64,000 bases of DNA, taken from positions 1 through 64,000 of the forward strand of contig NZ_SUME01000001.1 in assembly GCF_005048855.1 (NCBI RefSeq). The letters are read 5' to 3'. The position numbers and the translations under genes are program-made. Shown in pieces: positions 1 through 64,000 of this stretch (position 1 is its first letter; each line of letters starts with the position of its first letter). The stretch comes from Sphingobacterium olei. GTDB lineage: Bacteria; Bacteroidota; Bacteroidia; Sphingobacteriales; Sphingobacteriaceae. The notes beneath the pieces were generated by a model. The model was given only the letters and a program-made list of their open reading frames with translations. It was not told the DNA's origin and did no database searches.

Positions 1-447
1 AACCTGTTAAATGCACTGGGACTAAAGGCTATCTGCGTCGTAGAAAACCATCATAATTATGCTTGGAAAGACAAGCTGGCCGATGGCCAAGAGGTGATCA
101 TACATCGGAAAGGTGCTACCCCCGCGCATAGCGGAGAGCTCGGCATCATACCGGGCAGTATGACAGCGCCAGCCTATTTGATTTCGGGCAAAGGAAACGA
201 CCAAGCATTATATTCGGCGTCGCATGGTGCAGGGCGGGCTATGAGCAGACAAAAAGCTAAGGAAAGCATGACCTCATCAGCAATGAAGAAGCTGCTTGTC
301 AATGCAGGTGTGACCTTAATCGGCGGGTCGGTCGAAGAAAACCCATTAGCGTATAAGGATATTGAACAAGTTATCACCGCACAACATGAGTTGATCGACA
401 TCCACGGTAAATTTTATCCACGTATTGTTAGAATGAATAAGGACTAG
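1..447 (+). CDS. rtcB: RtcB-type RNA ligase, C-terminal part (cut by window start)
   Basis: The reading frame is open from base 1 and ends with TAG at 445-447, giving the last 148 residues; the 5' part is outside the window. Visible RtcB signatures are ENHHNYAW near the left edge, HRKGATPA, GIIPGSM and ASHGAGR. The His of SHGAGR, encoded at 223-225 and about 74 residues from the C-terminus, fits the guanylylated histidine of the family. RtcB is a Mn/GTP-dependent ligase joining 3'-phosphate (or 2',3'-cyclic phosphate) and 5'-OH RNA ends. A prfH remnant begins 2 bases downstream, so this is probably the RtcB2 type paired with PrfH in repair of damaged ribosomes. That pairing is inference from family knowledge. 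Confidence 0.93.
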   Translation, partial: NLLNALGLKAICVVENHHNYAWKDKLADGQEVIIHRKGATPAHSGELGIIPGSMTAPAYLISGKGNDQALYSASHGAGRAMSRQKAKESMTSSAMKKLLVNAGVTLIGGSVEENPLAYKDIEQVITAQHELIDIHGKFYPRIVRMNKD

Positions 448-449
448 TG

Positions 450-591
450 ATGAAGAAAATAACGATACAAATCACGTCAGGTAAGGGCTCGGCAGTATTC
501 TGCCGGGCCCTTACCTGTGTACAGGAGCTCATGCTGAAGCAAGCTCTACGAAAAAGAAGGCTTTCAGATCGAGGTATTGGGACAAGAGTAG
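450..591 (+). pseudogene. prfH: prfH (peptide chain release factor H) remnant
   Basis: An ATG 2 bases after the rtcB stop opens a frame reading MKKITIQITSGKG, then a degenerate stretch, then CVQELMLKQA. This follows the N-terminus of PrfH proteins (QITSGRGPAECC.., QELMLKQA) encoded next to rtcB in many bacteria. The usual PAECC segment reads SAVFC. Near 546-550 the frame shifts: the next frame reads EKEGFQIEVLGQE (550-588), typical of PrfH, and ends at TAG 589-591. The remaining release-factor body, including the peptidyl-tRNA hydrolysis motif, is absent. I therefore call a dead gene rather than the 80-residue frame that runs on to 689. Confidence 0.75.
480..515 (+). repeat. Near-perfect 16-bp hairpin inside the prfH remnant
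   Basis: Bases 480-495 (GGTAAGGGCTCGGCAG) pair with 500-515 (CTGCCGGGCCCTTACC) around a TATT loop. All pairs are Watson-Crick except one G-T. No T-run follows, so it is not a standard intrinsic terminator. It covers the codons that encode the conserved GxGPAECC region in intact PrfH. Confidence 0.85.
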
Positions 592-722
592 TACCAGTAA
601 TTGCAAAATATGACAGAAAGAAATATTACAGCTTTTTTTCCTATTTTGCTAAAAAATACTGGATGGTATTTAATATACGATCGAAATGATGCCATCTCAC
701 TACGAAAAAGTAAAAATAATAA

Positions 723-1313
723 ATGAAGAAAGCTGAAGCTACACGTCTCAACATGCTGGAAAAATCCTTTGAGTTGATTTATGCCAAAGGATATCAGAAC
801 GCTAGCATTGACGATATATTGGCAACCACCCAGGTTACCAAAGGCGCGTTTTATTATCATTTCAAAAACAAAGATGAAATGGGGTTAGCTATTATCAACG
901 AGTTGATGAAACCTACACTAGCCAAAAGTTTTATTGAACCCTTACAAAATACAAAAAATCCGTTGGACGCCATTTACAATTTGATGTATCATCTTCTCAT
1001 TGAAAACGATTTTTTGAAAGTAGAATACGGTTGCCCTGCTGCTAACTTTACGCAGGAAATGACTCCCTGGAATGAAGATTTTAGCAAAGCGTTGAACGAA
1101 ATAACACAGGAATGGCTGAAGGCTATAACTGCGGTTCTTGAAGAAGGGAAAAAAACAGGTTACATCCGTAAAGATGTCAATACAAAACAAACAAGCCTCT
1201 TTGTGCTGTCCGGGTATTGGGGTATTCGCAATTTCGGGAAGCTAGCGAATAGCAAAGAAGTCTACTTGCCCTATTTAGAGGAATTTAAAATGTATCTTAA
1301 TACATTAAAATAA
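723..1313 (+). CDS. TetR/AcrR family transcriptional regulator
   Basis: This 196-residue protein has the TetR N-terminal helix-turn-helix at about residues 8-55, with the typical ASIDDILATTQVTKGAFYYHFKNK core (split here only for reference to residues 27-50). The C-terminal ligand domain contains GCPAANFTQEM and is of the type common in regulators of small oxidoreductase or efflux genes. Length is usual for the family. A perfect 20-bp palindrome lies 15 bases after its stop, in front of the next two membrane-protein genes, and is the obvious operator. The regulated ligand cannot be inferred from sequence. Confidence 0.92.
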   Translation: MKKAEATRLNMLEKSFELIYAKGYQNASIDDILATTQVTKGAFYYHFKNKDEMGLAIINELMKPTLAKSFIEPLQNTKNPLDAIYNLMYHLLIENDFLKVEYGCPAANFTQEMTPWNEDFSKALNEITQEWLKAITAVLEEGKKTGYIRKDVNTKQTSLFVLSGYWGIRNFGKLANSKEVYLPYLEEFKMYLNTLK

Positions 1314-1327
1314 ATTTTTCATCTTAA

Positions 1328-1347
1328 AACATACTAATTAGTATGTT
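1328..1347 (+). promoter_or_regulatory. Perfect 20-bp palindrome, probable TetR operator
   Basis: The half site AACATACTAA is followed exactly by its reverse complement TTAGTATGTT. It sits just upstream of the -7 motif TACCTTTG (1355-1362), where it would cover the -33 region. The size and symmetry are those of TetR-family operators. The binding protein is inferred from the adjacent tetR gene. Confidence 0.8.
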
Positions 1348-1354
1348 ATTTATT

Positions 1355-1362
1355 TACCTTTG
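1355..1362 (+). promoter_or_regulatory. Bacteroidota -7 promoter element TACCTTTG
   Basis: TACCTTTG matches the TAnnTTTG consensus of the Bacteroidota primary sigma factor. It lies 50 bases before the membrane-protein start at 1412, and the expected -33 position falls inside the palindrome at 1328-1347. This arrangement suggests repression by blocking polymerase. Confidence 0.6.
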
Positions 1363-1411
1363 TTGAATTAGATAGGGGGTAGTATCTTTTTGGTTCAATT
1401 AATTAAAGGCA

Positions 1412-1870
1412 ATGTATCAAACACTCACATTTTATCACAGCTTTATGCGTTGGCTTGTATTAGCAAGTCTGCTGTTAGCTCTTTATCGGGCTTATAAAGG
1501 TTACTTTTCAACATCAGCATTTTCAAAGCTGGACAATGCGATACGGCATTGGACTGCTACCATTGCGCACATCCAGTTGATGATTGGAATGATTCTCTAT
1601 TTTCAAAGTCCGCTGGTTAAATACTTTCTTGCCAATTTCAAAACAGCAGCGCAGGATTTCAATATGTTGTTTTTTGGACTGATCCATAGTTCGTTGATGT
1701 TGATCTCCATTGTACTGATAACAATCGGTTCTGCTGTCGCCAAAAGGAAAGAAACGGATAAAGCAAAATTCAAAACAATGATGATCTGGTTCACTATCGC
1801 ATTAGTCATCATCTTCATAGCCATTCCTTGGCCATTTTCACCATTCAGTAGCAGACCCTATATGAGGTAA
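1412..1870 (+). CDS. Four-helix membrane protein, cytochrome-b-like Bacteroidota family
   Basis: The 152-residue protein has four hydrophobic helices at about 10-28, 50-68, 84-106 and 122-140, with a positive loop (KRKETDKAKFK) before the last. Conserved-looking histidines lie at 9, 46, 53 and 92, in or near helices. Family members are often annotated as cytochrome B, but heme binding is not shown here. The gene lies downstream of the TetR operator and is followed 29 bases later by another small membrane protein, so the two are probably co-transcribed and TetR-controlled. Function is unknown. Confidence 0.8.
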   Translation: MYQTLTFYHSFMRWLVLASLLLALYRAYKGYFSTSAFSKLDNAIRHWTATIAHIQLMIGMILYFQSPLVKYFLANFKTAAQDFNMLFFGLIHSSLMLISIVLITIGSAVAKRKETDKAKFKTMMIWFTIALVIIFIAIPWPFSPFSSRPYMR

Positions 1871-1899
1871 TTTATATACAACATTCAAAATCTATACTA

Positions 1900-2262
1900 A
1901 TGATTTTAAAACTTTTAAAAACAAGGACGGGAAGGCTTAGGATTATGGGCTTTCTAGAAGGCATTTCGCTCGTCGTCTTGGTATTTGTTGCTGTACCGAT
2001 GAAGTATTTGCTCGATGATGAATCATTAACCAAAATGATGGGACCTATTCACGGAGCACTTTTTTTATTATTCTTGCTAAACGCTTGCAGTGCCGGCATT
2101 GAACAAAAATGGAAAGTGAAAACTATCGGTATGATATTAGCATCCTGCTTTATTCCGTTTGGCACATTCTACGTGGATTATAAATTCTTAAAAAATATAG
2201 ACAACAAAACCACCTGTTCTCACGGATTGAGAAGTGTAAAAGCCGAAAATCTATTGAAATAA
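1900..2262 (+). CDS. DUF3817 domain membrane protein
   Basis: This 120-residue protein has the DUF3817 pattern: an N-terminal segment FLEGISLVVLVFVAVPMKYL, then GPIHGALFLLFLL, then a third helix ending FIPFGTFYVDYK. Three membrane helices are visible at about 15-35, 50-68 and 78-95. The domain is common in Bacteroidota and actinobacteria as a small membrane protein of unknown role, sometimes next to transporters. It forms a likely operon with the preceding gene under the palindromic operator at 1328-1347. Confidence 0.85.
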   Translation: MILKLLKTRTGRLRIMGFLEGISLVVLVFVAVPMKYLLDDESLTKMMGPIHGALFLLFLLNACSAGIEQKWKVKTIGMILASCFIPFGTFYVDYKFLKNIDNKTTCSHGLRSVKAENLLK

Positions 2263-2392
2263 CGTGGATTCAAAAATGTCTATAATGGAGGTGCTTGGAG
2301 CGACCTTGAAAAGATAGTAAAGAAGTAAGCCTGAATCTACGACGAGAGTATAATTCGCATTGTATCGGTAAGTATGTGCCTTTTCTATTTTT

Positions 2393-2974
2393 CTATCGCA
2401 AATGTTTCGGTCTAAGATTTTGTTCAGCACTCTCTATTATTTCAGTAATGCGTTTTTGTCTTGTTGCTGTTGTTTTGGCAAACACAAGCCAGGTCAAAAT
2501 TATCTTTCTTACCGACTTGCTTAAACTCAAAAAGAAGTCTTTTGCATTAGGTTTGTCAGCAAATGCGGCATCCAAGTCTGCTGGAATAATTAACTCTTCA
2601 ACTTCATCCAGGATTGTCCAAGAGCCATTTTGTTTTGCAGTTTCAATGCTTCTTAATCCTGCTTCAGTCATCAAGCCTTGTTCTATCAGTTTTCTTACTT
2701 TTTCTTTATTGATTTTCGACCAAGTGCTTATCGGTTTTCGTTTGCTGAAAAACTGATGTGCCTTTTCTTCGTCTATTTTTACTTTCTTACTGTCTATCCA
2801 ACCGAAGCACAAAGCAATATTTACAGCTTCACTCCAAGTGATTGATTTTAACGCTGATTTCTTATTATAAAAAACAAGCCAAACAGCCTGTTTTGAAACA
2901 TGATTTTTTTCTAACCATTTTCTCCAAGCGGTGAGGCTTTTTGGATAAAATATTTCTATTTCTTTTTTCTCCAT
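2393..2974 (-). CDS. YdeI/OmpD-associated family protein
   Basis: The 193-residue protein starts EIEIFYPKSLTAWRKWLEKNH and contains VWLVFYNKKS, ITWSEAVNIALCFGWIDSK and a C-terminal PADLDAAFADKPNAKDFF..LS segment. These are the marks of the YdeI family with the OmdA domain (bacteriocin-protection family). The biochemical role is poorly known. The tail KRITEIIESAEQNLRPKH is also typical. Upstream on this strand lie a -7 motif TACTTTTG (3066-3073) and an inverted repeat (3085-3100) suggesting its own regulated promoter. Confidence 0.88.
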   Translation of the reverse strand: MEKKEIEIFYPKSLTAWRKWLEKNHVSKQAVWLVFYNKKSALKSITWSEAVNIALCFGWIDSKKVKIDEEKAHQFFSKRKPISTWSKINKEKVRKLIEQGLMTEAGLRSIETAKQNGSWTILDEVEELIIPADLDAAFADKPNAKDFFLSLSKSVRKIILTWLVFAKTTATRQKRITEIIESAEQNLRPKHLR

Positions 2975-3065
2975 ACCGAATTTGTGTTTTTCCCCGACGC
3001 CAAAGGGTCGAATGGTGGCTTTTGCATTTTATTTATTCTTAAACTATTTGTCATTATTGACATTG

Positions 3066-3073
3066 CAAAAGTA
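3066..3073 (-). promoter_or_regulatory. -7 promoter element TACTTTTG for the YdeI-like gene
   Basis: Read on the minus strand, the bases are TACTTTTG, a match to TAnnTTTG. It lies about 92 bases before the ATG at 2974. The inverted repeat at 3085-3100 lies immediately upstream, over the expected -33 region. Confidence 0.5.
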
Positions 3074-3084
3074 TAATGGCCGTA

Positions 3085-3100
3085 TGACAGCCCTATGTCA
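3085..3100. promoter_or_regulatory. Inverted repeat TGACA-N6-TGTCA, operator-like
   Basis: TGACA (3085-3089) and TGTCA (3096-3100) are exact inverted copies six bases apart. The position just upstream of the -7 motif suggests a dimeric repressor site for the YdeI-like gene. No regulator gene is adjacent. Confidence 0.45.
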
Positions 3101-3514
3101 GGGGGGCAAAATCGGGTTAGTTTATTTTGCAAAACATAGCCATTCGTATCCTTGATATTTTCCGTTAATAGGTCAACGTACTTTTGGGTTATTTTGCCAT
3201 CGTTCATAGGATATCACTCGTCAAGTTAAGACAATATATACAATTAAAAGTGATAAGTTTTAAAAAATTAAACCAAATTTTCTATTTTTGTAGTCTGTTC
3301 TACTATATCTAACATATTATCTGCGTCTTGCTTAAAAGACGAACTCGAAAGAGTATTTAATGCATGGGAATCTTTTGATTTTTAATGCACAGATAACCGT
3401 ATCCACTTATTTTATTAAATTTTAAACAAAGAATTGCATATCGAATCGATTGCCCTAACATTTTGTAATGTTCTGCGTATTTCGAAGTGATGATGGCAAT
3501 ACACAAAGACCGTG

Positions 3515-4339
3515 ATGAGTAATAGACAGCTAATTAGTAGAGATATTGAGATATTTTATAATAAAGCATCCGAAGAAACCCGACTTGACAAAGGAATGGG
3601 CATATTTGAATTCGAAAGAATTAAATCCCTCATAGAAAAATACATTTTCTCTTCGCCTTCAAAAATAATAGATATTGGTGGTGGTACGGGTAAGTATTCG
3701 GAATGGCTTGCTAAAAAAGGGCATAAGGTTCATTTGGTTGAGCCCGTTTTAAAACATATAAAAATAGCCCAAAGCCGATCAAAAAAACTAAAGAATAAAT
3801 TTTCTGTGCATATAGGAGAGTCTCGGAAACTGGAGTTTGCAAATAATTATGCAGACCTGATAATACTGCATGGCCCTCTTTATCATCTTCAGCGCAAAGA
3901 AGATAGAGAGTCGACCATTTGTGAAGCTAAACGGGTTTTGAAGAATGGTGGAATTATACTGGGTTTTGCTATTAATTATACCGCATCAACTCTGGTCGGT
4001 CTTCTAAGTGGATTAATTCACAAACCGCCATTTTTTGAAATGTGCAAAACAGAATTGGCAACCGGGATGCACAACCCACCTGATGATTTCCCTTGGCTTT
4101 TAGCGGAAGCATTTTATCACAAACCCGAACAGTTAAGGGATGAATTTATAAATCAAGAATTAGCCTATCTAAACACCTATGCAGTTGAAGGTATGGCATG
4201 GTTGGATAAAGATTTTTTTGCCAATATGCAGATTTGCAAAAGGCGAGAGACATTGATAGAACTTATTCAAGTTACTGAAAATGACCCTTATCTTCTATCG
4301 TTTAGTCCACATATGATGATAGCTGTTAAAAAAATATAA
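3515..4339 (+). CDS. Class I SAM-dependent methyltransferase
   Basis: The 274-residue product has a seven-strand methyltransferase fold. Motif I is IIDIGGGTGKYSEWLAKKG (about residues 49-67), the acidic end of strand 2 is VHLVEP, and motif IV reads ADLIILHGPLYHL. These resemble the Methyltransf_11/25 group. An upstream in-frame GTG at 3512 is possible, but the ATG at 3515 is the simpler start. The substrate is unknown and the neighbours give no pathway. A hairpin with a short T-run (4419-4440) follows. Confidence 0.85.
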   Translation: MSNRQLISRDIEIFYNKASEETRLDKGMGIFEFERIKSLIEKYIFSSPSKIIDIGGGTGKYSEWLAKKGHKVHLVEPVLKHIKIAQSRSKKLKNKFSVHIGESRKLEFANNYADLIILHGPLYHLQRKEDRESTICEAKRVLKNGGIILGFAINYTASTLVGLLSGLIHKPPFFEMCKTELATGMHNPPDDFPWLLAEAFYHKPEQLRDEFINQELAYLNTYAVEGMAWLDKDFFANMQICKRRETLIELIQVTENDPYLLSFSPHMMIAVKKI

Positions 4340-4418
4340 TTATGGAAAATAAAGAAAAATATTACAACGCATTTTACTTTACCTCGATTTCTCTCAAAAA
4401 CTATTATATTTACGTATC

Positions 4419-4440
4419 GATCCTCGTTGAGGATCTTTTA
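4419..4440 (+). terminator. Short hairpin with T-run after the methyltransferase gene
   Basis: GATCCTC (4419-4425) and GAGGATC (4429-4435) pair around a GTT loop and are followed by TTTTA. It can terminate the methyltransferase transcript. It could instead lie in the 5' leader of the thioredoxin gene, because TATATTTA at 4405-4412 resembles a -7 element. Confidence 0.45.
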
Positions 4441-4460
4441 AATCTAAAATACAATCAGTT

Positions 4461-5681
4461 ATGAAATATTATTTCGCTTTTATCTGCGCCTTTCTGCTGC
4501 TCGATAGTTTATTCGCACAGAGCCCAATTATTATTGAAGGAAGGCTAAAAGGCGTAGAAGAGGGCACAATGATAACACTCATGAAGACGGAAGGGAATGT
4601 TGGCATTTCCGTCGCCAAGGACAGTATAGTCAATGGTCGTTTTAGTATCAGTTACTCGCCCGACACCCAAGATCTGGGAGAGTACTCTTTGATGGGGACG
4701 GGAGAAGGTTTTCCCTCCATGAGTCTGAGGCTTTGGAGCAAGGCCGGAAATCACATTACCATAGAAGGTAAAGATAAATTAATCTACTCTTGGGATGTAG
4801 AAAGTTCGATACCTCAGCAAGCTGAGTGGTCCTATTTTATCAAAGCGAATAAGGAATCATGGGAAGAGTACCAAAAGCTTGTCGCGCAACGGTCTACGCT
4901 AATCAATACATATTATGACGACAATGTTAGCAAAGAAGAGCGTAAAGTACTCAAAACGCAGATGGATTCCCTCGATAGGCTCGCTTCCTTATATAATTAT
5001 GAAATAGATAAATCCAACCTGGCACTATTGCAAAAAGAAGGCAAGATGACAGAAGTTAGGTTAGGTGTCCTGAAAGGTATTGCACAGGCCATAAAATGGG
5101 ATAAACGCGAAGAATTTAGACCCGCCGTCGAGGAACTATATGGCCGACTTAATACTGAAATGAAGGAGAGCCGTTATGGCGAAGAGATAGCGCTGGCATT
5201 ATACCCTCCCCAAGCTCCGCAAATAGGAGACCCGCTATATGATGCAGCTCTCCACGATCTTACCGATCGTGTTTATCACCTAGCGGATTTTAAAGGTCGG
5301 TATATCCTACTGGATTTTTGGAGCTATGGTTGCGGTCCCTGCCATGCATCCGTTCCTGAAATGAAAGAATTGCACGAGAAGTATAGTGATAGTCTTACCA
5401 TAGTAAGCCTAAGCAGCGATAATAGGAAGATGTGGGAAGAAGCATCCAAGGTGTTCGGCATGACCTGGCTAAATCTCAGTGACGGAAAAGAAAACCGTGG
5501 TATATACGCTAAATATGGTATAAACGGGATTCCACATTATGTATTGATTGCACCCGACGGCAAGATCAAAGCGACCTGGACCGGCTATGGAGAAGGAAGC
5601 TTGAAACGAAAAATCAGCGAATTCACGGGCATCTCTATTGTAGATCATGCAAATCCAGCGGGTGGGATAGGAGGAACTTAA
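4461..5681 (+). CDS. Exported TlpA-like thioredoxin with DUF4369 domain
   Basis: This 406-residue protein has a signal peptide (MKYYFAFICAFLLLDSLFAQ) and an N-terminal DUF4369-like beta domain (about 24-125, beginning IIEGRLKGVEEGTMITL). A helical linker follows, and a C-terminal AhpC/TSA-thioredoxin domain begins near residue 255. The redox motif is CGPC in SYGCGPCHASVPEM, and the cis-Pro region reads GIPHYVLIAPDGK. In Bacteroidota this architecture belongs to periplasmic thiol-disulfide oxidoreductases. Substrate is unknown. A hairpin terminator follows. Confidence 0.92.
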   Translation: MKYYFAFICAFLLLDSLFAQSPIIIEGRLKGVEEGTMITLMKTEGNVGISVAKDSIVNGRFSISYSPDTQDLGEYSLMGTGEGFPSMSLRLWSKAGNHITIEGKDKLIYSWDVESSIPQQAEWSYFIKANKESWEEYQKLVAQRSTLINTYYDDNVSKEERKVLKTQMDSLDRLASLYNYEIDKSNLALLQKEGKMTEVRLGVLKGIAQAIKWDKREEFRPAVEELYGRLNTEMKESRYGEEIALALYPPQAPQIGDPLYDAALHDLTDRVYHLADFKGRYILLDFWSYGCGPCHASVPEMKELHEKYSDSLTIVSLSSDNRKMWEEASKVFGMTWLNLSDGKENRGIYAKYGINGIPHYVLIAPDGKIKATWTGYGEGSLKRKISEFTGISIVDHANPAGGIGGT

Positions 5682-5684
5682 AAA

Positions 5685-5712
5685 GGGGACGCAGCGAGCT
5701 GCCTCCCGTTTT
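5685..5712 (+). terminator. Probable terminator after the thioredoxin gene
   Basis: GGG..GCAGC (5685-5695) pairs with GCTGC..CCC (5698-5707) around GA, followed by GTTTT. It begins 4 bases after the stop codon. Confidence 0.55.
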
Positions 5713-5800
5713 ACTGAGTTTTTGTTATGTTCCTTGAACATGATATCTCTTAGGTATAAACTGCTTCAAATTGTATAAAACGGTTTGGCGCTTAGCGAAA

Positions 5801-6680
5801 TTAGAAGCACTTGACCTGCCATTTTGCAAAACATATGTTAGCGGGTCGTTGTTTTTCGTTAGTGCCACTCATTTGTAATGCTGCTTGTTTTACAGCAACT
5901 GCATGTGTTATTGGAGTGAACTTGAAGTAATCATTAAACTTCGAACTATCAAAGTAATAATCTCTGTCGTATTGATAATTCATCTCGGCCAATTCTTTCA
6001 TAACAGGTACAATTAACCCGAATCCTCTAACCATCCAATTAGGCAATACCGTGAATTTGTTATCTTTACCCAATTCCTTTGCAAAAAGATTAATCCATTC
6101 TTCACCAGTTATTCGCTTAGGATCTGTTGGTAAGTTCCAAATTTGATTGTAAGCCTCCGGAGTATTTCCAAGCATCGCTGTCCCTTTGGCAAGTTCAGGA
6201 ACATAGCCCATACTGTGAACAAGTTTGGCATTACAAAACCATTGTGATTTTTTATCTTTTATGAGATTGTCATAAACAAGATTCATCATAACACTAGACT
6301 GCCTTGCGGTACCACCAAAAAAATCCGGTGATCTTGCTATAATAACCTGCAGATTATTGCGCTCCATATTCTTTAAAACAATCCGATCAACTTCTGCTCT
6401 GACTTCACCCTTCTTGCTTGCTGGGCTTATTGGAGAGTTCTCTGTGATGTGGTTTACATTATTGCCGCCAATGGCATACACATTGTCAAAAAATACAAGC
6501 TTGGAATTATGCTTGATACAGACGTCAACTACGTTTTGAATAAATGGTATCCAATTTTCTTTCCATGCACTTGTTTTATAGGCGAATCCGATGGCAACAT
6601 AAGTTGTATATGATCCCTCTACAGCCTTGAACACGTCTTCTTTTTTGGTAAGGTCGGCAGGATTGATCGGGCCAATATTA
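5801..6680 (-). pseudogene. NAD-dependent epimerase/dehydratase, 5'-truncated
   Basis: The reading frame matches the SDR-e epimerase fold from ADLTKKEDVFKAVEGS onward, with YVAIGFAYKTSAWKENW, KLVFFDNVYAIGG and the later FGGTARQSSVM and WNLPTDPKRITGEEW. The N-terminal Rossmann segment with its GxxGxxG nucleotide motif (about 60 residues) is missing. Upstream of about 6665-6680 the frame runs antisense through an unrelated histidine kinase gene, so the first 78 or so codons of the long frame (to 6913) are not epimerase. Without the dinucleotide-binding start the product should be inactive. Confidence 0.8.
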
Positions 6681-7358
6681 TTGGGCGGCCAGTTTTTTGC
6701 AAATCGGCGTAATATTATCCTCAAACTGGAACGTGAAACGGAAAAAGAAGACTTCGATAAACGTACGGCTGAGGCTAATATACTGCTGTATAAGCTTGGG
6801 CAATACCGTTTGCCGACCCATACCTTATTCAACACACTGACAGTGATTATGTATCTTTCGCGCAATGATCCCGCATTAGCCAGAAGTGCGATTCTGCTCC
6901 TGGGCGATATCATACGTTTTTACCTAATCTATAACGAGGACACGTACATCAGCCTTGAACAGGAACGCGAACCGCTTGACAAGATCCTGAAAATTTATAA
7001 ACTGCGGTTTGGTGAAGTGGCTGAACTCCTCATAAATATCGATGAAGGTGTACCAGCGACGACCATGATACCGCCTGGTCTATTAGTCAATCTTGCGGAG
7101 GGCATTTCTAAGCATGGTCTGCTTACGGATCCCTCATGTCCTGCTGAGCTTTGGATCGAGCGCCTGTCGAGTGGTGCGTTGAGTATCAAGAGTAAAAATG
7201 CAATTGCCGATCCCGGCGCCCAAAAAGATAATCATAAGCGCGGTCAGCTGACCCGATTGGGGGAAACGATCCATTTTCTACACCCCGAAAATCGCGTACG
7301 CGTGTGGATAGAAGCGCATGTTTTTCAGGTGGAAATTTGGCTCCATGAGGTTTTTTGA
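6681..7358 (+). pseudogene. LytS/YehU-type sensor histidine kinase, 5'-truncated
   Basis: From about 6705 the frame reads as a His_kinase (PF06580) protein. The phospho-acceptor helix is LPTHTLFNTLTVIMYL (normal PHFLFN), followed by the SLEQEREPLDKILKIYKLRF linker. The ATP-binding start is IPPGLLVNLAEGISKHGL, and the C-terminal strand pair VRVWIEAHVFQVEIWLHEV is near-normal. The membrane-sensor N-terminus is missing at the same junction that truncates the epimerase. The N-box reads EGISKH instead of ENAIKH, so the Mg-binding Asn is also lost. No LytTR partner follows. The boundary at the left is approximate. Confidence 0.75.
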
Positions 7359-7359
7359 A

Positions 7360-7716
7360 GTATCCCTAACGGTAAAGGCAATATCATTAAGCCTAAACGT
7401 AACATCATCTATAGCTCAGGAAGTATCCTCAGCACTCAAGGAAATATCCTTGGGCATCGAGGATACATCATTAGGGCTTAATGATATTACATCCGCGTTC
7501 AATGATATATCATTAGCAGTCGGGGAAACATCCTGAGCTGTCAAGGAAATATCATTAGCGACTAAAGCAATATCATCTACGCTGGAGGATATATCATTAG
7601 GCCTTCTGGTAATATCCTTGACCGTCAGGGAGGTTTCCTTAGGCTTCAAGCATACTTTCTTAGTGCTGGATGATGTTTCCTCTACCGTGAAAGTGATATC
7701 CGCCAGCGTTAATGAT
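7360..7716 (+). repeat. Seventeen tandem 21-bp units encoding degenerate heptapeptides
   Basis: Starting at 7360, the sequence divides exactly into 17 units of 21 bases. Most units begin ATATCATTA, ACATCCTTG or GTATCCTCA-like and end with GAT or GAA. On the plus strand each unit reads as [I/V/T]-S-[L/S]-x-[V/L/F]-x-[D/E/A/V]; Ser at position 2 is kept in 15 of 17 units with both TCA and TCC codons. One unit (7528-7548) carries an in-frame TGA. The opposite strand is also open over most of the array and reads as DISLxxx-like heptads. The coding strand is unclear, and no start with a clear ribosome site is seen. A short tail (ITKTDHFAVNV, stop near 7750) follows. Confidence 0.85.
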
Positions 7717-7828
7717 ATAACAAAAACCGACCATTTTGCAGTCAATGTATAATGCTTGGCTTATTTTGGCCAGCCCAGGGCATTACTACCAACTATGTCG
7801 CGGAAGAAAACGGAGAGCAGGTAGAAAA

Positions 7829-7860
7829 AGAAATGGGGCCGTGTAAACCGCCCCATTTCT
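7829..7860 (-). terminator. Terminator of the DUF2383 gene
   Basis: AGAAATGGGGC (7829-7839) and GCCCCATTTCT (7850-7860) form a perfect 11-bp stem. On the minus strand it is followed by a T-rich run (TTTTTC). It lies 30 bases past the stop of the DUF2383 gene. Confidence 0.8.
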
Positions 7861-7889
7861 AACTACTTTGGAATAATTCCTTTTGCTAT

Positions 7890-8354
7890 TTATGACGATG
7901 CCTTAGCGACGTCGCGCAACATTTTAACATTGTCGTGCGCAGCTTGAATTCCCTCAGCCTGCTCTACTAAGAGTGGCATAGCATCGGCAGGAATCTCGCC
8001 ATCACGCATAGCCGTTTCGTAGGCTGCTTTAATGGCATCTTCACCTCGCTCTGCCTCGGAAAGAATACTTGCACGATCTGATCCGCCAAAAAGAGCCTTA
8101 ACATCGATCCATGCGCGGTGTAGTGTACCGGCTACTGTGTTCCCAGTTTCCACATCGCCACCATAGGTCGCTACTAAAGCTGTCAGCTCTTGGCTGTATT
8201 TTCGACTTTGCATCGCATAGTCCTGAAAAAGAGCTTTCAAATCGACATTTTCATCATTGATATCCGCTAATGCTTTTTCGAAACCTGCGGTACGATCGTT
8301 GTTCAATTCGATCAGATCGTTTAGCATTCCAATTGCTTTCTCGTTGTATTGCAT
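7890..8354 (-). CDS. PA2169/DUF2383 four-helix-bundle protein
   Basis: The 154-residue soluble protein is nearly all helical and follows the DUF2383 pattern. It begins NEKAIGMLNDLIELNNDRTAGFEKAL, then has a SRKYSQELTALVATYGGDVETGNTVAGTLHRAW-like helix-turn with the conserved GG and TLHRAW, and LSEAERGEDAIKAAYETAM near the end. The family is ferritin-like in fold, and members are often stress-linked, but the function is not established. A strong terminator follows. Confidence 0.88.
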   Translation of the reverse strand: MQYNEKAIGMLNDLIELNNDRTAGFEKALADINDENVDLKALFQDYAMQSRKYSQELTALVATYGGDVETGNTVAGTLHRAWIDVKALFGGSDRASILSEAERGEDAIKAAYETAMRDGEIPADAMPLLVEQAEGIQAAHDNVKMLRDVAKASS

Positions 8355-8480
8355 AGTGTTATATTTTAGTTTTGCCTAATACAACTACAACACGTGATTA
8401 GCAGAAATGTTTTTGGATGCATAATCGACATTGTACTATTGCAATACAAAACATCCCCCTTGTTTAGTTGTTGTATACGT

Positions 8481-9575
8481 ATGAGTACAATAGCTTCGAT
8501 CGCCACAGCGGTACCCCGATACAGGCAGGAACAGATGCAAATATTCGAGGTCGTAAAACAAATGCATACAAACACGCAAGAAGACGAACGTAAACTCCGG
8601 TTTATGTACCGATCCAGTGGTATCGATACCCGCTATTCCGTCGTTCCGGATTTTTGTCCTGAACGGGGCGATAAGAAAATACTGGTTGATAGCGAAGGCA
8701 TGACGGTGTCAAAGAAGCTTGAAGACCGGCTGGCAATATACGATGAGGAAGCCATCAAACTGGCAGTCGAAGTCGTCGACAAGTGCTTGCCCGAAGGCAT
8801 GGATAAAAATTGCATTACGCACCTGATAACCGTGAGCTGTACCGGAATGAAGGCGCCAGGTTTGGATATAGACTTGATACGGCAACTCGGTCTGCGTCGC
8901 GATATTGGCCGTACATCCGTCAACTTCATGGGCTGCTATGCAGCGATACATGGTCTGAAACATGCGCATTATATTGCCGAAAAGGAGCCAGATGCGAAAG
9001 TGGTGCTGGTATGTGTGGAGCTTTGCACCCTGCATTTTCAGACCGATCAGGCGATCGATAACGTGACAAGTACCATCATTTTTAGCGATGGCGCAGCGGC
9101 GGTGTTGGTGGAGGGGGCGAATACCTCGCATAAGGGCTGGCGCATAGCGGATTTTTACAGCGAAATTAACTTCGACGGCATAGATGAGATGGCTTGGCGG
9201 ATTTCGGCAGAGGGTTTCCTCATGACATTGACAAGCCAGATACCGCCGATGCTGGAACGTACCTGCGGTGCAGTAATAGATCGCGCATTAAATAGATATG
9301 GGATGGCTAAGAACGACGTGGACCTGTGGTGCGTACACCCGGGCGGAAAGAAAATACTGGAAGCTATTGAGCGGGGGACCGATATCTCAAAGGAGCAACT
9401 GGCTGACAGCTACGAAATACTCCGCAACTATGGTAATATGAGCAGCCCGACGATACTATTTGTGCTGGAAAAAATGATAAAAAATCCAGCGTATACGACC
9501 GCACAAAAAAATATGGTCGGAATGGCATTTGGTCCGGGTTTAACCTTAGAAACTTTTCACCTGTCTCATGCCTGA
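8481..9575 (+). CDS. Type III polyketide synthase (chalcone/stilbene synthase family)
   Basis: The 364-residue protein has the complete type III PKS triad: Cys152 in NFMGCYAAIHG, His286 in WCVHPGGKKILEAIE, and Asn319 in RNYGNMSSPTILF. The C-terminal GFGPG loop reads AFGPGLTLE. It should extend an acyl-CoA starter with malonyl-CoA and cyclise the product; the starter is not predictable from sequence. I start at ATG 8481 because family N-termini begin close to STIASIATAVP; the frame is open 29 codons further up without homology. The methyltransferase gene overlaps its end by 8 bases, so the next two genes form an operon with it. Confidence 0.93.
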   Translation: MSTIASIATAVPRYRQEQMQIFEVVKQMHTNTQEDERKLRFMYRSSGIDTRYSVVPDFCPERGDKKILVDSEGMTVSKKLEDRLAIYDEEAIKLAVEVVDKCLPEGMDKNCITHLITVSCTGMKAPGLDIDLIRQLGLRRDIGRTSVNFMGCYAAIHGLKHAHYIAEKEPDAKVVLVCVELCTLHFQTDQAIDNVTSTIIFSDGAAAVLVEGANTSHKGWRIADFYSEINFDGIDEMAWRISAEGFLMTLTSQIPPMLERTCGAVIDRALNRYGMAKNDVDLWCVHPGGKKILEAIERGTDISKEQLADSYEILRNYGNMSSPTILFVLEKMIKNPAYTTAQKNMVGMAFGPGLTLETFHLSHA

Positions 9576-10269
9576 TTTTTCAAAACGAAGCAACGAAAAG
9601 GAACTATTAGATGATCCGTCGGTCCCGTTTGAGCATGTTAAGCAAACGATGCGGGAGTTGGATACAATTAATGCTTGGTTGGGCGGACATCGTACAACCC
9701 TAGCTGGATTGAAGACGCTGATCCGCAATAAGAAAAAGGTGAGCATCTGCGAAATCGGATGTGGGGGTGGAGATAATCTGGTGGTAATCCATAATTGGTG
9801 CCGCAAGCATGGTATTGAAGCGGTGTTGACGGGGGTCGATATGAATCCGCATGCCATTACGTATGCAACAGCCCAATACGGCGCACTGGGCATTCAATTT
9901 ATATGCAGCGACTACCGTGCGGATGTGCTGGACCGAAAGCCGGATATTTTTTTTAATTCCCTTTTTTGCCACCATTTCGACGAAGAGGAACTGGTGGATA
10001 TGCTACGCTGGATGCGGGTAAACAGCCGAATAGGATTCTTTATCAACGATCTGCACCGTCATCCGCTGGCGTATTACAGTATCAAATTGCTGACAAGTTT
10101 ATTTTCCAAATCGTATATGGTTAAGAATGATGCCGCGGTTTCTGTAATGCGTGGATTTACGAAGGATGAATGGGGAACGTTTGCGGAAAGGGCGGGGTTA
10201 CGTACGACGGCCGTTCGTTGGCGTTGGGCATTTCGACATTTAATGGTATACAGGAATGGATGGGCTTGA
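9568..10269 (+). CDS. SAM-dependent methyltransferase of the type III PKS operon
   Basis: This 233-residue class I methyltransferase has motif I VSICEIGCGGGDNLVVI (about residues 58-74), an acidic residue after strand 2 in TGVDMNPHAI, and DIFFNSLFCHHF as motif IV. It overlaps the PKS gene by 8 bases and the flavoprotein gene by 14. It probably methylates the polyketide phenol or pyrone. An analogous synthase, methyltransferase and flavoprotein trio is known for Streptomyces alkylresorcinol/quinone (srs), though the methyltransferase family differs there. Confidence 0.88.
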   Translation: MPDFSKRSNEKELLDDPSVPFEHVKQTMRELDTINAWLGGHRTTLAGLKTLIRNKKKVSICEIGCGGGDNLVVIHNWCRKHGIEAVLTGVDMNPHAITYATAQYGALGIQFICSDYRADVLDRKPDIFFNSLFCHHFDEEELVDMLRWMRVNSRIGFFINDLHRHPLAYYSIKLLTSLFSKSYMVKNDAAVSVMRGFTKDEWGTFAERAGLRTTAVRWRWAFRHLMVYRNGWA

Positions 10270-11389
10270 TTACGATATTGGCATTGTAGGTGCTGGCTTA
10301 GCGGGCTTGACAATGGCTATCCAACTTCGAAAAAAGGGGTATACTGTCGTGCTCTTCGAAAAAAATGTCTTCCCTTTTCACCGGGTGTGTGGCGAATATA
10401 TCAGCCTCGAAAGCTGGGATTATCTGCTCGACTGCGACATAGACCTGGCCAGCATGCAGCTACCGATCATAAAAAAACTACAGGTAAGTTCGTTAAACGG
10501 TACTATGCTGAAAGCGGATCTTGATCTGGGCGGTTTCGGAATAAGCCGTTATAAAATTGACAGCATACTCGCGACTAGGGCACGAGAGATAGGGGTAGAC
10601 GTCCGTGATAATTGCAAGGTAACCGGTATGCACCGGCTTTCAGATCACTTCCTAATCGAAGCTCCTGACGGGGAAGTTCGCGTACGGCTAGCGATCGGTT
10701 CTTTTGGCAAACGCAGTAATATCGACGTAAATTGGAAGCGTAGCTTTATTGCCCGAAAGCCAAATAGCCTAAACAATTATATCGGGATAAAGTACCACAT
10801 CAAAGCCGATCTTCCGGACGATACGATAGCATTACACAATTTCAGAGACGGCTATTGCGGTATTTCGAAAATTGAAGATGAGCAATTTTGCATGTGCTAC
10901 CTGACGACTGCGGCCAACTTACAACAGAGTGGGGGTATTAGCGAAATGGAGCAGAAGTTCCTGTATCAGAATAGGTGCCTCAGACAGCTGTTCGAACAGA
11001 GTGAGTTCTGTTATAGCCAGCCGCTTTCCATTTCGCAGGTCTCGTTTGATACTAAAGAACCCGTCTTTGCTGGTACACCGCTTATCGGAGACGCTTGTGG
11101 TATGATCACGCCGCTCTGCGGCAACGGCATGAGTATGGCCATGCATAGTGGAAAATTGCTTACCGTTTTGGTGGATAGGTATTTACAACAACAGATCTCG
11201 CTCGATGCGATGCTAAGCGCCTATACAGATCAATGGCGAAAGCAGTTCGCCACACGGCTGCGCACCGGACGTATCGTACAAGCGCAATTTGGCAAGGTAT
11301 GGCAAACGGATATCTTTGTATCACTGCTAAAAAAGGTGCCTGTTCTAACAAACGCCATTGTGAGGAGAACGCATGGAACCGGTTTCTAG
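10256..11389 (+). CDS. FAD-dependent oxidoreductase/monooxygenase of the type III PKS operon
   Basis: The 377-residue flavoprotein begins with the dinucleotide motif DIGIVGAGLAGLTMAIQLRK (residues 6-25) and an acidic strand-2 end, VVLFEKN. It then has FHRVCGEYIS, as in the geranylgeranyl-reductase-like group, and the FAD motif GDACGMITPLCGNGMSMAM near residues 281-299. It probably hydroxylates or oxidises the methylated polyketide ring. It overlaps the methyltransferase gene by 14 bases. A bidirectional terminator follows. Confidence 0.9.
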   Translation: MDGLDYDIGIVGAGLAGLTMAIQLRKKGYTVVLFEKNVFPFHRVCGEYISLESWDYLLDCDIDLASMQLPIIKKLQVSSLNGTMLKADLDLGGFGISRYKIDSILATRAREIGVDVRDNCKVTGMHRLSDHFLIEAPDGEVRVRLAIGSFGKRSNIDVNWKRSFIARKPNSLNNYIGIKYHIKADLPDDTIALHNFRDGYCGISKIEDEQFCMCYLTTAANLQQSGGISEMEQKFLYQNRCLRQLFEQSEFCYSQPLSISQVSFDTKEPVFAGTPLIGDACGMITPLCGNGMSMAMHSGKLLTVLVDRYLQQQISLDAMLSAYTDQWRKQFATRLRTGRIVQAQFGKVWQTDIFVSLLKKVPVLTNAIVRRTHGTGF

Positions 11390-11470
11390 CTACTAAATTA
11401 TAGCAAAGTTGCGTCCTGCTTAGGGAATCACTCCGATACCTGGAAGGTGATTATTGTGGCTCGATTGAAC

Positions 11471-11512
11471 AAAAAATAGCAGATAACCGGCAATGTCATC
11501 TGCTACTTTTTT
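11471..11512. terminator. Bidirectional terminator between the PKS operon and csp
   Basis: AAAAAATAGCAGAT (11471-11484) pairs with ATCTGCTACTTTTTT (11498-11512) with one mismatch. It has A-runs and T-runs on both sides, so it serves both convergent transcripts. Confidence 0.8.
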
Positions 11513-11539
11513 AAGATAGAGTATATCTTCTTTCTCCAG

Positions 11540-11731
11540 TTATACTAAGCGGACGTTAATCGCGCTAGGACCTTTTTTGCCATTTTCTACGTCGAATGTC
11601 ACTCGGTCATTTTCACGAATGTCGTGAATTAAACCAGATGAATGTACGAAAACATCTTGACCACCATTTGATGGTGTAATAAAACCGAAACCTTTGGTAA
11701 CGTTAAAGAATTTTACTGTTCCTTCTTGCAT
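11540..11731 (-). CDS. cspA: Cold-shock domain protein
   Basis: The 63-residue protein is a single cold-shock OB fold. It starts MQEGTVKFFNVTKGFGFI, with RNP1 KGFGFI and RNP2 DVFVHSS, and ends with KGPSAINVRLV. It binds single-stranded RNA or DNA as an RNA chaperone. The leader is about 55 bases if the -7 motif TATTTTTG at 11793-11800 is used, shorter than the long leader of enteric cspA, so cold induction by RNA thermometer is not evident. Confidence 0.95.
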   Translation of the reverse strand: MQEGTVKFFNVTKGFGFITPSNGGQDVFVHSSGLIHDIRENDRVTFDVENGKKGPSAINVRLV

Positions 11732-11792
11732 TGTATTAGGTATATTGTAAATGAATTGTTTGTATGCATGATGGCTAGCGCTATTATTGTGC

Positions 11793-11800
11793 CAAAAATA
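11793..11800 (-). promoter_or_regulatory. -7 promoter element TATTTTTG for csp
   Basis: On the minus strand the bases are TATTTTTG, matching TAnnTTTG, 62 bases before the csp start codon. No clear -33 TTTG is seen. Confidence 0.45.
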
Positions 11801-12381
11801 GAAGTAATTTAATAAACATTGATCAACTGTGTTATACGCTTGTGGGTCAATAACTTTCCTGTCAATATGTTCTTATGTATACGCACGGCGTCTACATTCG
11901 TATACGGTCATTATGAAGTTAGATGTATACGTATCCTGTTGTGTACACTAAGCGTAGCTCTTTGTTTTATCTTAAAAAAACAATAGAATCAACGTACTCG
12001 TTATCCTCTAGGTTGGTAATTTCTTTGTCTTACTCGTCAGCGTCGTGCGGTGAACTGAGCTCGTCGCCAGATTGACCGGAACCATATATGTCTTTTGCAC
12101 CTTCGGCACGGGCGCTGTCGCTTTGGAGAGGCTCATCGTCGACTAGCTCTGAATCATGGAAACCATCGGAAGGGTTTTCGCAATGTACCTCAAATGCTAT
12201 TTATATTTTGGCTTTCTAGATATCCAATCGCTCGCCCGTCTCTGTTAAGTTTAATAACAGTGAGGTATTTCTACGCCATTCGCGTTCAAAATACGTGAAA
12301 TGAATAAGGACACGCTGTATGGAAGAAATGTAGCAAACTAATTCTAGTGAGCGTCGTTATAGATGCAAGAGATAAATAAAA
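11801..12381. other. Intergenic region with GTATAC palindromes and a small coding remnant
   Basis: Three GTATAC palindromes occur at 11877-11882, 11900-11905 and 11925-11930. A minus-strand coding-like remnant lies at 12030-12200 (listed separately). A plus-strand 67-codon frame (12095-12298) runs antisense to that remnant, is His/Arg-rich and has no recognisable feature, so it is not called. Confidence 0.5.
12030..12200 (-). pseudogene. Acidic small-protein remnant lacking a start codon
   Basis: The minus frame reads HDSELVDDEPLQSDSARAE, then GAKDIYGSGQSGDELSS, then PHDADE and a TAA at 12030-12032. The composition is acidic and low in hydrophobic residues, unlike random translation of this AT-rich region. 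The frame is closed upstream by TAA at 12201-12203, and no ATG, GTG or TTG lies in frame between them. It may be the 3' remnant of a small acidic protein gene or use an unusual start. I do not know its function. Confidence 0.35.
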
Positions 12382-12915
12382 ATGATAATTATTATGGGAA
12401 CAAAAAACAATCAGGGCGATATGCCCAATGCACACCTTCACGAATTGTTCACCGAAGAACTGAAAGATATATTAGGTGCAGAAAGACAACTTCTAAAAGG
12501 GTTAAAGAAATTGGCTAGCGCAGCTGCTAATCAAAAATTGAAGGAGGCCTTTGAAACGCATTATCAACAGACAGAAGGGCAGATCGAGCGTTTGAAAACC
12601 GTGTTTTCTAGTTTGGGAATGGCTGCTCGCGGGAAGAAATGTAAAGCAATGGAAGGTCTATTAGAAGAGGCTGATGAGATTGCAGAGGACTTTCAGGATA
12701 GCCCCGAAGTATTGGATGCTGCACTGATTTCAGCGGCACAAAAGGTAGAACATTATGAAATAGCCAGTTATGGATGCTTGGTGACCTATGCTAAATTAAT
12801 GGGACATACAGAGGCGCAAGAACTGCTTGCGGCCACTTTGGCCGAAGAAAAGGAAACGGACGAGCTCCTAACGATGATTGCCACAGAAGAAGCGAATACC
12901 CAAGGGGCGGCTTAG
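12382..12915 (+). CDS. DUF892 (YciE/YciF-like) ferritin-like protein
   Basis: The 177-residue helical protein has the DUF892 start (LHELFTEELKDILGAERQLLKGLKKLA), followed by GQIERLKTVFSSLG, CKAMEGLLEEADEI and AAQKVEHYEIASYGCLVTYAK. Glu and His residues in these helices suit a di-metal site as in the ferritin-like fold. YciF-type proteins are stress-induced in enteric bacteria; the activity is unknown. ATG at 12394 (MGTKNNQG) is an equally likely start. A 32-bp palindromic terminator follows. Confidence 0.88.
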   Translation: MIIIMGTKNNQGDMPNAHLHELFTEELKDILGAERQLLKGLKKLASAAANQKLKEAFETHYQQTEGQIERLKTVFSSLGMAARGKKCKAMEGLLEEADEIAEDFQDSPEVLDAALISAAQKVEHYEIASYGCLVTYAKLMGHTEAQELLAATLAEEKETDELLTMIATEEANTQGAA

Positions 12916-12944
12916 TAGATACATTTATACAGATAGTATAATTT

Positions 12945-12976
12945 AAAGCCAGCGTGTTTTAAAACACGCTGGCTTT
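12945..12976. terminator. Perfect 32-bp palindrome, bidirectional terminator
   Basis: AAAGCCAGCGTGTTTT (12945-12960) is followed directly by its exact reverse complement. It lies between convergent genes (stops at 12915 and 12996) and has A/T runs at both ends. Confidence 0.75.
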
Positions 12977-12995
12977 ATAGTTTCTTTCTAACCTA

Positions 12996-13607
12996 CTAAT
13001 TCTTCTTATCTTCAATTTTAACAATACCGGCAATCAATGCTTTCCATTGGGGAAACGACGCACCTATTTTCGCCCCTAGTCCAATTAAGAAATTACGCAG
13101 ATTGTCTGTAAGCGCCGTGTTTTCGGTGTTGACTATTTCATTACGCCCGGCGTAATGTGCAGATACACTATTGCGCTTTTGTTCGACTATAATCGTAGAG
13201 GTAGCCAGATTTTTGAAGAAGTGTGCGGTATCGGGATTCGCATTGGTAGGATCTGGTGATGGACGAAGGGACAATACGGTCTGACGGAAAATATCCGTTT
13301 CTTCGGCTGTAATGTTTTCTACACGAACCCAGTCATATCCGTCGCTACTGGGTAATCCCGGTCCTGGGATATCGATACGTACATGATCGCCGATTTGGGC
13401 AGATCTGTTAAGTTTTTGATTGTAGCGATCAACCAAACAGAAGGATACAGAAGGAATGCCGCTAACATCGTTCCAGTTGTTGATATCCAATAGACGACCT
13501 TTTGCAATTACATAAAAATTGTCTGCTTCTGTTATATCTGAAAATTCAACGGTTTCAAAGCAATCCAGCTTTTTACCTGCTATTTGTTCCGGAATTATAT
13601 TTTTCAT
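12996..13607 (-). CDS. Conserved hypothetical protein
   Basis: I do not recognise a characterised family in this 203-residue protein. It has no signal peptide or membrane helix. The N-terminal two thirds is predicted mixed beta (for example VRIDIPGPGLPSSDGYDWV), and the C-terminus is helical (LTDNLRNFLIGLGAKIGASF, then PQWKALIAGIVKI). Codon use matches neighbours and the frame is clean, so it is a real gene. It sits among general-stress-type genes (DUF892, small lipoprotein), which is only weak context. Confidence 0.6.
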   Translation of the reverse strand: MKNIIPEQIAGKKLDCFETVEFSDITEADNFYVIAKGRLLDINNWNDVSGIPSVSFCLVDRYNQKLNRSAQIGDHVRIDIPGPGLPSSDGYDWVRVENITAEETDIFRQTVLSLRPSPDPTNANPDTAHFFKNLATSTIIVEQKRNSVSAHYAGRNEIVNTENTALTDNLRNFLIGLGAKIGASFPQWKALIAGIVKIEDKKN

Positions 13608-13847
13608 ATGAACGTTTTAGTTGTTTAAGGTAGAACAAACAGCTGGAAAAATTTGTTGAGGAATAAACACGGTAAAATTGAAATAAAAGTACCTGAATAT
13701 AAATGCTATGGATAAGCTAAAATATCGATCAGGATAAATACCTGTGTCTTTTCGGAAAATACTTAAAAGCAACTTTGGTGAAACGATATGATTCTGATGT
13801 AGTTATGCTATAGAACGTGTTTATTTACAACAATAAAATAATATACT

Positions 13848-14069
13848 ATGAAAAAGTCAATTAATTTATTTTTAGGTGTGATTGCAATTTCATCTGCAGT
13901 AGCATGTGGTAATCGAGCGGATAGTGATGGAAATGATATTCCAGACACACGTTATGATGACAACACGGAGATGGATACATTGAATACAGATCCGATGACA
14001 GATACCACTGGGCTCATCGACTCAGGAACAACGCCAATGGGCACGCCCACACCTCCTATTGTACCGTAG
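13848..14069 (+). CDS. Small exported lipoprotein
   Basis: The 73-residue protein has a lipoprotein signal MKKSINLFLGVIAISSAVAC with the lipidated Cys at residue 20 (lipobox AVAC). The mature part is short, Asp/Thr-rich and disordered, ending PTPPIVP. No domain is recognised. It would be anchored to the inner or outer membrane; an acidic residue soon after Cys (NRADSDGND) may influence surface sorting. A terminator shared with ompH follows. Confidence 0.75.
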   Translation: MKKSINLFLGVIAISSAVACGNRADSDGNDIPDTRYDDNTEMDTLNTDPMTDTTGLIDSGTTPMGTPTPPIVP

Positions 14070-14125
14070 CGGTAGGTATCTATCCATTTTTGGAATAATA
14101 TAAGGATATGGAAAACGTTTGAAAC

Positions 14126-14160
14126 AAAAAAGGAGGCTAACTTACTTAGCCTCCTTTTTT
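14126..14160. terminator. Bidirectional terminator between the lipoprotein gene and ompH
   Basis: AAAAAAGGAGGCTAA (14126-14140) and TTAGCCTCCTTTTTT (14146-14160) form a perfect 15-bp stem around CTTAC, with T-runs on both strands. Confidence 0.9.
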
Positions 14161-14179
14161 CATTGAAAATTCCAATATC

Positions 14180-14713
14180 TTATTTCACTCCTAATTTGGC
14201 TTTTACGTCAGCTGAAACGTCTTCACCGCCTTGGAAATAAATAACACTTCCTGCAGCAAGATCCAATACATAGGCATATCCTTTTTCTTGTGCAACCGCA
14301 TTGATTGCTGTCATTACTTTTTGTTGAATAGGAGCGAATAACTCTTGTTCTTTTTTACCTAATTCCTCTTGCGATGCTCTTTGGATCTCCTGGATACGAC
14401 CTTCCATTTGACGCATTCCTTCAGCTAAAGTTTGCAATTCTGCATCTACAGTCGCTTTGTTGGCTTCGCTTCTATTCAGCAATTTCTCGTTGTATTCCGT
14501 TTGTTTTTTGGTGTATTCTTCCACCATACTTTGAAATTCTTTTTCCTTGGTTTCTGTCAAGGTTTTTAGCTGATCTGCCGCTGTTTTAAAATCGGCTGTA
14601 GATTGGAGAATTTCTCCTGAATTTATATGCCCAATTTTTTGCTGTGCATTTACAACCTGAGTTGAAATGAATAATCCCGCTACTAATGCTGCTCCTTTTA
14701 ATAAATTTTTCAT
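14180..14713 (-). CDS. OmpH/Skp family periplasmic chaperone (second copy)
   Basis: The 177-residue protein has a signal peptide (MKNLLKGAALVAGLFISTQVVNA) and the OmpH pattern: KIGHINSGEILQ, a long coiled coil (about 45-130, rich in E, K, Q) and the C-terminal KGYAYVLDLAAGSVIYF. Skp proteins hold unfolded outer-membrane proteins for BamA. I prefer ATG 14713, because GGAAAG just before it can act as ribosome site and the signal peptide then starts normally; ATG 14722 is possible. It follows another ompH and bamA. Confidence 0.9.
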   Translation of the reverse strand: MKNLLKGAALVAGLFISTQVVNAQQKIGHINSGEILQSTADFKTAADQLKTLTETKEKEFQSMVEEYTKKQTEYNEKLLNRSEANKATVDAELQTLAEGMRQMEGRIQEIQRASQEELGKKEQELFAPIQQKVMTAINAVAQEKGYAYVLDLAAGSVIYFQGGEDVSADVKAKLGVK

Positions 14714-14808
14714 TCTTTCCATTTTAGTCTATTCGATACGAATCGTCTGTTCTTTTTTGTTTTATTGTATTCTGTTAATTATATCTTCTGCAATTATACT
14801 AATTATAA

Positions 14809-15342
14809 CTATTGCGCAAGCTGGGCATCAGGTTTAAAACCTAATTTTGTAATAATATCATTGCTTTTATCCAGTTTTGGATTTGCAAACAGGAAAGTCA
14901 CTTCAGATCCTTTATCTAAAATAAGATCTAACCCCTGCGCATTGGCAACATCCTGAATAGCCTTAGCGACGCGATCTTGGATAGGTTTTACTAGGCGCAC
15001 GCGTTGTTCGTACAATTCGCCTTCATATCCGAATTTTTGTCTCTGGAAATCCTTTACAGCCTTTTCTTTATTCACGATCTCATCCTCACGACGTTTGCGC
15101 ATATCATCATTTAACAGCACCTGATCATTTTGATAGGCCTTATATAGACGTTCTATTTCGCCATATTGTTTATCTACTTCTTCCTGCCATTGTACAGATA
15201 GATCGTCTAGATGTTTCTGTGCAGATGCATACTCAGGGATATGTCTTAAAATATATTCTGAATCTACATAAGCTAAACGCTGGGCATACGACGCGGTAAC
15301 ACTGAGCGTTAAAAAGGCTAATACAACAAATATCTTTTTCAT
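14809..15342 (-). CDS. OmpH/Skp family periplasmic chaperone (first copy)
   Basis: The 177-residue protein begins with the signal MKKIFVVLAFLTLSVTASYAQ, then RLAYVDSEYILRHIPEY, a coiled coil (about 45-125) with WQEEVDKQYGEIERLYKAY, and the C-terminal QGLDLILDKGSEVTFLFANP. It is homologous to the next gene but clearly diverged. The frame extends ten codons upstream, but the Met at 15342 begins the signal peptide. It lies 51 bases after bamA and most likely is in the same transcript. Confidence 0.92.
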   Translation of the reverse strand: MKKIFVVLAFLTLSVTASYAQRLAYVDSEYILRHIPEYASAQKHLDDLSVQWQEEVDKQYGEIERLYKAYQNDQVLLNDDMRKRREDEIVNKEKAVKDFQRQKFGYEGELYEQRVRLVKPIQDRVAKAIQDVANAQGLDLILDKGSEVTFLFANPKLDKSNDIITKLGFKPDAQLAQ

Positions 15343-15393
15343 TTCTTTCTCTTTCTTTATTTTGTAAGACAATTATAGGAATAAAAAGTTTAA

Positions 15394-17973
15394 TTAAAAA
15401 CCTCCCATGTTTTGCATGATACTAAATGTGAAATTTTGTTTCCAGTTGCTGGAACTCATACCTGGGATAGGGTCAAATGCGTGACCGTAATCGATACCAA
15501 GCATACCAAATATAGGTAAAAATATACGTGCGCCAACACCTGCAGCACGTCTTACTTTGAACGGATTTACCTCAGAGAATTTATTCCAGGTATTACCCGC
15601 TTCTGCAAAGGCTAACACAAAAACGGTGGCTTGTTCATTCAACATTACAGGGTGACGTAATTCGAGTTGATATTTAGCATATATCGGACTACCTGAATTG
15701 ATCGCAATCTGTTGAAATCCATTTCCTGTAGATTCTGGAATAACGGTACCATTGGCATAGCCGCGCATGGCCAAAATTTCAGAACCTTGTAGAAAGTCAA
15801 ATCCCTGCATTCCATCACCACCTAACTTGAATCGCTCAAATGTAGAAGTAGGGGTCTCATCCGAGTAGCTTCCTAAATAACCAAATTGTGCCTGTGTTTT
15901 TACGACCAATTTACCGACAACCTTGGTGTACCATTGGGAATCAAACTTCCACTTGTGGTATTCTGTCCATTTATATTTAACATTATCCGCAGCAGTCTCA
16001 TAGTTGATATCATTAAATAGCGAGTATGGAGGGGTTAATTGTACGGAGAACTTGATGTGTGATCCCGAAGTGGGGTAGATAGGTGCATCTACCGAGTTAC
16101 GACTGATTTCTTGGGTAAAGTTAACATTGTAGGCGGTACCATCAGAGAATAGGAAATAGTTTCCGTAATTCTGTAGTTTATACCGTTGAAATGATAATGA
16201 ACTGTTGATTTGGAAATAATTATCCGGCCATTGTAGACGTTTACCTAACGAAGCGGTAACCCCTGTCATCCAAATACGGTTCAATTCAGAATCTCGTACC
16301 ATTTGCTCTCCGGTAAACATGTTAAAACCTCCGTATGAAGAGTTGGACGTGTAGGCACTCAGTCCAAAATAAATGGGCTTTTTCCCGCCCAACCATGGTT
16401 CAGTGAAGGAGAAGCTGTAAGATTGATACCGCTTACCTGATGTTTGGCCCCGAACACTTAGTTTTTGCCCGTCTCCACGTGGAAGAGGTTTCCAAGCATC
16501 TTTTTTGAATAAGTTGCTGGTCGAAAAGTTATTGAAGGTTAGACCTAATGTACCGATGATTTGACCTGCACCATAACCACCTGATAACTCCACTTGATCG
16601 GAAGGTTTTTCGGTGACATTAAATACGACATCGGTGGTTCCTTCTTCGTGATTCATCGTAGAGGAAGGGATATCTGGTGTGATCTTTTGCTCATCGAACA
16701 TGCCGAGTTGAGAGATCTCACGGACACTTCTCATGATGAGCTCCCGTGAATATTTTTGACCTGGTTTTGTGTAAATGGAACGTAATACTACGCGGTCGTT
16801 CGTTACATCGTTACCCTTTACAATAACATTGTTGATCGTATATTGCTTGCCCTCACTGACCTGGATTTCCAGATCGACAGTATCTTGGTTGATGCGCTTG
16901 ATAACCGGATTGATACTAAACGTCAAATATCCGTCATTTTGATAAAGTGCACTGATATCATCACTATTGCGGGTAGGACCCATCAATTTGGTGATCATTT
17001 TTTCTTCGCTGTAGACATCGCCTCTTTCGATACCCAATATGATATTCAATACCGAATCCTTGTAGCGTGTATTACCCGTCCAATCAATACTGCCGACATA
17101 GTATTTAGGTCCTTCATAGACTTCTATATCGATAGCGATTTCATTTTCATCATAGCGGTAGATACTATCCGATAGGATCTGAGCATCACGGTAACCTCTA
17201 TCTTGTAACTTGGCGACCAAGGTCTCTTTTGCTTCGTTATATTTATCTTCTTTGAATTTACCAGGACCAAAAATTCTGTACCATTTACGAGGTTTTACTC
17301 CTTTTAAGAATTTTGACATTTGGTTGTTGGAGAAAATCTCATTGCCAGCGAAGTTAACTTTGCGGACTTTGATTTTTTTATTCTTTTCTACATCAACAAC
17401 GACAATTTCGTTATTAGCTTGTGCGGTATCCTTAAAGGTTTCAATCTTGATATCAGGATACAAGAACGATTTTTCGCGTAGGAAACGTTGTATTGTGGAT
17501 CGTGTGGATTGCAATAGGTTTTCATTGACAATCTTACCAGCACCTTCATTTAATCTTTTGCGGATTTCTTCTGTTTGTGATTTGCTTAACCCATTGATGT
17601 CAATGCGGGTTAAGCGCGGTCTTTCTTGCACACGGATGTCAAAAAAGATATCTTCTCCTTCTATTCGTGATGCCCATAGCTGCACGTCATCGAATAGATT
17701 TTGCGCCATTAAGTTTTTAATAACATTTGCGGTAGCTTCTCCGGGAACTTCTATATACTGACCAACCACAAGCTTCGAAATCGTAATCAATACTTCTGCA
17801 TCCAAATATTGGGCTCCAGACACTGTAATACCACCTATTACGTAGTCTTTTGGTTGGAGATAGTTTATTTCATTGGGATCTGAAAGATTAATTGGATTCT
17901 TGCCGATTTGCGAAAATGTCGATGTCCAGCTCAATAAAAAAAATGCTGTTATCAGTATATATAGTTGCTTCAT
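15394..17973 (-). CDS. bamA: Outer membrane protein assembly factor BamA
   Basis: The 859-residue precursor has a signal peptide (residues 1-21), POTRA repeats (about 45-430, for example ISKLVVGQYIEVPGEATANVIKN and VEGRVKGNDVT-like segments), and a C-terminal 16-strand barrel. The barrel includes GGYGAGQIIGTLGLTFNNFS, the PLRGY-like loop AMRGYANG, and a terminal strand ending in Phe (FTFSIMQNMGGF). BamA folds and inserts outer-membrane beta-barrels. It heads bamA-ompH-ompH. On its upstream side a -7 motif TACCTTTG lies at 18070-18077. Confidence 0.97.
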   Translation of the reverse strand: MKQLYILITAFFLLSWTSTFSQIGKNPINLSDPNEINYLQPKDYVIGGITVSGAQYLDAEVLITISKLVVGQYIEVPGEATANVIKNLMAQNLFDDVQLWASRIEGEDIFFDIRVQERPRLTRIDINGLSKSQTEEIRKRLNEGAGKIVNENLLQSTRSTIQRFLREKSFLYPDIKIETFKDTAQANNEIVVVDVEKNKKIKVRKVNFAGNEIFSNNQMSKFLKGVKPRKWYRIFGPGKFKEDKYNEAKETLVAKLQDRGYRDAQILSDSIYRYDENEIAIDIEVYEGPKYYVGSIDWTGNTRYKDSVLNIILGIERGDVYSEEKMITKLMGPTRNSDDISALYQNDGYLTFSINPVIKRINQDTVDLEIQVSEGKQYTINNVIVKGNDVTNDRVVLRSIYTKPGQKYSRELIMRSVREISQLGMFDEQKITPDIPSSTMNHEEGTTDVVFNVTEKPSDQVELSGGYGAGQIIGTLGLTFNNFSTSNLFKKDAWKPLPRGDGQKLSVRGQTSGKRYQSYSFSFTEPWLGGKKPIYFGLSAYTSNSSYGGFNMFTGEQMVRDSELNRIWMTGVTASLGKRLQWPDNYFQINSSLSFQRYKLQNYGNYFLFSDGTAYNVNFTQEISRNSVDAPIYPTSGSHIKFSVQLTPPYSLFNDINYETAADNVKYKWTEYHKWKFDSQWYTKVVGKLVVKTQAQFGYLGSYSDETPTSTFERFKLGGDGMQGFDFLQGSEILAMRGYANGTVIPESTGNGFQQIAINSGSPIYAKYQLELRHPVMLNEQATVFVLAFAEAGNTWNKFSEVNPFKVRRAAGVGARIFLPIFGMLGIDYGHAFDPIPGMSSSNWKQNFTFSIMQNMGGF

Positions 17974-18069
17974 TACTTGTTATTATGGATGCTAAAGTAC
18001 ATCAAACTGTTGTTAATTTTTGTTAAAAGAAAAATACGTCTATTTAGTTAATTTTTAGCGTTTCCGCTA

Positions 18070-18077
18070 CAAAGGTA
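18070..18077 (-). promoter_or_regulatory. -7 promoter element TACCTTTG for bamA
   Basis: On the minus strand the bases read TACCTTTG, matching TAnnTTTG, 97 bases before the bamA ATG. It lies between uppS and bamA, so bamA can be transcribed separately from uppS. Confidence 0.5.
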
Positions 18078-18175
18078 ATATTTTCATTATAATAAATCGT
18101 TGTTAAATGGGAATGAAGCTTTCATGAGCTATTTTAATTAATTTCCTTCTTCAAGGGTGGTTCATTTAGGTTTCA

Positions 18176-18913
18176 TTATAACTGTTCACTTGTTTTTCCA
18201 AATCGACGTTCCCTTTGTTGAAAATCAACTATGGCTTGGAATAAATCATTTCTTGTAAATTCGGGCCACATCTTGGACGTAAACCAAAGCTCGGTGTAGG
18301 CCATCTGCCAGAGAAGATAATTACTAATCCGGTATTCTCCACTGGTTCTGATCATGAGATCGGGATCTGGTAGGTCTGCCGTATAAAGGTGTTGCTGAAA
18401 TAGATCTTCACTAATATCTTCTACACTTAGACGACCATCTCTCACTTTGTTGGCCATTGCTTTAACAGCATCTACTATTTCTTTGCGGGAGCCGTAGCTC
18501 AATGCAAGTGTGAGCGTACAAGTGGTATTGGATTTCGTCGCTTCTATGGTTTCTTTCAGCTTCTCTTGACAGTTAAGGGGTAAATCTGTAATGTGTCCAA
18601 TGGTATTTAGTCGAATGCCGTTTTTCTGAAAAGTCTTCAATTCTTTACTTAAGGAATTTACCAGCAATTCCATTAGCGCTTTGACTTCCATCTTCGGACG
18701 ATTCCAGTTTTCTGAGGAAAATGCATAAAGTGTTAAATATTGTACGCCTATTTCAATAGCTCCTTCTAAAGTTTCTCTTACGGCACTCACACCGTTTTGA
18801 TGCCCAAATACACGTAGTTTGCCTAGACCTTTGGCCCAACGTCCATTGCCATCCATTATAATAGCAATATGTCGGGGTATATTATTCTTGTCCAGTTGAT
18901 CCTTGATTGTCAT
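18176..18913 (-). CDS. uppS: Isoprenyl (undecaprenyl) diphosphate synthase
   Basis: The 245-residue cis-prenyltransferase has the catalytic motif HIAIIMDGNGRWAKG with the Mg-binding Asp21. It also has LTLYAFSSENWNRP, and MIRTSGEYRISNYLLWQ followed by YTELWF at the C-terminal diphosphate-binding side. It condenses isopentenyl diphosphate onto farnesyl diphosphate to make the C55 lipid carrier for peptidoglycan and O-antigen. I start at ATG 18913, which is preceded by GAAGAAG; the longer frame begins with GTG at 18928. It lies between the porG-like gene and bamA, a common Bacteroidota order. Confidence 0.96.
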   Translation of the reverse strand: MTIKDQLDKNNIPRHIAIIMDGNGRWAKGLGKLRVFGHQNGVSAVRETLEGAIEIGVQYLTLYAFSSENWNRPKMEVKALMELLVNSLSKELKTFQKNGIRLNTIGHITDLPLNCQEKLKETIEATKSNTTCTLTLALSYGSRKEIVDAVKAMANKVRDGRLSVEDISEDLFQQHLYTADLPDPDLMIRTSGEYRISNYLLWQMAYTELWFTSKMWPEFTRNDLFQAIVDFQQRERRFGKTSEQL

Positions 18914-18940
18914 GATGTTCTTCTTCACAAATCTATAAAC

Positions 18941-19750
18941 CTATTGCCACCAATAACATTTCGCACTTATTAATGTGTACGTTAATGTAAATCCGGCAGT
19001 CATAAAGCCATCGTAATTCTTGCCATTTCCTCTTGCTTTGCCTCGATGCTCTTCGAGCTGACCACTCGGATCGGCTAGAAAATCCCAGGTTTCAGGAGAT
19101 ACGGCAGATGTTCGTGGGCGCGAGGTCGCATAATTTTTACTCACATTATCAATGTTGTCATTAAAGGTGGTGCGGTAAATTATTTCAGCGCCAATACTCC
19201 AAGGGCCTCTGATATTGTGTTTAAATCCCAGTCCGAAAGGTACGGAAAGGGCAATTTTAGAATATTTGTCAGGATTATGTTCTGCATCATACTCTAACTG
19301 CAACTCTCTTAACTTAATCGTTGTACCATCTAAATTTATATAGGGGTCATGCAATGCAACAGATACACCGGCGAGAAGATACGGTGTGTAACGATTGATG
19401 GCTCTACCTGCTATGAATCTAAAAAAATTAAATTCTGCAGTTACCGAAAGTTCTTTGAGGTTATTATTAAACTGTAATGCCCGATCTTGTTGCGCACCAA
19501 ATTTGGAATCCAGATCATTCCCATGAAGTGCAATGTAGTTAAACCCTGCCTTGATCCCCCACGTGGGATTCAGATTGTATTTCACAGAAAGACCACCGCC
19601 AATATTTTGGTAATAAAAAGGATTGTCAGGATTAATATCGCCCATATAGCCGGTCCCAAATCCTGTAATACCAAATTCGTACTGCTGCGCATGGGATTTT
19701 ACTTGTGCACAGAGTATAAATAGAATAATGATATATCGGAAGTAGACCAA
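18941..19750 (-). CDS. porG: DUF6089/PorG-like outer membrane protein
   Basis: The 269-residue protein has a signal peptide (to about residue 21, cleaving near SHAQQYE) and the DUF6089 start YEFGITGFGTGYMGDINP. A small beta-barrel follows (alternating strands such as LSVKYNLNPTWGIKAGFNYI and VPFGLGFKHNIRG). PorG of the type IX secretion system belongs to this family. The position upstream of uppS-bamA is conserved in the phylum. A T9SS role is inferred from the family and from a porT gene at 25.2 kb. Confidence 0.8.
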   Translation of the reverse strand: MVYFRYIIILFILCAQVKSHAQQYEFGITGFGTGYMGDINPDNPFYYQNIGGGLSVKYNLNPTWGIKAGFNYIALHGNDLDSKFGAQQDRALQFNNNLKELSVTAEFNFFRFIAGRAINRYTPYLLAGVSVALHDPYINLDGTTIKLRELQLEYDAEHNPDKYSKIALSVPFGLGFKHNIRGPWSIGAEIIYRTTFNDNIDNVSKNYATSRPRTSAVSPETWDFLADPSGQLEEHRGKARGNGKNYDGFMTAGFTLTYTLISAKCYWWQ

Positions 19751-19841
19751 TCTTATTGATTTTGGATGTAAAGATAAAGTTTTTAATAGAATACTTTATC
19801 TTTAAATTTTGTTAAATAGTACGGTGATGGCGATTGATTGT

Positions 19842-20735
19842 CTAATAATTACGTACATCTATCCCCCAAAGAAGCTTTTCGCGCAATGTACGGAAATAAG
19901 CGTCTTTTTCTAACCGTATTAAGTTAATACCAAAAGGTGCCTTTTTTATGGTTAATTGAGTGGAAATAGATAATGTTTCACTTCTGGAATCGCAACTTAA
20001 AATGAAATTTTCCGTTCTGCTTTCAATTTCCAAGTGTAGTTCCATATCTGCTGAAACGACGATGGGCCTCACATTTAAATTGTGTGGAGAAATAGGGGTA
20101 ATGACAAAATTTCCGCTTCCGGGCATAATAATTGGACCACCACAGCTCAGTGAATAGGCTGTAGATCCAGTAGGGGTCGCAATAATCAATCCGTCTGCCC
20201 AATAGGAGTTAAGGAGTTCGCCATTGATAGACGTGTTGATGGTAATCATGGACGAGGTATCAAAGCGAAATACGGTTATATCGTTAAGTGCAAAATTTTC
20301 GCCACCAAATAGATCGAGCCCGTCTGCTTCAACGGTTAACAATGCTCGGGATTGGATAGTATATTCCCCATTTAATATTTTCTGCAAAGCTTCCTTGATT
20401 TCAGTTTTTTGGATATTTGCCAGAAATCCCAACCGACCAAAGTTAATACCGGCGATCGGAATCCCAGTGTCTTTAATGATAGATACCGCGGAAAGCATCG
20501 TCCCGTCTCCACCTAAACTAAGCATAAAGTTGATGTGCGTAGGCAGATCTGCATACGATGTAAACGTTTTTAGACCATCTGGACAAGAAATATGTGCTTT
20601 GAGGAAGGTATAGAAATCGTGGTATAGGTATATATCTATCTCTTTTTCGGCGAGGAAAGTGAAAAGCTCTTCTACGAATGTATTTACGGATGCATTAAAA
20701 ACTCTTCCGTATACGGCTATAGCAATACTGCTCAT
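19842..20735 (-). CDS. nadK: NAD kinase
   Basis: The 297-residue protein has the NAD/diacylglycerol kinase core: SLGGDGTMLSAV (residues 73-84, with GGDG), GRLGFLANI, FALNDITVFR, DGLIIATPTGSTAYSLSCGGPI and a C-terminal SCDSR segment. It phosphorylates NAD to NADP in the cytoplasm. It lies 3 bases after a CBS-domain gene, so the two are translationally close and co-transcribed. Confidence 0.97.
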   Translation of the reverse strand: MSSIAIAVYGRVFNASVNTFVEELFTFLAEKEIDIYLYHDFYTFLKAHISCPDGLKTFTSYADLPTHINFMLSLGGDGTMLSAVSIIKDTGIPIAGINFGRLGFLANIQKTEIKEALQKILNGEYTIQSRALLTVEADGLDLFGGENFALNDITVFRFDTSSMITINTSINGELLNSYWADGLIIATPTGSTAYSLSCGGPIIMPGSGNFVITPISPHNLNVRPIVVSADMELHLEIESRTENFILSCDSRSETLSISTQLTIKKAPFGINLIRLEKDAYFRTLREKLLWGIDVRNY

Positions 20736-20738
20736 TTA

Positions 20739-21398
20739 TTATAAATCTAAATAATTCATCAAAAGGTCGTACCGATCTTGTATATCAGACTGGTCTCCAC
20801 CATCTCTAAAAGTGGCCTTTACCACGTAATCATTACGCCATAAAGAAGAAACAATAGCTGCGATATTCGTTTTATTAACTTTGATCGTGAGCTCTAATTT
20901 AGAAGATTCGGCAACTGGTCGCACTGCAGTGCTTAGGATTAGCGTGTTTTCGGCTTCTATAAGACGAGCGACGTGGGAAAGGGCATTATCGCGTATACCC
21001 AATTCTAAAACTATTATGGCGCCTTCCTGGTATCCTAAGGTTTCGTTCAACGCTACCAATAAATTCTGTTTTGTTAATATGCCGATATACTCATGATTTT
21101 TATTCAGAACTGGAATGATACAATAGTCGTAAGACGCAATAAGTTGCAACGCGTCGTAGATATGTTGATAATCGAATAAATAAATCGGCTTTAATTTGGT
21201 GGATAGTACTTCTATTGGAAGATTTCCATCTATTTGTTCTAAAAGTAAATCCTCAGATATAAGTCCATGATATCGACCATTACTGACAACGGGTAAATAT
21301 TTGACTTGAAATTCATTCATGTTATTCAACACAAAATCGACCGAGTCTTTTGGTAGAACTTCATGAAAATCAGATGATATGTATTGGCCAATAAACAT
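20739..21398 (-). CDS. CBS-domain pair protein with C-terminal ACT-like segment
   Basis: The 219-residue soluble protein carries two CBS motifs (about 1-60 and 68-125, for example YLPVVSNGRYHGLISEDLLLEQ and DYCIIPVLNKNHEYIGILTKQNLL). The segment 136-205 (IIVLELGIRDNALSHVARLIE) resembles an ACT domain. Such proteins bind adenine nucleotides as sensors. The gene is immediately upstream of nadK, so regulation of NADP formation is a reasonable but unproven guess. Confidence 0.85.
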   Translation of the reverse strand: MFIGQYISSDFHEVLPKDSVDFVLNNMNEFQVKYLPVVSNGRYHGLISEDLLLEQIDGNLPIEVLSTKLKPIYLFDYQHIYDALQLIASYDYCIIPVLNKNHEYIGILTKQNLLVALNETLGYQEGAIIVLELGIRDNALSHVARLIEAENTLILSTAVRPVAESSKLELTIKVNKTNIAAIVSSLWRNDYVVKATFRDGGDQSDIQDRYDLLMNYLDL

Positions 21399-21598
21399 TG
21401 TTATCTTTTATATGTTAAACAATAAAAAAAGAAAAACGTTTAATCGTTATTCTAAATATGTGTATTCTCAGGACAGTTATCCCTATCAAACATACTGATT
21501 ATTCCGAATTAGTTCGTTATTTTTCTTATATACTTAATATTATTTTATGTACTTTTACGGTACGGGACACGTGAAGATTTTGAATTCAACCATAACAC

Positions 21599-22429
21599 AT
21601 GGCGACTGAGCAAGATAAGTTTATACAAGTAAAAGAAGTAATACATAAAAAAAGTCCGAGACTGGCCAAATGGATACCTAAACCATTAATTAGTTATTTA
21701 AAGCGTACGATTCACGAAGATGAAATAAATTATATCATGACTACATATAAAGATTTGTATGGGTTGGATTTCGTGGATGCATTGATAAATGAATTAGGTG
21801 TTGAAGTAGTTTTGGAAGGGGAAGATAACATTCCTATTGATGAAAGTGTTATTTTTGCTTCTAATCATCCCCTAGGTGGATTGGATGGAATCGCATTTAT
21901 GCATGCCATCGGACGTTATCGTAGGGATGTGAAATTTTTGGTGAACGATATTTTACTCAACATTCGTAACTTAGAACCTCTTTTTATAGGGGTAAATAAA
22001 GTAGGAGGACAAAACAAAAATGCGATATCTGCTATAGACGAGGCATACGCGGCTGATCAGGCTTTATTGGTGTTTCCGGCAGGATTGGTATCCCGTAAAA
22101 TTGACGGCGAAATTGTTGATTTAGAATGGAAAAAAAGCTTTATTTCAAAAGCTAAAAAATATAAAAAGAATATAGTTCCTGTTTTTATCGAAGGAAAGAA
22201 CTCCAATTTCTTTTATAATTTTTCCCGATGGAGACAAAAATTAGGGATAAAATTTAATATGGAGATGTTATATTTACCAGATGAAATGTTTTCACAAAGA
22301 GGGCAACGGGTAACCATAAAAATTGGTAAAATGATACCGTATACGTATTTTGATACGGCTAAAAATGAGAGGCAGTGGGCTGCAGAAGTGAAGCAGTTGG
22401 TTTATGAAATGGCGAAGGACAACAAATAG
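21599..22429 (+). CDS. glsA: Acyltransferase, glycine-lipid O-acyltransferase GlsA-like
   Basis: The 276-residue protein has a PlsC-type acyltransferase domain with FASNHPLGGLDGIAF. The His90 and Asp96 spacing is HX5D, one residue longer than in classic PlsC. A substrate motif LVFPAGLVSRK and VPVFIEGKNSNFFY follow. The next gene, 3 bases away, is a GNAT N-acyltransferase. In Bacteroides such a pair makes glycine lipids (GlsB N-acylates, GlsA O-acylates), and this arrangement fits. Ornithine lipid synthesis (OlsA/OlsB) is the alternative. Confidence 0.8.
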   Translation: MATEQDKFIQVKEVIHKKSPRLAKWIPKPLISYLKRTIHEDEINYIMTTYKDLYGLDFVDALINELGVEVVLEGEDNIPIDESVIFASNHPLGGLDGIAFMHAIGRYRRDVKFLVNDILLNIRNLEPLFIGVNKVGGQNKNAISAIDEAYAADQALLVFPAGLVSRKIDGEIVDLEWKKSFISKAKKYKKNIVPVFIEGKNSNFFYNFSRWRQKLGIKFNMEMLYLPDEMFSQRGQRVTIKIGKMIPYTYFDTAKNERQWAAEVKQLVYEMAKDNK

Positions 22430-22432
22430 TGT

Positions 22433-23401
22433 ATGCAAGAAATTATACCTCCAGTAGATAGAGACCTGATAAAAGCGGAATTAACGAAAGAAGCTTTTTT
22501 AAGATATACCAATAATGGTAACAATGAAGTGTACCTCGTGAATTACCATAGTGCGCCTAATATTATGCGCGAAATAGGACGTTTGCGAGAGGTTACATTT
22601 AGAGGTGCGGGCGGAGGAACTGGGCTCCCTTTGGATATTGATGAAAACGATACCTCAGCACATAATTATGATCAATTAATAGCATGGAATCCAGATGATG
22701 AAGAAATCATAGCCGGTTATCGGGTGATCAAATGTGATCATGCCATAGATGAGCAGGGAGAGATCCATTTGTCAACTGCGCATTATTTTGATTTCTCGGA
22801 AAGATTCAAGAAAGAATATCTCCCGTTTACGATTGAACTCGGTAGATCCTGGGTACAACCGAAATACCAACCCGCAATTGATAATAGAAAAGGGCTTTTT
22901 TCGCTTGATAATCTTTGGGATGGACTGGGGGCACTGGTAGAAATTACGCCGGATGTGAAATATCTGTTTGGGAAAGTTACTATGTATCCCCATTTTAATG
23001 CAGAAGCTAGAGATTTATTGATTTATTTTATGGAATCTTACTTTCCTGATAAGGAAGGGCTAGTAAAACCATATGAAAATCTCAACTTGGGGTATAAGAC
23101 CGATATTTCAAAACATGCAGGAATTTTCGAAGGCTTATCTTATAAGGAAGGGTATAAAATTTTAAATACAAAAGTAAGGGAACTTGGTGAAAATATTCCA
23201 CCCTTGATCAATACCTACATGAACCTGTCGCCATCTATGCTGACCTTTGGTACTGCCATGAATGATGAATTCGGAGAAGTGGAAGAAACAGGTATAATGA
23301 TTACGCTAGAAGATATCTATACGGCGAAGAAGGAGCGACATATCGTGACGTATGAAAGAGATAAGGTTTATGGAAGTCGGAATAAACAAGTAGAGGGCTA
23401 A
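22433..23401 (+). CDS. glsB: GNAT N-acyltransferase, glycine-lipid GlsB-like
   Basis: The 322-residue protein belongs to the OlsB/GlsB GNAT family: IGRLREVTFRGAGGGTG, DENDTSAHNYDQLIAWNPDDEEIIAGYR and FTIELGRSWVQPKYQP are the usual core. It transfers a 3-hydroxy fatty acyl chain from acyl-carrier protein to the amine of an amino acid. It is co-transcribed with the upstream O-acyltransferase. The gene ends 2 bases from the stop of the convergent elaA gene, with no room for a terminator. Confidence 0.85.
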   Translation: MQEIIPPVDRDLIKAELTKEAFLRYTNNGNNEVYLVNYHSAPNIMREIGRLREVTFRGAGGGTGLPLDIDENDTSAHNYDQLIAWNPDDEEIIAGYRVIKCDHAIDEQGEIHLSTAHYFDFSERFKKEYLPFTIELGRSWVQPKYQPAIDNRKGLFSLDNLWDGLGALVEITPDVKYLFGKVTMYPHFNAEARDLLIYFMESYFPDKEGLVKPYENLNLGYKTDISKHAGIFEGLSYKEGYKILNTKVRELGENIPPLINTYMNLSPSMLTFGTAMNDEFGEVEETGIMITLEDIYTAKKERHIVTYERDKVYGSRNKQVEG

Positions 23402-23403
23402 TC

Positions 23404-23868
23404 TTAGTCCCGATACTTGTTTACTTTTAAAGCCATTTCAATATGAGGAATATTATCCTCTAAATAAGGTTCGGTTTCTTTTTGAAAACCTACACTTTCA
23501 TAAAAGATTTGAAGATGTGCCTGCGCACTGATACGTATTCCATTGCTAGGAAACTCGATCAAAATTCGTTCAATGGCCTTCTCCATTAATTCTCTTCCAA
23601 TTCCAAATTTTCTATAATCAGAAGCAGTTACTACTCTTCCAATGGAGGACTCTTTGTAAGAGATACCCGGAGGAAGTAACCTTGCATAGGCTATGATGCT
23701 ATTTTCATGGAAACCAAAAAGGTGTTCCGCTTTCAAATCTTTATTGTCGCATTCTGGATATAGGCATTCCTGCTCGAGCATGAAAACATTGATCCGCAAT
23801 TTCAGGATTTGATATAATTCGTATGGAGACAAATTTTCAAACGTTTTTATCTTCCAAATGATATTCAT
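23404..23868 (-). CDS. elaA: ElaA family GNAT acetyltransferase
   Basis: The 154-residue protein is a single GNAT domain of the ElaA type. It begins WKIKTFENLSPYELYQILKLRINVFMLEQEC, with the conserved LRxxVFxxEQ pattern. IGRVVTASDYRKFGIGRELM is the acetyl-CoA loop, and the end is QIFYESVGF. The substrate is unknown. Its start codon shares one base with the end of the yqeY gene, which suggests coupled translation. Confidence 0.9.
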   Translation of the reverse strand: MNIIWKIKTFENLSPYELYQILKLRINVFMLEQECLYPECDNKDLKAEHLFGFHENSIIAYARLLPPGISYKESSIGRVVTASDYRKFGIGRELMEKAIERILIEFPSNGIRISAQAHLQIFYESVGFQKETEPYLEDNIPHIEMALKVNKYRD

Positions 23869-24317
23869 TACGCCAATAACGATTTTACTACTTCAGAGAT
23901 TGTTTTTCCGTCAGCCTGGCCAGCTAATTTTTGATTCGCAGTACCCATTACCTTTCCCATATCTTTGATCCCTGAAGCACCGGTGGATGAAATGATTTCT
24001 TTAATGATATGTTCAATTTCACTTCTATCCAGTTGTTTTGGAAGGTATTCTTCGATAACTTCCTGTTCTTCCACTTCGATCTGCAATAGGTCTTCGCGTC
24101 CCTGGGCTTTATAGATCTCTGCTGACTCTTTGCGCTGCTTAACCAATTTTTGTAATACTTTGATCTCTGTTTCCTCGGAAACTTCTTCACTACCGCCTTT
24201 TTCAGTTTTGGCTAATAAAATTGCAGCTTTTACGGCACGTAGCCCCCGTAATCTGGCATTGTCTTTAGCGATCATTGCCGCCTTGATATCTTGATTGATT
24301 TTTTGTTCTAATGACAT
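23868..24317 (-). CDS. yqeY: GatB/YqeY domain protein
   Basis: The 149-residue helical protein matches YqeY: LEQKINQDIKAAMIAKDNARLRGLRAVKAAIL, then KLVKQRKESAEIYKAQGREDL and GSGIKDMGKVMG-like DMGKVMGTANQKLAGQADGK. The fold matches the tRNA-binding tail of GatB; YqeY itself is a stand-alone protein with a possible role in tRNA-dependent amidation. The gene is followed directly by elaA. Confidence 0.93.
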   Translation of the reverse strand: MSLEQKINQDIKAAMIAKDNARLRGLRAVKAAILLAKTEKGGSEEVSEETEIKVLQKLVKQRKESAEIYKAQGREDLLQIEVEEQEVIEEYLPKQLDRSEIEHIIKEIISSTGASGIKDMGKVMGTANQKLAGQADGKTISEVVKSLLA

Positions 24318-24393
24318 AGTATTTTATCTTTTATCTTTGCTCCTTGTTAATCTTTGTTTTTTATTCTTTGATCCTTAATCCTTGCTCTCCAAA

Positions 24394-25155
24394 TTAGCTG
24401 TTTCGGTTGATTATTGTTCCGCTTGCTTGCGCCGTAGGCATAACCAACAAGTCATTGATATTGACATGTGCAGGTCTTGATAAAACAAAGCTGATAATCT
24501 CCGCAATATCAAATCCATTTAATGGTATAAGACCCGTGTATACCCTCTTGGCTTTATCTATATCACCTTTAAAACGTACTTCCGAAAATTCTGTTTCTAC
24601 CATTCCGGGGTTAACTGCTGTAACTTTTATACCAAAAGGAAGTAGATCAATCCGCATGGCTTTATTAAGCGCATCTACGGCATGTTTAGTAGCACAATAT
24701 ACATTACCATTTGGATATACTTCTTTGCCTGCTATCGATCCGATATTGATAATATGTGGCGTCTTACTTTTCTTTAGAAGAGGGCTTACGGATTTGGTTA
24801 TGTAGAGTAGGCCCTTTACATTGGTATCGATCATTCGGTCCCAATCACCAATGTCACCATCCTGAATAGGATCTAATCCCTGACTCAATCCCGCATTATT
24901 GATAAGCACGTCTATATTTTTCCACGTTTCGGGAAGATTTTCTATGGCAGATGCCGTGTCATCGTAATGGCGCACATCTAATACTATAATGTGTATTTCA
25001 CAGGTTGGATATTTGCGCAGGATATTTAACTTTAACGCTTCAAGTCGATCTTCTCTTCGTGCGCATAATAGTAATCTGTAATTCTCTGCTGCTAATGTTT
25101 CTGCACAAGCTGCTCCAATTCCTGAACTTGCGCCTGTAATCAATACCGTTCTCAT
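24394..25155 (-). CDS. Short-chain dehydrogenase/reductase (YdfG-like)
   Basis: The 253-residue protein is a classical SDR. It begins MRTVLITGASSGIGAACAE with the TGxxxGxG cofactor loop, has an NNAG motif (LINNAGLSQGLDP), Ser in INIGSIAGKEV, and catalytic YxxxK in VYCATKHAVDAL. An Arg after strand 2 (CARREDR) suggests NADP. The homologues act on 3-hydroxy acids and serine. The frame opens ten codons earlier, but the family start is the ATG at 25155. Confidence 0.92.
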   Translation of the reverse strand: MRTVLITGASSGIGAACAETLAAENYRLLLCARREDRLEALKLNILRKYPTCEIHIIVLDVRHYDDTASAIENLPETWKNIDVLINNAGLSQGLDPIQDGDIGDWDRMIDTNVKGLLYITKSVSPLLKKSKTPHIINIGSIAGKEVYPNGNVYCATKHAVDALNKAMRIDLLPFGIKVTAVNPGMVETEFSEVRFKGDIDKAKRVYTGLIPLNGFDIAEIISFVLSRPAHVNINDLLVMPTAQASGTIINRNS

Positions 25156-25168
25156 AATAACCGAATGT

Positions 25169-25990
25169 TTATTGGAAAATGACACTCAAATAAATATTAC
25201 GTATCAGACCTTTCTCTAAAGGATCCATAAATTGATTGCCTGTTGCTAGTGGATGTTGATGGTCTAACACTGATTTAAAACTTTGATTAAATTTAATCTC
25301 AGGCGACATCTTAAAATAAGGAAAGAAGATATCGGCACCGATACCAAATTCCCAAGAGAGATATCCTGGTTTCAGGATAATAGATTGGGCGATATCTGAA
25401 GATTCTTTAAGTAAAGCATTATATTCTCCGTTGATACCTATCCATCTAGAATAGCGAGCACCTCCCGTTACATAGCCCCTATACCTGTTGAATTTGTTTT
25501 TAAGGATCTTTTCGTCGGATCTGAATTTGATGTTAAAAGGAAATTCAAAAGCGTTGAAGTTGGATCCCGAAGTGGAAGTTTGGATATGCCTTGTTTTCCG
25601 AAGCAAGGGCTCTTTAGTTTCATCCACGCTGGTATATTCAATGCCTAGATGATTAATAAATAGAAAAGAGGGACTAAACGTGAAGTACAGATTTTCATTG
25701 GCACGAAAGTCTACTGGAATACTCACAGAGAATCCTGTTCCTGTTTTGGATCTTATACCTTGTAATTCGCCTAAATCATTGATATTATCTCCGGAGTAAT
25801 CAATAGTCTGTTCTTGCCACCCTTTTTTAAGTCCCAATATATAATTTTGGTTTACATAATTATATTGTAATCCTAACAGAATAGGGGCATCTTCATCGTA
25901 AACCGAACTAAAAGGAAGTGAAAAACCGCGCTGGCCATAACTAAAAGTTACGGCAAATATAAATAGGATAAGGAGGGGCAGCTTCTTCAT
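25169..25990 (-). CDS. porT: PorT-like outer membrane protein
   Basis: The 273-residue protein has a signal peptide (cleaving near FSYGQRG) and a small beta-barrel pattern, with VSIPVDFRANENLYFTFSP and FPFNIKFRSDE. It corresponds to PorT family proteins of the type IX secretion system. A location directly downstream of ubiE is typical in Bacteroidota, and its ATG overlaps the ubiE stop by 4 bases. Together with the porG-like gene this suggests the genome has T9SS components, although the core porLM and sov genes are not in this window. Confidence 0.82.
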   Translation of the reverse strand: MKKLPLLILFIFAVTFSYGQRGFSLPFSSVYDEDAPILLGLQYNYVNQNYILGLKKGWQEQTIDYSGDNINDLGELQGIRSKTGTGFSVSIPVDFRANENLYFTFSPSFLFINHLGIEYTSVDETKEPLLRKTRHIQTSTSGSNFNAFEFPFNIKFRSDEKILKNKFNRYRGYVTGGARYSRWIGINGEYNALLKESSDIAQSIILKPGYLSWEFGIGADIFFPYFKMSPEIKFNQSFKSVLDHQHPLATGNQFMDPLEKGLIRNIYLSVIFQ

Positions 25991-26727
25991 TTAGTCGCTT
26001 CGTATATGGTGCAAAGTCCAAAGGTTTGCGGTCTGACTTTCGTTTTCTTAAATCCCACTTTACCGGTTATTTTTGCAAATTGTTCTCCATCAGGAAACTT
26101 AGCAACCGATTCAGGAAGGTAAGAATATGCACTCGCATCTTTGGAAATCAATTTACCCAAAGCGGGGGTTAGCTTATGAAAATAAAAGTGATAAAGTTGT
26201 TTTACCGGAAATGCCGTTGGATTTGAAAGTTCCAATACTACAGCTTTACCTCCAGGTTTTAAAACCCGATAGATGTCTGCAAGTCCTTGTTCTAGGTTTT
26301 CAAAATTACGAACACCAAAAGCTACGGTGACCGCATCAAATGTATTGTCTTCAAATTGAAGTTTTTCAGAATCACCCAATTGGACTTCAAATTGGGTCTG
26401 TAGTCCCTTTTTTTTGATTTTTTCTTGAGCAACTTCCAACATCCCCTGGGAAATATCTACACCTATTATCTTTTTGGGGTTAAGGATACGAATGGATTCG
26501 ATTGCAAAGTCGCCAGTTCCGGTCGCGACATCGAGCATAAGCTGCGGCTGAATATCCTTTAAAGAGCGGATAGCCTTTTTGCGCCATATGGTATCGATAC
26601 CCATCGTCATGACGCGATTAAGAAGGTCATAGGTTTTTGATATATTATTAAACATATCAGCTACCTGTTCTTTCTTTCCGCCGTCCTTAGACTTGTAAGG
26701 TTTTAGTGTAGAAGCATCATTTGACAT
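25987..26727 (-). CDS. ubiE: Demethylmenaquinone methyltransferase UbiE/MenG
   Basis: The 246-residue class I methyltransferase has the UbiE signatures YDLLNRVMTMGIDTIWRKKA and MLDVATGTGDFAIE (motif I). It also has VTVAFGVRNFENLEQGLADIYRVLKPGG and a C-terminal TFGLCTIYEATK. It converts demethylmenaquinone to menaquinone, the usual quinone of Bacteroidota. A -7 element TAAGTTTG lies only 4 bases before the ATG, so the mRNA may be leaderless. Confidence 0.96.
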   Translation of the reverse strand: MSNDASTLKPYKSKDGGKKEQVADMFNNISKTYDLLNRVMTMGIDTIWRKKAIRSLKDIQPQLMLDVATGTGDFAIESIRILNPKKIIGVDISQGMLEVAQEKIKKKGLQTQFEVQLGDSEKLQFEDNTFDAVTVAFGVRNFENLEQGLADIYRVLKPGGKAVVLELSNPTAFPVKQLYHFYFHKLTPALGKLISKDASAYSYLPESVAKFPDGEQFAKITGKVGFKKTKVRPQTFGLCTIYEATK

Positions 26728-26731
26728 AACA

Positions 26732-26739
26732 CAAACTTA
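26732..26739 (-). promoter_or_regulatory. -7 promoter element TAAGTTTG immediately before ubiE
   Basis: On the minus strand, TAAGTTTG is followed by TGTT and the ATG. TTCG (one mismatch to the -33 TTTG) lies 20 bases upstream of it. The predicted start of transcription therefore falls at or next to the start codon. Confidence 0.55.
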
Positions 26740-26948
26740 GATAAAATGCTTTGCATTCACGAATACCTAATAGAAAAAATATTGTTCGTAATTTGCTTTC
26801 ATATGCAATTATAATCGAGGTGAATATAATTACAAATCATTTTTTATAAAGTGTCTATTTCAGCATTCAAGAACGTTTCGCTTAAGTTCATCAATATTTG
26901 TTTTAAAGCATGAGTGAGTGCTTCGAGGTTTATCGGTTTACCTACGGT

Positions 26949-27047
26949 GAGCTCGCAAGCTCGGTTCTCCTCTGTCTTTGAGGTTGGGGAACCGTCCATG
27001 TTTAAGATTTATTCTTATCACATAAAAGAATATGAATTTAAACATGG
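26949..27047. ncRNA. Candidate structured RNA, strand uncertain
   Basis: Three adjacent hairpins can form. GAGCT/AGCTC (26949-26953 with 26958-26962) closes a CGCA loop. GGTTC..CC..CTC pairs with GAG..GG..GAACC (26963-26993). CCATGTTTAA (26996-27005) pairs with TTAAACATGG (27038-27047) and encloses a smaller ATTCTT/AAGAAT stem. The segment GGTGAGC..GCTCGGT is mildly reminiscent of a 6S RNA stem, but I cannot show a full 6S fold. No terminator T-run follows on the plus strand. Confidence 0.35.
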
Positions 27048-27313
27048 TAAGCTCGATCTGACCGTTGAATCAAGATTATTTAGAGATTAAAAATAGTATA
27101 TTAAAATGTAGTTAAAAAGAAAATCGAAAGATCGTTTTTAATAAATATTAACTTAATGTATTGATTATGAAAAGTTAATACGATATAGCTTATTAAAAGG
27201 TTGAGCCCGAATGGTTTTTACAGTTGTTAACATTGCGTAAAGTTATTAACATCGACATAACTTTTTGATAATTAGATTGTCTAAAAAATAATTAACACGT
27301 TTTGAACATTTTG

Positions 27314-27322
27314 TGTGGATAA
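27314..27322 (-). promoter_or_regulatory. Perfect DnaA box TTATCCACA upstream of dnaB
   Basis: The minus strand reads TTATCCACA, the consensus DnaA site, 155 bases before the dnaB ATG. A single box does not define an origin; it may allow DnaA to regulate dnaB. Confidence 0.55.
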
Positions 27323-27406
27323 TGGAATGCAATTTCCAAACGAAAATTATATAATTGTTGATGCAACTTTTTTATAATGTGTAGAACTTAGAAATAAACG
27401 TAGGTG

Positions 27407-27423
27407 TATTTTTGCTACATTTG
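27407..27423 (+). promoter_or_regulatory. Two -7-like elements before dnaB
   Basis: TATTTTTG (27407-27414) and TACATTTG (27416-27423) both fit TAnnTTTG and lie 55-70 bases before dnaB. Which one is used cannot be told; neither has a clear -33 TTTG. Confidence 0.45.
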
Positions 27424-27477
27424 TTATCCCGTAAAATTCGGAACTCAAAACAGCAGTAAGGCTTTAAAAATAATAGT

Positions 27478-29073
27478 ATGGATCAAGAATTTTCTGCACA
27501 ATCATCTAACACCGGTCGTACCAACTTTAACAAGAAACGTACTAACCTGAATAACTTGATAAGTGGTTTAGGTAAACTTCCGCCGCAGGCAGTGGATTTG
27601 GAAGAGGCTGTATTGGGTGCATTGATGTTGGAGAAGAATGCATTGAGTGAGGTAATTGATATTTTAAAACCGGATTCTTTTTATAAAGAGTCACATCAGA
27701 AGATATTTGAAGCGATCTTTAGCTTATTTCAAAAAACATCTCCCATAGACTTGTTGACCGTAACGGTGGAGTTGCGTAAAATGGGAGCTTTGGAAATGGT
27801 AGGTGGGGCATATTATATTACGCAGCTTACAGATCGTGTAGTTTCTGCAGCTAATATTGAATATCATGCCCGTATCATTTCCCAAAAATATATTCAGCGT
27901 GAGTTAATAAAGGTTTCGACCGAAATTATCAATGCATCATATGATGAAACCAGTGATATCTTCGATCTACTTGATCACGCGGAGAAGAGTCTATTTGATA
28001 TTGCTCAAAACAACTTGCGTAGGGATTCCCGGAAAATGGATGATATCATGCGGGAAGCAATTTCCAATTTGGAGTTATTACGGGATCGAACAGATGGATT
28101 GACGGGAGTTCCTTCGGGTTTAACTGCTCTAGATCGCATGACCTCGGGATGGCAACCTTCGGATTTGGTCATCATTGCGGCTCGTCCTGCAATGGGTAAA
28201 ACTGCCTTTGTATTATCCGTGGCACGTAATGCAGCCGTAGATCACAATAAGCCTGTAGCGGTATTTTCACTGGAGATGTCTTCTGTTCAGCTTGTAAATC
28301 GTCTGATAGCCGGAGAAACAGAAATAGAACAGGAAAAGCTGAAAAAAGGAAATTTAGCAGATCATGAGTGGCAACAGCTGCATTCCCGGATAGGAAGATT
28401 AACCGAGGCACCATTAATTATAGATGATACACCAGCGCTGAATGTATTTGAATTCCGGGCTAAATGTAGACGTTTGAAAGCACAGCACGATATCCAGATG
28501 GTAATTGTCGATTACCTCCAATTAATGCATGGTAAAGCCGAAGGAAAAGGTGGGGGAAATCGCGAGCAAGAAATTGGTAGTATATCCCGTGCGCTGAAAT
28601 CTGTTGCTAAAGAATTGAATATTCCGGTATTGGCATTGTCGCAATTAAGTCGTGCCGTTGAATCTCGACCGGGTAATAGCAAACGCCCAATGCTTTCAGA
28701 TTTACGGGAGTCGGGATCTATTGAACAGGATGCGGATATGGTACTTTTCTTATACCGTCCGGAATATTACGGACTTACCGAGGATGAAGAGGGAAGATCG
28801 ACAGCCGGTGTGGGAGAGGTAATTATTGCGAAACACCGTAATGGTGAAACCGGTATTGTTCCGTTACGATTTATAGGTAAATATGTGAAGTTTGTGGATC
28901 TGGAAGATGACTTTGCGGGTATGGGAACGGATTCTTTTGCTACAGGTAGCGGAGATAGTCCTTTTGGTGCACCTTCTGCTATGCTTCCTTCGGCGTCGTT
29001 TGAAAATTTTGGCGGCGGTGGTATCACCATGCCGTCCCGGATGAATGATATGCCGGATGACGCACCATTTTAA
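27478..29073 (+). CDS. dnaB: Replicative DNA helicase DnaB
   Basis: The 531-residue protein has the DnaB N-terminal domain (PPQAVDLEEAVLGALMLEKNAL, about residues 34-140), a linker, and a RecA-like ATPase. Walker A is ARPAMGKTAFVLS near residue 235, and Walker B is MVIVDYLQLMHG. It also has ALSQLSRAVESRP and RESGSIEQDADMVLFLYRP. The C-terminal tail is Gly/Ser/Pro-rich and disordered and ends DDAPF, a short acidic end like those bound in SSB-type partners. It unwinds DNA at the replication fork. Its long upstream region carries a DnaA box. Confidence 0.98.
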   Translation: MDQEFSAQSSNTGRTNFNKKRTNLNNLISGLGKLPPQAVDLEEAVLGALMLEKNALSEVIDILKPDSFYKESHQKIFEAIFSLFQKTSPIDLLTVTVELRKMGALEMVGGAYYITQLTDRVVSAANIEYHARIISQKYIQRELIKVSTEIINASYDETSDIFDLLDHAEKSLFDIAQNNLRRDSRKMDDIMREAISNLELLRDRTDGLTGVPSGLTALDRMTSGWQPSDLVIIAARPAMGKTAFVLSVARNAAVDHNKPVAVFSLEMSSVQLVNRLIAGETEIEQEKLKKGNLADHEWQQLHSRIGRLTEAPLIIDDTPALNVFEFRAKCRRLKAQHDIQMVIVDYLQLMHGKAEGKGGGNREQEIGSISRALKSVAKELNIPVLALSQLSRAVESRPGNSKRPMLSDLRESGSIEQDADMVLFLYRPEYYGLTEDEEGRSTAGVGEVIIAKHRNGETGIVPLRFIGKYVKFVDLEDDFAGMGTDSFATGSGDSPFGAPSAMLPSASFENFGGGGITMPSRMNDMPDDAPF

Positions 29074-29130
29074 TGATAGTATGAAATAAATCAATGTAGC
29101 CTACTCTTAAAACAGTACTTTTTTTTGAGC

Positions 29131-29811
29131 CTACTGTACTGGAAAGTCAAAATACGTGTTTTTATAAGGTTCATTGTTTAAGGTGTAATGCCACCATTCT
29201 TCTGAATACGATCTGAAACCATGTTTTTCCATCACGGATTTGAGTAGTTTCCTGTTTTTCTTCTGTTCGTCGTCGATCTGCACAGAATTGTGGTGAGATT
29301 GCTCTCCAAAGAAATCAAATGGACTTCCCATATCGAATTCTTTTTTAGTTTTTAAATCTATAATAGTGAGGTCTACTGTACTCCCTCTGCTATGCCCTGA
29401 TCGGGTAGCGATATAACCTTTGTTAAAAAGATCTTTCTTATCTACCGTAGGGTAAAATTCACGTTTTGCTGTTGTGTCATGTACTATTTTTGCCCATCTA
29501 ATGAAGTGATTGACGGCACGCTGCGGCCGGTAAGCATCGAATATCTTCAAACCTAAATCACGGGCATTGAGCTCTTGCTGGACCTTTGCTAAAGCTTGGG
29601 CAGCTCTGATGGATAAAATAGCTGTCGGACGTTCGTATCCGTCTATAGGTCTTCCAATAAAATTGTGGCTGCTGTAATACCGTATATCATATTCGATATT
29701 CGATATTACGTCGTGCAGGTATGTGAAGTCTTTCGGAATATTACTTTTCTGTGATTGTGCGTTAGAAAAGTGCGCTGTTAGCAAAATAACGAAGATTAAT
29801 AGTTTTTTCAT
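29131..29811 (-). CDS. D-Ala-D-Ala dipeptidase, VanX/DdpX family (M15D)
   Basis: The 226-residue protein has a signal peptide (MKKLLIFVILLTAHFSNAQ). The VanX zinc site reads SGHSRGSTVDL (SxHxxGxxxD), with the third ligand and catalytic Glu in SEEWWHYTLN. YRPQRAVNHFIRWAK is the substrate Arg region. It hydrolyses D-Ala-D-Ala in the periplasm, probably for cell-wall recycling rather than vancomycin resistance, because no vanHA genes are near. The frame runs 39 codons further up, but the signal peptide sets the start at 29811. Confidence 0.92.
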   Translation of the reverse strand: MKKLLIFVILLTAHFSNAQSQKSNIPKDFTYLHDVISNIEYDIRYYSSHNFIGRPIDGYERPTAILSIRAAQALAKVQQELNARDLGLKIFDAYRPQRAVNHFIRWAKIVHDTTAKREFYPTVDKKDLFNKGYIATRSGHSRGSTVDLTIIDLKTKKEFDMGSPFDFFGEQSHHNSVQIDDEQKKNRKLLKSVMEKHGFRSYSEEWWHYTLNNEPYKNTYFDFPVQ

Positions 29812-29934
29812 GATAATTGTTGCAATTATTGAAGTTACGTTTTTTGTTTTATTATATAAGAGTCTGCTCGTATATAAAATGATTTTTATTAACTTTACAC
29901 TATATTTTCTAACGGATAAAAAATTCACGATATT

Positions 29935-32202
29935 TTGGATTATTTAGCAGGATTAAACCCCTCACAACGTGCGGCCGTAGAACAGACGGAAGGGCCAGTA
30001 ATGATTGTGGCGGGAGCAGGTTCGGGGAAAACACGTGTCATCACATATCGCGTAGCACATTTAATCAACAAAGGTGTTGACCCTTTCAATATATTAGTTT
30101 TGACCTTTACCAATAAGGCTGCGAAAGAGATGCGAGAGCGTATCATGAAAGTGGTGGGTTTGGAAGCGAAAAATATTTGGATGGGTACATTTCACTCTAT
30201 CTTCGCGCGGATCTTACGTGTGGAAGCGGAACACATTGGCTATCCGAAGAATTTTACTATTTATGACACTGATGATACTAAAAGCTTATTACGGGCGATT
30301 CTCAAAGAGATGAACTTGGACGATAAGCTCTACAATGTTAATCATGTATATGGACGGATTTCTTCCGCCAAGAATAATTTGATATCTCCTCAGGAGTATA
30401 ATAAAAACGAAGCTATTCTGGCTGAAGATCGTGAAAATGGAAGAGGGCAGCTTGGAGAGATTTATATGACTTATGCGCAACGTTGTTACCGTGCAGGAGC
30501 CATGGATTTTGATGATCTTCTGTTCAAAACAAATGTGCTATTAAACAAATTTCCCGAAGTACTGCATAAATACCAGCACCAGTTTAAGTATTTAATGGTG
30601 GATGAGTATCAGGATACTAATTTTTCGCAATATCTGATTGTAAAACGATTAGCTGCAGTAAATGAAAATATTTGTGTAGTGGGAGACGATGCACAAAGTA
30701 TTTATGCTTTTCGTGGGGCAAATATTCAGAATATCTTGAATTTCCAAAAGGATTATCCGGATGTGAAGGTATATAAACTGGAACAGAACTATCGGTCAAC
30801 TAAGATGATCGTAAATGCCGCAAACAGTATTATTGCAAATAATAAAAACCAGCTGGAGAAAAACGTATTCTCTGATAATGAGGAAGGGGATAAAATAAAA
30901 GTAGCTCGTGCATTCTCAGATAACGAAGAAGGGAAAATTGTAGCCGAAGCAATTATTCAGGATAAGTCTATCAAGAGTCTTGATTATAAAGATTTTGCTA
31001 TTCTATACCGTACCAATGCACAATCTAGAGCAATGGAAGAGGCGCTACGTAAACTAAATATTCCGTATAAAATTTATGGAGGGACATCATTCTACCAGCG
31101 TAAAGAAATTAAGGATTTAATAGCTTATTTTCGATTAACGTATAATCCCAATGATGAAGAAGCGTTAAAACGGGTCATCAATTATCCCCGAAGGGGAATA
31201 GGGGATACTACTGTTGAAAAGTTAATCGTCGCAGCAGACCAGCATCAATACCGTATCTGGGATGTAGTGGCAAATGCGCAGATGTTTCTTGATGGAAGAA
31301 GTTTTACCTCCGTTTCGAATTTTGCGCTGATGATCCAGAGTTTTCAGGCTGTTGGAAATAACCATAATGCTTTTGATACCGCCATGCACATCGCTCAGCA
31401 TTCTGGGATATTGAAAGATCTGTACGAAGATAAATCTGTCGAAGGGCTGAACCGATACGAAAACATTCAAGAGTTGTTAAATGGTATTAAAGAGTTTTCT
31501 GAAAGAGAAGATATTGAAGAAAAAGGTTTAGATGTATTTCTTCAGGATGTCGCATTATTGACAAATGACGATAACGATAAAAACCCTAATGCCGATACGG
31601 TGTCTTTAATGACTATTCACTCGTCCAAAGGTTTGGAATTTTCGAATGTGTTCATTGTTGGATTGGAAGAGAATCTTTTTCCTTCTCAGCTATCTCTTAA
31701 TTCGAGAACGGAATTAGAGGAGGAACGAAGGTTGTTTTATGTCGCCGTGACGCGGGCAGAAAAAAGGTTACATTTGTCGTACGCGACGTCGCGGTATAGA
31801 TGGGGTACGTTAAATAATTGCGAGCCGAGTAGATTCTTGGACGAGTTGAACCCTGCATGTCTAGAGCTCGATTTTAAACCGCGCATATCTTCCAAAGAGG
31901 ACGACGGTTTCCAATCTGAACGAATCACCTGGCAGCAAAAGGATACTTTTTCAAAACCGAAACCCAAGATTGTGAAAACGACTTCAATCTTGCCTAAGGC
32001 ACACGTGCCTACCGCTGGATTTGTCCCATCTGATACAAGTATTCTTCAGGTGGGCATGGAGGTAGAACATGAACGGTTTGGATTTGGAGAAGTAGTGAAT
32101 CTGGAAGGAAATAAACCGGATATGAAAGCAACTATTTCTTTCAAAGAGTTGGGACAGAAACAATTGTTGCTTAAATTTGCAAAACTAAGAATAGTCCAAT
32201 AG
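29935..32202 (+). CDS. pcrA: ATP-dependent 3'-5' DNA helicase PcrA/UvrD
   Basis: The 755-residue SF1 helicase has LNPSQRAAV (Q-motif region), Walker A AGAGSGKTRV (26-35), DFDDLL, YLMVDEYQDTN, GDDAQSIYAFRGA, LEQNYRST and VSLMTIHSSKGLEFSNVFIVGLEENLFP. It ends with VTRAEKRLHLSYA and a C-terminal PcrA-type tail (GMEVEHERFGFGEVV). It acts in nucleotide excision repair and removal of RecA. The start is TTG at 29935 because the family N-terminus is DYLAGLNPSQ and no ATG lies in frame just upstream. Confidence 0.97.
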   Translation: MDYLAGLNPSQRAAVEQTEGPVMIVAGAGSGKTRVITYRVAHLINKGVDPFNILVLTFTNKAAKEMRERIMKVVGLEAKNIWMGTFHSIFARILRVEAEHIGYPKNFTIYDTDDTKSLLRAILKEMNLDDKLYNVNHVYGRISSAKNNLISPQEYNKNEAILAEDRENGRGQLGEIYMTYAQRCYRAGAMDFDDLLFKTNVLLNKFPEVLHKYQHQFKYLMVDEYQDTNFSQYLIVKRLAAVNENICVVGDDAQSIYAFRGANIQNILNFQKDYPDVKVYKLEQNYRSTKMIVNAANSIIANNKNQLEKNVFSDNEEGDKIKVARAFSDNEEGKIVAEAIIQDKSIKSLDYKDFAILYRTNAQSRAMEEALRKLNIPYKIYGGTSFYQRKEIKDLIAYFRLTYNPNDEEALKRVINYPRRGIGDTTVEKLIVAADQHQYRIWDVVANAQMFLDGRSFTSVSNFALMIQSFQAVGNNHNAFDTAMHIAQHSGILKDLYEDKSVEGLNRYENIQELLNGIKEFSEREDIEEKGLDVFLQDVALLTNDDNDKNPNADTVSLMTIHSSKGLEFSNVFIVGLEENLFPSQLSLNSRTELEEERRLFYVAVTRAEKRLHLSYATSRYRWGTLNNCEPSRFLDELNPACLELDFKPRISSKEDDGFQSERITWQQKDTFSKPKPKIVKTTSILPKAHVPTAGFVPSDTSILQVGMEVEHERFGFGEVVNLEGNKPDMKATISFKELGQKQLLLKFAKLRIVQ

Positions 32203-32259
32203 CAGGACTTTAAAATAAAATAATATAAATAGCGTTATTATAGCGTTTAACCGTTCTAT

Positions 32260-32988
32260 ATGGATTTTGATTATAACAGTACCCGGCCAAATTTGATTTT
32301 GGCGGAATATGGAAGGAATGTACAAAATATGGTGGACCATATTTGTTCAATACCCGAAAAAGAAGAGCGCAATAGATTAGCGCAAGTCGTTATAGATATG
32401 ATGGGGGTACTGAACCCGCACTTGAGAGATGTCTCGGATTTCAAACATAAACTTTGGGATCATCTTCACATCATCTCTGATTTTAAAATAGATGTGGATT
32501 CTCCTTATCCTATCCCTACAAAAGAGGATATGAATGTGAAACCTCAACCTATTCCATACCCACAAAATAGAATACGATTCAAACATTACGGTCATATTGT
32601 TGAACAAATGATTGAGAAGGCGAAAGGCGTGACTAATGAGGAGGTAAAACAGCGCATGACTATGAGTGTAGCCAACTTTATGAAGATGGCATACATCACT
32701 TGGAATAAGGATTCAGTAAATGACTTACAGATCATTGAAGATCTAAAAGAGTTGTCAAAAGGAGCGTTAACCCTTCCTCAGGATACGGTTCTTACTAAAT
32801 TGGATTTCCGTACGCCTCCTCCGGGTAATAGGGGGAAAACACAGGTTGCTGCATCGAGTAACCAGAAAAGTAATCAGAATAATAAAAGACAAAGTAGCAG
32901 CAATAATAACAACAGTGGTAGACGAAAAATGAGCGGTACCAGCAACAACAACAGAAAGCCCTATCAGAGTAATACTTATAAAAAGTAA
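32260..32988 (+). CDS. DUF4290 protein with Asn/Ser-rich tail
   Basis: The 242-residue protein has the DUF4290 domain (about 1-175), with DFDYNSTRPNLILAEYGRN, RNRLAQVVIDMMGVLNPHLRD and KLWDHLHIISDF. The tail after residue 185 is low-complexity, rich in Asn, Ser and Lys (runs such as SSSNNNNSGRRK), and likely disordered. The function is unknown. It lies between pcrA and murA, the conserved place for this family in Bacteroidota. A hairpin terminator follows. Confidence 0.9.
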   Translation: MDFDYNSTRPNLILAEYGRNVQNMVDHICSIPEKEERNRLAQVVIDMMGVLNPHLRDVSDFKHKLWDHLHIISDFKIDVDSPYPIPTKEDMNVKPQPIPYPQNRIRFKHYGHIVEQMIEKAKGVTNEEVKQRMTMSVANFMKMAYITWNKDSVNDLQIIEDLKELSKGALTLPQDTVLTKLDFRTPPPGNRGKTQVAASSNQKSNQNNKRQSSSNNNNSGRRKMSGTSNNNRKPYQSNTYKK

Positions 32989-33011
32989 GTAATACGAAGT
33001 TTTTTTGAAGT

Positions 33012-33046
33012 AAGTAACTGGGGGTATATTTAGTTACTTGTTTTTT
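33012..33046 (+). terminator. Terminator after the DUF4290 gene
   Basis: AAGTAACT (33012-33019) pairs with AGTTACTT (33032-33039), followed by GTTTTTT. This closes the pcrA-DUF4290 transcript. Confidence 0.65.
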
Positions 33047-33154
33047 CTGGAAGGATCTGTGTTATTGATGTCTTTTGTTTATAAAGATTTTAATGAATGC
33101 GGTTTATTTCGCAGCTACCTTTTAACGGTCACCCGGCTCCAAAAATTCATCAAC

Positions 33155-33191
33155 AATCTTCATGGTCGCTGGTGTCACGACCATGAAGGTT
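33155..33191. repeat. 14-bp inverted repeat upstream of murA
   Basis: CTTCATGGTCG (33158-33168) is repeated exactly inverted at 33178-33188, and the stem extends outward through one G-T to AA/TT. It lies about 40 bases before the murA ATG. No T-run follows on the plus strand, so it is either an operator or a leader hairpin. Confidence 0.55.
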
Positions 33192-33231
33192 CTGTTTTAA
33201 AAGAATATTTTCAATACTACTAAATAAGATT

Positions 33232-34557
33232 ATGAACGCTTTTGAGATTATTGGCGGTAAACCTTTAAAGGGTGAGATTGTTCCTCAGGGAGCCAAAAAT
33301 GAAGCATTACAAATATTGTCGGCTGTATTGCTGACAGAGGAAAAGATTATCATAAGTAATATTCCGGACATAAAGGATGTTAACAAGCTTATCGAACTTT
33401 TAGGTTCTCTGGGAGTAATTGTTAACAGATTAAATAAGGATACGTACGAGTTTGAAGCAAAAGATATCAATATTGATTATTTTGCTTCTGACGACTTTAA
33501 ACAAAAAGGGGGGGGATTACGTGGATCAATTATGATCGTTGGGCCTTTGTTGGCTAGATTTGGAAAAGCAGCTATTCCCAAACCGGGAGGAGATAAAATA
33601 GGTCGTCGTCGTTTGGATACCCATTTTTTGGGATTTGAGAAGTTAGGCGCAAAGTTTATCTATGATGCTGAGAATCACTTTTTCAATGTAGATGCTACTG
33701 CGTTGAAAGGTGCATATCTTTTATTGGATGAAGCCTCGGTAACAGGGACGGCAAATATTGTAATGGCTGCGGTACTGGCTAAAGGGACGACTACAATTTA
33801 CAATGCTGCTTGTGAACCTTACTTACAACAGCTCTGTAAGATGCTCAATAGAATGGGCGCAAAGATAACGGGTATTGGTTCTAACTTGTTGAATATAGAC
33901 GGCGTAGATAAACTGGGGGGCACAGAGCATAGAATGCTACCCGATATGATTGAGATCGGATCATTTATCGGATTGGCCGCAATGACTGGTTCGGAAATTA
34001 CAATCAAAAATGTTTGTTATAACGAGTTAGGCGTGATTCCTTCTGTATTTTCAAGATTAGGTATCAAAATGGAGCTGCGGGGAGACGATATTTTTATTCC
34101 TGCTCAAGATTCCTATGAAATTGATACGTTTATAGATGGATCTATCCTGACTATTTCAGATGCACCTTGGCCGGGATTTACGCCCGACCTATTAAGTATA
34201 GTATTGGTAACCGCCATTCAAGCAAAAGGAAATGTACTTATTCATCAGAAGATGTTTGAAAGTAGATTGTTTTTTGTAGACAAATTGATCGATATGGGCG
34301 CACAGATTATTCTTTGTGATCCGCACAGAGCAACAGTGATTGGTTTGAATAAACAAACGAAGCTAAGGGGGATTTCCATGTCGTCGCCTGATATCCGTGC
34401 CGGCGTTTCTTTGTTGATCGCTGCGCTATCAGCTCAGGGAAAATCAACGATTTTTAATATAGAACAGATTGAAAGAGGTTATCAGGATATTGAAGAACGT
34501 CTAAAGGCACTGGGTGCGGATATCAGAAGGGTGGACGCACAACCTTCGGGGCATTAA
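33232..34557 (+). CDS. murA: UDP-N-acetylglucosamine 1-carboxyvinyltransferase MurA
   Basis: The 441-residue EPSP-synthase-fold enzyme has GAKNEALQILSAVLLTEE at the start and KPGGDKIGRRRLDTHFLGFEKLGA in the middle. It later has TGTANIVMAAVLAKG, ISDAPWPGFTPDL and MSSPDIRAGVSLLIAALSA near the end. It adds enolpyruvate to UDP-GlcNAc, the first committed step of peptidoglycan synthesis. The residue aligned with the fosfomycin-binding Cys115 of E. coli is Asp121 (GGDKIG rather than GGCAIG), which predicts intrinsic fosfomycin insensitivity. Confidence 0.97.
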   Translation: MNAFEIIGGKPLKGEIVPQGAKNEALQILSAVLLTEEKIIISNIPDIKDVNKLIELLGSLGVIVNRLNKDTYEFEAKDINIDYFASDDFKQKGGGLRGSIMIVGPLLARFGKAAIPKPGGDKIGRRRLDTHFLGFEKLGAKFIYDAENHFFNVDATALKGAYLLLDEASVTGTANIVMAAVLAKGTTTIYNAACEPYLQQLCKMLNRMGAKITGIGSNLLNIDGVDKLGGTEHRMLPDMIEIGSFIGLAAMTGSEITIKNVCYNELGVIPSVFSRLGIKMELRGDDIFIPAQDSYEIDTFIDGSILTISDAPWPGFTPDLLSIVLVTAIQAKGNVLIHQKMFESRLFFVDKLIDMGAQIILCDPHRATVIGLNKQTKLRGISMSSPDIRAGVSLLIAALSAQGKSTIFNIEQIERGYQDIEERLKALGADIRRVDAQPSGH

Positions 34558-34618
34558 CGAGAAATGTCTTTTAAATGTTAATAAATTAATTTGATAAAGA
34601 TAAGTGTGGTAAGAATTT

Positions 34619-34626
34619 TATTTTTG
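34619..34626 (+). promoter_or_regulatory. -7 promoter element TATTTTTG for the YceI lipoprotein gene
   Basis: TATTTTTG at 34619-34626 matches TAnnTTTG, 39 bases before the ATG. TTTG at 34590-34593 is 25 bases upstream, slightly longer than the usual spacing. Confidence 0.5.
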
Positions 34627-34664
34627 TGTAAATAAAAGTTTAAACATATAATCCAAATATTGAA

Positions 34665-35294
34665 ATGAAAAAAATCGTTTTATTCTCGGCAGCAGCAGCT
34701 ATGGTTTTAGCATCATGTGCCGGCAATCCAGAAGGTAAAAAAGCGGAAACAACAGATTCGGTTGAAGCTGTTGATCAAGTAGTAGGTGAGGCATACACTG
34801 TAGATGCTGGTGAATCTACAGTGGTATGGACAGGAACAAAAGTTACCGGTGCGCATACTGGTACCGTAAATGTAAAATCTGGCTCAATTAATGTTGATAA
34901 CGGAGCTATCACAGGTGGAAGTTTTGTGTTAGATATGACTTCTATCAATAGCACTGACTTAGATGGTGAATACAAAGAAAAATTGGATGGTCACTTGAAA
35001 GCGGATGATTTCTTCGCTGTCGCTGAATATCCTGAGGCTGCGTTTGTAATTACTGATGCAAAAGTTGGAGCTACTGCTAGCGATGCTGTTATTTCTGGTA
35101 ATCTAACAATTAAAGGTATTTCTAAAAACATTACGTTCGATGCAAAAGTTGATGAAGTTACGGAAACTACTGTAAAAACTACTTCGGATTTCAATATTGC
35201 TCGTGAAGATTGGGGTGTAAATTATTCCGGTAAAGAAGATGATTTGATTTCTAAAGAGATCAACTTTAAAGTGACTATCGTTGCTAAAAAGTAG
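34665..35294 (+). CDS. YceI-domain lipoprotein
   Basis: The 209-residue precursor has a lipoprotein signal MKKIVLFSAAAAMVLASC with the lipid-modified Cys at residue 18. The YceI lipocalin-like barrel (about 43-208) contains YTVDAGESTVVWTGTKV, GTVNVKSGSINVDNG, DMTSINSTDLDG and ISGNLTIKGISKNITFDAKV. YceI proteins bind polyisoprenoid lipids in a central channel. An acidic residue-rich linker follows the Cys. A good terminator lies 23 bases downstream. Confidence 0.94.
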   Translation: MKKIVLFSAAAAMVLASCAGNPEGKKAETTDSVEAVDQVVGEAYTVDAGESTVVWTGTKVTGAHTGTVNVKSGSINVDNGAITGGSFVLDMTSINSTDLDGEYKEKLDGHLKADDFFAVAEYPEAAFVITDAKVGATASDAVISGNLTIKGISKNITFDAKVDEVTETTVKTTSDFNIAREDWGVNYSGKEDDLISKEINFKVTIVAKK

Positions 35295-35317
35295 TATCAT
35301 TTTAAGAATATAGCTTA

Positions 35318-35346
35318 AACTCTCCACTCGTGTGGAGAGTTTTTTG
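35318..35346 (+). terminator. Terminator after the YceI gene
   Basis: AACTCTCCAC (35318-35327) pairs with GTGGAGAGTT (35332-35341) around TCGT, followed by a T-run. Confidence 0.88.
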
Positions 35347-35373
35347 TTTACAGAAGCACAGAATTTTGTCAGA

Positions 35374-36261
35374 TTAAAATTTATAGGTTATTCCAGCTCC
35401 AAGGATTTGTTTTACCTGTAATTTAGCTCCCCTTCCAATCTCAGTGCCATTCTCTATGGTTGGAATCTTTGTATTGTCATCATATATTAATTGAACTCCT
35501 GCATTTACTGTAATAAATCTATTTACTTTCATAAATAAATTTGCGGTGTAATCTATGTCTACATTTTGAGGGTCTTCTAAATAATTAGAATATAGTTTTA
35601 GGATGTTTTCAAATGTTATATTTTCCATGATATCCTTTTTATAATAGGCATCTAATGAAGCACCGAATTCTAATCTTGATTTTTTCCCCGGATCTAGTCC
35701 AAAAGTCGTTTCATCTACCTCAGGACTTGTCACAAAAACGAAACGTGTAGCGGCCGGTGAAACATTTATTTTAAAATTTTCAGATTCTTTGTAAGCAATA
35801 CCTGGCCCAAAACTTAAATATGCCGGTGATAGACCCGATGAAATAAGTGAACGGTTACCACCGTTTTCATAGGTGTATCCTTTTGCAAATTGTGTATTAA
35901 AATTTAAGAAAAATGTATACAACCATTTCTCAGTAGCCTCATATCCCAATAAACTGTTTAATACAAAACGGTCATCATTTTTACGCCAATCTGTTTCTTT
36001 TTGGAACGTCTGGCCATATGCTGCCAAAACTTTGTTATCCCATATCCATTTATCTTTTTTATAATTGAAATCGTAGTTCAATGTTAAATTACCTGCAAAG
36101 GAATTGACCCCGCCAGCTGCCCAGTTGGAAAAGGAACTTTGATTGATTAAAAAGGTATTTTCACCTTTTACGGTCCAGACTTTAGTAGTATCTTCCTGAG
36201 CTAAAGCTGGTAAAGTTGAAGCTAAGAGCAAAGAACATACAAATGAATTGAAATTTTTCAT
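35374..36261 (-). CDS. DUF3078 outer membrane beta-barrel protein
   Basis: The 295-residue protein has a signal peptide (cleaving near LPALAQ) and the DUF3078 start KGENTFLINQSSFSNWAAGGVNSFAG. Amphipathic beta strands follow, ending with aromatic YKF, the usual end of outer-membrane barrels. Its function is unknown. The gene stands alone, convergent with yceI. Confidence 0.88.
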   Translation of the reverse strand: MKNFNSFVCSLLLASTLPALAQEDTTKVWTVKGENTFLINQSSFSNWAAGGVNSFAGNLTLNYDFNYKKDKWIWDNKVLAAYGQTFQKETDWRKNDDRFVLNSLLGYEATEKWLYTFFLNFNTQFAKGYTYENGGNRSLISSGLSPAYLSFGPGIAYKESENFKINVSPAATRFVFVTSPEVDETTFGLDPGKKSRLEFGASLDAYYKKDIMENITFENILKLYSNYLEDPQNVDIDYTANLFMKVNRFITVNAGVQLIYDDNTKIPTIENGTEIGRGAKLQVKQILGAGITYKF

Positions 36262-36514
36262 GCCTTTTTTATTTTTTTAAGATACTAAGATATATATATC
36301 AGGAAAATAATAAAGTATGTTTTCTCGTATTTCTAGAAATCCTATTCCTTAAATCAATATATTTTTATCAAATTTGAAATATGAAATCATGGTTTTTCAA
36401 ATAAAAGGGAGTAAACTAAGCGGGACGATTTTGATGCATCTCATTGCCTAGCACAGGATCCGCTCAGGTGTTCTTAAACATAGTTTCATCACCCTTTAAA
36501 AACAACTTATACGA

Positions 36515-36988
36515 ATGAAAATTACATTACTGTGTATAGGGAAGACAGATGATAAGTATATTCAAGAAGGTATAGATAAGTATTTGAAAAGACTAAAACA
36601 TTACGTCTCTTTTCAAATGGTCATTATGCCCGACATTAAGAATGTCAAGAATTTGTCCGAAGCACAACAGAAGGAAAAAGAAGCTGAACTTTTTTTTAGA
36701 AACATTACATCGCAGGACTTTGTTGTATTGTTGGATGAGTTCGGAAAAGAGCTACGATCGGTTGAATTGTCCGGCTTTTTGGAACAAAAAATGGTGTCAA
36801 GTGTACAGCACCTGGTATTTCTTATCGGTGGTCCTTATGGATTTTCGGATTTGGTAAAGCAGCGGGCTAATTACAGTCTTTCACTTTCAAAGTTGACTTT
36901 TTCACATCAAATGGTGAGGCTATTTTTTATAGAACAAATATATAGGGGGTTTTCCATTATGAAAGGGGAACCCTATCATCATGAATAG
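36515..36988 (+). CDS. rlmH: 23S rRNA (pseudouridine1915-N3)-methyltransferase RlmH
   Basis: The 157-residue SPOUT methyltransferase has the RlmH start MKITLLCIGKTDDKYIQEGIDKYLKRL and VLLDEFGKELRS. The knotted SAM site reads LVFLIGGPYGFSDLVKQRA, followed by SLSKLTFSHQMVRLFFIEQIYRGF and the C-terminal GEPYHHE. It methylates the 70S ribosome at position 1915. A 42-residue membrane protein gene follows 41 bases later. Confidence 0.97.
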   Translation: MKITLLCIGKTDDKYIQEGIDKYLKRLKHYVSFQMVIMPDIKNVKNLSEAQQKEKEAELFFRNITSQDFVVLLDEFGKELRSVELSGFLEQKMVSSVQHLVFLIGGPYGFSDLVKQRANYSLSLSKLTFSHQMVRLFFIEQIYRGFSIMKGEPYHHE

Positions 36989-37029
36989 AAATAATAATTA
37001 AAATATAACATCTACAAAAAGGACAAGAT

Positions 37030-37158
37030 ATGGACATGAACAAATATAAAAGAGATTATAGATATAGGAGCGATGAAGGGAATAATGGTGGTAAGTTTAA
37101 ATGGCTTATTGTGGCTTTTGGTGTTATTATTGTGATTTTAGCCTATTTCCTTAAGTAA
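37030..37158 (+). CDS. Small single-helix membrane protein (42 residues)
   Basis: ATG 37030 to TAA 37158 encodes MDMNKYKRDYRYRSDEGN, then a short NGGKFK linker, then a single membrane helix WLIVAFGVIIVILAYFLK. The basic and Tyr-rich N-terminus would stay in the cytoplasm. It follows rlmH and is closed by a hairpin terminator, and the sequence is clearly coding-like. The function is unknown. Confidence 0.65.
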   Translation: MDMNKYKRDYRYRSDEGNNGGKFKWLIVAFGVIIVILAYFLK

Positions 37159-37162
37159 AAAA

Positions 37163-37189
37163 TAAGGCGATACGGGGAATATCGCCTTA
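37163..37189 (+). terminator. Hairpin terminator after the small membrane protein gene
   Basis: TAAGGCGATA (37163-37172) pairs exactly with TATCGCCTTA (37180-37189), 4 bases after the stop codon. No strong T-run follows. Confidence 0.55.
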
Positions 37190-37433
37190 AAATCACACTA
37201 ACTATTAATAAAAACCCTATAGAACTAGGTGTTTTCCAAATCCGAAAAATGTTGTCCTAGTTTAAATGATTAATCATCTGTTTATTAGACAACAACGTAA
37301 AATTATAAAGCATTTTTCGAATTACCAAATAATAAGTGAAAAACCTTTATCTCGTTTTAAACCACACCAACAGCTATTAAAAAGCGATGAAAATTCTTGA
37401 TAACCATTGAGAATATATACGCTCAGAAATAAT

Positions 37434-37883
37434 CTACTTACTCATTTGAATAAATTTTTCCCAGGCTACTTTATCTGTTTTAAATGTCAGATCTGCTAGA
37501 TCTAAGGCATTAATATCTATAAATCTAAAAGATTCAATTTTATCTATTATACCATCTGCATCGAAATCAAATGCTTTTTCTTTGATTTCAATCCCAATTG
37601 GTTCCAAAGATTTTACCTGATAATAAATAGAAATAATCTGACTTTCATTGAAACTCGATTTTTCAAAAAAATCAGTAGTATAAATATGTTTGAGTACTTC
37701 GATATGAACATTACATTCTTCTAGGTACTCTCTTTTCAACGCATCTATAAGACCCTCTCCAAATTCAAGACCACCACCTGGAAATTTAGTAAAAGAGACA
37801 TTCTGCGTGCGCTCATCACTGATGAGGACTTGCTGTCTCTCGTTAATAAGTATTCCGTAAACTCTTACGTTAAATAAAAACAT
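37434..37883 (-). CDS. Nudix hydrolase
   Basis: The 149-residue protein has the Nudix box GLEFGEGLIDALKREYLEEC (about residues 41-60), with the REYLEE metal-binding helix. The strand FNVRVYGILINERQQVLIS precedes it. The substrate, a nucleoside diphosphate linked to X, cannot be told from sequence. The gene lies 5 bases after the DUF1080 gene on the same strand, so they are probably co-transcribed. Confidence 0.92.
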   Translation of the reverse strand: MFLFNVRVYGILINERQQVLISDERTQNVSFTKFPGGGLEFGEGLIDALKREYLEECNVHIEVLKHIYTTDFFEKSSFNESQIISIYYQVKSLEPIGIEIKEKAFDFDADGIIDKIESFRFIDINALDLADLTFKTDKVAWEKFIQMSK

Positions 37884-37888
37884 TTTTT

Positions 37889-38698
37889 TTAGTTTTTGGT
37901 TTTTTTAGAAAGATCTTTTAATAAAAGTTTTCTAAATTCAACAGGCTGTCCCTCACTTTGCAGCGCAATAAACCCTCTTTTTAGTGCCGTACCATCTATC
38001 TTGATCCGAGGGTCAAAATTATTAACTACCTGACCTCCTATATGTGGCTTTGAATAGCTCAATACGGTATCCCCCTCGATAATATGGTGAATAATTGAAT
38101 CTCCCAAGACAATAAGTTCAGCTTTTACCCATTGATCGCCATCGTAAGTTTTTGAGGTTGAGTTTATACAGTGTGTTTCTAGCAGCTCATCTTTGTAATA
38201 GATATGCGTGCCGGGAGAGCACATATTTCCTGTAGTACGTATTTTTCCATCACTCAATCCGCCAAGAAATTGCATTTCTACAGATATTGGCCAATCTTGG
38301 TTGGCAGGCATTGTTTTTGGATCCTGAGAATGAAACATTACACCGCTATTGCGTAGGGTGTAGCTCGGTGCTCCGTGATATAGATCCCCGATAAATCGGT
38401 ATTCCAATTTTAAATGATAGTGAGAGTAAGGGATATTGTAATAAAGATGCCCAAATCGATTATCAAAGGATTTTCCGTATCCATCGTAATTCACTTGAAT
38501 AACATCACCCTCTACTCTGAATGTATTGGCATAATTTTCACCCACCTCGTATGGGTAAATTTTTGCCGTCCATCCGCTTAGATCCTTTCCATTAAACAGG
38601 GGGTTCCATTCCTCGTCCTGCTTTTGACTTAATAGTGTAAAGGAACTTGCCAAAAGCCCCAATCCAAGGATGCATAGTATTTTTGTTTTAATTTTCAT
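37889..38698 (-). CDS. DUF1080 (3-keto-disaccharide hydrolase-like) exported protein
   Basis: The 269-residue protein has a signal peptide (MKIKTKILCILGLGLLASSF) and a DUF1080 concanavalin-like domain. The domain has EWNPLFNGKDLSGWTAKIYP, FGHLYYNIPYSHYHLKLEYRF, RNSGVMFHSQDP and EMQFLGG, and ends with RGFIALQSEGQPVEFRKLLLK. Members hydrolyse 3-keto-glycosides or bind glycans. The frame opens further up, but the Met at 38698 begins the signal. Confidence 0.9.
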   Translation of the reverse strand: MKIKTKILCILGLGLLASSFTLLSQKQDEEWNPLFNGKDLSGWTAKIYPYEVGENYANTFRVEGDVIQVNYDGYGKSFDNRFGHLYYNIPYSHYHLKLEYRFIGDLYHGAPSYTLRNSGVMFHSQDPKTMPANQDWPISVEMQFLGGLSDGKIRTTGNMCSPGTHIYYKDELLETHCINSTSKTYDGDQWVKAELIVLGDSIIHHIIEGDTVLSYSKPHIGGQVVNNFDPRIKIDGTALKRGFIALQSEGQPVEFRKLLLKDLSKKTKN

Positions 38699-38705
38699 TT
38701 TGTAT

Positions 38706-39446
38706 TTATAATGCTTGAAAACCATTGGCGATGGACATTTCGTCTACACCCATAAAAGAATAATGTTTTGGTAAAAACCACGCGATAGCAGACATGATCT
38801 GATGATATGCTTTTTCGCTTCTAAACTGAATAGGTGTGATATTAAATACCAGATCTTGGGATACAAAATTTTCATCTTCATAATTGCGGGCGATAAGCAT
38901 GATCTTAGGTGTCTTAACTCCCATATGCTGTAGATACTCTTTTAACTGTGTGCGTAAGTATTTGGGCAAAATGCTGTCTGCAGGCTGTCCTATTAATATT
39001 TTTTCGTCTTTACCTATCGCTAAATTCTCTTTATTATTTGAAAAAATACTATGATCAGTATAGAATGAATCGTTTAGTTCGTAATTGACGATATCGCCAT
39101 ATGAAAGAATCCAATCTAATCGATCATGTTGCGGATTAATTACTACCCCAAAACCTTGCGAAAGTAGCGTGGGTAATTGTTTGCCAATAACATATGCTTG
39201 GAAATTCTCGTTCGGATTAACGGTCTCCAATTGAATATATGGGAACCCATCACTCGCTACGACAACTTCTGGGGTTCCTAATTTTAGATTAGCCTCGGGT
39301 AAACTATATAAAAAATCGTCACGCCATTTTTCATCTCTTTTGGGAAAAGGAACGGACATTAATGTATTGAGAATTACGGTTTTTTCTAAATCTCCTAAGC
39401 GAGTGGAGCTATTTTTTTCTGTTGTTGATATTATATTAGCGCTCAT
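38706..39446 (-). CDS. Conserved hypothetical protein
   Basis: I do not recognise a characterised family in this 246-residue soluble protein. It is mixed alpha/beta, with features such as LMSVPFPKRDEKWRDDFLYSL, VVVASDGFPYIQLETVNPN and GVVINPQHDRLDWILSYGD. No signal or membrane helix is present. I start at ATG 39446; the frame runs 38 codons further up but is AT-rich without homology-like features. It ends 7 bases before the DUF1080 gene start. Confidence 0.6.
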   Translation of the reverse strand: MSANIISTTEKNSSTRLGDLEKTVILNTLMSVPFPKRDEKWRDDFLYSLPEANLKLGTPEVVVASDGFPYIQLETVNPNENFQAYVIGKQLPTLLSQGFGVVINPQHDRLDWILSYGDIVNYELNDSFYTDHSIFSNNKENLAIGKDEKILIGQPADSILPKYLRTQLKEYLQHMGVKTPKIMLIARNYEDENFVSQDLVFNITPIQFRSEKAYHQIMSAIAWFLPKHYSFMGVDEMSIANGFQAL

Positions 39447-39541
39447 AAATACGATGTAATAGGCCTTAAAAGTACATAATAAAGATGTATTATTTAAGGA
39501 TATTAATAAATTATTAACTATATTGTAAAAAGGAATTTTAG

Positions 39542-39549
39542 TATTTTTG
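39542..39549 (+). promoter_or_regulatory. -7 promoter element TATTTTTG for the fused E1 gene
   Basis: TATTTTTG matches TAnnTTTG. It lies only 17 bases before the ATG, so the 5' leader would be about 10-13 bases. Confidence 0.5.
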
Positions 39550-39566
39550 TAGGAAACCAAAAAAAA

Positions 39567-41984
39567 ATGTCAGGAACGAATTTGAATGTGCCAGTTGATT
39601 TGTCATCGTCAAAATTAAGCTTTGATGATTTTCGCTATATTATTTTAGATGATTATAAATTAGCCGTACAGAGCAGATATGTTAGCTTGTTAGGACGAAA
39701 GGAAGTACTTACAGGTAAGGCAAAATTCGGAATCTTTGGCGATGGAAAAGAACTGGCGCAGATAGCTTTGGCTAAAGTATTCCAAAATGGTGACTGGCGC
39801 TCGGGATATTACCGTGACCAGACATTTGCTTTTGCTTCTGGAATCAGTTCAATTTATCATTTCTTTTCCCAACTCTATGCTAATCCAAACTTAGAAGCTG
39901 ATATTTCATCAGGAGGACGACAAATGGTTGCCCATTTTTCCAAAAGCTTGGTGGATAAACAAGGCAACTGGGTAAACCAGACACTGCAAAAAAATACGGT
40001 ATCTGATATCTCGACAACTGGTGGTCAGATGTCCCGTATAATGGGATTGGGACTAGCCTCCAAATTGTATAGAACAAATGTTGACCTTTCTTATTTAGAC
40101 TATTTTTCTAATCAAGGTAATGAAGTCGTTTTTTGTACAGTAGGTAACGCGTCTACTTCCGAAGGTGTATTCTGGGAAACGATGAATGCTGCCGGTGTAA
40201 AACAGATTCCTGTTGTCATTTCCGTTTGGGATGATGGGTATGGAATATCTGTCCCTAACGAAATCCAGACAACCAAGGCAGATATATCAGAGGCATTAAG
40301 AGGTTTTCAACGCGATCATAAAGGCGAAGGTTTTGAAATTTTTAAAGTAAGGGGCTGGGATTATCCCGGGCTTTGCGAAACATATGAGAAAGCTGCGAAA
40401 ATAGCCCGAGAGCAGCATATACCATGTTTTGTACATGTCACTGAACTTACACAACCCTTAGGCCATTCTTCCTCGGGCTCGCATGAGCGTTATAAATCTC
40501 ATGAAAGATTGGATTGGGAAAAAGAATACGATTGCAACGTGAAGATGCGCGACTGGCTAGTGGAAGCTGGCATTGCATCGCCTGAAGAATTAGAAGTGAT
40601 AGAATTAGAAGCGAAAAAATTTGTTCGTGAAGAGCAAAGGAAAGCGTGGACGGATTATCGCAAAACCATTCAAGGTGATTTCGAAGAAGCCATCGCTTTA
40701 TTATTGAAAATGGATAATGAAATTGTGGAGTTGCCACTTAAAACTCTGCAATCGATAACAGAAGCTTCTCTGAAAGAGATTTATTCTACTGTGCGCCTTG
40801 TTTTACGTGAATTGCGTTTTAAAAGTTCTCCTGAAAAGGATGAACTGATTAGGTGGTATAAAAAACAACAGGAACTAAATCGACAACGGTATAATGACAA
40901 TCTATTTATAGAAAATCAAAATTCGGCATTTAACATCTCTGGATCATCCCCGGAATATGAGGAGGATGCAAAAATCGTAGATGGACGCGAAGTATTGAAT
41001 GCTTGTTTTGAAGCGAATTTTTTAAAGGATGATCGTTTGATCGCATTTGGAGAAGACGTAGGGAAAATAGGAGATGTAAACCAAGGTTTTGCCGGTTTGC
41101 AAGAGAAATTTGGTGATCTACGCATTTTTGATACAGGAATTCGCGAATCAGCTATTATTGGAAAAGGACTTGGTTTGGCTCTTCGGGGCCTCAAACCTAT
41201 TGCGGAAATACAGTATTTGGATTATTTGATCTATGCGATGCCAGTGTTGAGTGACGATTTAGCGTCTTTAAGTTATCGTTCGAAAGGTCAGCAAAAAGCA
41301 CCTCTTATTATTCGTACTCGTGGTCATCGTCTAGAAGGAATATGGCATTCAGGATCCCCTATGTCGCTTTTATTAGGAGGTTTGCGTGGTCTACATATCT
41401 GTGTGCCTCGAAATATGACCCAAGCCGCAGGAATGTATAATACACTTTTAAAATCTGATGATCCGGCGTTAGTAATCGAATGCTTAAATGGATATCGTTT
41501 AAAGGAAAAAATGCCGTGCAATGTCGGTGAATTCACCGTTCAGTTAGGTATAGCGGAAGTAGTCCGTAGCGGATCAGACATTACAGTCGTTTCATACGGT
41601 TCGACTTTACGCATTGTACAGGAAGCAACTTTAGAATTAGAAAAAATTGGTATTTCTATTGAAATAATAGATATTCAGTGCCTACAACCTTTTGATCGGA
41701 CGCAAATTTGCGCTCAATCCCTCCAAAAAACAAATCGTCTTTTGATAGTTGACGAGGACGTACCTGGTGGCGCATCTGCATTTATTTTACAGCAAATATT
41801 GGAAACACAAGAAGGATACTTTCATTTGGATAGCCAGCCGCGTACACTGACCGCCAAAGCGCACAGACCCCCTTATGGTTCGGATGGTGATTACTTTACA
41901 AAGCCTTCAGTGGATGATGTGGTAGAGATAGCCTACCAAATCATGACTGAAGTGAATCCTCAGCAATATCCTAAAATATACTAA
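39567..41984 (+). CDS. Fused 2-oxo acid dehydrogenase E1 alpha/beta (TPP-dependent)
   Basis: The 805-residue protein joins an E1-alpha half (about 25-380) to an E1-beta transketolase half (about 470-800). The alpha half has GYYRDQTFAFASG, HFSKS, TGGQMSRIMGLGLASK and a TPP region reading VGNASTSEGVFWETMNAAG..DDGYGIS. The beta half has NACFEANFLKDDRLIAFGEDVGKIGDVNQGF, DTGIRESAIIGKGLGLALRG and IVDEDVPGGASAFILQQ. It is the branched-chain-type dehydrogenase E1 of Bacteroidota. The canonical GDG..NNGYAIS is here GNA..DDGYGIS, an altered Mg-TPP site that may be a subfamily trait. Confidence 0.9.
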   Translation: MSGTNLNVPVDLSSSKLSFDDFRYIILDDYKLAVQSRYVSLLGRKEVLTGKAKFGIFGDGKELAQIALAKVFQNGDWRSGYYRDQTFAFASGISSIYHFFSQLYANPNLEADISSGGRQMVAHFSKSLVDKQGNWVNQTLQKNTVSDISTTGGQMSRIMGLGLASKLYRTNVDLSYLDYFSNQGNEVVFCTVGNASTSEGVFWETMNAAGVKQIPVVISVWDDGYGISVPNEIQTTKADISEALRGFQRDHKGEGFEIFKVRGWDYPGLCETYEKAAKIAREQHIPCFVHVTELTQPLGHSSSGSHERYKSHERLDWEKEYDCNVKMRDWLVEAGIASPEELEVIELEAKKFVREEQRKAWTDYRKTIQGDFEEAIALLLKMDNEIVELPLKTLQSITEASLKEIYSTVRLVLRELRFKSSPEKDELIRWYKKQQELNRQRYNDNLFIENQNSAFNISGSSPEYEEDAKIVDGREVLNACFEANFLKDDRLIAFGEDVGKIGDVNQGFAGLQEKFGDLRIFDTGIRESAIIGKGLGLALRGLKPIAEIQYLDYLIYAMPVLSDDLASLSYRSKGQQKAPLIIRTRGHRLEGIWHSGSPMSLLLGGLRGLHICVPRNMTQAAGMYNTLLKSDDPALVIECLNGYRLKEKMPCNVGEFTVQLGIAEVVRSGSDITVVSYGSTLRIVQEATLELEKIGISIEIIDIQCLQPFDRTQICAQSLQKTNRLLIVDEDVPGGASAFILQQILETQEGYFHLDSQPRTLTAKAHRPPYGSDGDYFTKPSVDDVVEIAYQIMTEVNPQQYPKIY

Positions 41985-41999
41985 GAAATAGAATTTATA

Positions 42000-42854
42000 T
42001 TATTGGAACAACGAAGCTGCCCCTATAATTGCTGCTTTTTCTTCATATTGCCCAATGCTTATTTCGAATTCTCCGAAATAATTGTCCTTATCAATTAATT
42101 CCCATGCTTTGGCAATATTACCCCCAATAATAAATTTTTTACTTACATGCTCTCCACTGAAAAAATGAAGAAAATCTTTTAAATGCGTTCTGTATTCCGC
42201 AAGTAGCTGTTCGAATTCTTCAGTATTATTATGATTTTGAGCGATTTCCTTAAATCCTTTTTCTTTAGATCCCGACAGTGCTAAAAAACGATTTACAAAC
42301 CAACGCGTAACTAAATACTCTTCAAATATTGTATTTTTATAAGTGCTGCGCCAAAGGTCTGCATCGAAAGCTTTTGCATTATTAGACCATACAGCACTTC
42401 CTAATCCAGTGCCTAATGTAATCCCCAAAATCCGGTCTTCATTATTTCGCTTTGATGCAAATACTTCTCCTTGGAGAAAGGCCGCCGCATCATTGATATA
42501 GCGAATTTCAATATGCTTATCCTTTAAGCCACTTAAGATGCCTTCTGTCGTATTCAGTTTATAAATGCTATCGTACTTATTTTGTCCCTTCATCAACGCG
42601 ATCCCATTTTCATAATCAAAGGGGCCGGGCATGGCGATGCCTATCTGTTTTATTTCTTGGTTAAACTCATTAAGACAATTTTGTATGTTATCCGCCCAAT
42701 ATTGAAAAATCGATTTAGCATTTTCTTGCGAATTAAAAGAAATACGTTTGATTGTATTAGATAAGATTTCCCATGTATCCTCAACTACAATAGCGGAGGT
42801 AATATGTGTACCTCCGATATCGCATGCTAGTATATAATTTTTATTGTTAGACAT
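42000..42854 (-). CDS. ROK family sugar kinase
   Basis: The 284-residue protein has the ROK start [16 protein letters not shown] (phosphate-binding), [38 protein letters not shown] and [13 protein letters not shown]. It probably phosphorylates glucose or another hexose. A CxCGxxGCxE zinc motif is not visible. It ends 8 bases inside the start of aroC, so it is translationally coupled to chorismate synthase. Confidence 0.9.
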
Positions 42855-43938
42855 TCTTGTATGTTCTTTGCTTTAGTAAATGATCCGCGATAACCAAGGC
42901 CGCCATTGCTTCAACGATGATAACGGCACGTGGAACGACGCAGGGGTCATGTCTCCCTTTTCCAGAAATTGTAGTTTCTTCTTGAGAGAGATTTAACGTC
43001 GGTTGATCGCGCATAATGGTCGCTACGGGTTTAAATGCCACTTTAAAGGTAATGTCCATGCCATTTGAGATGCCCCCTTGTATACCTCCGGAATAGTTGG
43101 TATGTGTAATAATTTTATCGTTCTCGAAAGCAAAAATATCATTATGTTCAGAGCCTTTAAGCTGAGATCCTTCGAATCCTGATCCATATTCAAATCCATG
43201 TACTGCATTGATCCCCATCATTGCCTTGGCTAGGTCGGCATGCAATTTGTCGAATACAGGCTCACCCAATCCTACAGGTACATGGCGAATGATGGTCGAA
43301 ATCCGTCCACCAACTGTATCACCATCTTTGCGCACTCCGTCTATAAAATCTATCATTTCATTTGCGGTAGCTGGATCGGCACAGCGAGCGATATTGCTTT
43401 CGCGTAATTCGAGCAATGTTTTCAAATCTGTGGTGTCGAGATTAGGTGCTTCGATCGTTCCTACACCAGAGACATGAGCGAAGATTTCAATCCCGTATTG
43501 TTTTAAAAACAATTTTGCAATGGCCCCAGCAGCTACCCGCGCAGCGGTTTCGCGTGCCGAAGAACGGCCACCACCGCGATAATCGCGAATACCGTATTTC
43601 ATTTGGTAGGTGTAGTCAGCATGCGACGGACGATACTTATCCATGATATGCGAGTAATCTTTTGAACGCTGATCTTCGTTGGGAATAACAATAGCTATGG
43701 GCGTACCGGTCGATTTTCCTTCGAAAACGCCAGATAGAAATTGAGCTGTATCGCTTTCTTTTCGTTGTGTAGTTATTTTGGATTGACCCGGTTTTCTCTT
43801 GTCAAGTTCTGACTGAATGAATTCTTCATCAATCTCAATATTTGGAGGGCAGCCATCTAAAATAACCCCAATAGCTGCTCCGTGGGATTCGCCAAAAGTT
43901 GTAATTTTAAAGATGTTGCCAAATGAATTTCCTGCCAT
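42847..43938 (-). CDS. aroC: Chorismate synthase
   Basis: The 363-residue protein begins with [29 protein letters not shown] and has [27 protein letters not shown]. It has [21 protein letters not shown] and [11 protein letters not shown] near the end. It converts 5-enolpyruvylshikimate-3-phosphate to chorismate with reduced FMN. It is on the same strand as aroA but separated by 85 bases, so it may have a separate promoter or read through from the aromatic operon. Confidence 0.97.
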
Positions 43939-44023
43939 AATTTAAATATTGCGTAAATATATCAAATCGGCAATAATTATTAATAAACTATTGCCGATTT
44001 ATTAACAAACTATTATCGATTTG

Positions 44024-45274
44024 CTACTCCGTAATCTGAAAACCTTGCCCCGCAAGGTGCTTCCAATATATGGGGTACGATTTTTCTACAACCTGAGGTT
44101 CTAATATGGTAATTTGATTAAAGACTAACGCAAGGGGAGCAAATGCCATGGCCATGCGGTGATCTTCATAGGTCGAGAATGATACGGCTCCTGGATCCTT
44201 CACATTTTCTGTAGTCAGATAATACATTTCGTTTTCTGCTGTTAGCCTCGCTCCAAATTTTGAAATTTCATTTTGAAGTGCTGCAATGCGATCCGTTTCT
44301 TTAATTTTTAATGTTTCGAGCCCCGTAAAAGACACGTTTCTTTTCAGTGCAGCAGCTACTACAACAACCGTTTGGGCTAAATCAGGGCATTCTTTAAAGT
44401 CGAATAGTGATTTGTTTGAATCAACACTTACTTTCTTAAGGTGTATACCTTTAGTTGTGAATGTTGTGTCGACGCCGAAATGGTTCATGATTTCGGCAAT
44501 GGCAATATCCCCCTGTAAACTATTTCGCTTCAGGCCGGGAAGAAAAATTTCACCATTTTCCGAAAGTGCTACTATGGCATACCAATACGAAGCTGCACTC
44601 CAGTCAGGTTCTACATACAGCACGGATTCTTGATGCTTTTGGGGGGCAATATGAATTGTATTACCTGTCCATTCGTGCGAGATGCCGGCTTCTTTTAACA
44701 TATCCAATGTCATGGTTACATAGGGCCTAGACGTTAGCTCTCCTTCAATGTCGATGATTAATCCCTTTTTTAACGCGGACGCGATCAAAAGAAGAGAAGA
44801 AATATATTGACTGCTTACATTACCTTTGATAGTTACTTTGTCTTTGCCCTGAAACATTCTTCCTTCAATATGAAGAGGAGGGAAGCCTGATTTGCTCGTA
44901 TAATGTATATCTGCTCCGATACTTTTCAACGCATCTACCAAGATGCCAATTGGACGTTGCTGCATACGCTCTGTGCCTGTAAGAATAAAATTCCCTTCAA
45001 GTAGATTGAGGTATGAGGTTAAAAAGCGCATGGCCGTACCTGCCGGTCCGATGTCAATAATTTTTTGTTTTGAGCTATCTCCATGAGCTTGCATTAATGC
45101 CCTACCTAAAATAGCTGTATCAGCGGCTTCAGAGAGATTTTCAACTTTTACTTTGCTTTCACTCAAAGCCTGTATAATAAGAGCACGGTTGCTCTCTGAT
45201 TTAGAACCAGTGAGTTGAACCGTGCCACTTACTTGTTTTGTTGGATGTGAAAGCTTAATGCTTATCTCATTCAT
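44024..45274 (-). CDS. aroA: 3-phosphoshikimate 1-carboxyvinyltransferase (EPSP synthase)
   Basis: The 416-residue EPSP synthase has VQLTGSKSESNRALIIQALS, GPAGTAMRFLTSYLNLLEGNF, ERMQQRPIGILVDALKSIGA and ECPDLAQTVVVVAAALK. The C-terminal TYEDHRMAMAFAPLAL segment is also present. It is EPSP synthase of the shikimate pathway. Its start overlaps the stop of the upstream DAHP synthase gene by one base, so it belongs to the pheA-led operon. Confidence 0.96.
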   Translation of the reverse strand: MNEISIKLSHPTKQVSGTVQLTGSKSESNRALIIQALSESKVKVENLSEAADTAILGRALMQAHGDSSKQKIIDIGPAGTAMRFLTSYLNLLEGNFILTGTERMQQRPIGILVDALKSIGADIHYTSKSGFPPLHIEGRMFQGKDKVTIKGNVSSQYISSLLLIASALKKGLIIDIEGELTSRPYVTMTLDMLKEAGISHEWTGNTIHIAPQKHQESVLYVEPDWSAASYWYAIVALSENGEIFLPGLKRNSLQGDIAIAEIMNHFGVDTTFTTKGIHLKKVSVDSNKSLFDFKECPDLAQTVVVVAAALKRNVSFTGLETLKIKETDRIAALQNEISKFGARLTAENEMYYLTTENVKDPGAVSFSTYEDHRMAMAFAPLALVFNQITILEPQVVEKSYPIYWKHLAGQGFQITE

Positions 45275-46380
45275 TATGCCTCTGCTGGTGAATTAGTGTT
45301 CATGATTTCGTTTTGCTTACGAATAGACTCGTTATGAAGCAATTCCAAGTATTTTACGGCAAAATCTTCACTTATGCTTAATGCTTTAGCCAATTGAACA
45401 CGTTTCTGAACGATTTCATCCCAACGATTTACTTGAAGGATCGTTACATTATTATCTCTTTTGAATTCGCCAATTTTCTCTGCAATTTTCATACGGTCAC
45501 CGATCTGTTTGATGATTTGGTCATCTAATTTATCTATTTGTTGACGCAATTCAGCCAATTTATCTTCAAAAGCAGGGTTGTTGGATTCTGCACGACGTAC
45601 AGAAACATGATCTAACAGATCCGCTAACGCAGCAGGAGTAACTTGTTGTTTAGCATCCGTCCATGCTACTGATGGGTCAATATGTGACTCGATGATTAAT
45701 CCCTGCATATCCATGTCTAAAGCTTTTTGCGTGATATAAGGAATTAGCTCACGGTTACCACAGATATGACTTGGGTCATTAATGATAGGGAGATCGGGTG
45801 CAATGGTTTTCAATTGAATTGCTAAATCCCACATCGGTTCATTACGGAAGGCCGTTTTTTCATAAGAAGAGAACCCTCTGTGGATAGCTCCAATCTTTCT
45901 GATACCAGCACGGTTTACACGTTCTAAGGCACCTACCCACAATGATAAATCGGGATTCACTGGGTTTTTAATTAATACAGGAACGTCAACACCTTGTAAT
46001 GCATCTGCAATTTCTTGGACAGTGAATGGATTAGCCGTAGAACGAGCACCGATCCACAGAATGTCAACACCAGCTGCTAAAGCTTCTTCCACGTGTTTTG
46101 CAGTAGCTACTTCTGTAGCTGTTAACAAACCTGTCTCTTCTTTTGCCCTTTTTAACCACTCTAAACCTATACTTCCGATACCTTCAAATTCTCCGGGACG
46201 CGTACGCGGTTTCCAGATACCTGCACGTAGTACATTTACTTTGCCTGTATTTGCTAACAAGTGTGCAGTCGAAACCAATTGTTCTTCAGTTTCTGCACTA
46301 CAAGGTCCTGCAATGATTAAAGGCTTATCGCCAGTATCGATCCATGATTTTAAAGGAAGGATGTCTAATGAATGTTTCAT
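45274..46380 (-). CDS. Bifunctional DAHP synthase / chorismate mutase
   Basis: The 368-residue protein has a class I DAHP synthase domain (about 1-260). It shows IIAGPCSAETEEQLVSTAHLL, VLRAGIWKPRTRPGEFEGIG, GARSTANPF, PVLIKNPVNPDLSLWVGALERV and INDPSHICGNRELIPY. A C-terminal AroQ chorismate mutase (about 275-355) contains LAELRQQIDKLDDQIIKQI and RMKIAEKIGEFK. It makes the first shikimate intermediate and converts chorismate to prephenate. It lies between pheA and aroA and is controlled by the attenuator at 47268-47396. Confidence 0.95.
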   Translation of the reverse strand: MKHSLDILPLKSWIDTGDKPLIIAGPCSAETEEQLVSTAHLLANTGKVNVLRAGIWKPRTRPGEFEGIGSIGLEWLKRAKEETGLLTATEVATAKHVEEALAAGVDILWIGARSTANPFTVQEIADALQGVDVPVLIKNPVNPDLSLWVGALERVNRAGIRKIGAIHRGFSSYEKTAFRNEPMWDLAIQLKTIAPDLPIINDPSHICGNRELIPYITQKALDMDMQGLIIESHIDPSVAWTDAKQQVTPAALADLLDHVSVRRAESNNPAFEDKLAELRQQIDKLDDQIIKQIGDRMKIAEKIGEFKRDNNVTILQVNRWDEIVQKRVQLAKALSISEDFAVKYLELLHNESIRKQNEIMNTNSPAEA

Positions 46381-46424
46381 TTTATTTTATTTGGAATTTT
46401 TTTATTTACGATATGATGAGTTAC

Positions 46425-47249
46425 TTATACTTTTTCATTTTTAATGTATTCGCCCATAATGCTGAAATTGACCGTGTGTTTAAGCACCTTGCGGATAGCA
46501 GCATCATAATCAGCTTGTTTTTTCCATTCTACATCAACGTAGAAATCGTACTCATTTCGACGACCAACAACCGGCATGGATTGAATCTTGCTTAAATTTA
46601 CATGCTGCTCTGCAAAACACTGTAATACACTAGCTAATGAGCCTACAGAGTTTCCCGTCTGGAATGATAAAGATGCTTTGTTTGCATTCTTTTGTTCCAC
46701 GACTTCGTTGGATAATACGAGGAATCGGGTGGCATTTTTCTTGTGTGTCTCTATGCGTTTTTCTAGAATATTCAACCCGTAAATTTTAGCCGCGAATTCA
46801 CTTGCAATAGCGGCAGTTGTGGTCAACTTCTCTTCTTTGATCCGCTTTGCACAGCCTGCTGTGTCCATTCCCTCACGGATCGCCCAATCCGGGTGGTCAC
46901 TTAAGAATTCATCGCATTGACGGATAGCGATAGGGTGAGATTCAACGGTTCTGATATCGCTGAGTTTTACACCGGGTAAGGCTAACAAATTTTGCTGGAT
47001 ATTTAAGTGTACCTCTCCAATGATATGAAATCTATAATCTCTTAATAAGTTATAGTTTGGAAGAATACTCCCAGCGATTGAATTTTCAATAGCCATTACT
47101 ACATAATCTGCTTTTCCGTGTTTAAGCATCTCACAGGTTTTCTTGAAGGATTCACACTCAATCGTTTCGATATCTTTTCCGAAATATTTGAATGCGGCCT
47201 CTTCATGAAAAGATGCTTTTACGCCTTGGATTGCAATTTTTATACTCAT
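46425..47249 (-). CDS. pheA: Prephenate dehydratase
   Basis: The 274-residue protein starts KIAIQGVKASFHEEAAFKYFG and has the PDT signatures DYVVMAIENSIAGSILPNYNLL, VESHPIAIRQCDEFL, TTAAIASEFAAKIYGLN and NATRFLVLS. A C-terminal ACT domain (about 195-272, with GSLASVLQCFAEQHVNLSKIQSMPV) gives phenylalanine feedback control. It decarboxylates and dehydrates prephenate to phenylpyruvate. It is the first structural gene after the Phe/Tyr leader attenuator. Confidence 0.97.
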   Translation of the reverse strand: MSIKIAIQGVKASFHEEAAFKYFGKDIETIECESFKKTCEMLKHGKADYVVMAIENSIAGSILPNYNLLRDYRFHIIGEVHLNIQQNLLALPGVKLSDIRTVESHPIAIRQCDEFLSDHPDWAIREGMDTAGCAKRIKEEKLTTTAAIASEFAAKIYGLNILEKRIETHKKNATRFLVLSNEVVEQKNANKASLSFQTGNSVGSLASVLQCFAEQHVNLSKIQSMPVVGRRNEYDFYVDVEWKKQADYDAAIRKVLKHTVNFSIMGEYIKNEKV

Positions 47250-47267
47250 TTTTCTATGTTGTTCTTT

Positions 47268-47299
47268 AAAAACGAAAAGTCCCGTTTCATTTCGGGACT
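47268..47299 (-). terminator. Attenuator terminator of the pheA operon
   Basis: On the minus strand, AGTCCCG and CGGGACT form a 7-bp stem around AAATGAAA, followed by TTTTCGTTTTT. It lies 20 bases before pheA, after the leader peptide gene, and its left arm can pair alternatively with GGGAC at 47333-47337. Confidence 0.85.
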
Positions 47300-47337
47300 A
47301 TCTATATGTTGTGCTGCTACAATGCTATATTCGTCCC
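47300..47337 (-). promoter_or_regulatory. Antiterminator and anti-antiterminator segments of the pheA leader
   Basis: GGGAC on the minus strand (47333-47337) can pair with GTCCC (47294-47298), destroying the terminator. TTGTAGC (47316-47322) is exactly complementary to GCTACAA inside the leader peptide codons (47381-47387). These give the mutually exclusive pairings expected of a classical attenuator. Confidence 0.75.
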
Positions 47338-47342
47338 TGCTC

Positions 47343-47396
47343 TTATTTAGGATAATAAAAGGAATAAAAAAAAGTATATGTTGTAGCGTTATGCAT
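47343..47396 (-). CDS. pheL: Phe/Tyr leader peptide of the pheA operon
   Basis: ATG 47396 opens a 17-codon frame reading MHNATTYTFFYSFYYPK and ending TAA at 47343-47345. Seven of 17 residues are aromatic (three Phe, four Tyr), clustered in TYTFFYSFYY. It is followed by the alternative pairings and terminator described separately, and then by pheA, DAHP synthase/chorismate mutase and aroA. Ribosome stalling at these codons when charged tRNA-Phe or tRNA-Tyr is scarce would favour the antiterminator. A -7 motif TACCTTTG lies 19 bases upstream. Confidence 0.82.
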   Translation of the reverse strand: MHNATTYTFFYSFYYPK

Positions 47397-47414
47397 GTCT
47401 CTGATTTGTTGATC

Positions 47415-47422
47415 CAAAGGTA
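47415..47422 (-). promoter_or_regulatory. Promoter of the pheA leader (-7 TACCTTTG)
   Basis: On the minus strand TACCTTTG matches TAnnTTTG, and CTTG (three of four matches to the -33 TTTG) lies 20 bases upstream. Transcription would start about 10 bases before the leader peptide ATG. Confidence 0.65.
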
Positions 47423-47839
47423 ATATCAATAAAATTATTATGCAAGTTTTTTTAAAATTATTTCTTAAATAATTGGTTATTATCTGTTGTTTTTATTGAT
47501 AAAAATGGCGTTAAATTTATATTGTTTTAGTGTTTTTTTTTGTTGTTTTTATTGTTAAATATCTTAAAAATAGATAATTAAATTTTTTATTATGTTGTTT
47601 TTTTATATATTTTTAACAATTTTATTGAGTATTTTAAGTGATATTTTTATTAAAAAAAGTGTAAAAAATTATTGATTTTTTTTATGATATTTTAAATGTA
47701 TATACGTTTTATTTTTGAAAATTTGGATGAATCAATATGAGATTAATGTATATGTTGGCAAAAAAAGAAAGAGATATGAAATAATAAACCGTCTTAATTT
47801 GTAGAATTTTTGTACTATTGATGCCTAATAATTTTGTAA
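47423..47839. other. Very AT-rich intergenic region, T-rich on the plus strand
   Basis: This stretch between the pheA promoter and a transporter gene is almost entirely A and T with long T-runs on the plus strand (for example around 47530-47600). No frame of note and no RNA gene is visible. On the minus strand it is an A-tract-rich region directly upstream of the pheA promoter and could act as an UP-like or bent-DNA element. Confidence 0.5.
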
Positions 47840-48697
47840 ATGATATTCGTATTCTTAAGTGTACTCTTTAGCGTAACTGTTTCTATTGTAATTAAAGTAG
47901 CCCGATCCAAGCAAGTGGATACGCAGCAATTGGTGCTATGGAATTATCCTGTTGCTGTTTTAATGACCTACTTTCTCCTAAAACCAGATTTGTCGAATAG
48001 TAATGCACAGCAGTGGCCTTTTATGATCTATATCTCCTTGGCAATATTGTTGCCCACCCTTTTTATTTTTATTGCGTTAGCTATCCGAACCAGTGGTATT
48101 GTCAAGACTGATATAGCACAACGACTTTCCTTGTTTATTCCATTGATAGCTTCTTTTGTCGTATTTGGAGAAGAAGTGCTATGGGCTAAAATGATTGGAA
48201 TCGGAGTAGGGATAGTAGCAATTATATGTTCAATCAGTTGGAATAAACAGGCAAAAGAATCGCGTAGGGACGTGTGGATTTATCCCTTAGTTGTGTTTAT
48301 AGGTATGGGAATTATAGATGTCTTATTTAAACAGATAGCGCAGTATGCTGAGGTACCCTACCTCACATCAATGTTTATCGTATTTGTACTTTCTATGTTG
48401 GTCGCTTTCGCAATCTTAGGTTACCAAATAGCAATTCTGAAGAGAAACCTGGATAAAAATGCCATTAGCTGGGGATTATTGTTGGGTGTATTCAATTTTG
48501 GGAATATATATCTTTATATGAAGGCACACCGTGCGTTGCCGGATAATCCTTCCATCGTATTTACTGCTATGAACATTGGTGTCATTGTATTAGGTGGTAT
48601 TGTGGGGATTGTAATTTTTAAAGAAAAATTAAGCAAAATCAATCAAATCGGATTATTTTTAGCTATCATATCAGTTTTATTAATTGCATATCTGTGA
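47840..48697 (+). CDS. DMT superfamily (EamA-like) transporter
   Basis: The 285-residue protein has about ten hydrophobic helices in two repeats, the layout of the drug/metabolite transporter superfamily. It has AIRTSGIVKTDIAQRLSLFIPLIASFVVFGE in the first half and PSIVFTAMNIGVIVLGGIVG..KEKL in the second, matching the EamA pattern. The substrate is unknown. Its stop codon overlaps the GTG start of the next gene (GTGA), so the three genes to 50162 form an operon. Confidence 0.85.
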   Translation: MIFVFLSVLFSVTVSIVIKVARSKQVDTQQLVLWNYPVAVLMTYFLLKPDLSNSNAQQWPFMIYISLAILLPTLFIFIALAIRTSGIVKTDIAQRLSLFIPLIASFVVFGEEVLWAKMIGIGVGIVAIICSISWNKQAKESRRDVWIYPLVVFIGMGIIDVLFKQIAQYAEVPYLTSMFIVFVLSMLVAFAILGYQIAILKRNLDKNAISWGLLLGVFNFGNIYLYMKAHRALPDNPSIVFTAMNIGVIVLGGIVGIVIFKEKLSKINQIGLFLAIISVLLIAYL

Positions 48698-49311
48698 GTT
48701 TATTTGAAGACACGTATTATACTATTGAGACAGGAGTGGAAGGTATATTTAGAGACAAGGGCAGTAAATTTATTGCGTATGCTTCTCCTTTTAAAGACGA
48801 ATCCAAATTAAAAGATATCATAGCTAAACTTAAAGCCATGCATCCGAAAGCGCACCACCACTGCTGGGCTTATCGGCTTACACCCGATCGAAATGTATTT
48901 CGACTAAATGATGATGGTGAACCTTCAGGTACCGCGGGGCGACCGATACTAAATGTGTTGCTTTCTAAAGATATTACGAATGTTCTGGTTGTAGTAGTGC
49001 GTTATTTCGGTGGTACGCTGCTGGGTGTGCCCGGACTTATAAACGCATATAAAACAGCTACTTTAGACGCGATGACCAATGCTGAGATTGTGGAGAAGAC
49101 TGTTAATGATGTTTATCGGGTGGCATTCGAATATTTACAGATGAATGAAGTAATGCGTATTTTAAAAGAGGAACAGGTTACGATTGTGGATCAGCGTTTT
49201 GATAATAATTGTGTTATAAAGATAGAAATCCGTAAATTACAGGTAAATATTGTGATTAAGAAAATGGAAAATTTGAGAGATGTTAAAGCCTCTTATTTAT
49301 ATACGATATGA
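48694..49311 (+). CDS. yigZ: IMPACT/YigZ family protein
   Basis: The 205-residue protein has the UPF0029 N-domain: EGIFRDKGSKFIAYASPF, HHHCWAYRL, FRLNDDGEPSGTAGRPILNVLLSKDITNVLVVVVRYFGGTLLGVPGLINAYK. This pattern is typical of YigZ/IMPACT. Its role in bacteria is unclear. The start is GTG at 48694, overlapping the preceding stop; no better ATG is available. It overlaps the next gene by 4 bases (ATGA). Confidence 0.93.
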   Translation: MSLFEDTYYTIETGVEGIFRDKGSKFIAYASPFKDESKLKDIIAKLKAMHPKAHHHCWAYRLTPDRNVFRLNDDGEPSGTAGRPILNVLLSKDITNVLVVVVRYFGGTLLGVPGLINAYKTATLDAMTNAEIVEKTVNDVYRVAFEYLQMNEVMRILKEEQVTIVDQRFDNNCVIKIEIRKLQVNIVIKKMENLRDVKASYLYTI

Positions 49312-50162
49312 TAGCTGATTCAGAATTGATATTAAATGGGGATGGGAGTATTTACCATTTAAATCTAAAGCCGGAAGACTTAGCAGAGACTATAATTTTT
49401 GTCGGAGATCCTGATCGAGTATCTATTGTGTCTCAGTACTTTGATACGCTAGATGTGAAAAAGGGTAAACGGGAGTTTATAACGCATACGGGAACATTGC
49501 GGGGGAAGCGTATTTCCGTGATCTCTACAGGAATTGGAACCGATAATATTGATATTGTTATTAATGAGATTGATGCATTGGTTAACATCGATTTTACAAC
49601 CAAGGTATTGAAAGCCAAACTGACATCTTTAGATATTATTCGCATTGGCACATCAGGTTCTATTCAGGGCAATATTGCGATAGGGACTATTCTTGCCAGT
49701 GAATATGCAATCGGCTTTGATGCATTAATGCAATATTATATCAAGCCATATACAGATGTTGAACTCCGGATAAAGAAGGAAATTGCGTTACAATTTCCAA
49801 GATTGAGCTTTAGCCCGTATGTGGGAAAGGCAAGTGAAAGGCTAATTGAAAAATTTGCAAAGGATTTACCCCGTGGCATAACCATGACGGCTCCAGGATT
49901 TTATGGCCCTCAAGGTCGTAATGTTCGTTCTCATAATGTATATCCCGATTTGATAAAGACAGCAAATGTCTTTGCTATGGAGGGAAGGCGAATTACTAAT
50001 TTGGAGATGGAGACTGCAGGTATCTATGCATTGGCTAACATGTTTGGACACCATGCCATTTCGATAAATGCAATTTTAGCGAGTCGGGTTAATGAGCAGT
50101 TTTGTGAAAACCCGCAAGAAATTATCGATAACGCTATTCGTTGGGTCTTGGATAGAATTTAG
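49308..50162 (+). CDS. Nucleoside (uridine-type) phosphorylase
   Basis: The 284-residue protein is a PNP/UDP-family phosphorylase. It has FVGDPDRVSIVSQYFDTL, a phosphate-binding VISTGIGTDNIDIVINEIDALVN, DIIRIGTSGSIQGNIAIGTI and NLEMETAGIYALANMFGHHA. It cleaves nucleosides to base and ribose-1-phosphate for salvage. It overlaps yigZ by 4 bases, and its stop overlaps that of the convergent rodA by 3. Confidence 0.92.
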   Translation: MIADSELILNGDGSIYHLNLKPEDLAETIIFVGDPDRVSIVSQYFDTLDVKKGKREFITHTGTLRGKRISVISTGIGTDNIDIVINEIDALVNIDFTTKVLKAKLTSLDIIRIGTSGSIQGNIAIGTILASEYAIGFDALMQYYIKPYTDVELRIKKEIALQFPRLSFSPYVGKASERLIEKFAKDLPRGITMTAPGFYGPQGRNVRSHNVYPDLIKTANVFAMEGRRITNLEMETAGIYALANMFGHHAISINAILASRVNEQFCENPQEIIDNAIRWVLDRI

Positions 50163-51433
50163 ATTTGCCCCAGTCCTTTACGGGTCGAATCAAAGCGAAG
50201 CAGAATAAATAATAATATTGTGAAACTCCACAAGGATGATCCACCATAGCTTATAAATGGAAGTGGAATACCGATTACGGGTACAATGCCTATTGTCATC
50301 CCTATATTTATAAAAAAATGGAAGAACAGTATGGAAGCTACACCATAGGCATATATACGTGCAAAGGTGGTGCGCTGTCGTTCCGCAATATTGACGATTC
50401 GCAGCAAGAGAGTAAGATAAATACAAATAAGGAATACCGACCCTGCAAACCCCCATTCTTCGCCTACCGTACAAAAAATAAAATCGGTGCTTTGTTCAGG
50501 CACAAAGTTATATTTCGTTTGCGTGCCTTGGAGATAGCCTTTTCCAAAAAGTTGTCCTGATCCGATGGCTATTTTGGATTGATTTAAATTGTAGCCTTGC
50601 CCCCTTGGATCATGCATTTTTCCTAAAATAATATCAATACGATTTCTTTGGTGCGGTTGTAATATTTGTTCGTAAGCAAAATCTACTCCTAGGATATAAA
50701 TAGAGGAAGCCACGAATAACAAGCCTATGTTGATAATGTTCTTTCGACGTTTACGAAACAATAAGATGAAAAACAATGACAGCACAACAATAACTCCAAT
50801 TAGTATCCACTGATTTATCAATAGAGCCAATACAAAAAGTAAAATAGCAAGTGCTCCCAAAATCAAGAATAGGTTACTCAGGAAACCCTCTCTATAAAAG
50901 ACAAAAACTAAAGAGAAAAAAGCTAGGGCAGAACCTGTGTCGGGTTGTAGCATGACCAATCCGACGGGAAAGAGAACGATACAAGTCCCGATGAGTAATG
51001 TTTTTTTATTTGGGGTTTTATTAGATTGCGTATTAAGATAGTAAGCTAATAATAGACATGTAACTAATTTGCCAAATTCGGAGGGTTGTAATCTGAAGCT
51101 TCCAATGGGGATCCAAGCTTGGTTACCACCCACATTTCGACCGATGACTAATACAGCAACCAACAATAGAATAACAGCAATGTAGAGTATAGGCGTTGTG
51201 GAAATAAAGAATCGGGAGTCGATAATAAGAATACAAAATCCAATAATGACTGCCGTAAAAATGAAAATAGATTGTTTCCCATAATTTGTATCCAAATTGA
51301 AGAGACCGGGATGCTCAGGATCAAATACTGCAGCATGAATATTAAACCATCCAATCAGACATAATAGAAACCATAGACCTATTGTAATCCAATCTATCCG
51401 ACCAAGAAAGCTATTGTTCTGTAGTTTATTCAT
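50159..51433 (-). CDS. rodA: Rod-shape SEDS glycosyltransferase RodA
   Basis: The 424-residue polytopic protein has the SEDS pattern: NVGGNQAWIPIGSFRLQPSEFGKLV, MLQPDTGSALAF, HDPRGQGYNLNQSKIAIGSGQLFGKGYLQGTQTKYNFVPEQSTDFIFCTVGEEWGF, and GIPLPFISYGGSSLW near the C-terminus. It polymerises lipid II with PBP2 during cell elongation. Its start overlaps the pbp2 stop by 8 bases, so both are made together. Confidence 0.97.
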   Translation of the reverse strand: MNKLQNNSFLGRIDWITIGLWFLLCLIGWFNIHAAVFDPEHPGLFNLDTNYGKQSIFIFTAVIIGFCILIIDSRFFISTTPILYIAVILLLVAVLVIGRNVGGNQAWIPIGSFRLQPSEFGKLVTCLLLAYYLNTQSNKTPNKKTLLIGTCIVLFPVGLVMLQPDTGSALAFFSLVFVFYREGFLSNLFLILGALAILLFVLALLINQWILIGVIVVLSLFFILLFRKRRKNIINIGLLFVASSIYILGVDFAYEQILQPHQRNRIDIILGKMHDPRGQGYNLNQSKIAIGSGQLFGKGYLQGTQTKYNFVPEQSTDFIFCTVGEEWGFAGSVFLICIYLTLLLRIVNIAERQRTTFARIYAYGVASILFFHFFINIGMTIGIVPVIGIPLPFISYGGSSLWSFTILLFILLRFDSTRKGLGQI

Positions 51434-53387
51434 GCGTTCTTCTAACCTGGCTATGGTGAACTAAAAGTTCTTTTTTATCGGCGGTCTGTGCGATTTGTCT
51501 TGGCGTTTTAACTGTGTCTTTTTTAATGGTTGTCGGATTCTTTTTTATCGCTGATGCTTTTTTCTCGACCTTAGGCAACAAGTTTGCATTGTATATGCGA
51601 TCTTGGATGTACTTCGGTAAGGTGATCGTGTCATTTAAATACTTTTCGACAAGCATACTGGCAATTGGTCCCGCCCAAGTACCGCCATATCCTGCATTTT
51701 CTACAAATACGGCGATTGCTATCTTCGGATTTTCTCGAGGAGCAAATGCAAAAAATACAGCGTGGTTTTGGCCATGCGGATTCTGAACTGTTCCAGTCTT
51801 TCCACACATCTCAATTCCGGGAATGCGTACACTGGCGGCTGTTCCTCCCATATTGACAGCACGACTCATGCCTTCAATTACTGGCTCGTAGTATTTGGCA
51901 TCTACACCCGCGGATATTTTTTCTGTAAACTCCTCCTTGACGATTTTTTTCTCACCAATACCCTTGATCAGGTGAGGTCTATAATAAAAACCCCTGTTGG
52001 CGACGATCGCCATAACATTAGCCATCTGTAACGGGGTAATACCCAATTCTCCTTGTCCAATAGACAGGGAAATGTTGTAGCTGGATCTCCATTTTTCATT
52101 GCCATATCCTTTGGTATAGAAGCTTGATTCAGGGACGGAACCTCCTTTTTCACCAGGGAGATCTATACCGAGTCTATGTCCTAAACCAAATTTCAAAAGT
52201 GCTTCACGCCATAAATCATACGCTTTAGGTCCAGAGAGACCTCTAGAATCTATCATTTTGGCGTATACATAGCCGTAATACGTGTTACACGACATCTGTA
52301 TGGATTTGACGAGATTAGTAGGGCCATCTACATGCGTACACCTCATTATCGCATTTCTTCCATACCGATATCCACCGGGGCAATTAAATATGGTATGCTG
52401 ATCGATTACACCGGCTTGCTGGGCTGTAAGGGCTGCCACGACTTTAAAAACAGAACCTGGTGGGTAAGATGCTTGGATAGGTCGAATAAACATGGGCTTG
52501 GTGGGATCGTTGAGCATATCCATGTAGTTGTTCCCACGATCTTTCCCCACCATGAGATTCGGGTCATAAGAAGGGCTACTGACGAATGTTAAGATCTCTC
52601 CGGTAGAAGGTTCGATAGCTACAACAGACCCGAGCTTATTTTTCATAAGTTGTTCGGCCAATATTTGCAGTTCGATATCCAAGGACGATACAAGCCCGTC
52701 TCCGGAAACCGCTAATGTGTCGTATTTACCTTCCATAAATACACCCTTTGGTCTATTCAGCGCATCAACCATCAGATTTTTTAACCCTCGCTTTCCTCTT
52801 AATAGTTCTTCATAGGAGCGTTCAACACCACTTGCGCCGATGTAATCGCCAGGTTTATAAAAACCATTAGATCGTTCGATATCCCTGTCATTTACTTCTT
52901 GTATGTACCCTAAAAATTGAGCGGCGATGCTATCGGGATAGCTTCTTACCGTTCTATTCTGGACATAAAAACCTCTAAACTTGTGCAAATGTTCTTGCAG
53001 ACGTGCATAGGTTTCGGAAGAAATTAGTTTCTCGAACTGTGATGCGCGATAGGGAGAGTGCGCACGGGCTTTTGCCATACGGTTTTTAAATCCCTCCATA
53101 TCGATATTGATGAGTTGGCATAATAATGCAGTATCAATATCTTTTACTTCTCTCGGAGTTACTAAAAGATCATATACTGGCTCGTTTTGAACGATGACTT
53201 TACTATTTCTATCTAAAATAATGCCACGTGCTGGGTAAACGATAACTTTACGCAAAACGTTATTGTTTGCGGATAACAGAAAGGAGTCATCAATGATTTG
53301 TAAATAAAACAATCGAGCGACAATAACTAGTGCTATTGCAATAAATATTCCTTGTATGACAAATTTTCGCTCAAAAAAACTATTCAT
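51426..53387 (-). CDS. mrdA: Penicillin-binding protein 2 (elongation transpeptidase)
   Basis: The 653-residue class B PBP has one N-terminal membrane helix (about 8-28), a dimerisation domain starting near RKVIVYPARGIILDRNSKVI, and a transpeptidase domain. The active-site Ser is in YPPGSVFKV (SxxK), the second motif is SCNTYY (SxN) and the third is CGKTGTVQN (KTG). It cross-links peptidoglycan with RodA. A basic Lys/Thr-rich tail (about residues 600-653) follows. It lies between mreD and rodA. Confidence 0.97.
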   Translation of the reverse strand: MNSFFERKFVIQGIFIAIALVIVARLFYLQIIDDSFLLSANNNVLRKVIVYPARGIILDRNSKVIVQNEPVYDLLVTPREVKDIDTALLCQLINIDMEGFKNRMAKARAHSPYRASQFEKLISSETYARLQEHLHKFRGFYVQNRTVRSYPDSIAAQFLGYIQEVNDRDIERSNGFYKPGDYIGASGVERSYEELLRGKRGLKNLMVDALNRPKGVFMEGKYDTLAVSGDGLVSSLDIELQILAEQLMKNKLGSVVAIEPSTGEILTFVSSPSYDPNLMVGKDRGNNYMDMLNDPTKPMFIRPIQASYPPGSVFKVVAALTAQQAGVIDQHTIFNCPGGYRYGRNAIMRCTHVDGPTNLVKSIQMSCNTYYGYVYAKMIDSRGLSGPKAYDLWREALLKFGLGHRLGIDLPGEKGGSVPESSFYTKGYGNEKWRSSYNISLSIGQGELGITPLQMANVMAIVANRGFYYRPHLIKGIGEKKIVKEEFTEKISAGVDAKYYEPVIEGMSRAVNMGGTAASVRIPGIEMCGKTGTVQNPHGQNHAVFFAFAPRENPKIAIAVFVENAGYGGTWAGPIASMLVEKYLNDTITLPKYIQDRIYNANLLPKVEKKASAIKKNPTTIKKDTVKTPRQIAQTADKKELLVHHSQVRRTHE

Positions 53388-53393
53388 AAATCA

Positions 53394-53918
53394 TTAATTT
53401 CCCAAACGCGATTTGCGCTTGTATGTAAGTACTCCGATTATAAAAATTACTGTGATGGTAAATACACTGCTTAGTCCAACACTAGCTAAGGTATAAAGTA
53501 TATTTTGGAAAGAGAATACTTCGACCAAATACAATACAAGATGATGTGCTAAAGTTCCAAATAAGATATAGGTACTGTACCATTTGAATCCCATCTCGCT
53601 CCAGGTAGGTGTTTCGAACGAGTTCCGGAGATCCGCCTCTAGGGTAATCTTATGGAAAAATATCCTAAACCACACAAATGCCACGCAAGCCGCAGCATGG
53701 ATACCGATAGTGTCATAAAATGCATCTACAGTAAGCCCTGTGAGGAAAGCAACGCTATACAGAAGGAGGTTGGGTATACCGATAGGAAGGAGGAATAGAA
53801 ATAAAATATAAGGGAAAGGAGTAGCTAAATTATAGTAACCTATGTTCTTAAATAATGCGACTTGAAGCACTATCAAAACTACAAAACGTATTATATTGTT
53901 GATTATAATTCTACCCAT
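53394..53918 (-). CDS. mreD: Rod-shape protein MreD
   Basis: The 174-residue protein has about five membrane helices, including VVLIVLQVALFKNIGYYNLATPFPYILFLFLLPIGIPN and LLLYSVAFLTGLTVDAFYDTIGIHAAACVAF, typical of Bacteroidota MreD. It belongs to the elongation complex with MreB, MreC, PBP2 and RodA. It overlaps mreC by 8 bases and precedes pbp2 by 6. Confidence 0.93.
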   Translation of the reverse strand: MGRIIINNIIRFVVLIVLQVALFKNIGYYNLATPFPYILFLFLLPIGIPNLLLYSVAFLTGLTVDAFYDTIGIHAAACVAFVWFRIFFHKITLEADLRNSFETPTWSEMGFKWYSTYILFGTLAHHLVLYLVEVFSFQNILYTLASVGLSSVFTITVIFIIGVLTYKRKSRLGN

Positions 53919-54750
53919 TGTCTTTATTTGTGGCTTCGAGTCCTATTTTTTCCATAGCTAACCTGTCTTTTACAATATACACATGACTTAAGTTAGAAAA
54001 ATTGGTGGTCAGTAAAATGCGTATGTCTTTAAAGCTCTCGCCAGATGTAATGCCAGATTCAATAATATGACCTACTTTGATGCCTTTGGGAAACAATGTA
54101 GAATAACCAGAGGTGAACACGGCTTGACCTGTGTAAACTTTGATGTGATTCGGGATGTCTCGAATCATTGCATAGCGTGAGTTTGTATTATTACCCCAAA
54201 CTAAAGATCCGAAAGCGTCTGCGGTACTATCTAAGGTGACCGATATTTTTGTATCTGGATGCAGTAGAGATTTTACGGTGCTAAAATGGGCCGATACATT
54301 TAACACAGATCCGACAACTCCGTTAGAGGTGATGACACCCATCCCGAGTTCGACGCCGTCCTTACTGCCTTTGTTCAAGGTCAAAAAATTACTTTTCTGA
54401 TGAATACTGTTATTCACGACGGAGGCGACGATAAATTCATATCTGTCGATATCTATAGAATCAACTAATTTAACACCATCTAGCGTGTCTTTACCGATAT
54501 AATTCTCTAACCGTTGGCGTAACTTGGCGTTTTCTAAAGCTAATTGTTCGTTGGTAGAAGATAATGCGAGGTAACTTTTCCATGAATTCACTTTTTCATA
54601 AAAAGATCCCACTACGACACTAGACGAGTTCACGAAAGAAGTGCGTTGAAAATTGTTATTTCGAACTATTAAGAGAATGGAAAGCACAAAAAACAATATG
54701 AACCAAAAAAAGGCATTATATCTAACTAGGAAGAGCCATAGGTTTTTCAT
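53911..54750 (-). CDS. mreC: Rod-shape protein MreC
   Basis: The 279-residue protein has an N-terminal membrane helix (about 12-30), a coiled coil (about 60-90), and a beta-rich periplasmic domain. The domain has KSNFLTLNKGSKDGVELGMGVITSNGVVGSVLNVS, SGYSTLFPKGIKVGHI, and a late DIRILLTTNFSNLSHVYIVKD. It scaffolds PBP2 and RodA. The gene is separated from mreB by 185 bases that contain two hairpins, unlike the tight overlaps downstream. Confidence 0.95.
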   Translation of the reverse strand: MKNLWLFLVRYNAFFWFILFFVLSILLIVRNNNFQRTSFVNSSSVVVGSFYEKVNSWKSYLALSSTNEQLALENAKLRQRLENYIGKDTLDGVKLVDSIDIDRYEFIVASVVNNSIHQKSNFLTLNKGSKDGVELGMGVITSNGVVGSVLNVSAHFSTVKSLLHPDTKISVTLDSTADAFGSLVWGNNTNSRYAMIRDIPNHIKVYTGQAVFTSGYSTLFPKGIKVGHIIESGITSGESFKDIRILLTTNFSNLSHVYIVKDRLAMEKIGLEATNKDNG

Positions 54751-54786
54751 GTTTCTTTACTACTTCATTGCGTTATTTAATAAGTA

Positions 54787-54863
54787 CGCGATATAGAAGA
54801 AGTAATGCTTTTCTATATCGCGCCGATATATATATCATCCGAATAAACTGCCATTAAATGGCG
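54787..54863 (-). repeat. Two hairpins in the mreB-mreC spacer
   Basis: CGCGATATAGAA (54787-54798) pairs exactly with TTCTATATCGCG (54811-54822), a 12-bp stem. GCCATT and AATGGC (54851-54863) form a second, smaller palindrome. No T-run follows on the minus strand. They may be mRNA-processing or partial-termination sites that set the mreB to mreC ratio. Confidence 0.55.
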
Positions 54864-54935
54864 AGAAAGCTTGCATGAATTATTTTTTTAACCGTCTTGT
54901 TGGGAGCTGTAACGCATGCAAGTCTCTTTCATATA

Positions 54936-55958
54936 TTATTGCATTAAAAATTTGAATCGTCCGATGTTTTTTAAAGCAATACCAGTACCTCGTACTACGG
55001 CGCGTAGAGGATCTTCGGCAACATGGACAGGTAATTTAGTTTTGGCTTGTATACGCTTGTCTAGTCCTCGTAGCAAAGCACCTCCTCCAGTCAGATAGAT
55101 ACCGGTTTGGTAGATGTCGGCTGAGAGTTCCGGCGGGGTTATTTCTAAAGCTTTCAAAATTGCTTCTTCAATTTTAGAAATGGATTTGTCCAAACAGTGC
55201 GCAATTTCCGTATATGATACTGTTATTTGTTTCGGAATACCGGTCATCAAGTCACGACCCTGAACAGCAAAATCTTCAGGTGGATCTTGTAATTCCGGAA
55301 GAGCAGCCCCTACTTCGATTTTGATTTTCTCTGCTGTGCGATCACCAATCATGATATTATGCTGACGACGAATATATTGAACGATATCTGAATCAAAATT
55401 GTCTCCGGCTACGCGAATAGATTGATCACAAACAATTCCGGATAACGCGATAACGGCTATCTCTGTTGTTCCGCCACCTATATCAATAATCATGTTACCA
55501 ACGGGTTCTTCTACATCGATACCTATGCCGACAGCAGCAGCCATGGGTTCATGAATGAGGTAGACCTCTTTTGCGCCGGCAATTTCGGCTGAATCACGTA
55601 CGGCACGTTTTTCTACTTCCGTAATCCCAGAAGGAATACATACCACCATACGGAGGGATGGGAAAAACCAAGATTTACCACCATTTACTAATTTTACCAT
55701 GCCCCGGATTAGATGTTCTGCCGCCGTAAAATCAGCAATCACACCATCGCGCAATGGTCTTACGGTTTTTATATTGTCGTGTGTTTTACCCTCCATTTGC
55801 ATGGCTTGTCTTCCGATCGCAATCACTTTGTTGGTCGTGCGGTCAAAAGCAACGATAGATGGTTCATCCACTACTACTTTATCATTATGAATAATCAAGG
55901 TATTCGCTGTCCCTAAGTCGATTGCAACTTCTTGCGTAAACCAATTAAATAATCCCAT
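54936..55958 (-). CDS. mreB: Rod-shape determining actin-like protein MreB
   Basis: The 340-residue actin-fold protein has the phosphate-1 loop QEVAIDLGTANTLI, NIKTVRPLRDGVIADFTAAEHLI, MVVCIPSGITEVEKRAV, IIDIGGGTTEIAVI (phosphate 2), and YLTGGGALLRGLDKRI. It polymerises along the membrane and guides the elongation machinery. It heads the mreBCD-mrdA-rodA cluster. Confidence 0.98.
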   Translation of the reverse strand: MGLFNWFTQEVAIDLGTANTLIIHNDKVVVDEPSIVAFDRTTNKVIAIGRQAMQMEGKTHDNIKTVRPLRDGVIADFTAAEHLIRGMVKLVNGGKSWFFPSLRMVVCIPSGITEVEKRAVRDSAEIAGAKEVYLIHEPMAAAVGIGIDVEEPVGNMIIDIGGGTTEIAVIALSGIVCDQSIRVAGDNFDSDIVQYIRRQHNIMIGDRTAEKIKIEVGAALPELQDPPEDFAVQGRDLMTGIPKQITVSYTEIAHCLDKSISKIEEAILKALEITPPELSADIYQTGIYLTGGGALLRGLDKRIQAKTKLPVHVAEDPLRAVVRGTGIALKNIGRFKFLMQ

Positions 55959-56106
55959 TTGGTAAGAATTGTTCTATATTATAATTAAATGCAAACCTAA
56001 TGAAAAAAAATCGTTTATGATAACGTATCTCCACAAAAAAGCAACATAATTTATGTAATTATGTTGGGGGTTGCAGACTATATTGGAAAACGCTTTTATT
56101 GGTCAT

Positions 56107-57771
56107 TTATTGCACTAAAACGCCGATATAATAATTATAGGTGTCTATTTCTAAATTTTCTTTTGTCAGTCCTGGAATGGTTACACGTTTAAACGAATTC
56201 GTAAGGTTTATAAGCTGTTTTTTATTCCCTTTTGTCCCGATGTGAATCGACATATTAAATCCTTCAACCTCGCTGACCCATCTTCCAAATGGTTGACCAG
56301 AATTGTCAAAAGTAATCTCTAACGTAGGGATACTTGTGTTTTTAACATACTGCTCGAATATACTAGAAAAATCAATACCCGCTTCTTTGGAGATATAGGT
56401 TACTATATCGTGATAATCGACTTGGCTATGGTAAAATTTTTCATTTAAACCTCTCAGGATACTTCTCCATTTATCGTCATTATCGATGATCGTACGAACC
56501 ATATTATGCAATACACCTCCTTTGATATACATATCTCCAGAGCCTTCCTTGTTAACCTTGTATGGTCCCTGAAGTGGTTTATCATTTAGTATTCCAGGTC
56601 TATTCCCATGAACATAGGCTTGACTAGCTTCTTTTCCATAGAAATAATCAATAAATAGTGCTTCAGAATAATTTGTGAAACTTTCGTGAATCCACATATC
56701 CGCTAAATCGGCCGCCGTAATATTATTGCCAAACCATTCATGTCCTGATTCATGTACGACAATAAAATCCCATTTTTTACCCCAGCCCGTATTTGAACCG
56801 TCGCGTCCCAGATATCCATTTTGATATTTGTTGCCATACGCTATCGCACTCTGATGCTCCATTCCCAAATGGGCTGTTTCGACAATCTTATATCCATCTT
56901 CGTAAAAGGGATAAGAGCCGAACCAATGTTCAAATGCTTTTAAGGTTTCCCGTACATTCTTTTTCAAATGACTTACCTTTTCCTGTTGATTATTTTCTCG
57001 TAATATGTAATAATCTACATCCAAACTTCCCTTTTCACCTGTGTAGACTTCGCTGAAATGTATATAATCGCCAATGTTTAATGCAACATTATAATTGTTG
57101 ATGGGGTTGATTACTTTCCAGTGGTACGTTTTGTAACCATCGGAGCTGTTTTCAACGCCAACCAACCGTCCATTTGAAACATTGATAAGATCTTTTGGCA
57201 CCGATACCGAGATCAACATGCTATCTACTTCATCCGATTGATGATCCTTGTTGGGCCACCATACGCTCGCTCCCAAGCCTTGGCAAGCCGTAGCAACGAA
57301 AGGTTTGCCGTTGCTGTCTTTTTTCCAGTCAAAGCCACCATCCCAGGGTGCCCTCGTGGCTTGAATGGGATTTCCGGAATAGTAAACGGTAAAGGAGTCT
57401 ACTTTACCTTTTTCTATGGTACTTGGAAATTCTATAAATACAGCATTGAATGCTCTGCTAAAAGGGAGTACTTTCCCCGCGTATTCTACTTTATCAACGG
57501 ACAAGTTGTCGAACAAATCAAACTGAAGTTTAGTAAAATCATCTACTGCCCGAAACCGGAATAAATTCGAACCCGAAATGAATTTATTGTCGATATCGAC
57601 CTCTACATCTAAGTGGTAATATTGAATATCATAGCAGGTACGTAGTGGTGTTAATTCACCACGAAGGGAATCGGCCCGGCTGAAGATTTCTTTGGCTTTC
57701 ATAAACTGCGCTTGACCAGGAGCTAGGTAGCAGATCCATAGTGATAGGGTAAGATATAATAATCTTTTCAT
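56107..57771 (-). CDS. M1 family zinc metallopeptidase (exported)
   Basis: The 554-residue protein has a signal peptide (cleaving near LAPGQAQ). The M1 N-terminal beta domain includes TCYDIQYYHLDVEVDIDNKFISGSN. The catalytic domain has VVHESGHEWFGNN (HExxH, about residues 341-345) and the third zinc ligand in MWIHESFTNYSEA. The substrate motif GxMEN is GMEHQS, and a Tyr follows in YIKGGVLHNMVR. It is an aminopeptidase acting in the periplasm or at the surface. It belongs to a block of three peptidase genes. Confidence 0.93.
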   Translation of the reverse strand: MKRLLYLTLSLWICYLAPGQAQFMKAKEIFSRADSLRGELTPLRTCYDIQYYHLDVEVDIDNKFISGSNLFRFRAVDDFTKLQFDLFDNLSVDKVEYAGKVLPFSRAFNAVFIEFPSTIEKGKVDSFTVYYSGNPIQATRAPWDGGFDWKKDSNGKPFVATACQGLGASVWWPNKDHQSDEVDSMLISVSVPKDLINVSNGRLVGVENSSDGYKTYHWKVINPINNYNVALNIGDYIHFSEVYTGEKGSLDVDYYILRENNQQEKVSHLKKNVRETLKAFEHWFGSYPFYEDGYKIVETAHLGMEHQSAIAYGNKYQNGYLGRDGSNTGWGKKWDFIVVHESGHEWFGNNITAADLADMWIHESFTNYSEALFIDYFYGKEASQAYVHGNRPGILNDKPLQGPYKVNKEGSGDMYIKGGVLHNMVRTIIDNDDKWRSILRGLNEKFYHSQVDYHDIVTYISKEAGIDFSSIFEQYVKNTSIPTLEITFDNSGQPFGRWVSEVEGFNMSIHIGTKGNKKQLINLTNSFKRVTIPGLTKENLEIDTYNYYIGVLVQ

Positions 57772-57777
57772 GGTTTT

Positions 57778-59946
57778 TTATCTAGCGCCTGGAGGGCAGT
57801 GTTGTTTTAAGAAAGTCGTAAATAGGTTACTTAAGTGCGCGCTGGTACCTTCTCCTTCACTAATGGAATGGCTCCGATTAGGATAGGCCATCATTTGGAA
57901 CGGGATGTTGTATTTGATGAGCTCATTAATATATACTTCTGCGTTTTGGTAATGTACGTTATCATCTCCTGTACCGTGGATCAATAATAGATTTCCTTGG
58001 ATATTTTTTGCATAGGTAAGGGCAGACCCGTTTATGAAATCCGCTTTATTCTCTTGAGGTAACCCCATATAACGCTCTTGATAGATATTGTCATAAAGTA
58101 GTTGGTTGGTGACTGGAGCAATGGATATACCTGTTTGATAAATTTCAGGATACTGACCCAAGAGATTAAGCGTAGATGCTCCTCCTCCGCTCCATCCCCA
58201 TACAGCAACACGGGTGGTGTCTACATAGTCCCATTTGAATACTTCCTTGGCACCCATAGCCTGATCTCGGATATTGATGATGCCGACCTTTCTGTAAATA
58301 GACTTACGCCATTCGCGTCCTTTGGGAGCAGGTGTACCTCTATTTTCCAACGATACATATAGGTAACCATCGTCAGCCATACTTCCATTATATAGGCGAT
58401 TCTTGCCGGTATAGAAATTGTCGGTGACGGTCTGCATGGCTGGCTCACCGTATACAAAGAATACAATAGGGTATTTTTTTGTTGGATCAAAATTCTTCGG
58501 TTTCATTACCCATCCGTCCAGTTCTATGCCGTCACATGTGGTTACACTGAAAAATTCAGCTTTTGGTACCGAAGAGTCTGCAGAGAAAGATCTTTGCGAA
58601 GGTACGATTTCGTTGTGTTCAGGTAAGGAAACCACAGCGCCTGACGCCATATAAGCGGTGCCGCTGATTTGAAATTGCGCAATTTTTCCATTTGGAGAAA
58701 TTTCGTAACTCGTTGTTCCGGTAAAGGATGTTGGCGTAATCCGGATGGCTTTTCCGCCATTTAGATCCATCCGATATAAGTACTTCTGCGTAGCCTGATT
58801 TGGCGATGCTGAAAAGTAAATTGTTCTATTTTTAAGATCTAAAAGATCTATTTGAATAATATCGAATGCATCTTTGCTGAGGAGTGTTTCTTTGCCCTGC
58901 AGATTTATTTTGTATAGTTGCCTATATCCTCCTTTCTCAGAAACCCATATAAAAGCTTTTCCATCATCAATCCAATCCCATCCGCTGGGATCTCCATTGT
59001 TCCATCTCGCCTTGATATCAATCCAAGTTGAATCTTCTTCGGTATGGATCGTACGGCTTTTGCCCGTCCTCGCGTCTGCAAGGATAATCTTGCTGCTATT
59101 TTGTTTTCGATTTAATTGTTGGAGAATAATCGATTCGGAATCTAATACCCATTCCATTCGCGGAATATAATGTTGAACTTCATCTCCATTGACCTGTGCT
59201 TTTACCGCGTGTTTCTGTTTTATATCGTAAAGCCATATAGTAGTTCCCGAAGGATCAAGACCCACTTTCGGATACTCTACGGGAATGGTGTACGAATAAA
59301 GGCTGTCTGTATTGTTGATCATCAAAAAATTACGCGTATTGCGGGCGTCTTGTTTCCAATATGCAATTTTGTGCCCATCGGGAGACCAGCGAAAACCATC
59401 CTTTGTACCAAATTCCTCTTCGTAAGCCCAGTCAAAGGTACCATTGATAAGACGATCGGTGCCATCATCCGTGACCTGTTCGTATTGCCATGAGAACATA
59501 TCTTCTATGTAGATGTTGTTTTTGGAAACATAGGCTACCTTTGTGCCGTCGGGAGAAAATTTAGCAAACATCAGAGAAGCCCTAGGAAGTCCTTTTCCTA
59601 ATTGGGTTAATTTGTTGTCATCTCTGTCGAATACCCAATAATCGCCTCGCGTATTCTCTCGCCACACACGTTGTGTGTTGGTGAATAGCAACAGTTTTTT
59701 TCCATTGGACGAAATCTGAAAACTCTGTACAGCCAAAGGTTTGGTAGCGCCTTGGGGAATTAATAATGCAGCAGGCAAAAAAGTATCTGTTATCGTGTTT
59801 GAACGGACATCATATACCTGAATGCCATTGTTTTCAGAGAATTGATATATGCCGTTTCCATCTTCGGTCCATTGCAACTGTGCTATTGTTGAAAAGGGAA
59901 AGATGAAAAGATATATTATAAGTGTAAGTAAGGGGACTTTTATCAT
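57778..59946 (-). CDS. S9 family dipeptidyl peptidase IV-like
   Basis: The 722-residue protein has a signal peptide, an eight-bladed beta-propeller (DPPIV_N, about 35-480) with DWAYEEEFGTKDGFRWSPDG, and a C-terminal S9 hydrolase. The Ser is in GWSGGGAST (near residue 586), the Asp in GTGDDNVHYQN and the His in NRSHSISEG. The EE motif DWAYEEEF binds the substrate N-terminus, as in DPP IV. It removes Xaa-Pro dipeptides. It lies 6 bases before the M1 peptidase gene. Confidence 0.94.
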   Translation of the reverse strand: MIKVPLLTLIIYLFIFPFSTIAQLQWTEDGNGIYQFSENNGIQVYDVRSNTITDTFLPAALLIPQGATKPLAVQSFQISSNGKKLLLFTNTQRVWRENTRGDYWVFDRDDNKLTQLGKGLPRASLMFAKFSPDGTKVAYVSKNNIYIEDMFSWQYEQVTDDGTDRLINGTFDWAYEEEFGTKDGFRWSPDGHKIAYWKQDARNTRNFLMINNTDSLYSYTIPVEYPKVGLDPSGTTIWLYDIKQKHAVKAQVNGDEVQHYIPRMEWVLDSESIILQQLNRKQNSSKIILADARTGKSRTIHTEEDSTWIDIKARWNNGDPSGWDWIDDGKAFIWVSEKGGYRQLYKINLQGKETLLSKDAFDIIQIDLLDLKNRTIYFSASPNQATQKYLYRMDLNGGKAIRITPTSFTGTTSYEISPNGKIAQFQISGTAYMASGAVVSLPEHNEIVPSQRSFSADSSVPKAEFFSVTTCDGIELDGWVMKPKNFDPTKKYPIVFFVYGEPAMQTVTDNFYTGKNRLYNGSMADDGYLYVSLENRGTPAPKGREWRKSIYRKVGIINIRDQAMGAKEVFKWDYVDTTRVAVWGWSGGGASTLNLLGQYPEIYQTGISIAPVTNQLLYDNIYQERYMGLPQENKADFINGSALTYAKNIQGNLLLIHGTGDDNVHYQNAEVYINELIKYNIPFQMMAYPNRSHSISEGEGTSAHLSNLFTTFLKQHCPPGAR

Positions 59947-59950
59947 TTTC

Positions 59951-61333
59951 TTAAAGGGATTTTTGTCTAAGGGTGTAAATTTCTTGTACTTCTCGTTCCA
60001 GGTAGTTACCTATTCTGCGGTATCCAGTAGGAGTGACTACGTAGTTGTCTTCAATCCGTATCCCTCCGAAATTTTGGTGCCGCATTAATTTGTCATAGTT
60101 CACAAAATCTGTAAACATTTTATTGGCTTTACATTGATCAATGAGTTCGGGTATGATATAGATACCGGGTTCTACCGTAAGTACATTGCCTGGTTCAAGT
60201 GCTTTGCCTAGGCGCAGTGATTTTAATCCAAATAACGTTGTATTCTTTGGTTCGTCGTCTGTATACCCTACATATTGCTCGCCTAAGTCTTCCATGTCGT
60301 GCACATCCAGTCCCATCATATGACCTAAGCCACACTGGAAGAATAACGTATGTGCATTGTTGGCAACAGCTTCTTTTGGATTTCCTTTCATAAATCCGAG
60401 TTGTATCAGCCCGCCCACCAATTCTTCACAGGTCTCGTAATAGATGTCTATAAACTTTTTACCGGGTTGGAGTAAACTTTCTCCTTTTTTTAACGCATTT
60501 AATACGATAGCGTAAATGTCCTCCTGAAGGGGTGTAAATCGCTGATCGACAGGGTAAGTCCGTGTTAAATCTGAACAATAGCCAAGTGAGGTTTCAACAC
60601 CCGAATCGTTGAGTACCATATCCCCGATTTGTAAGGTGTTTTGCTGATAATGATTGTGCAATATTGCACCACGTTTGGTTACGATCGGTGGATAGGAGAA
60701 AATAGTTTCGTGATTTTGTGCATAATATTGGATAGCATTTGTGATCTCATACTCTTTGAAGCCTGGCTTTGTGATTTCTATCGCCATTCTGTGCATGTCC
60801 ACAGCTACATTTACTGCTTTTTCAATCTCTTGAAGTTCAAAATCCTGCTTGATATTTCTTTGTTTTGCAATTGCACGTAGCAATACGGTAGATGGAGCCA
60901 ATTGTTGTATAGAAATACCAAAGAGGTCTTGTAGCAATATTTTGTTATGCGATTGATAAGGGGGTAAATAATGTATGCTGCGGTTTGATTTTCGGATGTA
61001 ATCATACAGTTTTTCAAAAGGCTGAATTTCGGTAATATCGGATAACTCGGCCTTTTCGCGCAGGGTAGCCAGTCTGCCCATCCATACAACGTCGTCGATA
61101 GTCATTTCATTGCCAAATAAGATGGTCTTGCGCTCATCGATGTCAATTATAGCAGCCAATCGCGGCGTCTGAATGCCGATGTAGTACAAAAAAGTACTGT
61201 CTTGTCTGAATGGATAGGTGTTGTGCTCAAAATTGATTGGATTGTCGATATTTCCCAAGAATAGGACCATGCCATTGGCTATCGAGCTGCTCAGTATATT
61301 TCGACGTTCGGTATAAGTTTGTGACGGAAACAT
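59951..61333 (-). CDS. pepP: Xaa-Pro aminopeptidase (M24B, aminopeptidase P)
   Basis: The 460-residue protein has an AMP_N domain (about 1-150, with NFEHNTYPFRQDSTFLYYIG) and a pita-bread catalytic domain. The metal ligands are in NDSGVETSLGYCSDLTRTYP (two Asp), GLGHMMGLDVHD (His), TVEPGIYI (Glu) and GGIRIEDNYVV (Glu). It removes the N-terminal residue before Pro. It lies 4 bases before the S9 peptidase gene, so the three peptidases form a proline-peptide degradation operon. Confidence 0.96.
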   Translation of the reverse strand: MFPSQTYTERRNILSSSIANGMVLFLGNIDNPINFEHNTYPFRQDSTFLYYIGIQTPRLAAIIDIDERKTILFGNEMTIDDVVWMGRLATLREKAELSDITEIQPFEKLYDYIRKSNRSIHYLPPYQSHNKILLQDLFGISIQQLAPSTVLLRAIAKQRNIKQDFELQEIEKAVNVAVDMHRMAIEITKPGFKEYEITNAIQYYAQNHETIFSYPPIVTKRGAILHNHYQQNTLQIGDMVLNDSGVETSLGYCSDLTRTYPVDQRFTPLQEDIYAIVLNALKKGESLLQPGKKFIDIYYETCEELVGGLIQLGFMKGNPKEAVANNAHTLFFQCGLGHMMGLDVHDMEDLGEQYVGYTDDEPKNTTLFGLKSLRLGKALEPGNVLTVEPGIYIIPELIDQCKANKMFTDFVNYDKLMRHQNFGGIRIEDNYVVTPTGYRRIGNYLEREVQEIYTLRQKSL

Positions 61334-61422
61334 TTTTTTATATTTTATTTTCTGATTGAAGCTAAATAAAAAAATGCGAAGTTGAAAACCAACTCCACAT
61401 TAAACCAATTGATGATAATCGA

Positions 61423-64000
61423 TTATATTTTTTTATTCAGTTTTACTTTTAAGGTAGAGCTCGGAATTTTGTACCGTCCCAGTTGATCTTTTTCAAATCC
61501 TTCTATGGTGTACCCACTTTCCGCATTGAGATTGATCAGTGTGTAAGGAGCAATTTTTGCTTGTTGGTCACTCAGGGTCAACTCTACCGTTCTAGATTTG
61601 GTGTCATAAGAAAAATATGCGATTTCTCCCGCGTCTAAAGTAGTGTACAGATTTTCTTCTGCTAGGAATATACGCCCACGGGAAGCTGTTTTTACTTCCA
61701 CCTCGATTTTATTTTTAACCTTTTTGAGGTTTCCGCTAAAAGCCAACCAATCAAACTCGGGATGTTTGATGATATAGGTACCCGAATTTACCGCATAACC
61801 ATAGAATCCGCAGCCATAGTCGCCAGATATACCATCATTGGCCAATGTCGAAGGGAAGGAATGGAAGGCACCCGGAGCAAATCCCTCTTCAGTAACATTG
61901 GCTAAAGCACCCAATGTGCCGGCGTGCCCCACGCGCAATAGATGAAAATCTGTCGGTGTGTCGCGGTAGGCAGTCAGGACGGGGATCGCATTGAGAGCAG
62001 AACCATAATGGTGAAGCTGTCTTTCTATACGTGACAGTTTACCGCCGTATACGAAATCCCAATAACGGCGCGCGCTGCCATTGTAACCCCAATGTGGGAC
62101 CGTCGGATCATAGGCAAGTATCGCATTTAAGGTCACTTCCGCTTTTTCATCAATCCCAAAGTATCTCGACCACATATATACCTCTTCCTGTCCTGTCGAG
62201 TCCCATGGCATTTCGCTACCAAATGGATATTTCAAAGCCTTCCAGTGTTGTGCACGTTTTAACATTGCTGCCTCTAACTGTGATGCCGCATCTGTCAAAC
62301 CTTCCCTTTTTAGATCTTGTAAAATAAGGAGAAATATACTTCCCTCCATTTGTCCGAACTGTGCGTAATATGGCGCTTTTTCTATCATAGCTATGGTCGT
62401 TCGGAATGCCCTGTCCAAGTAAGTTTGCCAGCTTTCTTCCTGTACCAGTTGATTGTAGTTTCTAGCTAGTCTATACATTACCCAGTGTGCTGCTGCGACA
62501 TGAGGGTAATTATAAGAACGACCCATATTATCGGCCTCTTTTTTAGGCCATGCTGCCCAGGTTTTATAATTGATGCTATCACTATACGTTCCCTTAGGCA
62601 TAGAATCGGGTTCGTAATAGAATAGACTTTTAACAACACCATATTTCGTATCACCTTCTGTCTTTTGGATTTTTCCATACATGGTCTCGTGGACAAAGCG
62701 CTTCATTTTGTCTATTTCATTTCTGTTGGGTTGAACGATTTGTTTCATCATGGCGGCCAACCAACTGGCGGCTCCGGCTTCGTCGCTCAACCCTGAAAAC
62801 CAGGCGTTCTGCGATTGGGTAAGGTGTTGTTTAGTCTCATAATCGTAGGTGATTACGGATGGTGCGCGAAGAAAGGGATCGTTTTTGTCGTCGAACCACT
62901 GCACTGTGGTTAAAAAATTACCGAGGCTATTGACCACATCTTTTTCCGGTTGGATTACTTTATAGTGAATGGTCTGTTCACTACCATCCTTGTAGGTTAG
63001 CGTAAGGCGAGCACGTCCCCATTTGTTGCCTGTTACTTCAAAAGCAGACCATTTGTTTTTGGTGCTTTTGTCCTTGTTGATGGTGAGGGCTCCGTCAGGA
63101 TAAACGGATATTTTTGCTATTTTCTGTGTGTGTTTTAAAAATAGTTTTGCCGGAGCATCCAATGGTACTAAATATCCGGGAGCACCAATAGCTACGGGTC
63201 TGTTGTGGGCCTGTAAAGTGTTCTCAATTTCTTTGATACCGGGCGCTAATACAAAACGTAATGCATAAGTTTTGGTTTCTCCGGGCTTTAGTATTGTGGA
63301 GGTTGGTGTATTCCATTGTTCTACACCCTTCCAATCCGTCTCTGCATAGGCCTTACTGTGTACCATCCATTCGTGAAACCCTTCAAACGTGATACTCTTT
63401 GGAGTAGGGTCCGTCAGGAGCGGATTATAGGCTTCAAAACCACTGTTTTTTTCCGGTAGTACGAGTAAACTGGATCCTTTGCCGTGCAGGTGGTTGACTT
63501 GCAAGTATCCGGCATCCTTACCGATGTAAGGGTCATAAAAGACGTTTTGCGCGTGTGCCTGTTCCAGGTTTTTCCAGTCCATATTATTGTTGAAGGGTAA
63601 AGGGATACCCAATGAACCAATTTCGTAAACTTCATTGGTGGTGTTTACCAATTGAAATTTCAGGATTAAGTCTCCATTCTCATTCTCCCAGGAGCGTAAG
63701 ACTTGCAAAGGAGCTCCATTCATGGTGGACGTGATATCTGCCGAGTAAAGTGTATTTCCGTTAGAGGTAATCGCGGTTACATCTTTACGATTTTCCGCAG
63801 AAGAGTAGAGTGTCCATTTCTCGGATGAAGTCGGCCTGATGTGTATATTGATGTCTCCAAAATGGAAAAATTTATTTCGGTCTCTTTTGTCTAATAGTTC
63901 GGTAACGGTATAGTCGAATGTATCGTCTCCGTCAAGCGGCTTAAGTGATGCCAACGTTTGTGAACTGTTTAGTAGTTCAATTTTTAGGCTATTCAGATTA
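61423..64000 (-). CDS. DUF5695-like large protein, probable glycoside hydrolase (cut by window end)
   Basis: The frame is open to base 64000 with no credible start, so the N-terminus lies outside; at least 858 residues are present. The N-terminal part is a beta-sandwich (FHFGDINIHIRPTSSEKWTLY), and the C-terminal part is an alpha/alpha toroid-like helical region (AAHWVMYRLARNYNQLV, EVYMWSRYFGIDEKAEVTLNAI, DGISGDYGCGFYGYAV). This fits DUF5695, a Bacteroidota family that resembles glycoside hydrolases. The substrate is unknown. A TTG at 63954 is an internal codon, since coding-like sequence continues upstream. Confidence 0.72.
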   Translation of the reverse strand, partial: NLNSLKIELLNSSQTLASLKPLDGDDTFDYTVTELLDKRDRNKFFHFGDINIHIRPTSSEKWTLYSSAENRKDVTAITSNGNTLYSADITSTMNGAPLQVLRSWENENGDLILKFQLVNTTNEVYEIGSLGIPLPFNNNMDWKNLEQAHAQNVFYDPYIGKDAGYLQVNHLHGKGSSLLVLPEKNSGFEAYNPLLTDPTPKSITFEGFHEWMVHSKAYAETDWKGVEQWNTPTSTILKPGETKTYALRFVLAPGIKEIENTLQAHNRPVAIGAPGYLVPLDAPAKLFLKHTQKIAKISVYPDGALTINKDKSTKNKWSAFEVTGNKWGRARLTLTYKDGSEQTIHYKVIQPEKDVVNSLGNFLTTVQWFDDKNDPFLRAPSVITYDYETKQHLTQSQNAWFSGLSDEAGAASWLAAMMKQIVQPNRNEIDKMKRFVHETMYGKIQKTEGDTKYGVVKSLFYYEPDSMPKGTYSDSINYKTWAAWPKKEADNMGRSYNYPHVAAAHWVMYRLARNYNQLVQEESWQTYLDRAFRTTIAMIEKAPYYAQFGQMEGSIFLLILQDLKREGLTDAASQLEAAMLKRAQHWKALKYPFGSEMPWDSTGQEEVYMWSRYFGIDEKAEVTLNAILAYDPTVPHWGYNGSARRYWDFVYGGKLSRIERQLHHYGSALNAIPVLTAYRDTPTDFHLLRVGHAGTLGALANVTEEGFAPGAFHSFPSTLANDGISGDYGCGFYGYAVNSGTYIIKHPEFDWLAFSGNLKKVKNKIEVEVKTASRGRIFLAEENLYTTLDAGEIAYFSYDTKSRTVELTLSDQQAKIAPYTLINLNAESGYTIEGFEKDQLGRYKIPSSTLKVKLNKKI

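Follow-up and report, generated by a model that had tools for sequence, protein, structure and literature searches.

A predicted Phe/Tyr transcription attenuator in front of the pheA-DAHP synthase operon of Sphingobacterium olei and its relatives

The operon pheA-DAHP synthase/chorismate mutase-aroA-aroC of Sphingobacterium olei is preceded by an element that we interpret, with a probability of about 0.9, as a ribosome-mediated transcription attenuator responding to Phe and Tyr. The predicted attenuator lies on the minus strand of the window, the stretch of 64,000 nucleotides analyzed here (contig NZ_SUME01000001.1, positions 1 to 64,000), and likely opens the operon upon scarcity of charged Phe- or Tyr-tRNA. 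An earlier note on this DNA had proposed such control, and it is still the best reading, as a prediction, in view of the conserved leader and terminator, the helices kept across sequence changes, and the computed switch. If this is true, expression of the sole DAHP synthase detected in this genome is controlled at the element, as is the corresponding operon in most of the relatives that we examined.

All parts named in the earlier note, namely, the promoter, a 17-residue leader with seven aromatic codons, the RNA arms, and the terminator, can be read directly on the minus strand. Together with its promoter, which is of the Bacteroidota type, the attenuator occupies positions 47268-47446 in the order CTTG-N20-TACCTTTG, leader ORF, GGGAC, TTGTAGC, AGTCCCG-loop-CGGGACT, T-rich tract, and pheA. 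The features are as follows.

47443..47446, minus strand: -33 promoter element CTTG (TTTG-like), from the sequence
47415..47422, minus strand: -7 promoter element TACCTTTG (TAnnTTTG), from the sequence
47343..47396, minus strand: leader peptide ORF, MHNATTYTFFYSFYYPK plus stop TAA, 17 codons, from the sequence
47381..47387, minus strand: segment 1, GCTACAA, predicted partner of TTGTAGC, from the sequence and pairing tests
47352..47378, minus strand: control codons Tyr7 to Tyr15 (3 Phe, 4 Tyr), from the sequence and aromatic conservation per position
47333..47337, minus strand: 5' half of segment 2, GGGAC, antiterminator arm, from the sequence and arm tests in relatives
47316..47322, minus strand: 3' half of segment 2, TTGTAGC, predicted to pair with the leader, from the sequence and pairing tests
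47293..47299, minus strand: segment 3, AGTCCCG, 5' arm of the terminator and 3' arm of the antiterminator, from the sequence
47278..47284, minus strand: segment 4, CGGGACT, 3' arm of the terminator, from the sequence
47268..47277, minus strand: T-rich tract of the terminator, TTTCGTTTTT, from the sequence
46425..47249, minus strand: pheA, prephenate dehydratase, start at 47249 (PF00800, E 8.6e-60)
45274..46380, minus strand: DAHP synthase/chorismate mutase fusion (PF00793 and PF01817)
44024..45274, minus strand: aroA, EPSP synthase (TIGR01356, above cut-off)
42847..43938, minus strand: aroC, chorismate synthase (TIGR00033, above cut-off)
42000..42854, minus strand: ROK family protein gene (PF00480), overlapping the end of aroC

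The fusion is the only DAHP synthase found in the genome: besides it, the sole further match to PF00793 is KDO8P synthase, and type II DAHP synthase (PF01474) had no match in this genome. The best prephenate dehydrogenase match lies elsewhere, adjoining an aminotransferase-like gene (the latter named by eye), and no leader was seen when 212 bases 5' of this gene and tyrA were inspected by eye. By PheA, the closest named relatives are Sphingobacterium species with at most 92% identity, a comparison from which the window genome's own records may have been excluded. As raw counts without a chance control, 118 of 147 loci have a TAnnTTTG box no more than 75 nt from the leader start, most commonly 18 nt 5' of the start codon, and 112 of the 118 loci having this -7 box carry a TTG-type element at a spacing of 16 to 23 nt. 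Judging from its overlap with aroC, the ROK gene is possibly the last gene of the operon.

The proposed mechanism is the classical one, as at E. coli trp, his, and pheA. The transcript would start about a dozen bases 5' of the leader, with a ribosome trailing RNA polymerase. A stall at a Phe or Tyr codon would cover segment 1 and leave segment 2 (GGGAC) free to catch the emerging segment 3 (GTCCC), which would block the 3:4 terminator. A ribosome at the stop codon would cover GGGAC, 3:4 would form, and transcription would end 18 nt 5' of pheA. Without ribosome loading, the leader would mostly hold segment 2 until segment 3 emerges, and termination would be favored. The earlier note had listed TTGTAGC as segment 2 and GGGAC as a separate arm; both are present but belong to a single segment 2, in which GGGAC, the 5' half, is predicted to pair with the terminator arm and TTGTAGC, the 3' half, with the leader.

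A predicted intrinsic terminator with its T-run indeed lies between the leader and the first gene; its distance from pheA is 18 nt (20 bases in the earlier note). The 141-nt leader region folds better than 200 of 200 dinucleotide shuffles (z -2.92). The antiterminator that would exclude the terminator, GGGAC:GTCCC, is a 5-bp helix in the window; its score of 14 stays below the 95% level of the shuffles (14.5), and it is not significant by itself. It is conservation in relatives that settles the arm.

For the relatives, we retrieved the pheA upstream regions and used one script to identify leader and terminator. Both were found in 38 of 38 genomes of the genus (every genus genome with a match), 70 of 73 genomes of other genera of the family (drawn from 116 other-genus family genomes with a match), 39 of 43 genomes within the class but outside the family, 6 of 20 outside the class (both of these sets being selected examples rather than every match), and 60 of the 80 named loci, a set that overlaps in part with the unnamed one and is not independent of it. 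The conservation of leader and arms, which the earlier note had put forward as a check, was borne out; when a strict antiterminator arm is also counted, the numbers are 25 of 38, 66 of 73, 30 of 43, 4 of 20, and 58 of 80, respectively. The three misses in the family (L098-L100) have a divergent pheA, 45-46% identical, with no DAHP synthase downstream. Dinucleotide shuffling of 40 loci from the genus and family, 10 times each, gave 400 controls, in which an aromatic leader appeared 61 times and a leader plus terminator not once. Leaders as dense as that of the window (at least 7 aromatic codons in 12) appeared 7 times. By its conservation in relatives, the predicted element as a whole is beyond chance.

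The attenuator tracks DAHP synthase and not pheA as such. All 134 loci with a DAHP synthase downstream have leader and terminator before pheA, compared with 1 of 37 loci without one, a count in which 9 of 180 loci were too short to judge and which does not extend to the genus and other short loci. The operon led by pheA and holding a shared DAHP synthase is as described in the earlier note, whose reading is refined here by the link of the element to DAHP synthase. Assignment of the element to pheA was rejected: of the 37 loci lacking a downstream DAHP synthase, 36 do not have it before pheA, and three of these (L165-L167) carry it further up, before DAHP synthase. The three rearranged operons (L267, L268, and L269) have DAHP synthase first and pheA last, and an aromatic leader with terminator lies before DAHP synthase (example leader, MLITAAIYFTFFYFYFRSQSRIGAVYCLAKN). 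The three rearranged-operon genomes are from another family, with pheA behind aroA and a similar terminator at the operon front. In L268, another DAHP synthase gene lies 5' of the leader, and further aromatic ORFs elsewhere in L268 and L269 were set aside as not being in front of the operon. Among the 20 named loci that lack leader and terminator, a search of up to 4 kb upstream (less being available for L253, L255, L259, and L265) recovered the pair in 0 of 20, as did a search of the reverse strand (0 of 20).

The association with DAHP synthase would explain why the leader contains Tyr codons. Phe and Tyr codons are probably pooled because no DAHP synthase, the shared first enzyme, was found in the genome outside this operon, and a leader tuned to this entry enzyme likely has reason to read more than Phe. 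In the window, the aromatic codons Y7, F9, F10, Y11, F13, Y14, and Y15 make up 7 of 17, and a short leader ORF rich in codons for the end products is present in 38 of 38 genus genomes. The control region of 108 family leaders contains 28.3% Phe, 27.2% Tyr, and 3.0% Trp, so that about 58% of its residues are aromatic. Phe and Tyr swap at the same positions in these leaders (position -7: F 36, Y 29, W 20; position -6: Y 44, F 42, W 10). Both residues are present in the window and in all arm-passing leaders of the genus (25/25), the other genera (66/66), and the other families (30/30). A Trp codon occurs in the control region of 44 of the 108 family leaders, with 9 of 38 for the genus, versus 15% expected, assuming 1.2% Trp per residue. 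We left Trp sensing out of the main reading because TGG is also part of the 1:2 helix in some leaders.

Could the amino acids be sensed by a T-box, a riboswitch, or an RNA-binding protein, with the leader ORF being incidental? The terminator fits such a sensor, nothing further does, and we find the idea barely credible. The aromatic leader found in all 38 genus genomes argues against it, as does Rfam, whose models (including T-box, the Phe, Trp, and His leaders, and Bacteroid-trp) gave no match in the window at gathering score and no match in five further loci. Around the element, there were five sub-threshold matches, four of them to snoRNA families and one to an enterobacterial sRNA, the best with an E-value of 0.95.

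The antiterminator arm was assessed in 194 distinct loci, taken from 261 loci read, of which 216 have leader and terminator; the arm statistics and the ribosome masking rest on a set of leaders starting with ATG, which misses those starting with GTG or TTG. The leaders of L057, L082, L212, and L229 begin in this way. The arm scored 19.7 on average versus 10.4 for shuffled spacers, passing the 95% shuffle threshold in 166 of 194 loci and the 99% threshold in 147 of 194, the window not being among these. The GGGAC antiterminator proposed earlier, not significant in the window alone, is supported by the relatives. A locus's own arms scored modestly better than arms swapped between loci (19.7 versus 16.9; mean percentile, 0.70), and the gain is modest because most loci share GGGAC. 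For the 50 loci whose arms differ from it, this percentile averaged 0.69; it was high in, for example, L024, L097, L152, L157, L158, and L172 and low in L032, L096, L132, L146, L161, L162, and L163. In L024, three arms have changed together (GGAAC/GTTCC/GGAAC).

In 165 of the 166 passing loci, the arm lies 4 to 17 nt past the last aromatic codon, and in 161 of 166 this distance is 7 to 14 nt. The leader stop codon shifts by lineage, from 5' of the arm to well beyond it. Since the stop codon moves while the distance between codons and arm holds, the relevant spacing appears to be that from the control codons to the arm. These observations also bear on an arrest peptide, in which the nascent aromatic chain itself would stall the ribosome, maybe with a free amino acid as the ligand, as in the case of tnaC. 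The leader is short and conserved, the core ends in three positions that are aromatic in all 108 family leaders (the final one by construction), and the RNA part would look identical. Against it stand the interchange of F, Y, and sometimes W at the same positions, residues after the core (often KSRD) that are encoded by the RNA arm, and a stop that falls before or after the arm depending on the lineage. We consider an arrest peptide very unlikely.

The alternative helices were followed in 106 aligned family sequences. The antiterminator 2:3 is paired in 91%, with double changes at 8 of 9 pairs, and the terminator 3:4 is paired in 91%, with double changes at 12 of 13 pairs; slid controls were paired in 17-59% with double changes at 4-6 of 9 pairs for 2:3 and in 25-68% with double changes at 4-7 of 13 pairs for 3:4. 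Counted as individual double-change cells, the terminator shows a clear excess (91 versus 10-37 in slid versions) and the antiterminator none (17 versus 9-20). The 1:2 helix between leader and segment 2 is the weakest of the helices, with 78% paired versus 24-53% in slid versions and double changes at 5 of 9 pairs versus 1-7. In a regional test, which was narrower and run after the general one, 49 of 106 sequences were above the 95% shuffle level for this helix; the general best-helix test, which is weak, gave 2 of 35 genus, 13 of 70 family, and 5 of 39 class loci.

The effect of ribosome position was computed by blocking the covered stretch and folding the transcript up to the terminator loop, for 165 loci (those of the 194 distinct loci with a passing arm) and, apart from these, for the window. 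The computation indicates that the ribosome position chooses between two structures: the mean probability of 2:3 pairing was 0.96 with the ribosome on aromatic codons versus 0.12 with the stop codon in the A site, and the switch had the expected direction in 157 of 165 loci. In the window, this probability was 1.00 for every codon from 2 to 16, dropped to 0.52 at codon 17, and reached 0.00 at the stop. It stayed at 1.00 at every aromatic codon with mask widths of 8-14 nt, and at the stop codon it was 0.54 with a width of 8 and 0.00 from 10 up. Without a ribosome, the mean 2:3 probability up to the terminator loop was 0.88, which argues against termination by default, and the stalled ribosome exceeded the no-ribosome value in just 121 of the 165 loci. 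As long as segment 3 has not been transcribed, segment 2 without a ribosome is paired upstream with a probability of 0.63 in the window and 0.77 on average (above 0.5 in 99 of 102 loci).

At equilibrium, the full-length terminator of the window wins at all ribosome positions (0.77-0.97). As in the classical model, antitermination therefore has to be kinetic. A terminator this strong in every state would also suit constitutive attenuation, in which the leader ORF would serve just to boost or insulate translation and would sense no amino acid. Under such an arrangement, neither the conserved helix 2:3 nor its distance from the final aromatic codon has a role, a control region with about 58% aromatic residues is poorly accounted for, and the link to DAHP synthase is left unexplained; we judge it highly improbable.

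A wider alternative is a class-wide sensor of any aromatic amino acid, which would read Phe, Tyr, and, in many lineages, Trp as one pooled signal to meter the committed enzyme of the aromatic pathway. Such a sensor would have been present in the class ancestor and have followed DAHP synthase through rearrangements, with ribosomes keeping close to RNA polymerase. We give this proposal slightly better than even odds. Whether or not it extends so far, the Phe/Tyr attenuator suggests an RNA family that is absent from Rfam and has clear boundaries. Attenuation by leader peptides needs close coupling of transcription and translation, and the element could serve to probe this coupling in Bacteroidota, a phylum noted for lacking Shine-Dalgarno signals.

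The attenuator of E. coli pheA has a leader rich in Phe. Our element resembles it in having a leader peptide with control codons, alternative helices, and a terminator before pheA. It differs in that Tyr codons are here as frequent as Phe codons, the operon holds a DAHP synthase, the promoter is of the Bacteroidota type, there is no Rfam match, and the arm overlaps the last leader codons in many relatives, although not in the window. The ilvGMEDA leader provides control by Ile, Val, and Leu; leaders of this type likewise pool codons for several end products of a branched pathway, in another pathway and another phylum, whereas the pooled codons here are those for Phe and Tyr. The Bacteroid-trp RNA motif (RF01692), a Trp leader, belongs to a different operon and had no gathering-score match to the window or to the region upstream of the genome's trpE.

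Among the matches listed, which are largely from non-subscription literature, none describes a Phe/Tyr leader for a DAHP synthase of Bacteroidota. A 2010 survey by Lopatovskaya and others may touch on such leaders. The mechanism itself is known; what is new relative to the reports found is the wider distribution and the clearer target. The accessible portion of PMC9723704 describes, for pheA of Flavobacterium psychrophilum, a structured 5' element common to other Flavobacteriaceae and without Rfam hits, as well as clues for leader-peptide attenuation before amino acid operons. The earlier remark that such leaders are little described in Sphingobacteriaceae agrees with the matches listed, but a pheA 5' element had already been reported for Flavobacteriaceae (PMC9723704). 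The F. psychrophilum element shares with ours the gene, the phylum, and the lack of an Rfam hit, and the portion at hand gives no leader sequence, amino acid assignment, or DAHP synthase link; compared by description, the two are likely the same. Attenuation of pheA in E. coli and S. typhimurium is named in the part of PMC1183508 available to us. From the available part of PMC2864571, Bacteroid-trp is a likely cis-regulatory RNA of Bacteroidetes, and a "pheA" motif (Actinobacteria) and a Leu/phe leader (Lactococcus lactis) are listed as candidate cis-regulatory RNAs. The latter two are linked by name to Phe genes or codons and come from other phyla; the Rfam-listed Leu/phe leader had no match in the window, and the "pheA" motif is without an Rfam entry in the table of PMC2864571. 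Short ORFs reminiscent of attenuation leaders are reported for B. thetaiotaomicron in the accessible part of PMC7366714. The Phe/Tyr element is not mentioned in the available portions of PMC7366714, PMC4833913, PMC2864571, and PMC8305728, nor was it traced in that of PMC2965389.

Two further leaders came to our attention. Upstream of hisG (L273; G000:C26 near 42000) lies MTYLFTHHVHFHHRQCGDM with five His residues, possibly a His leader, with no clear terminator by eye and no Rfam match at gathering score. Upstream of a trpE-like gene (L271; G000:C22 near 209460), a leader, MNTYQLWWWPEANRVGNNLFGI, has three Trp codons and is followed on its 3' side by the hairpin AAGCCCGAC/GTCGGGCTT and a T run, with no Rfam match at gathering score; this element is likely a Trp attenuator.
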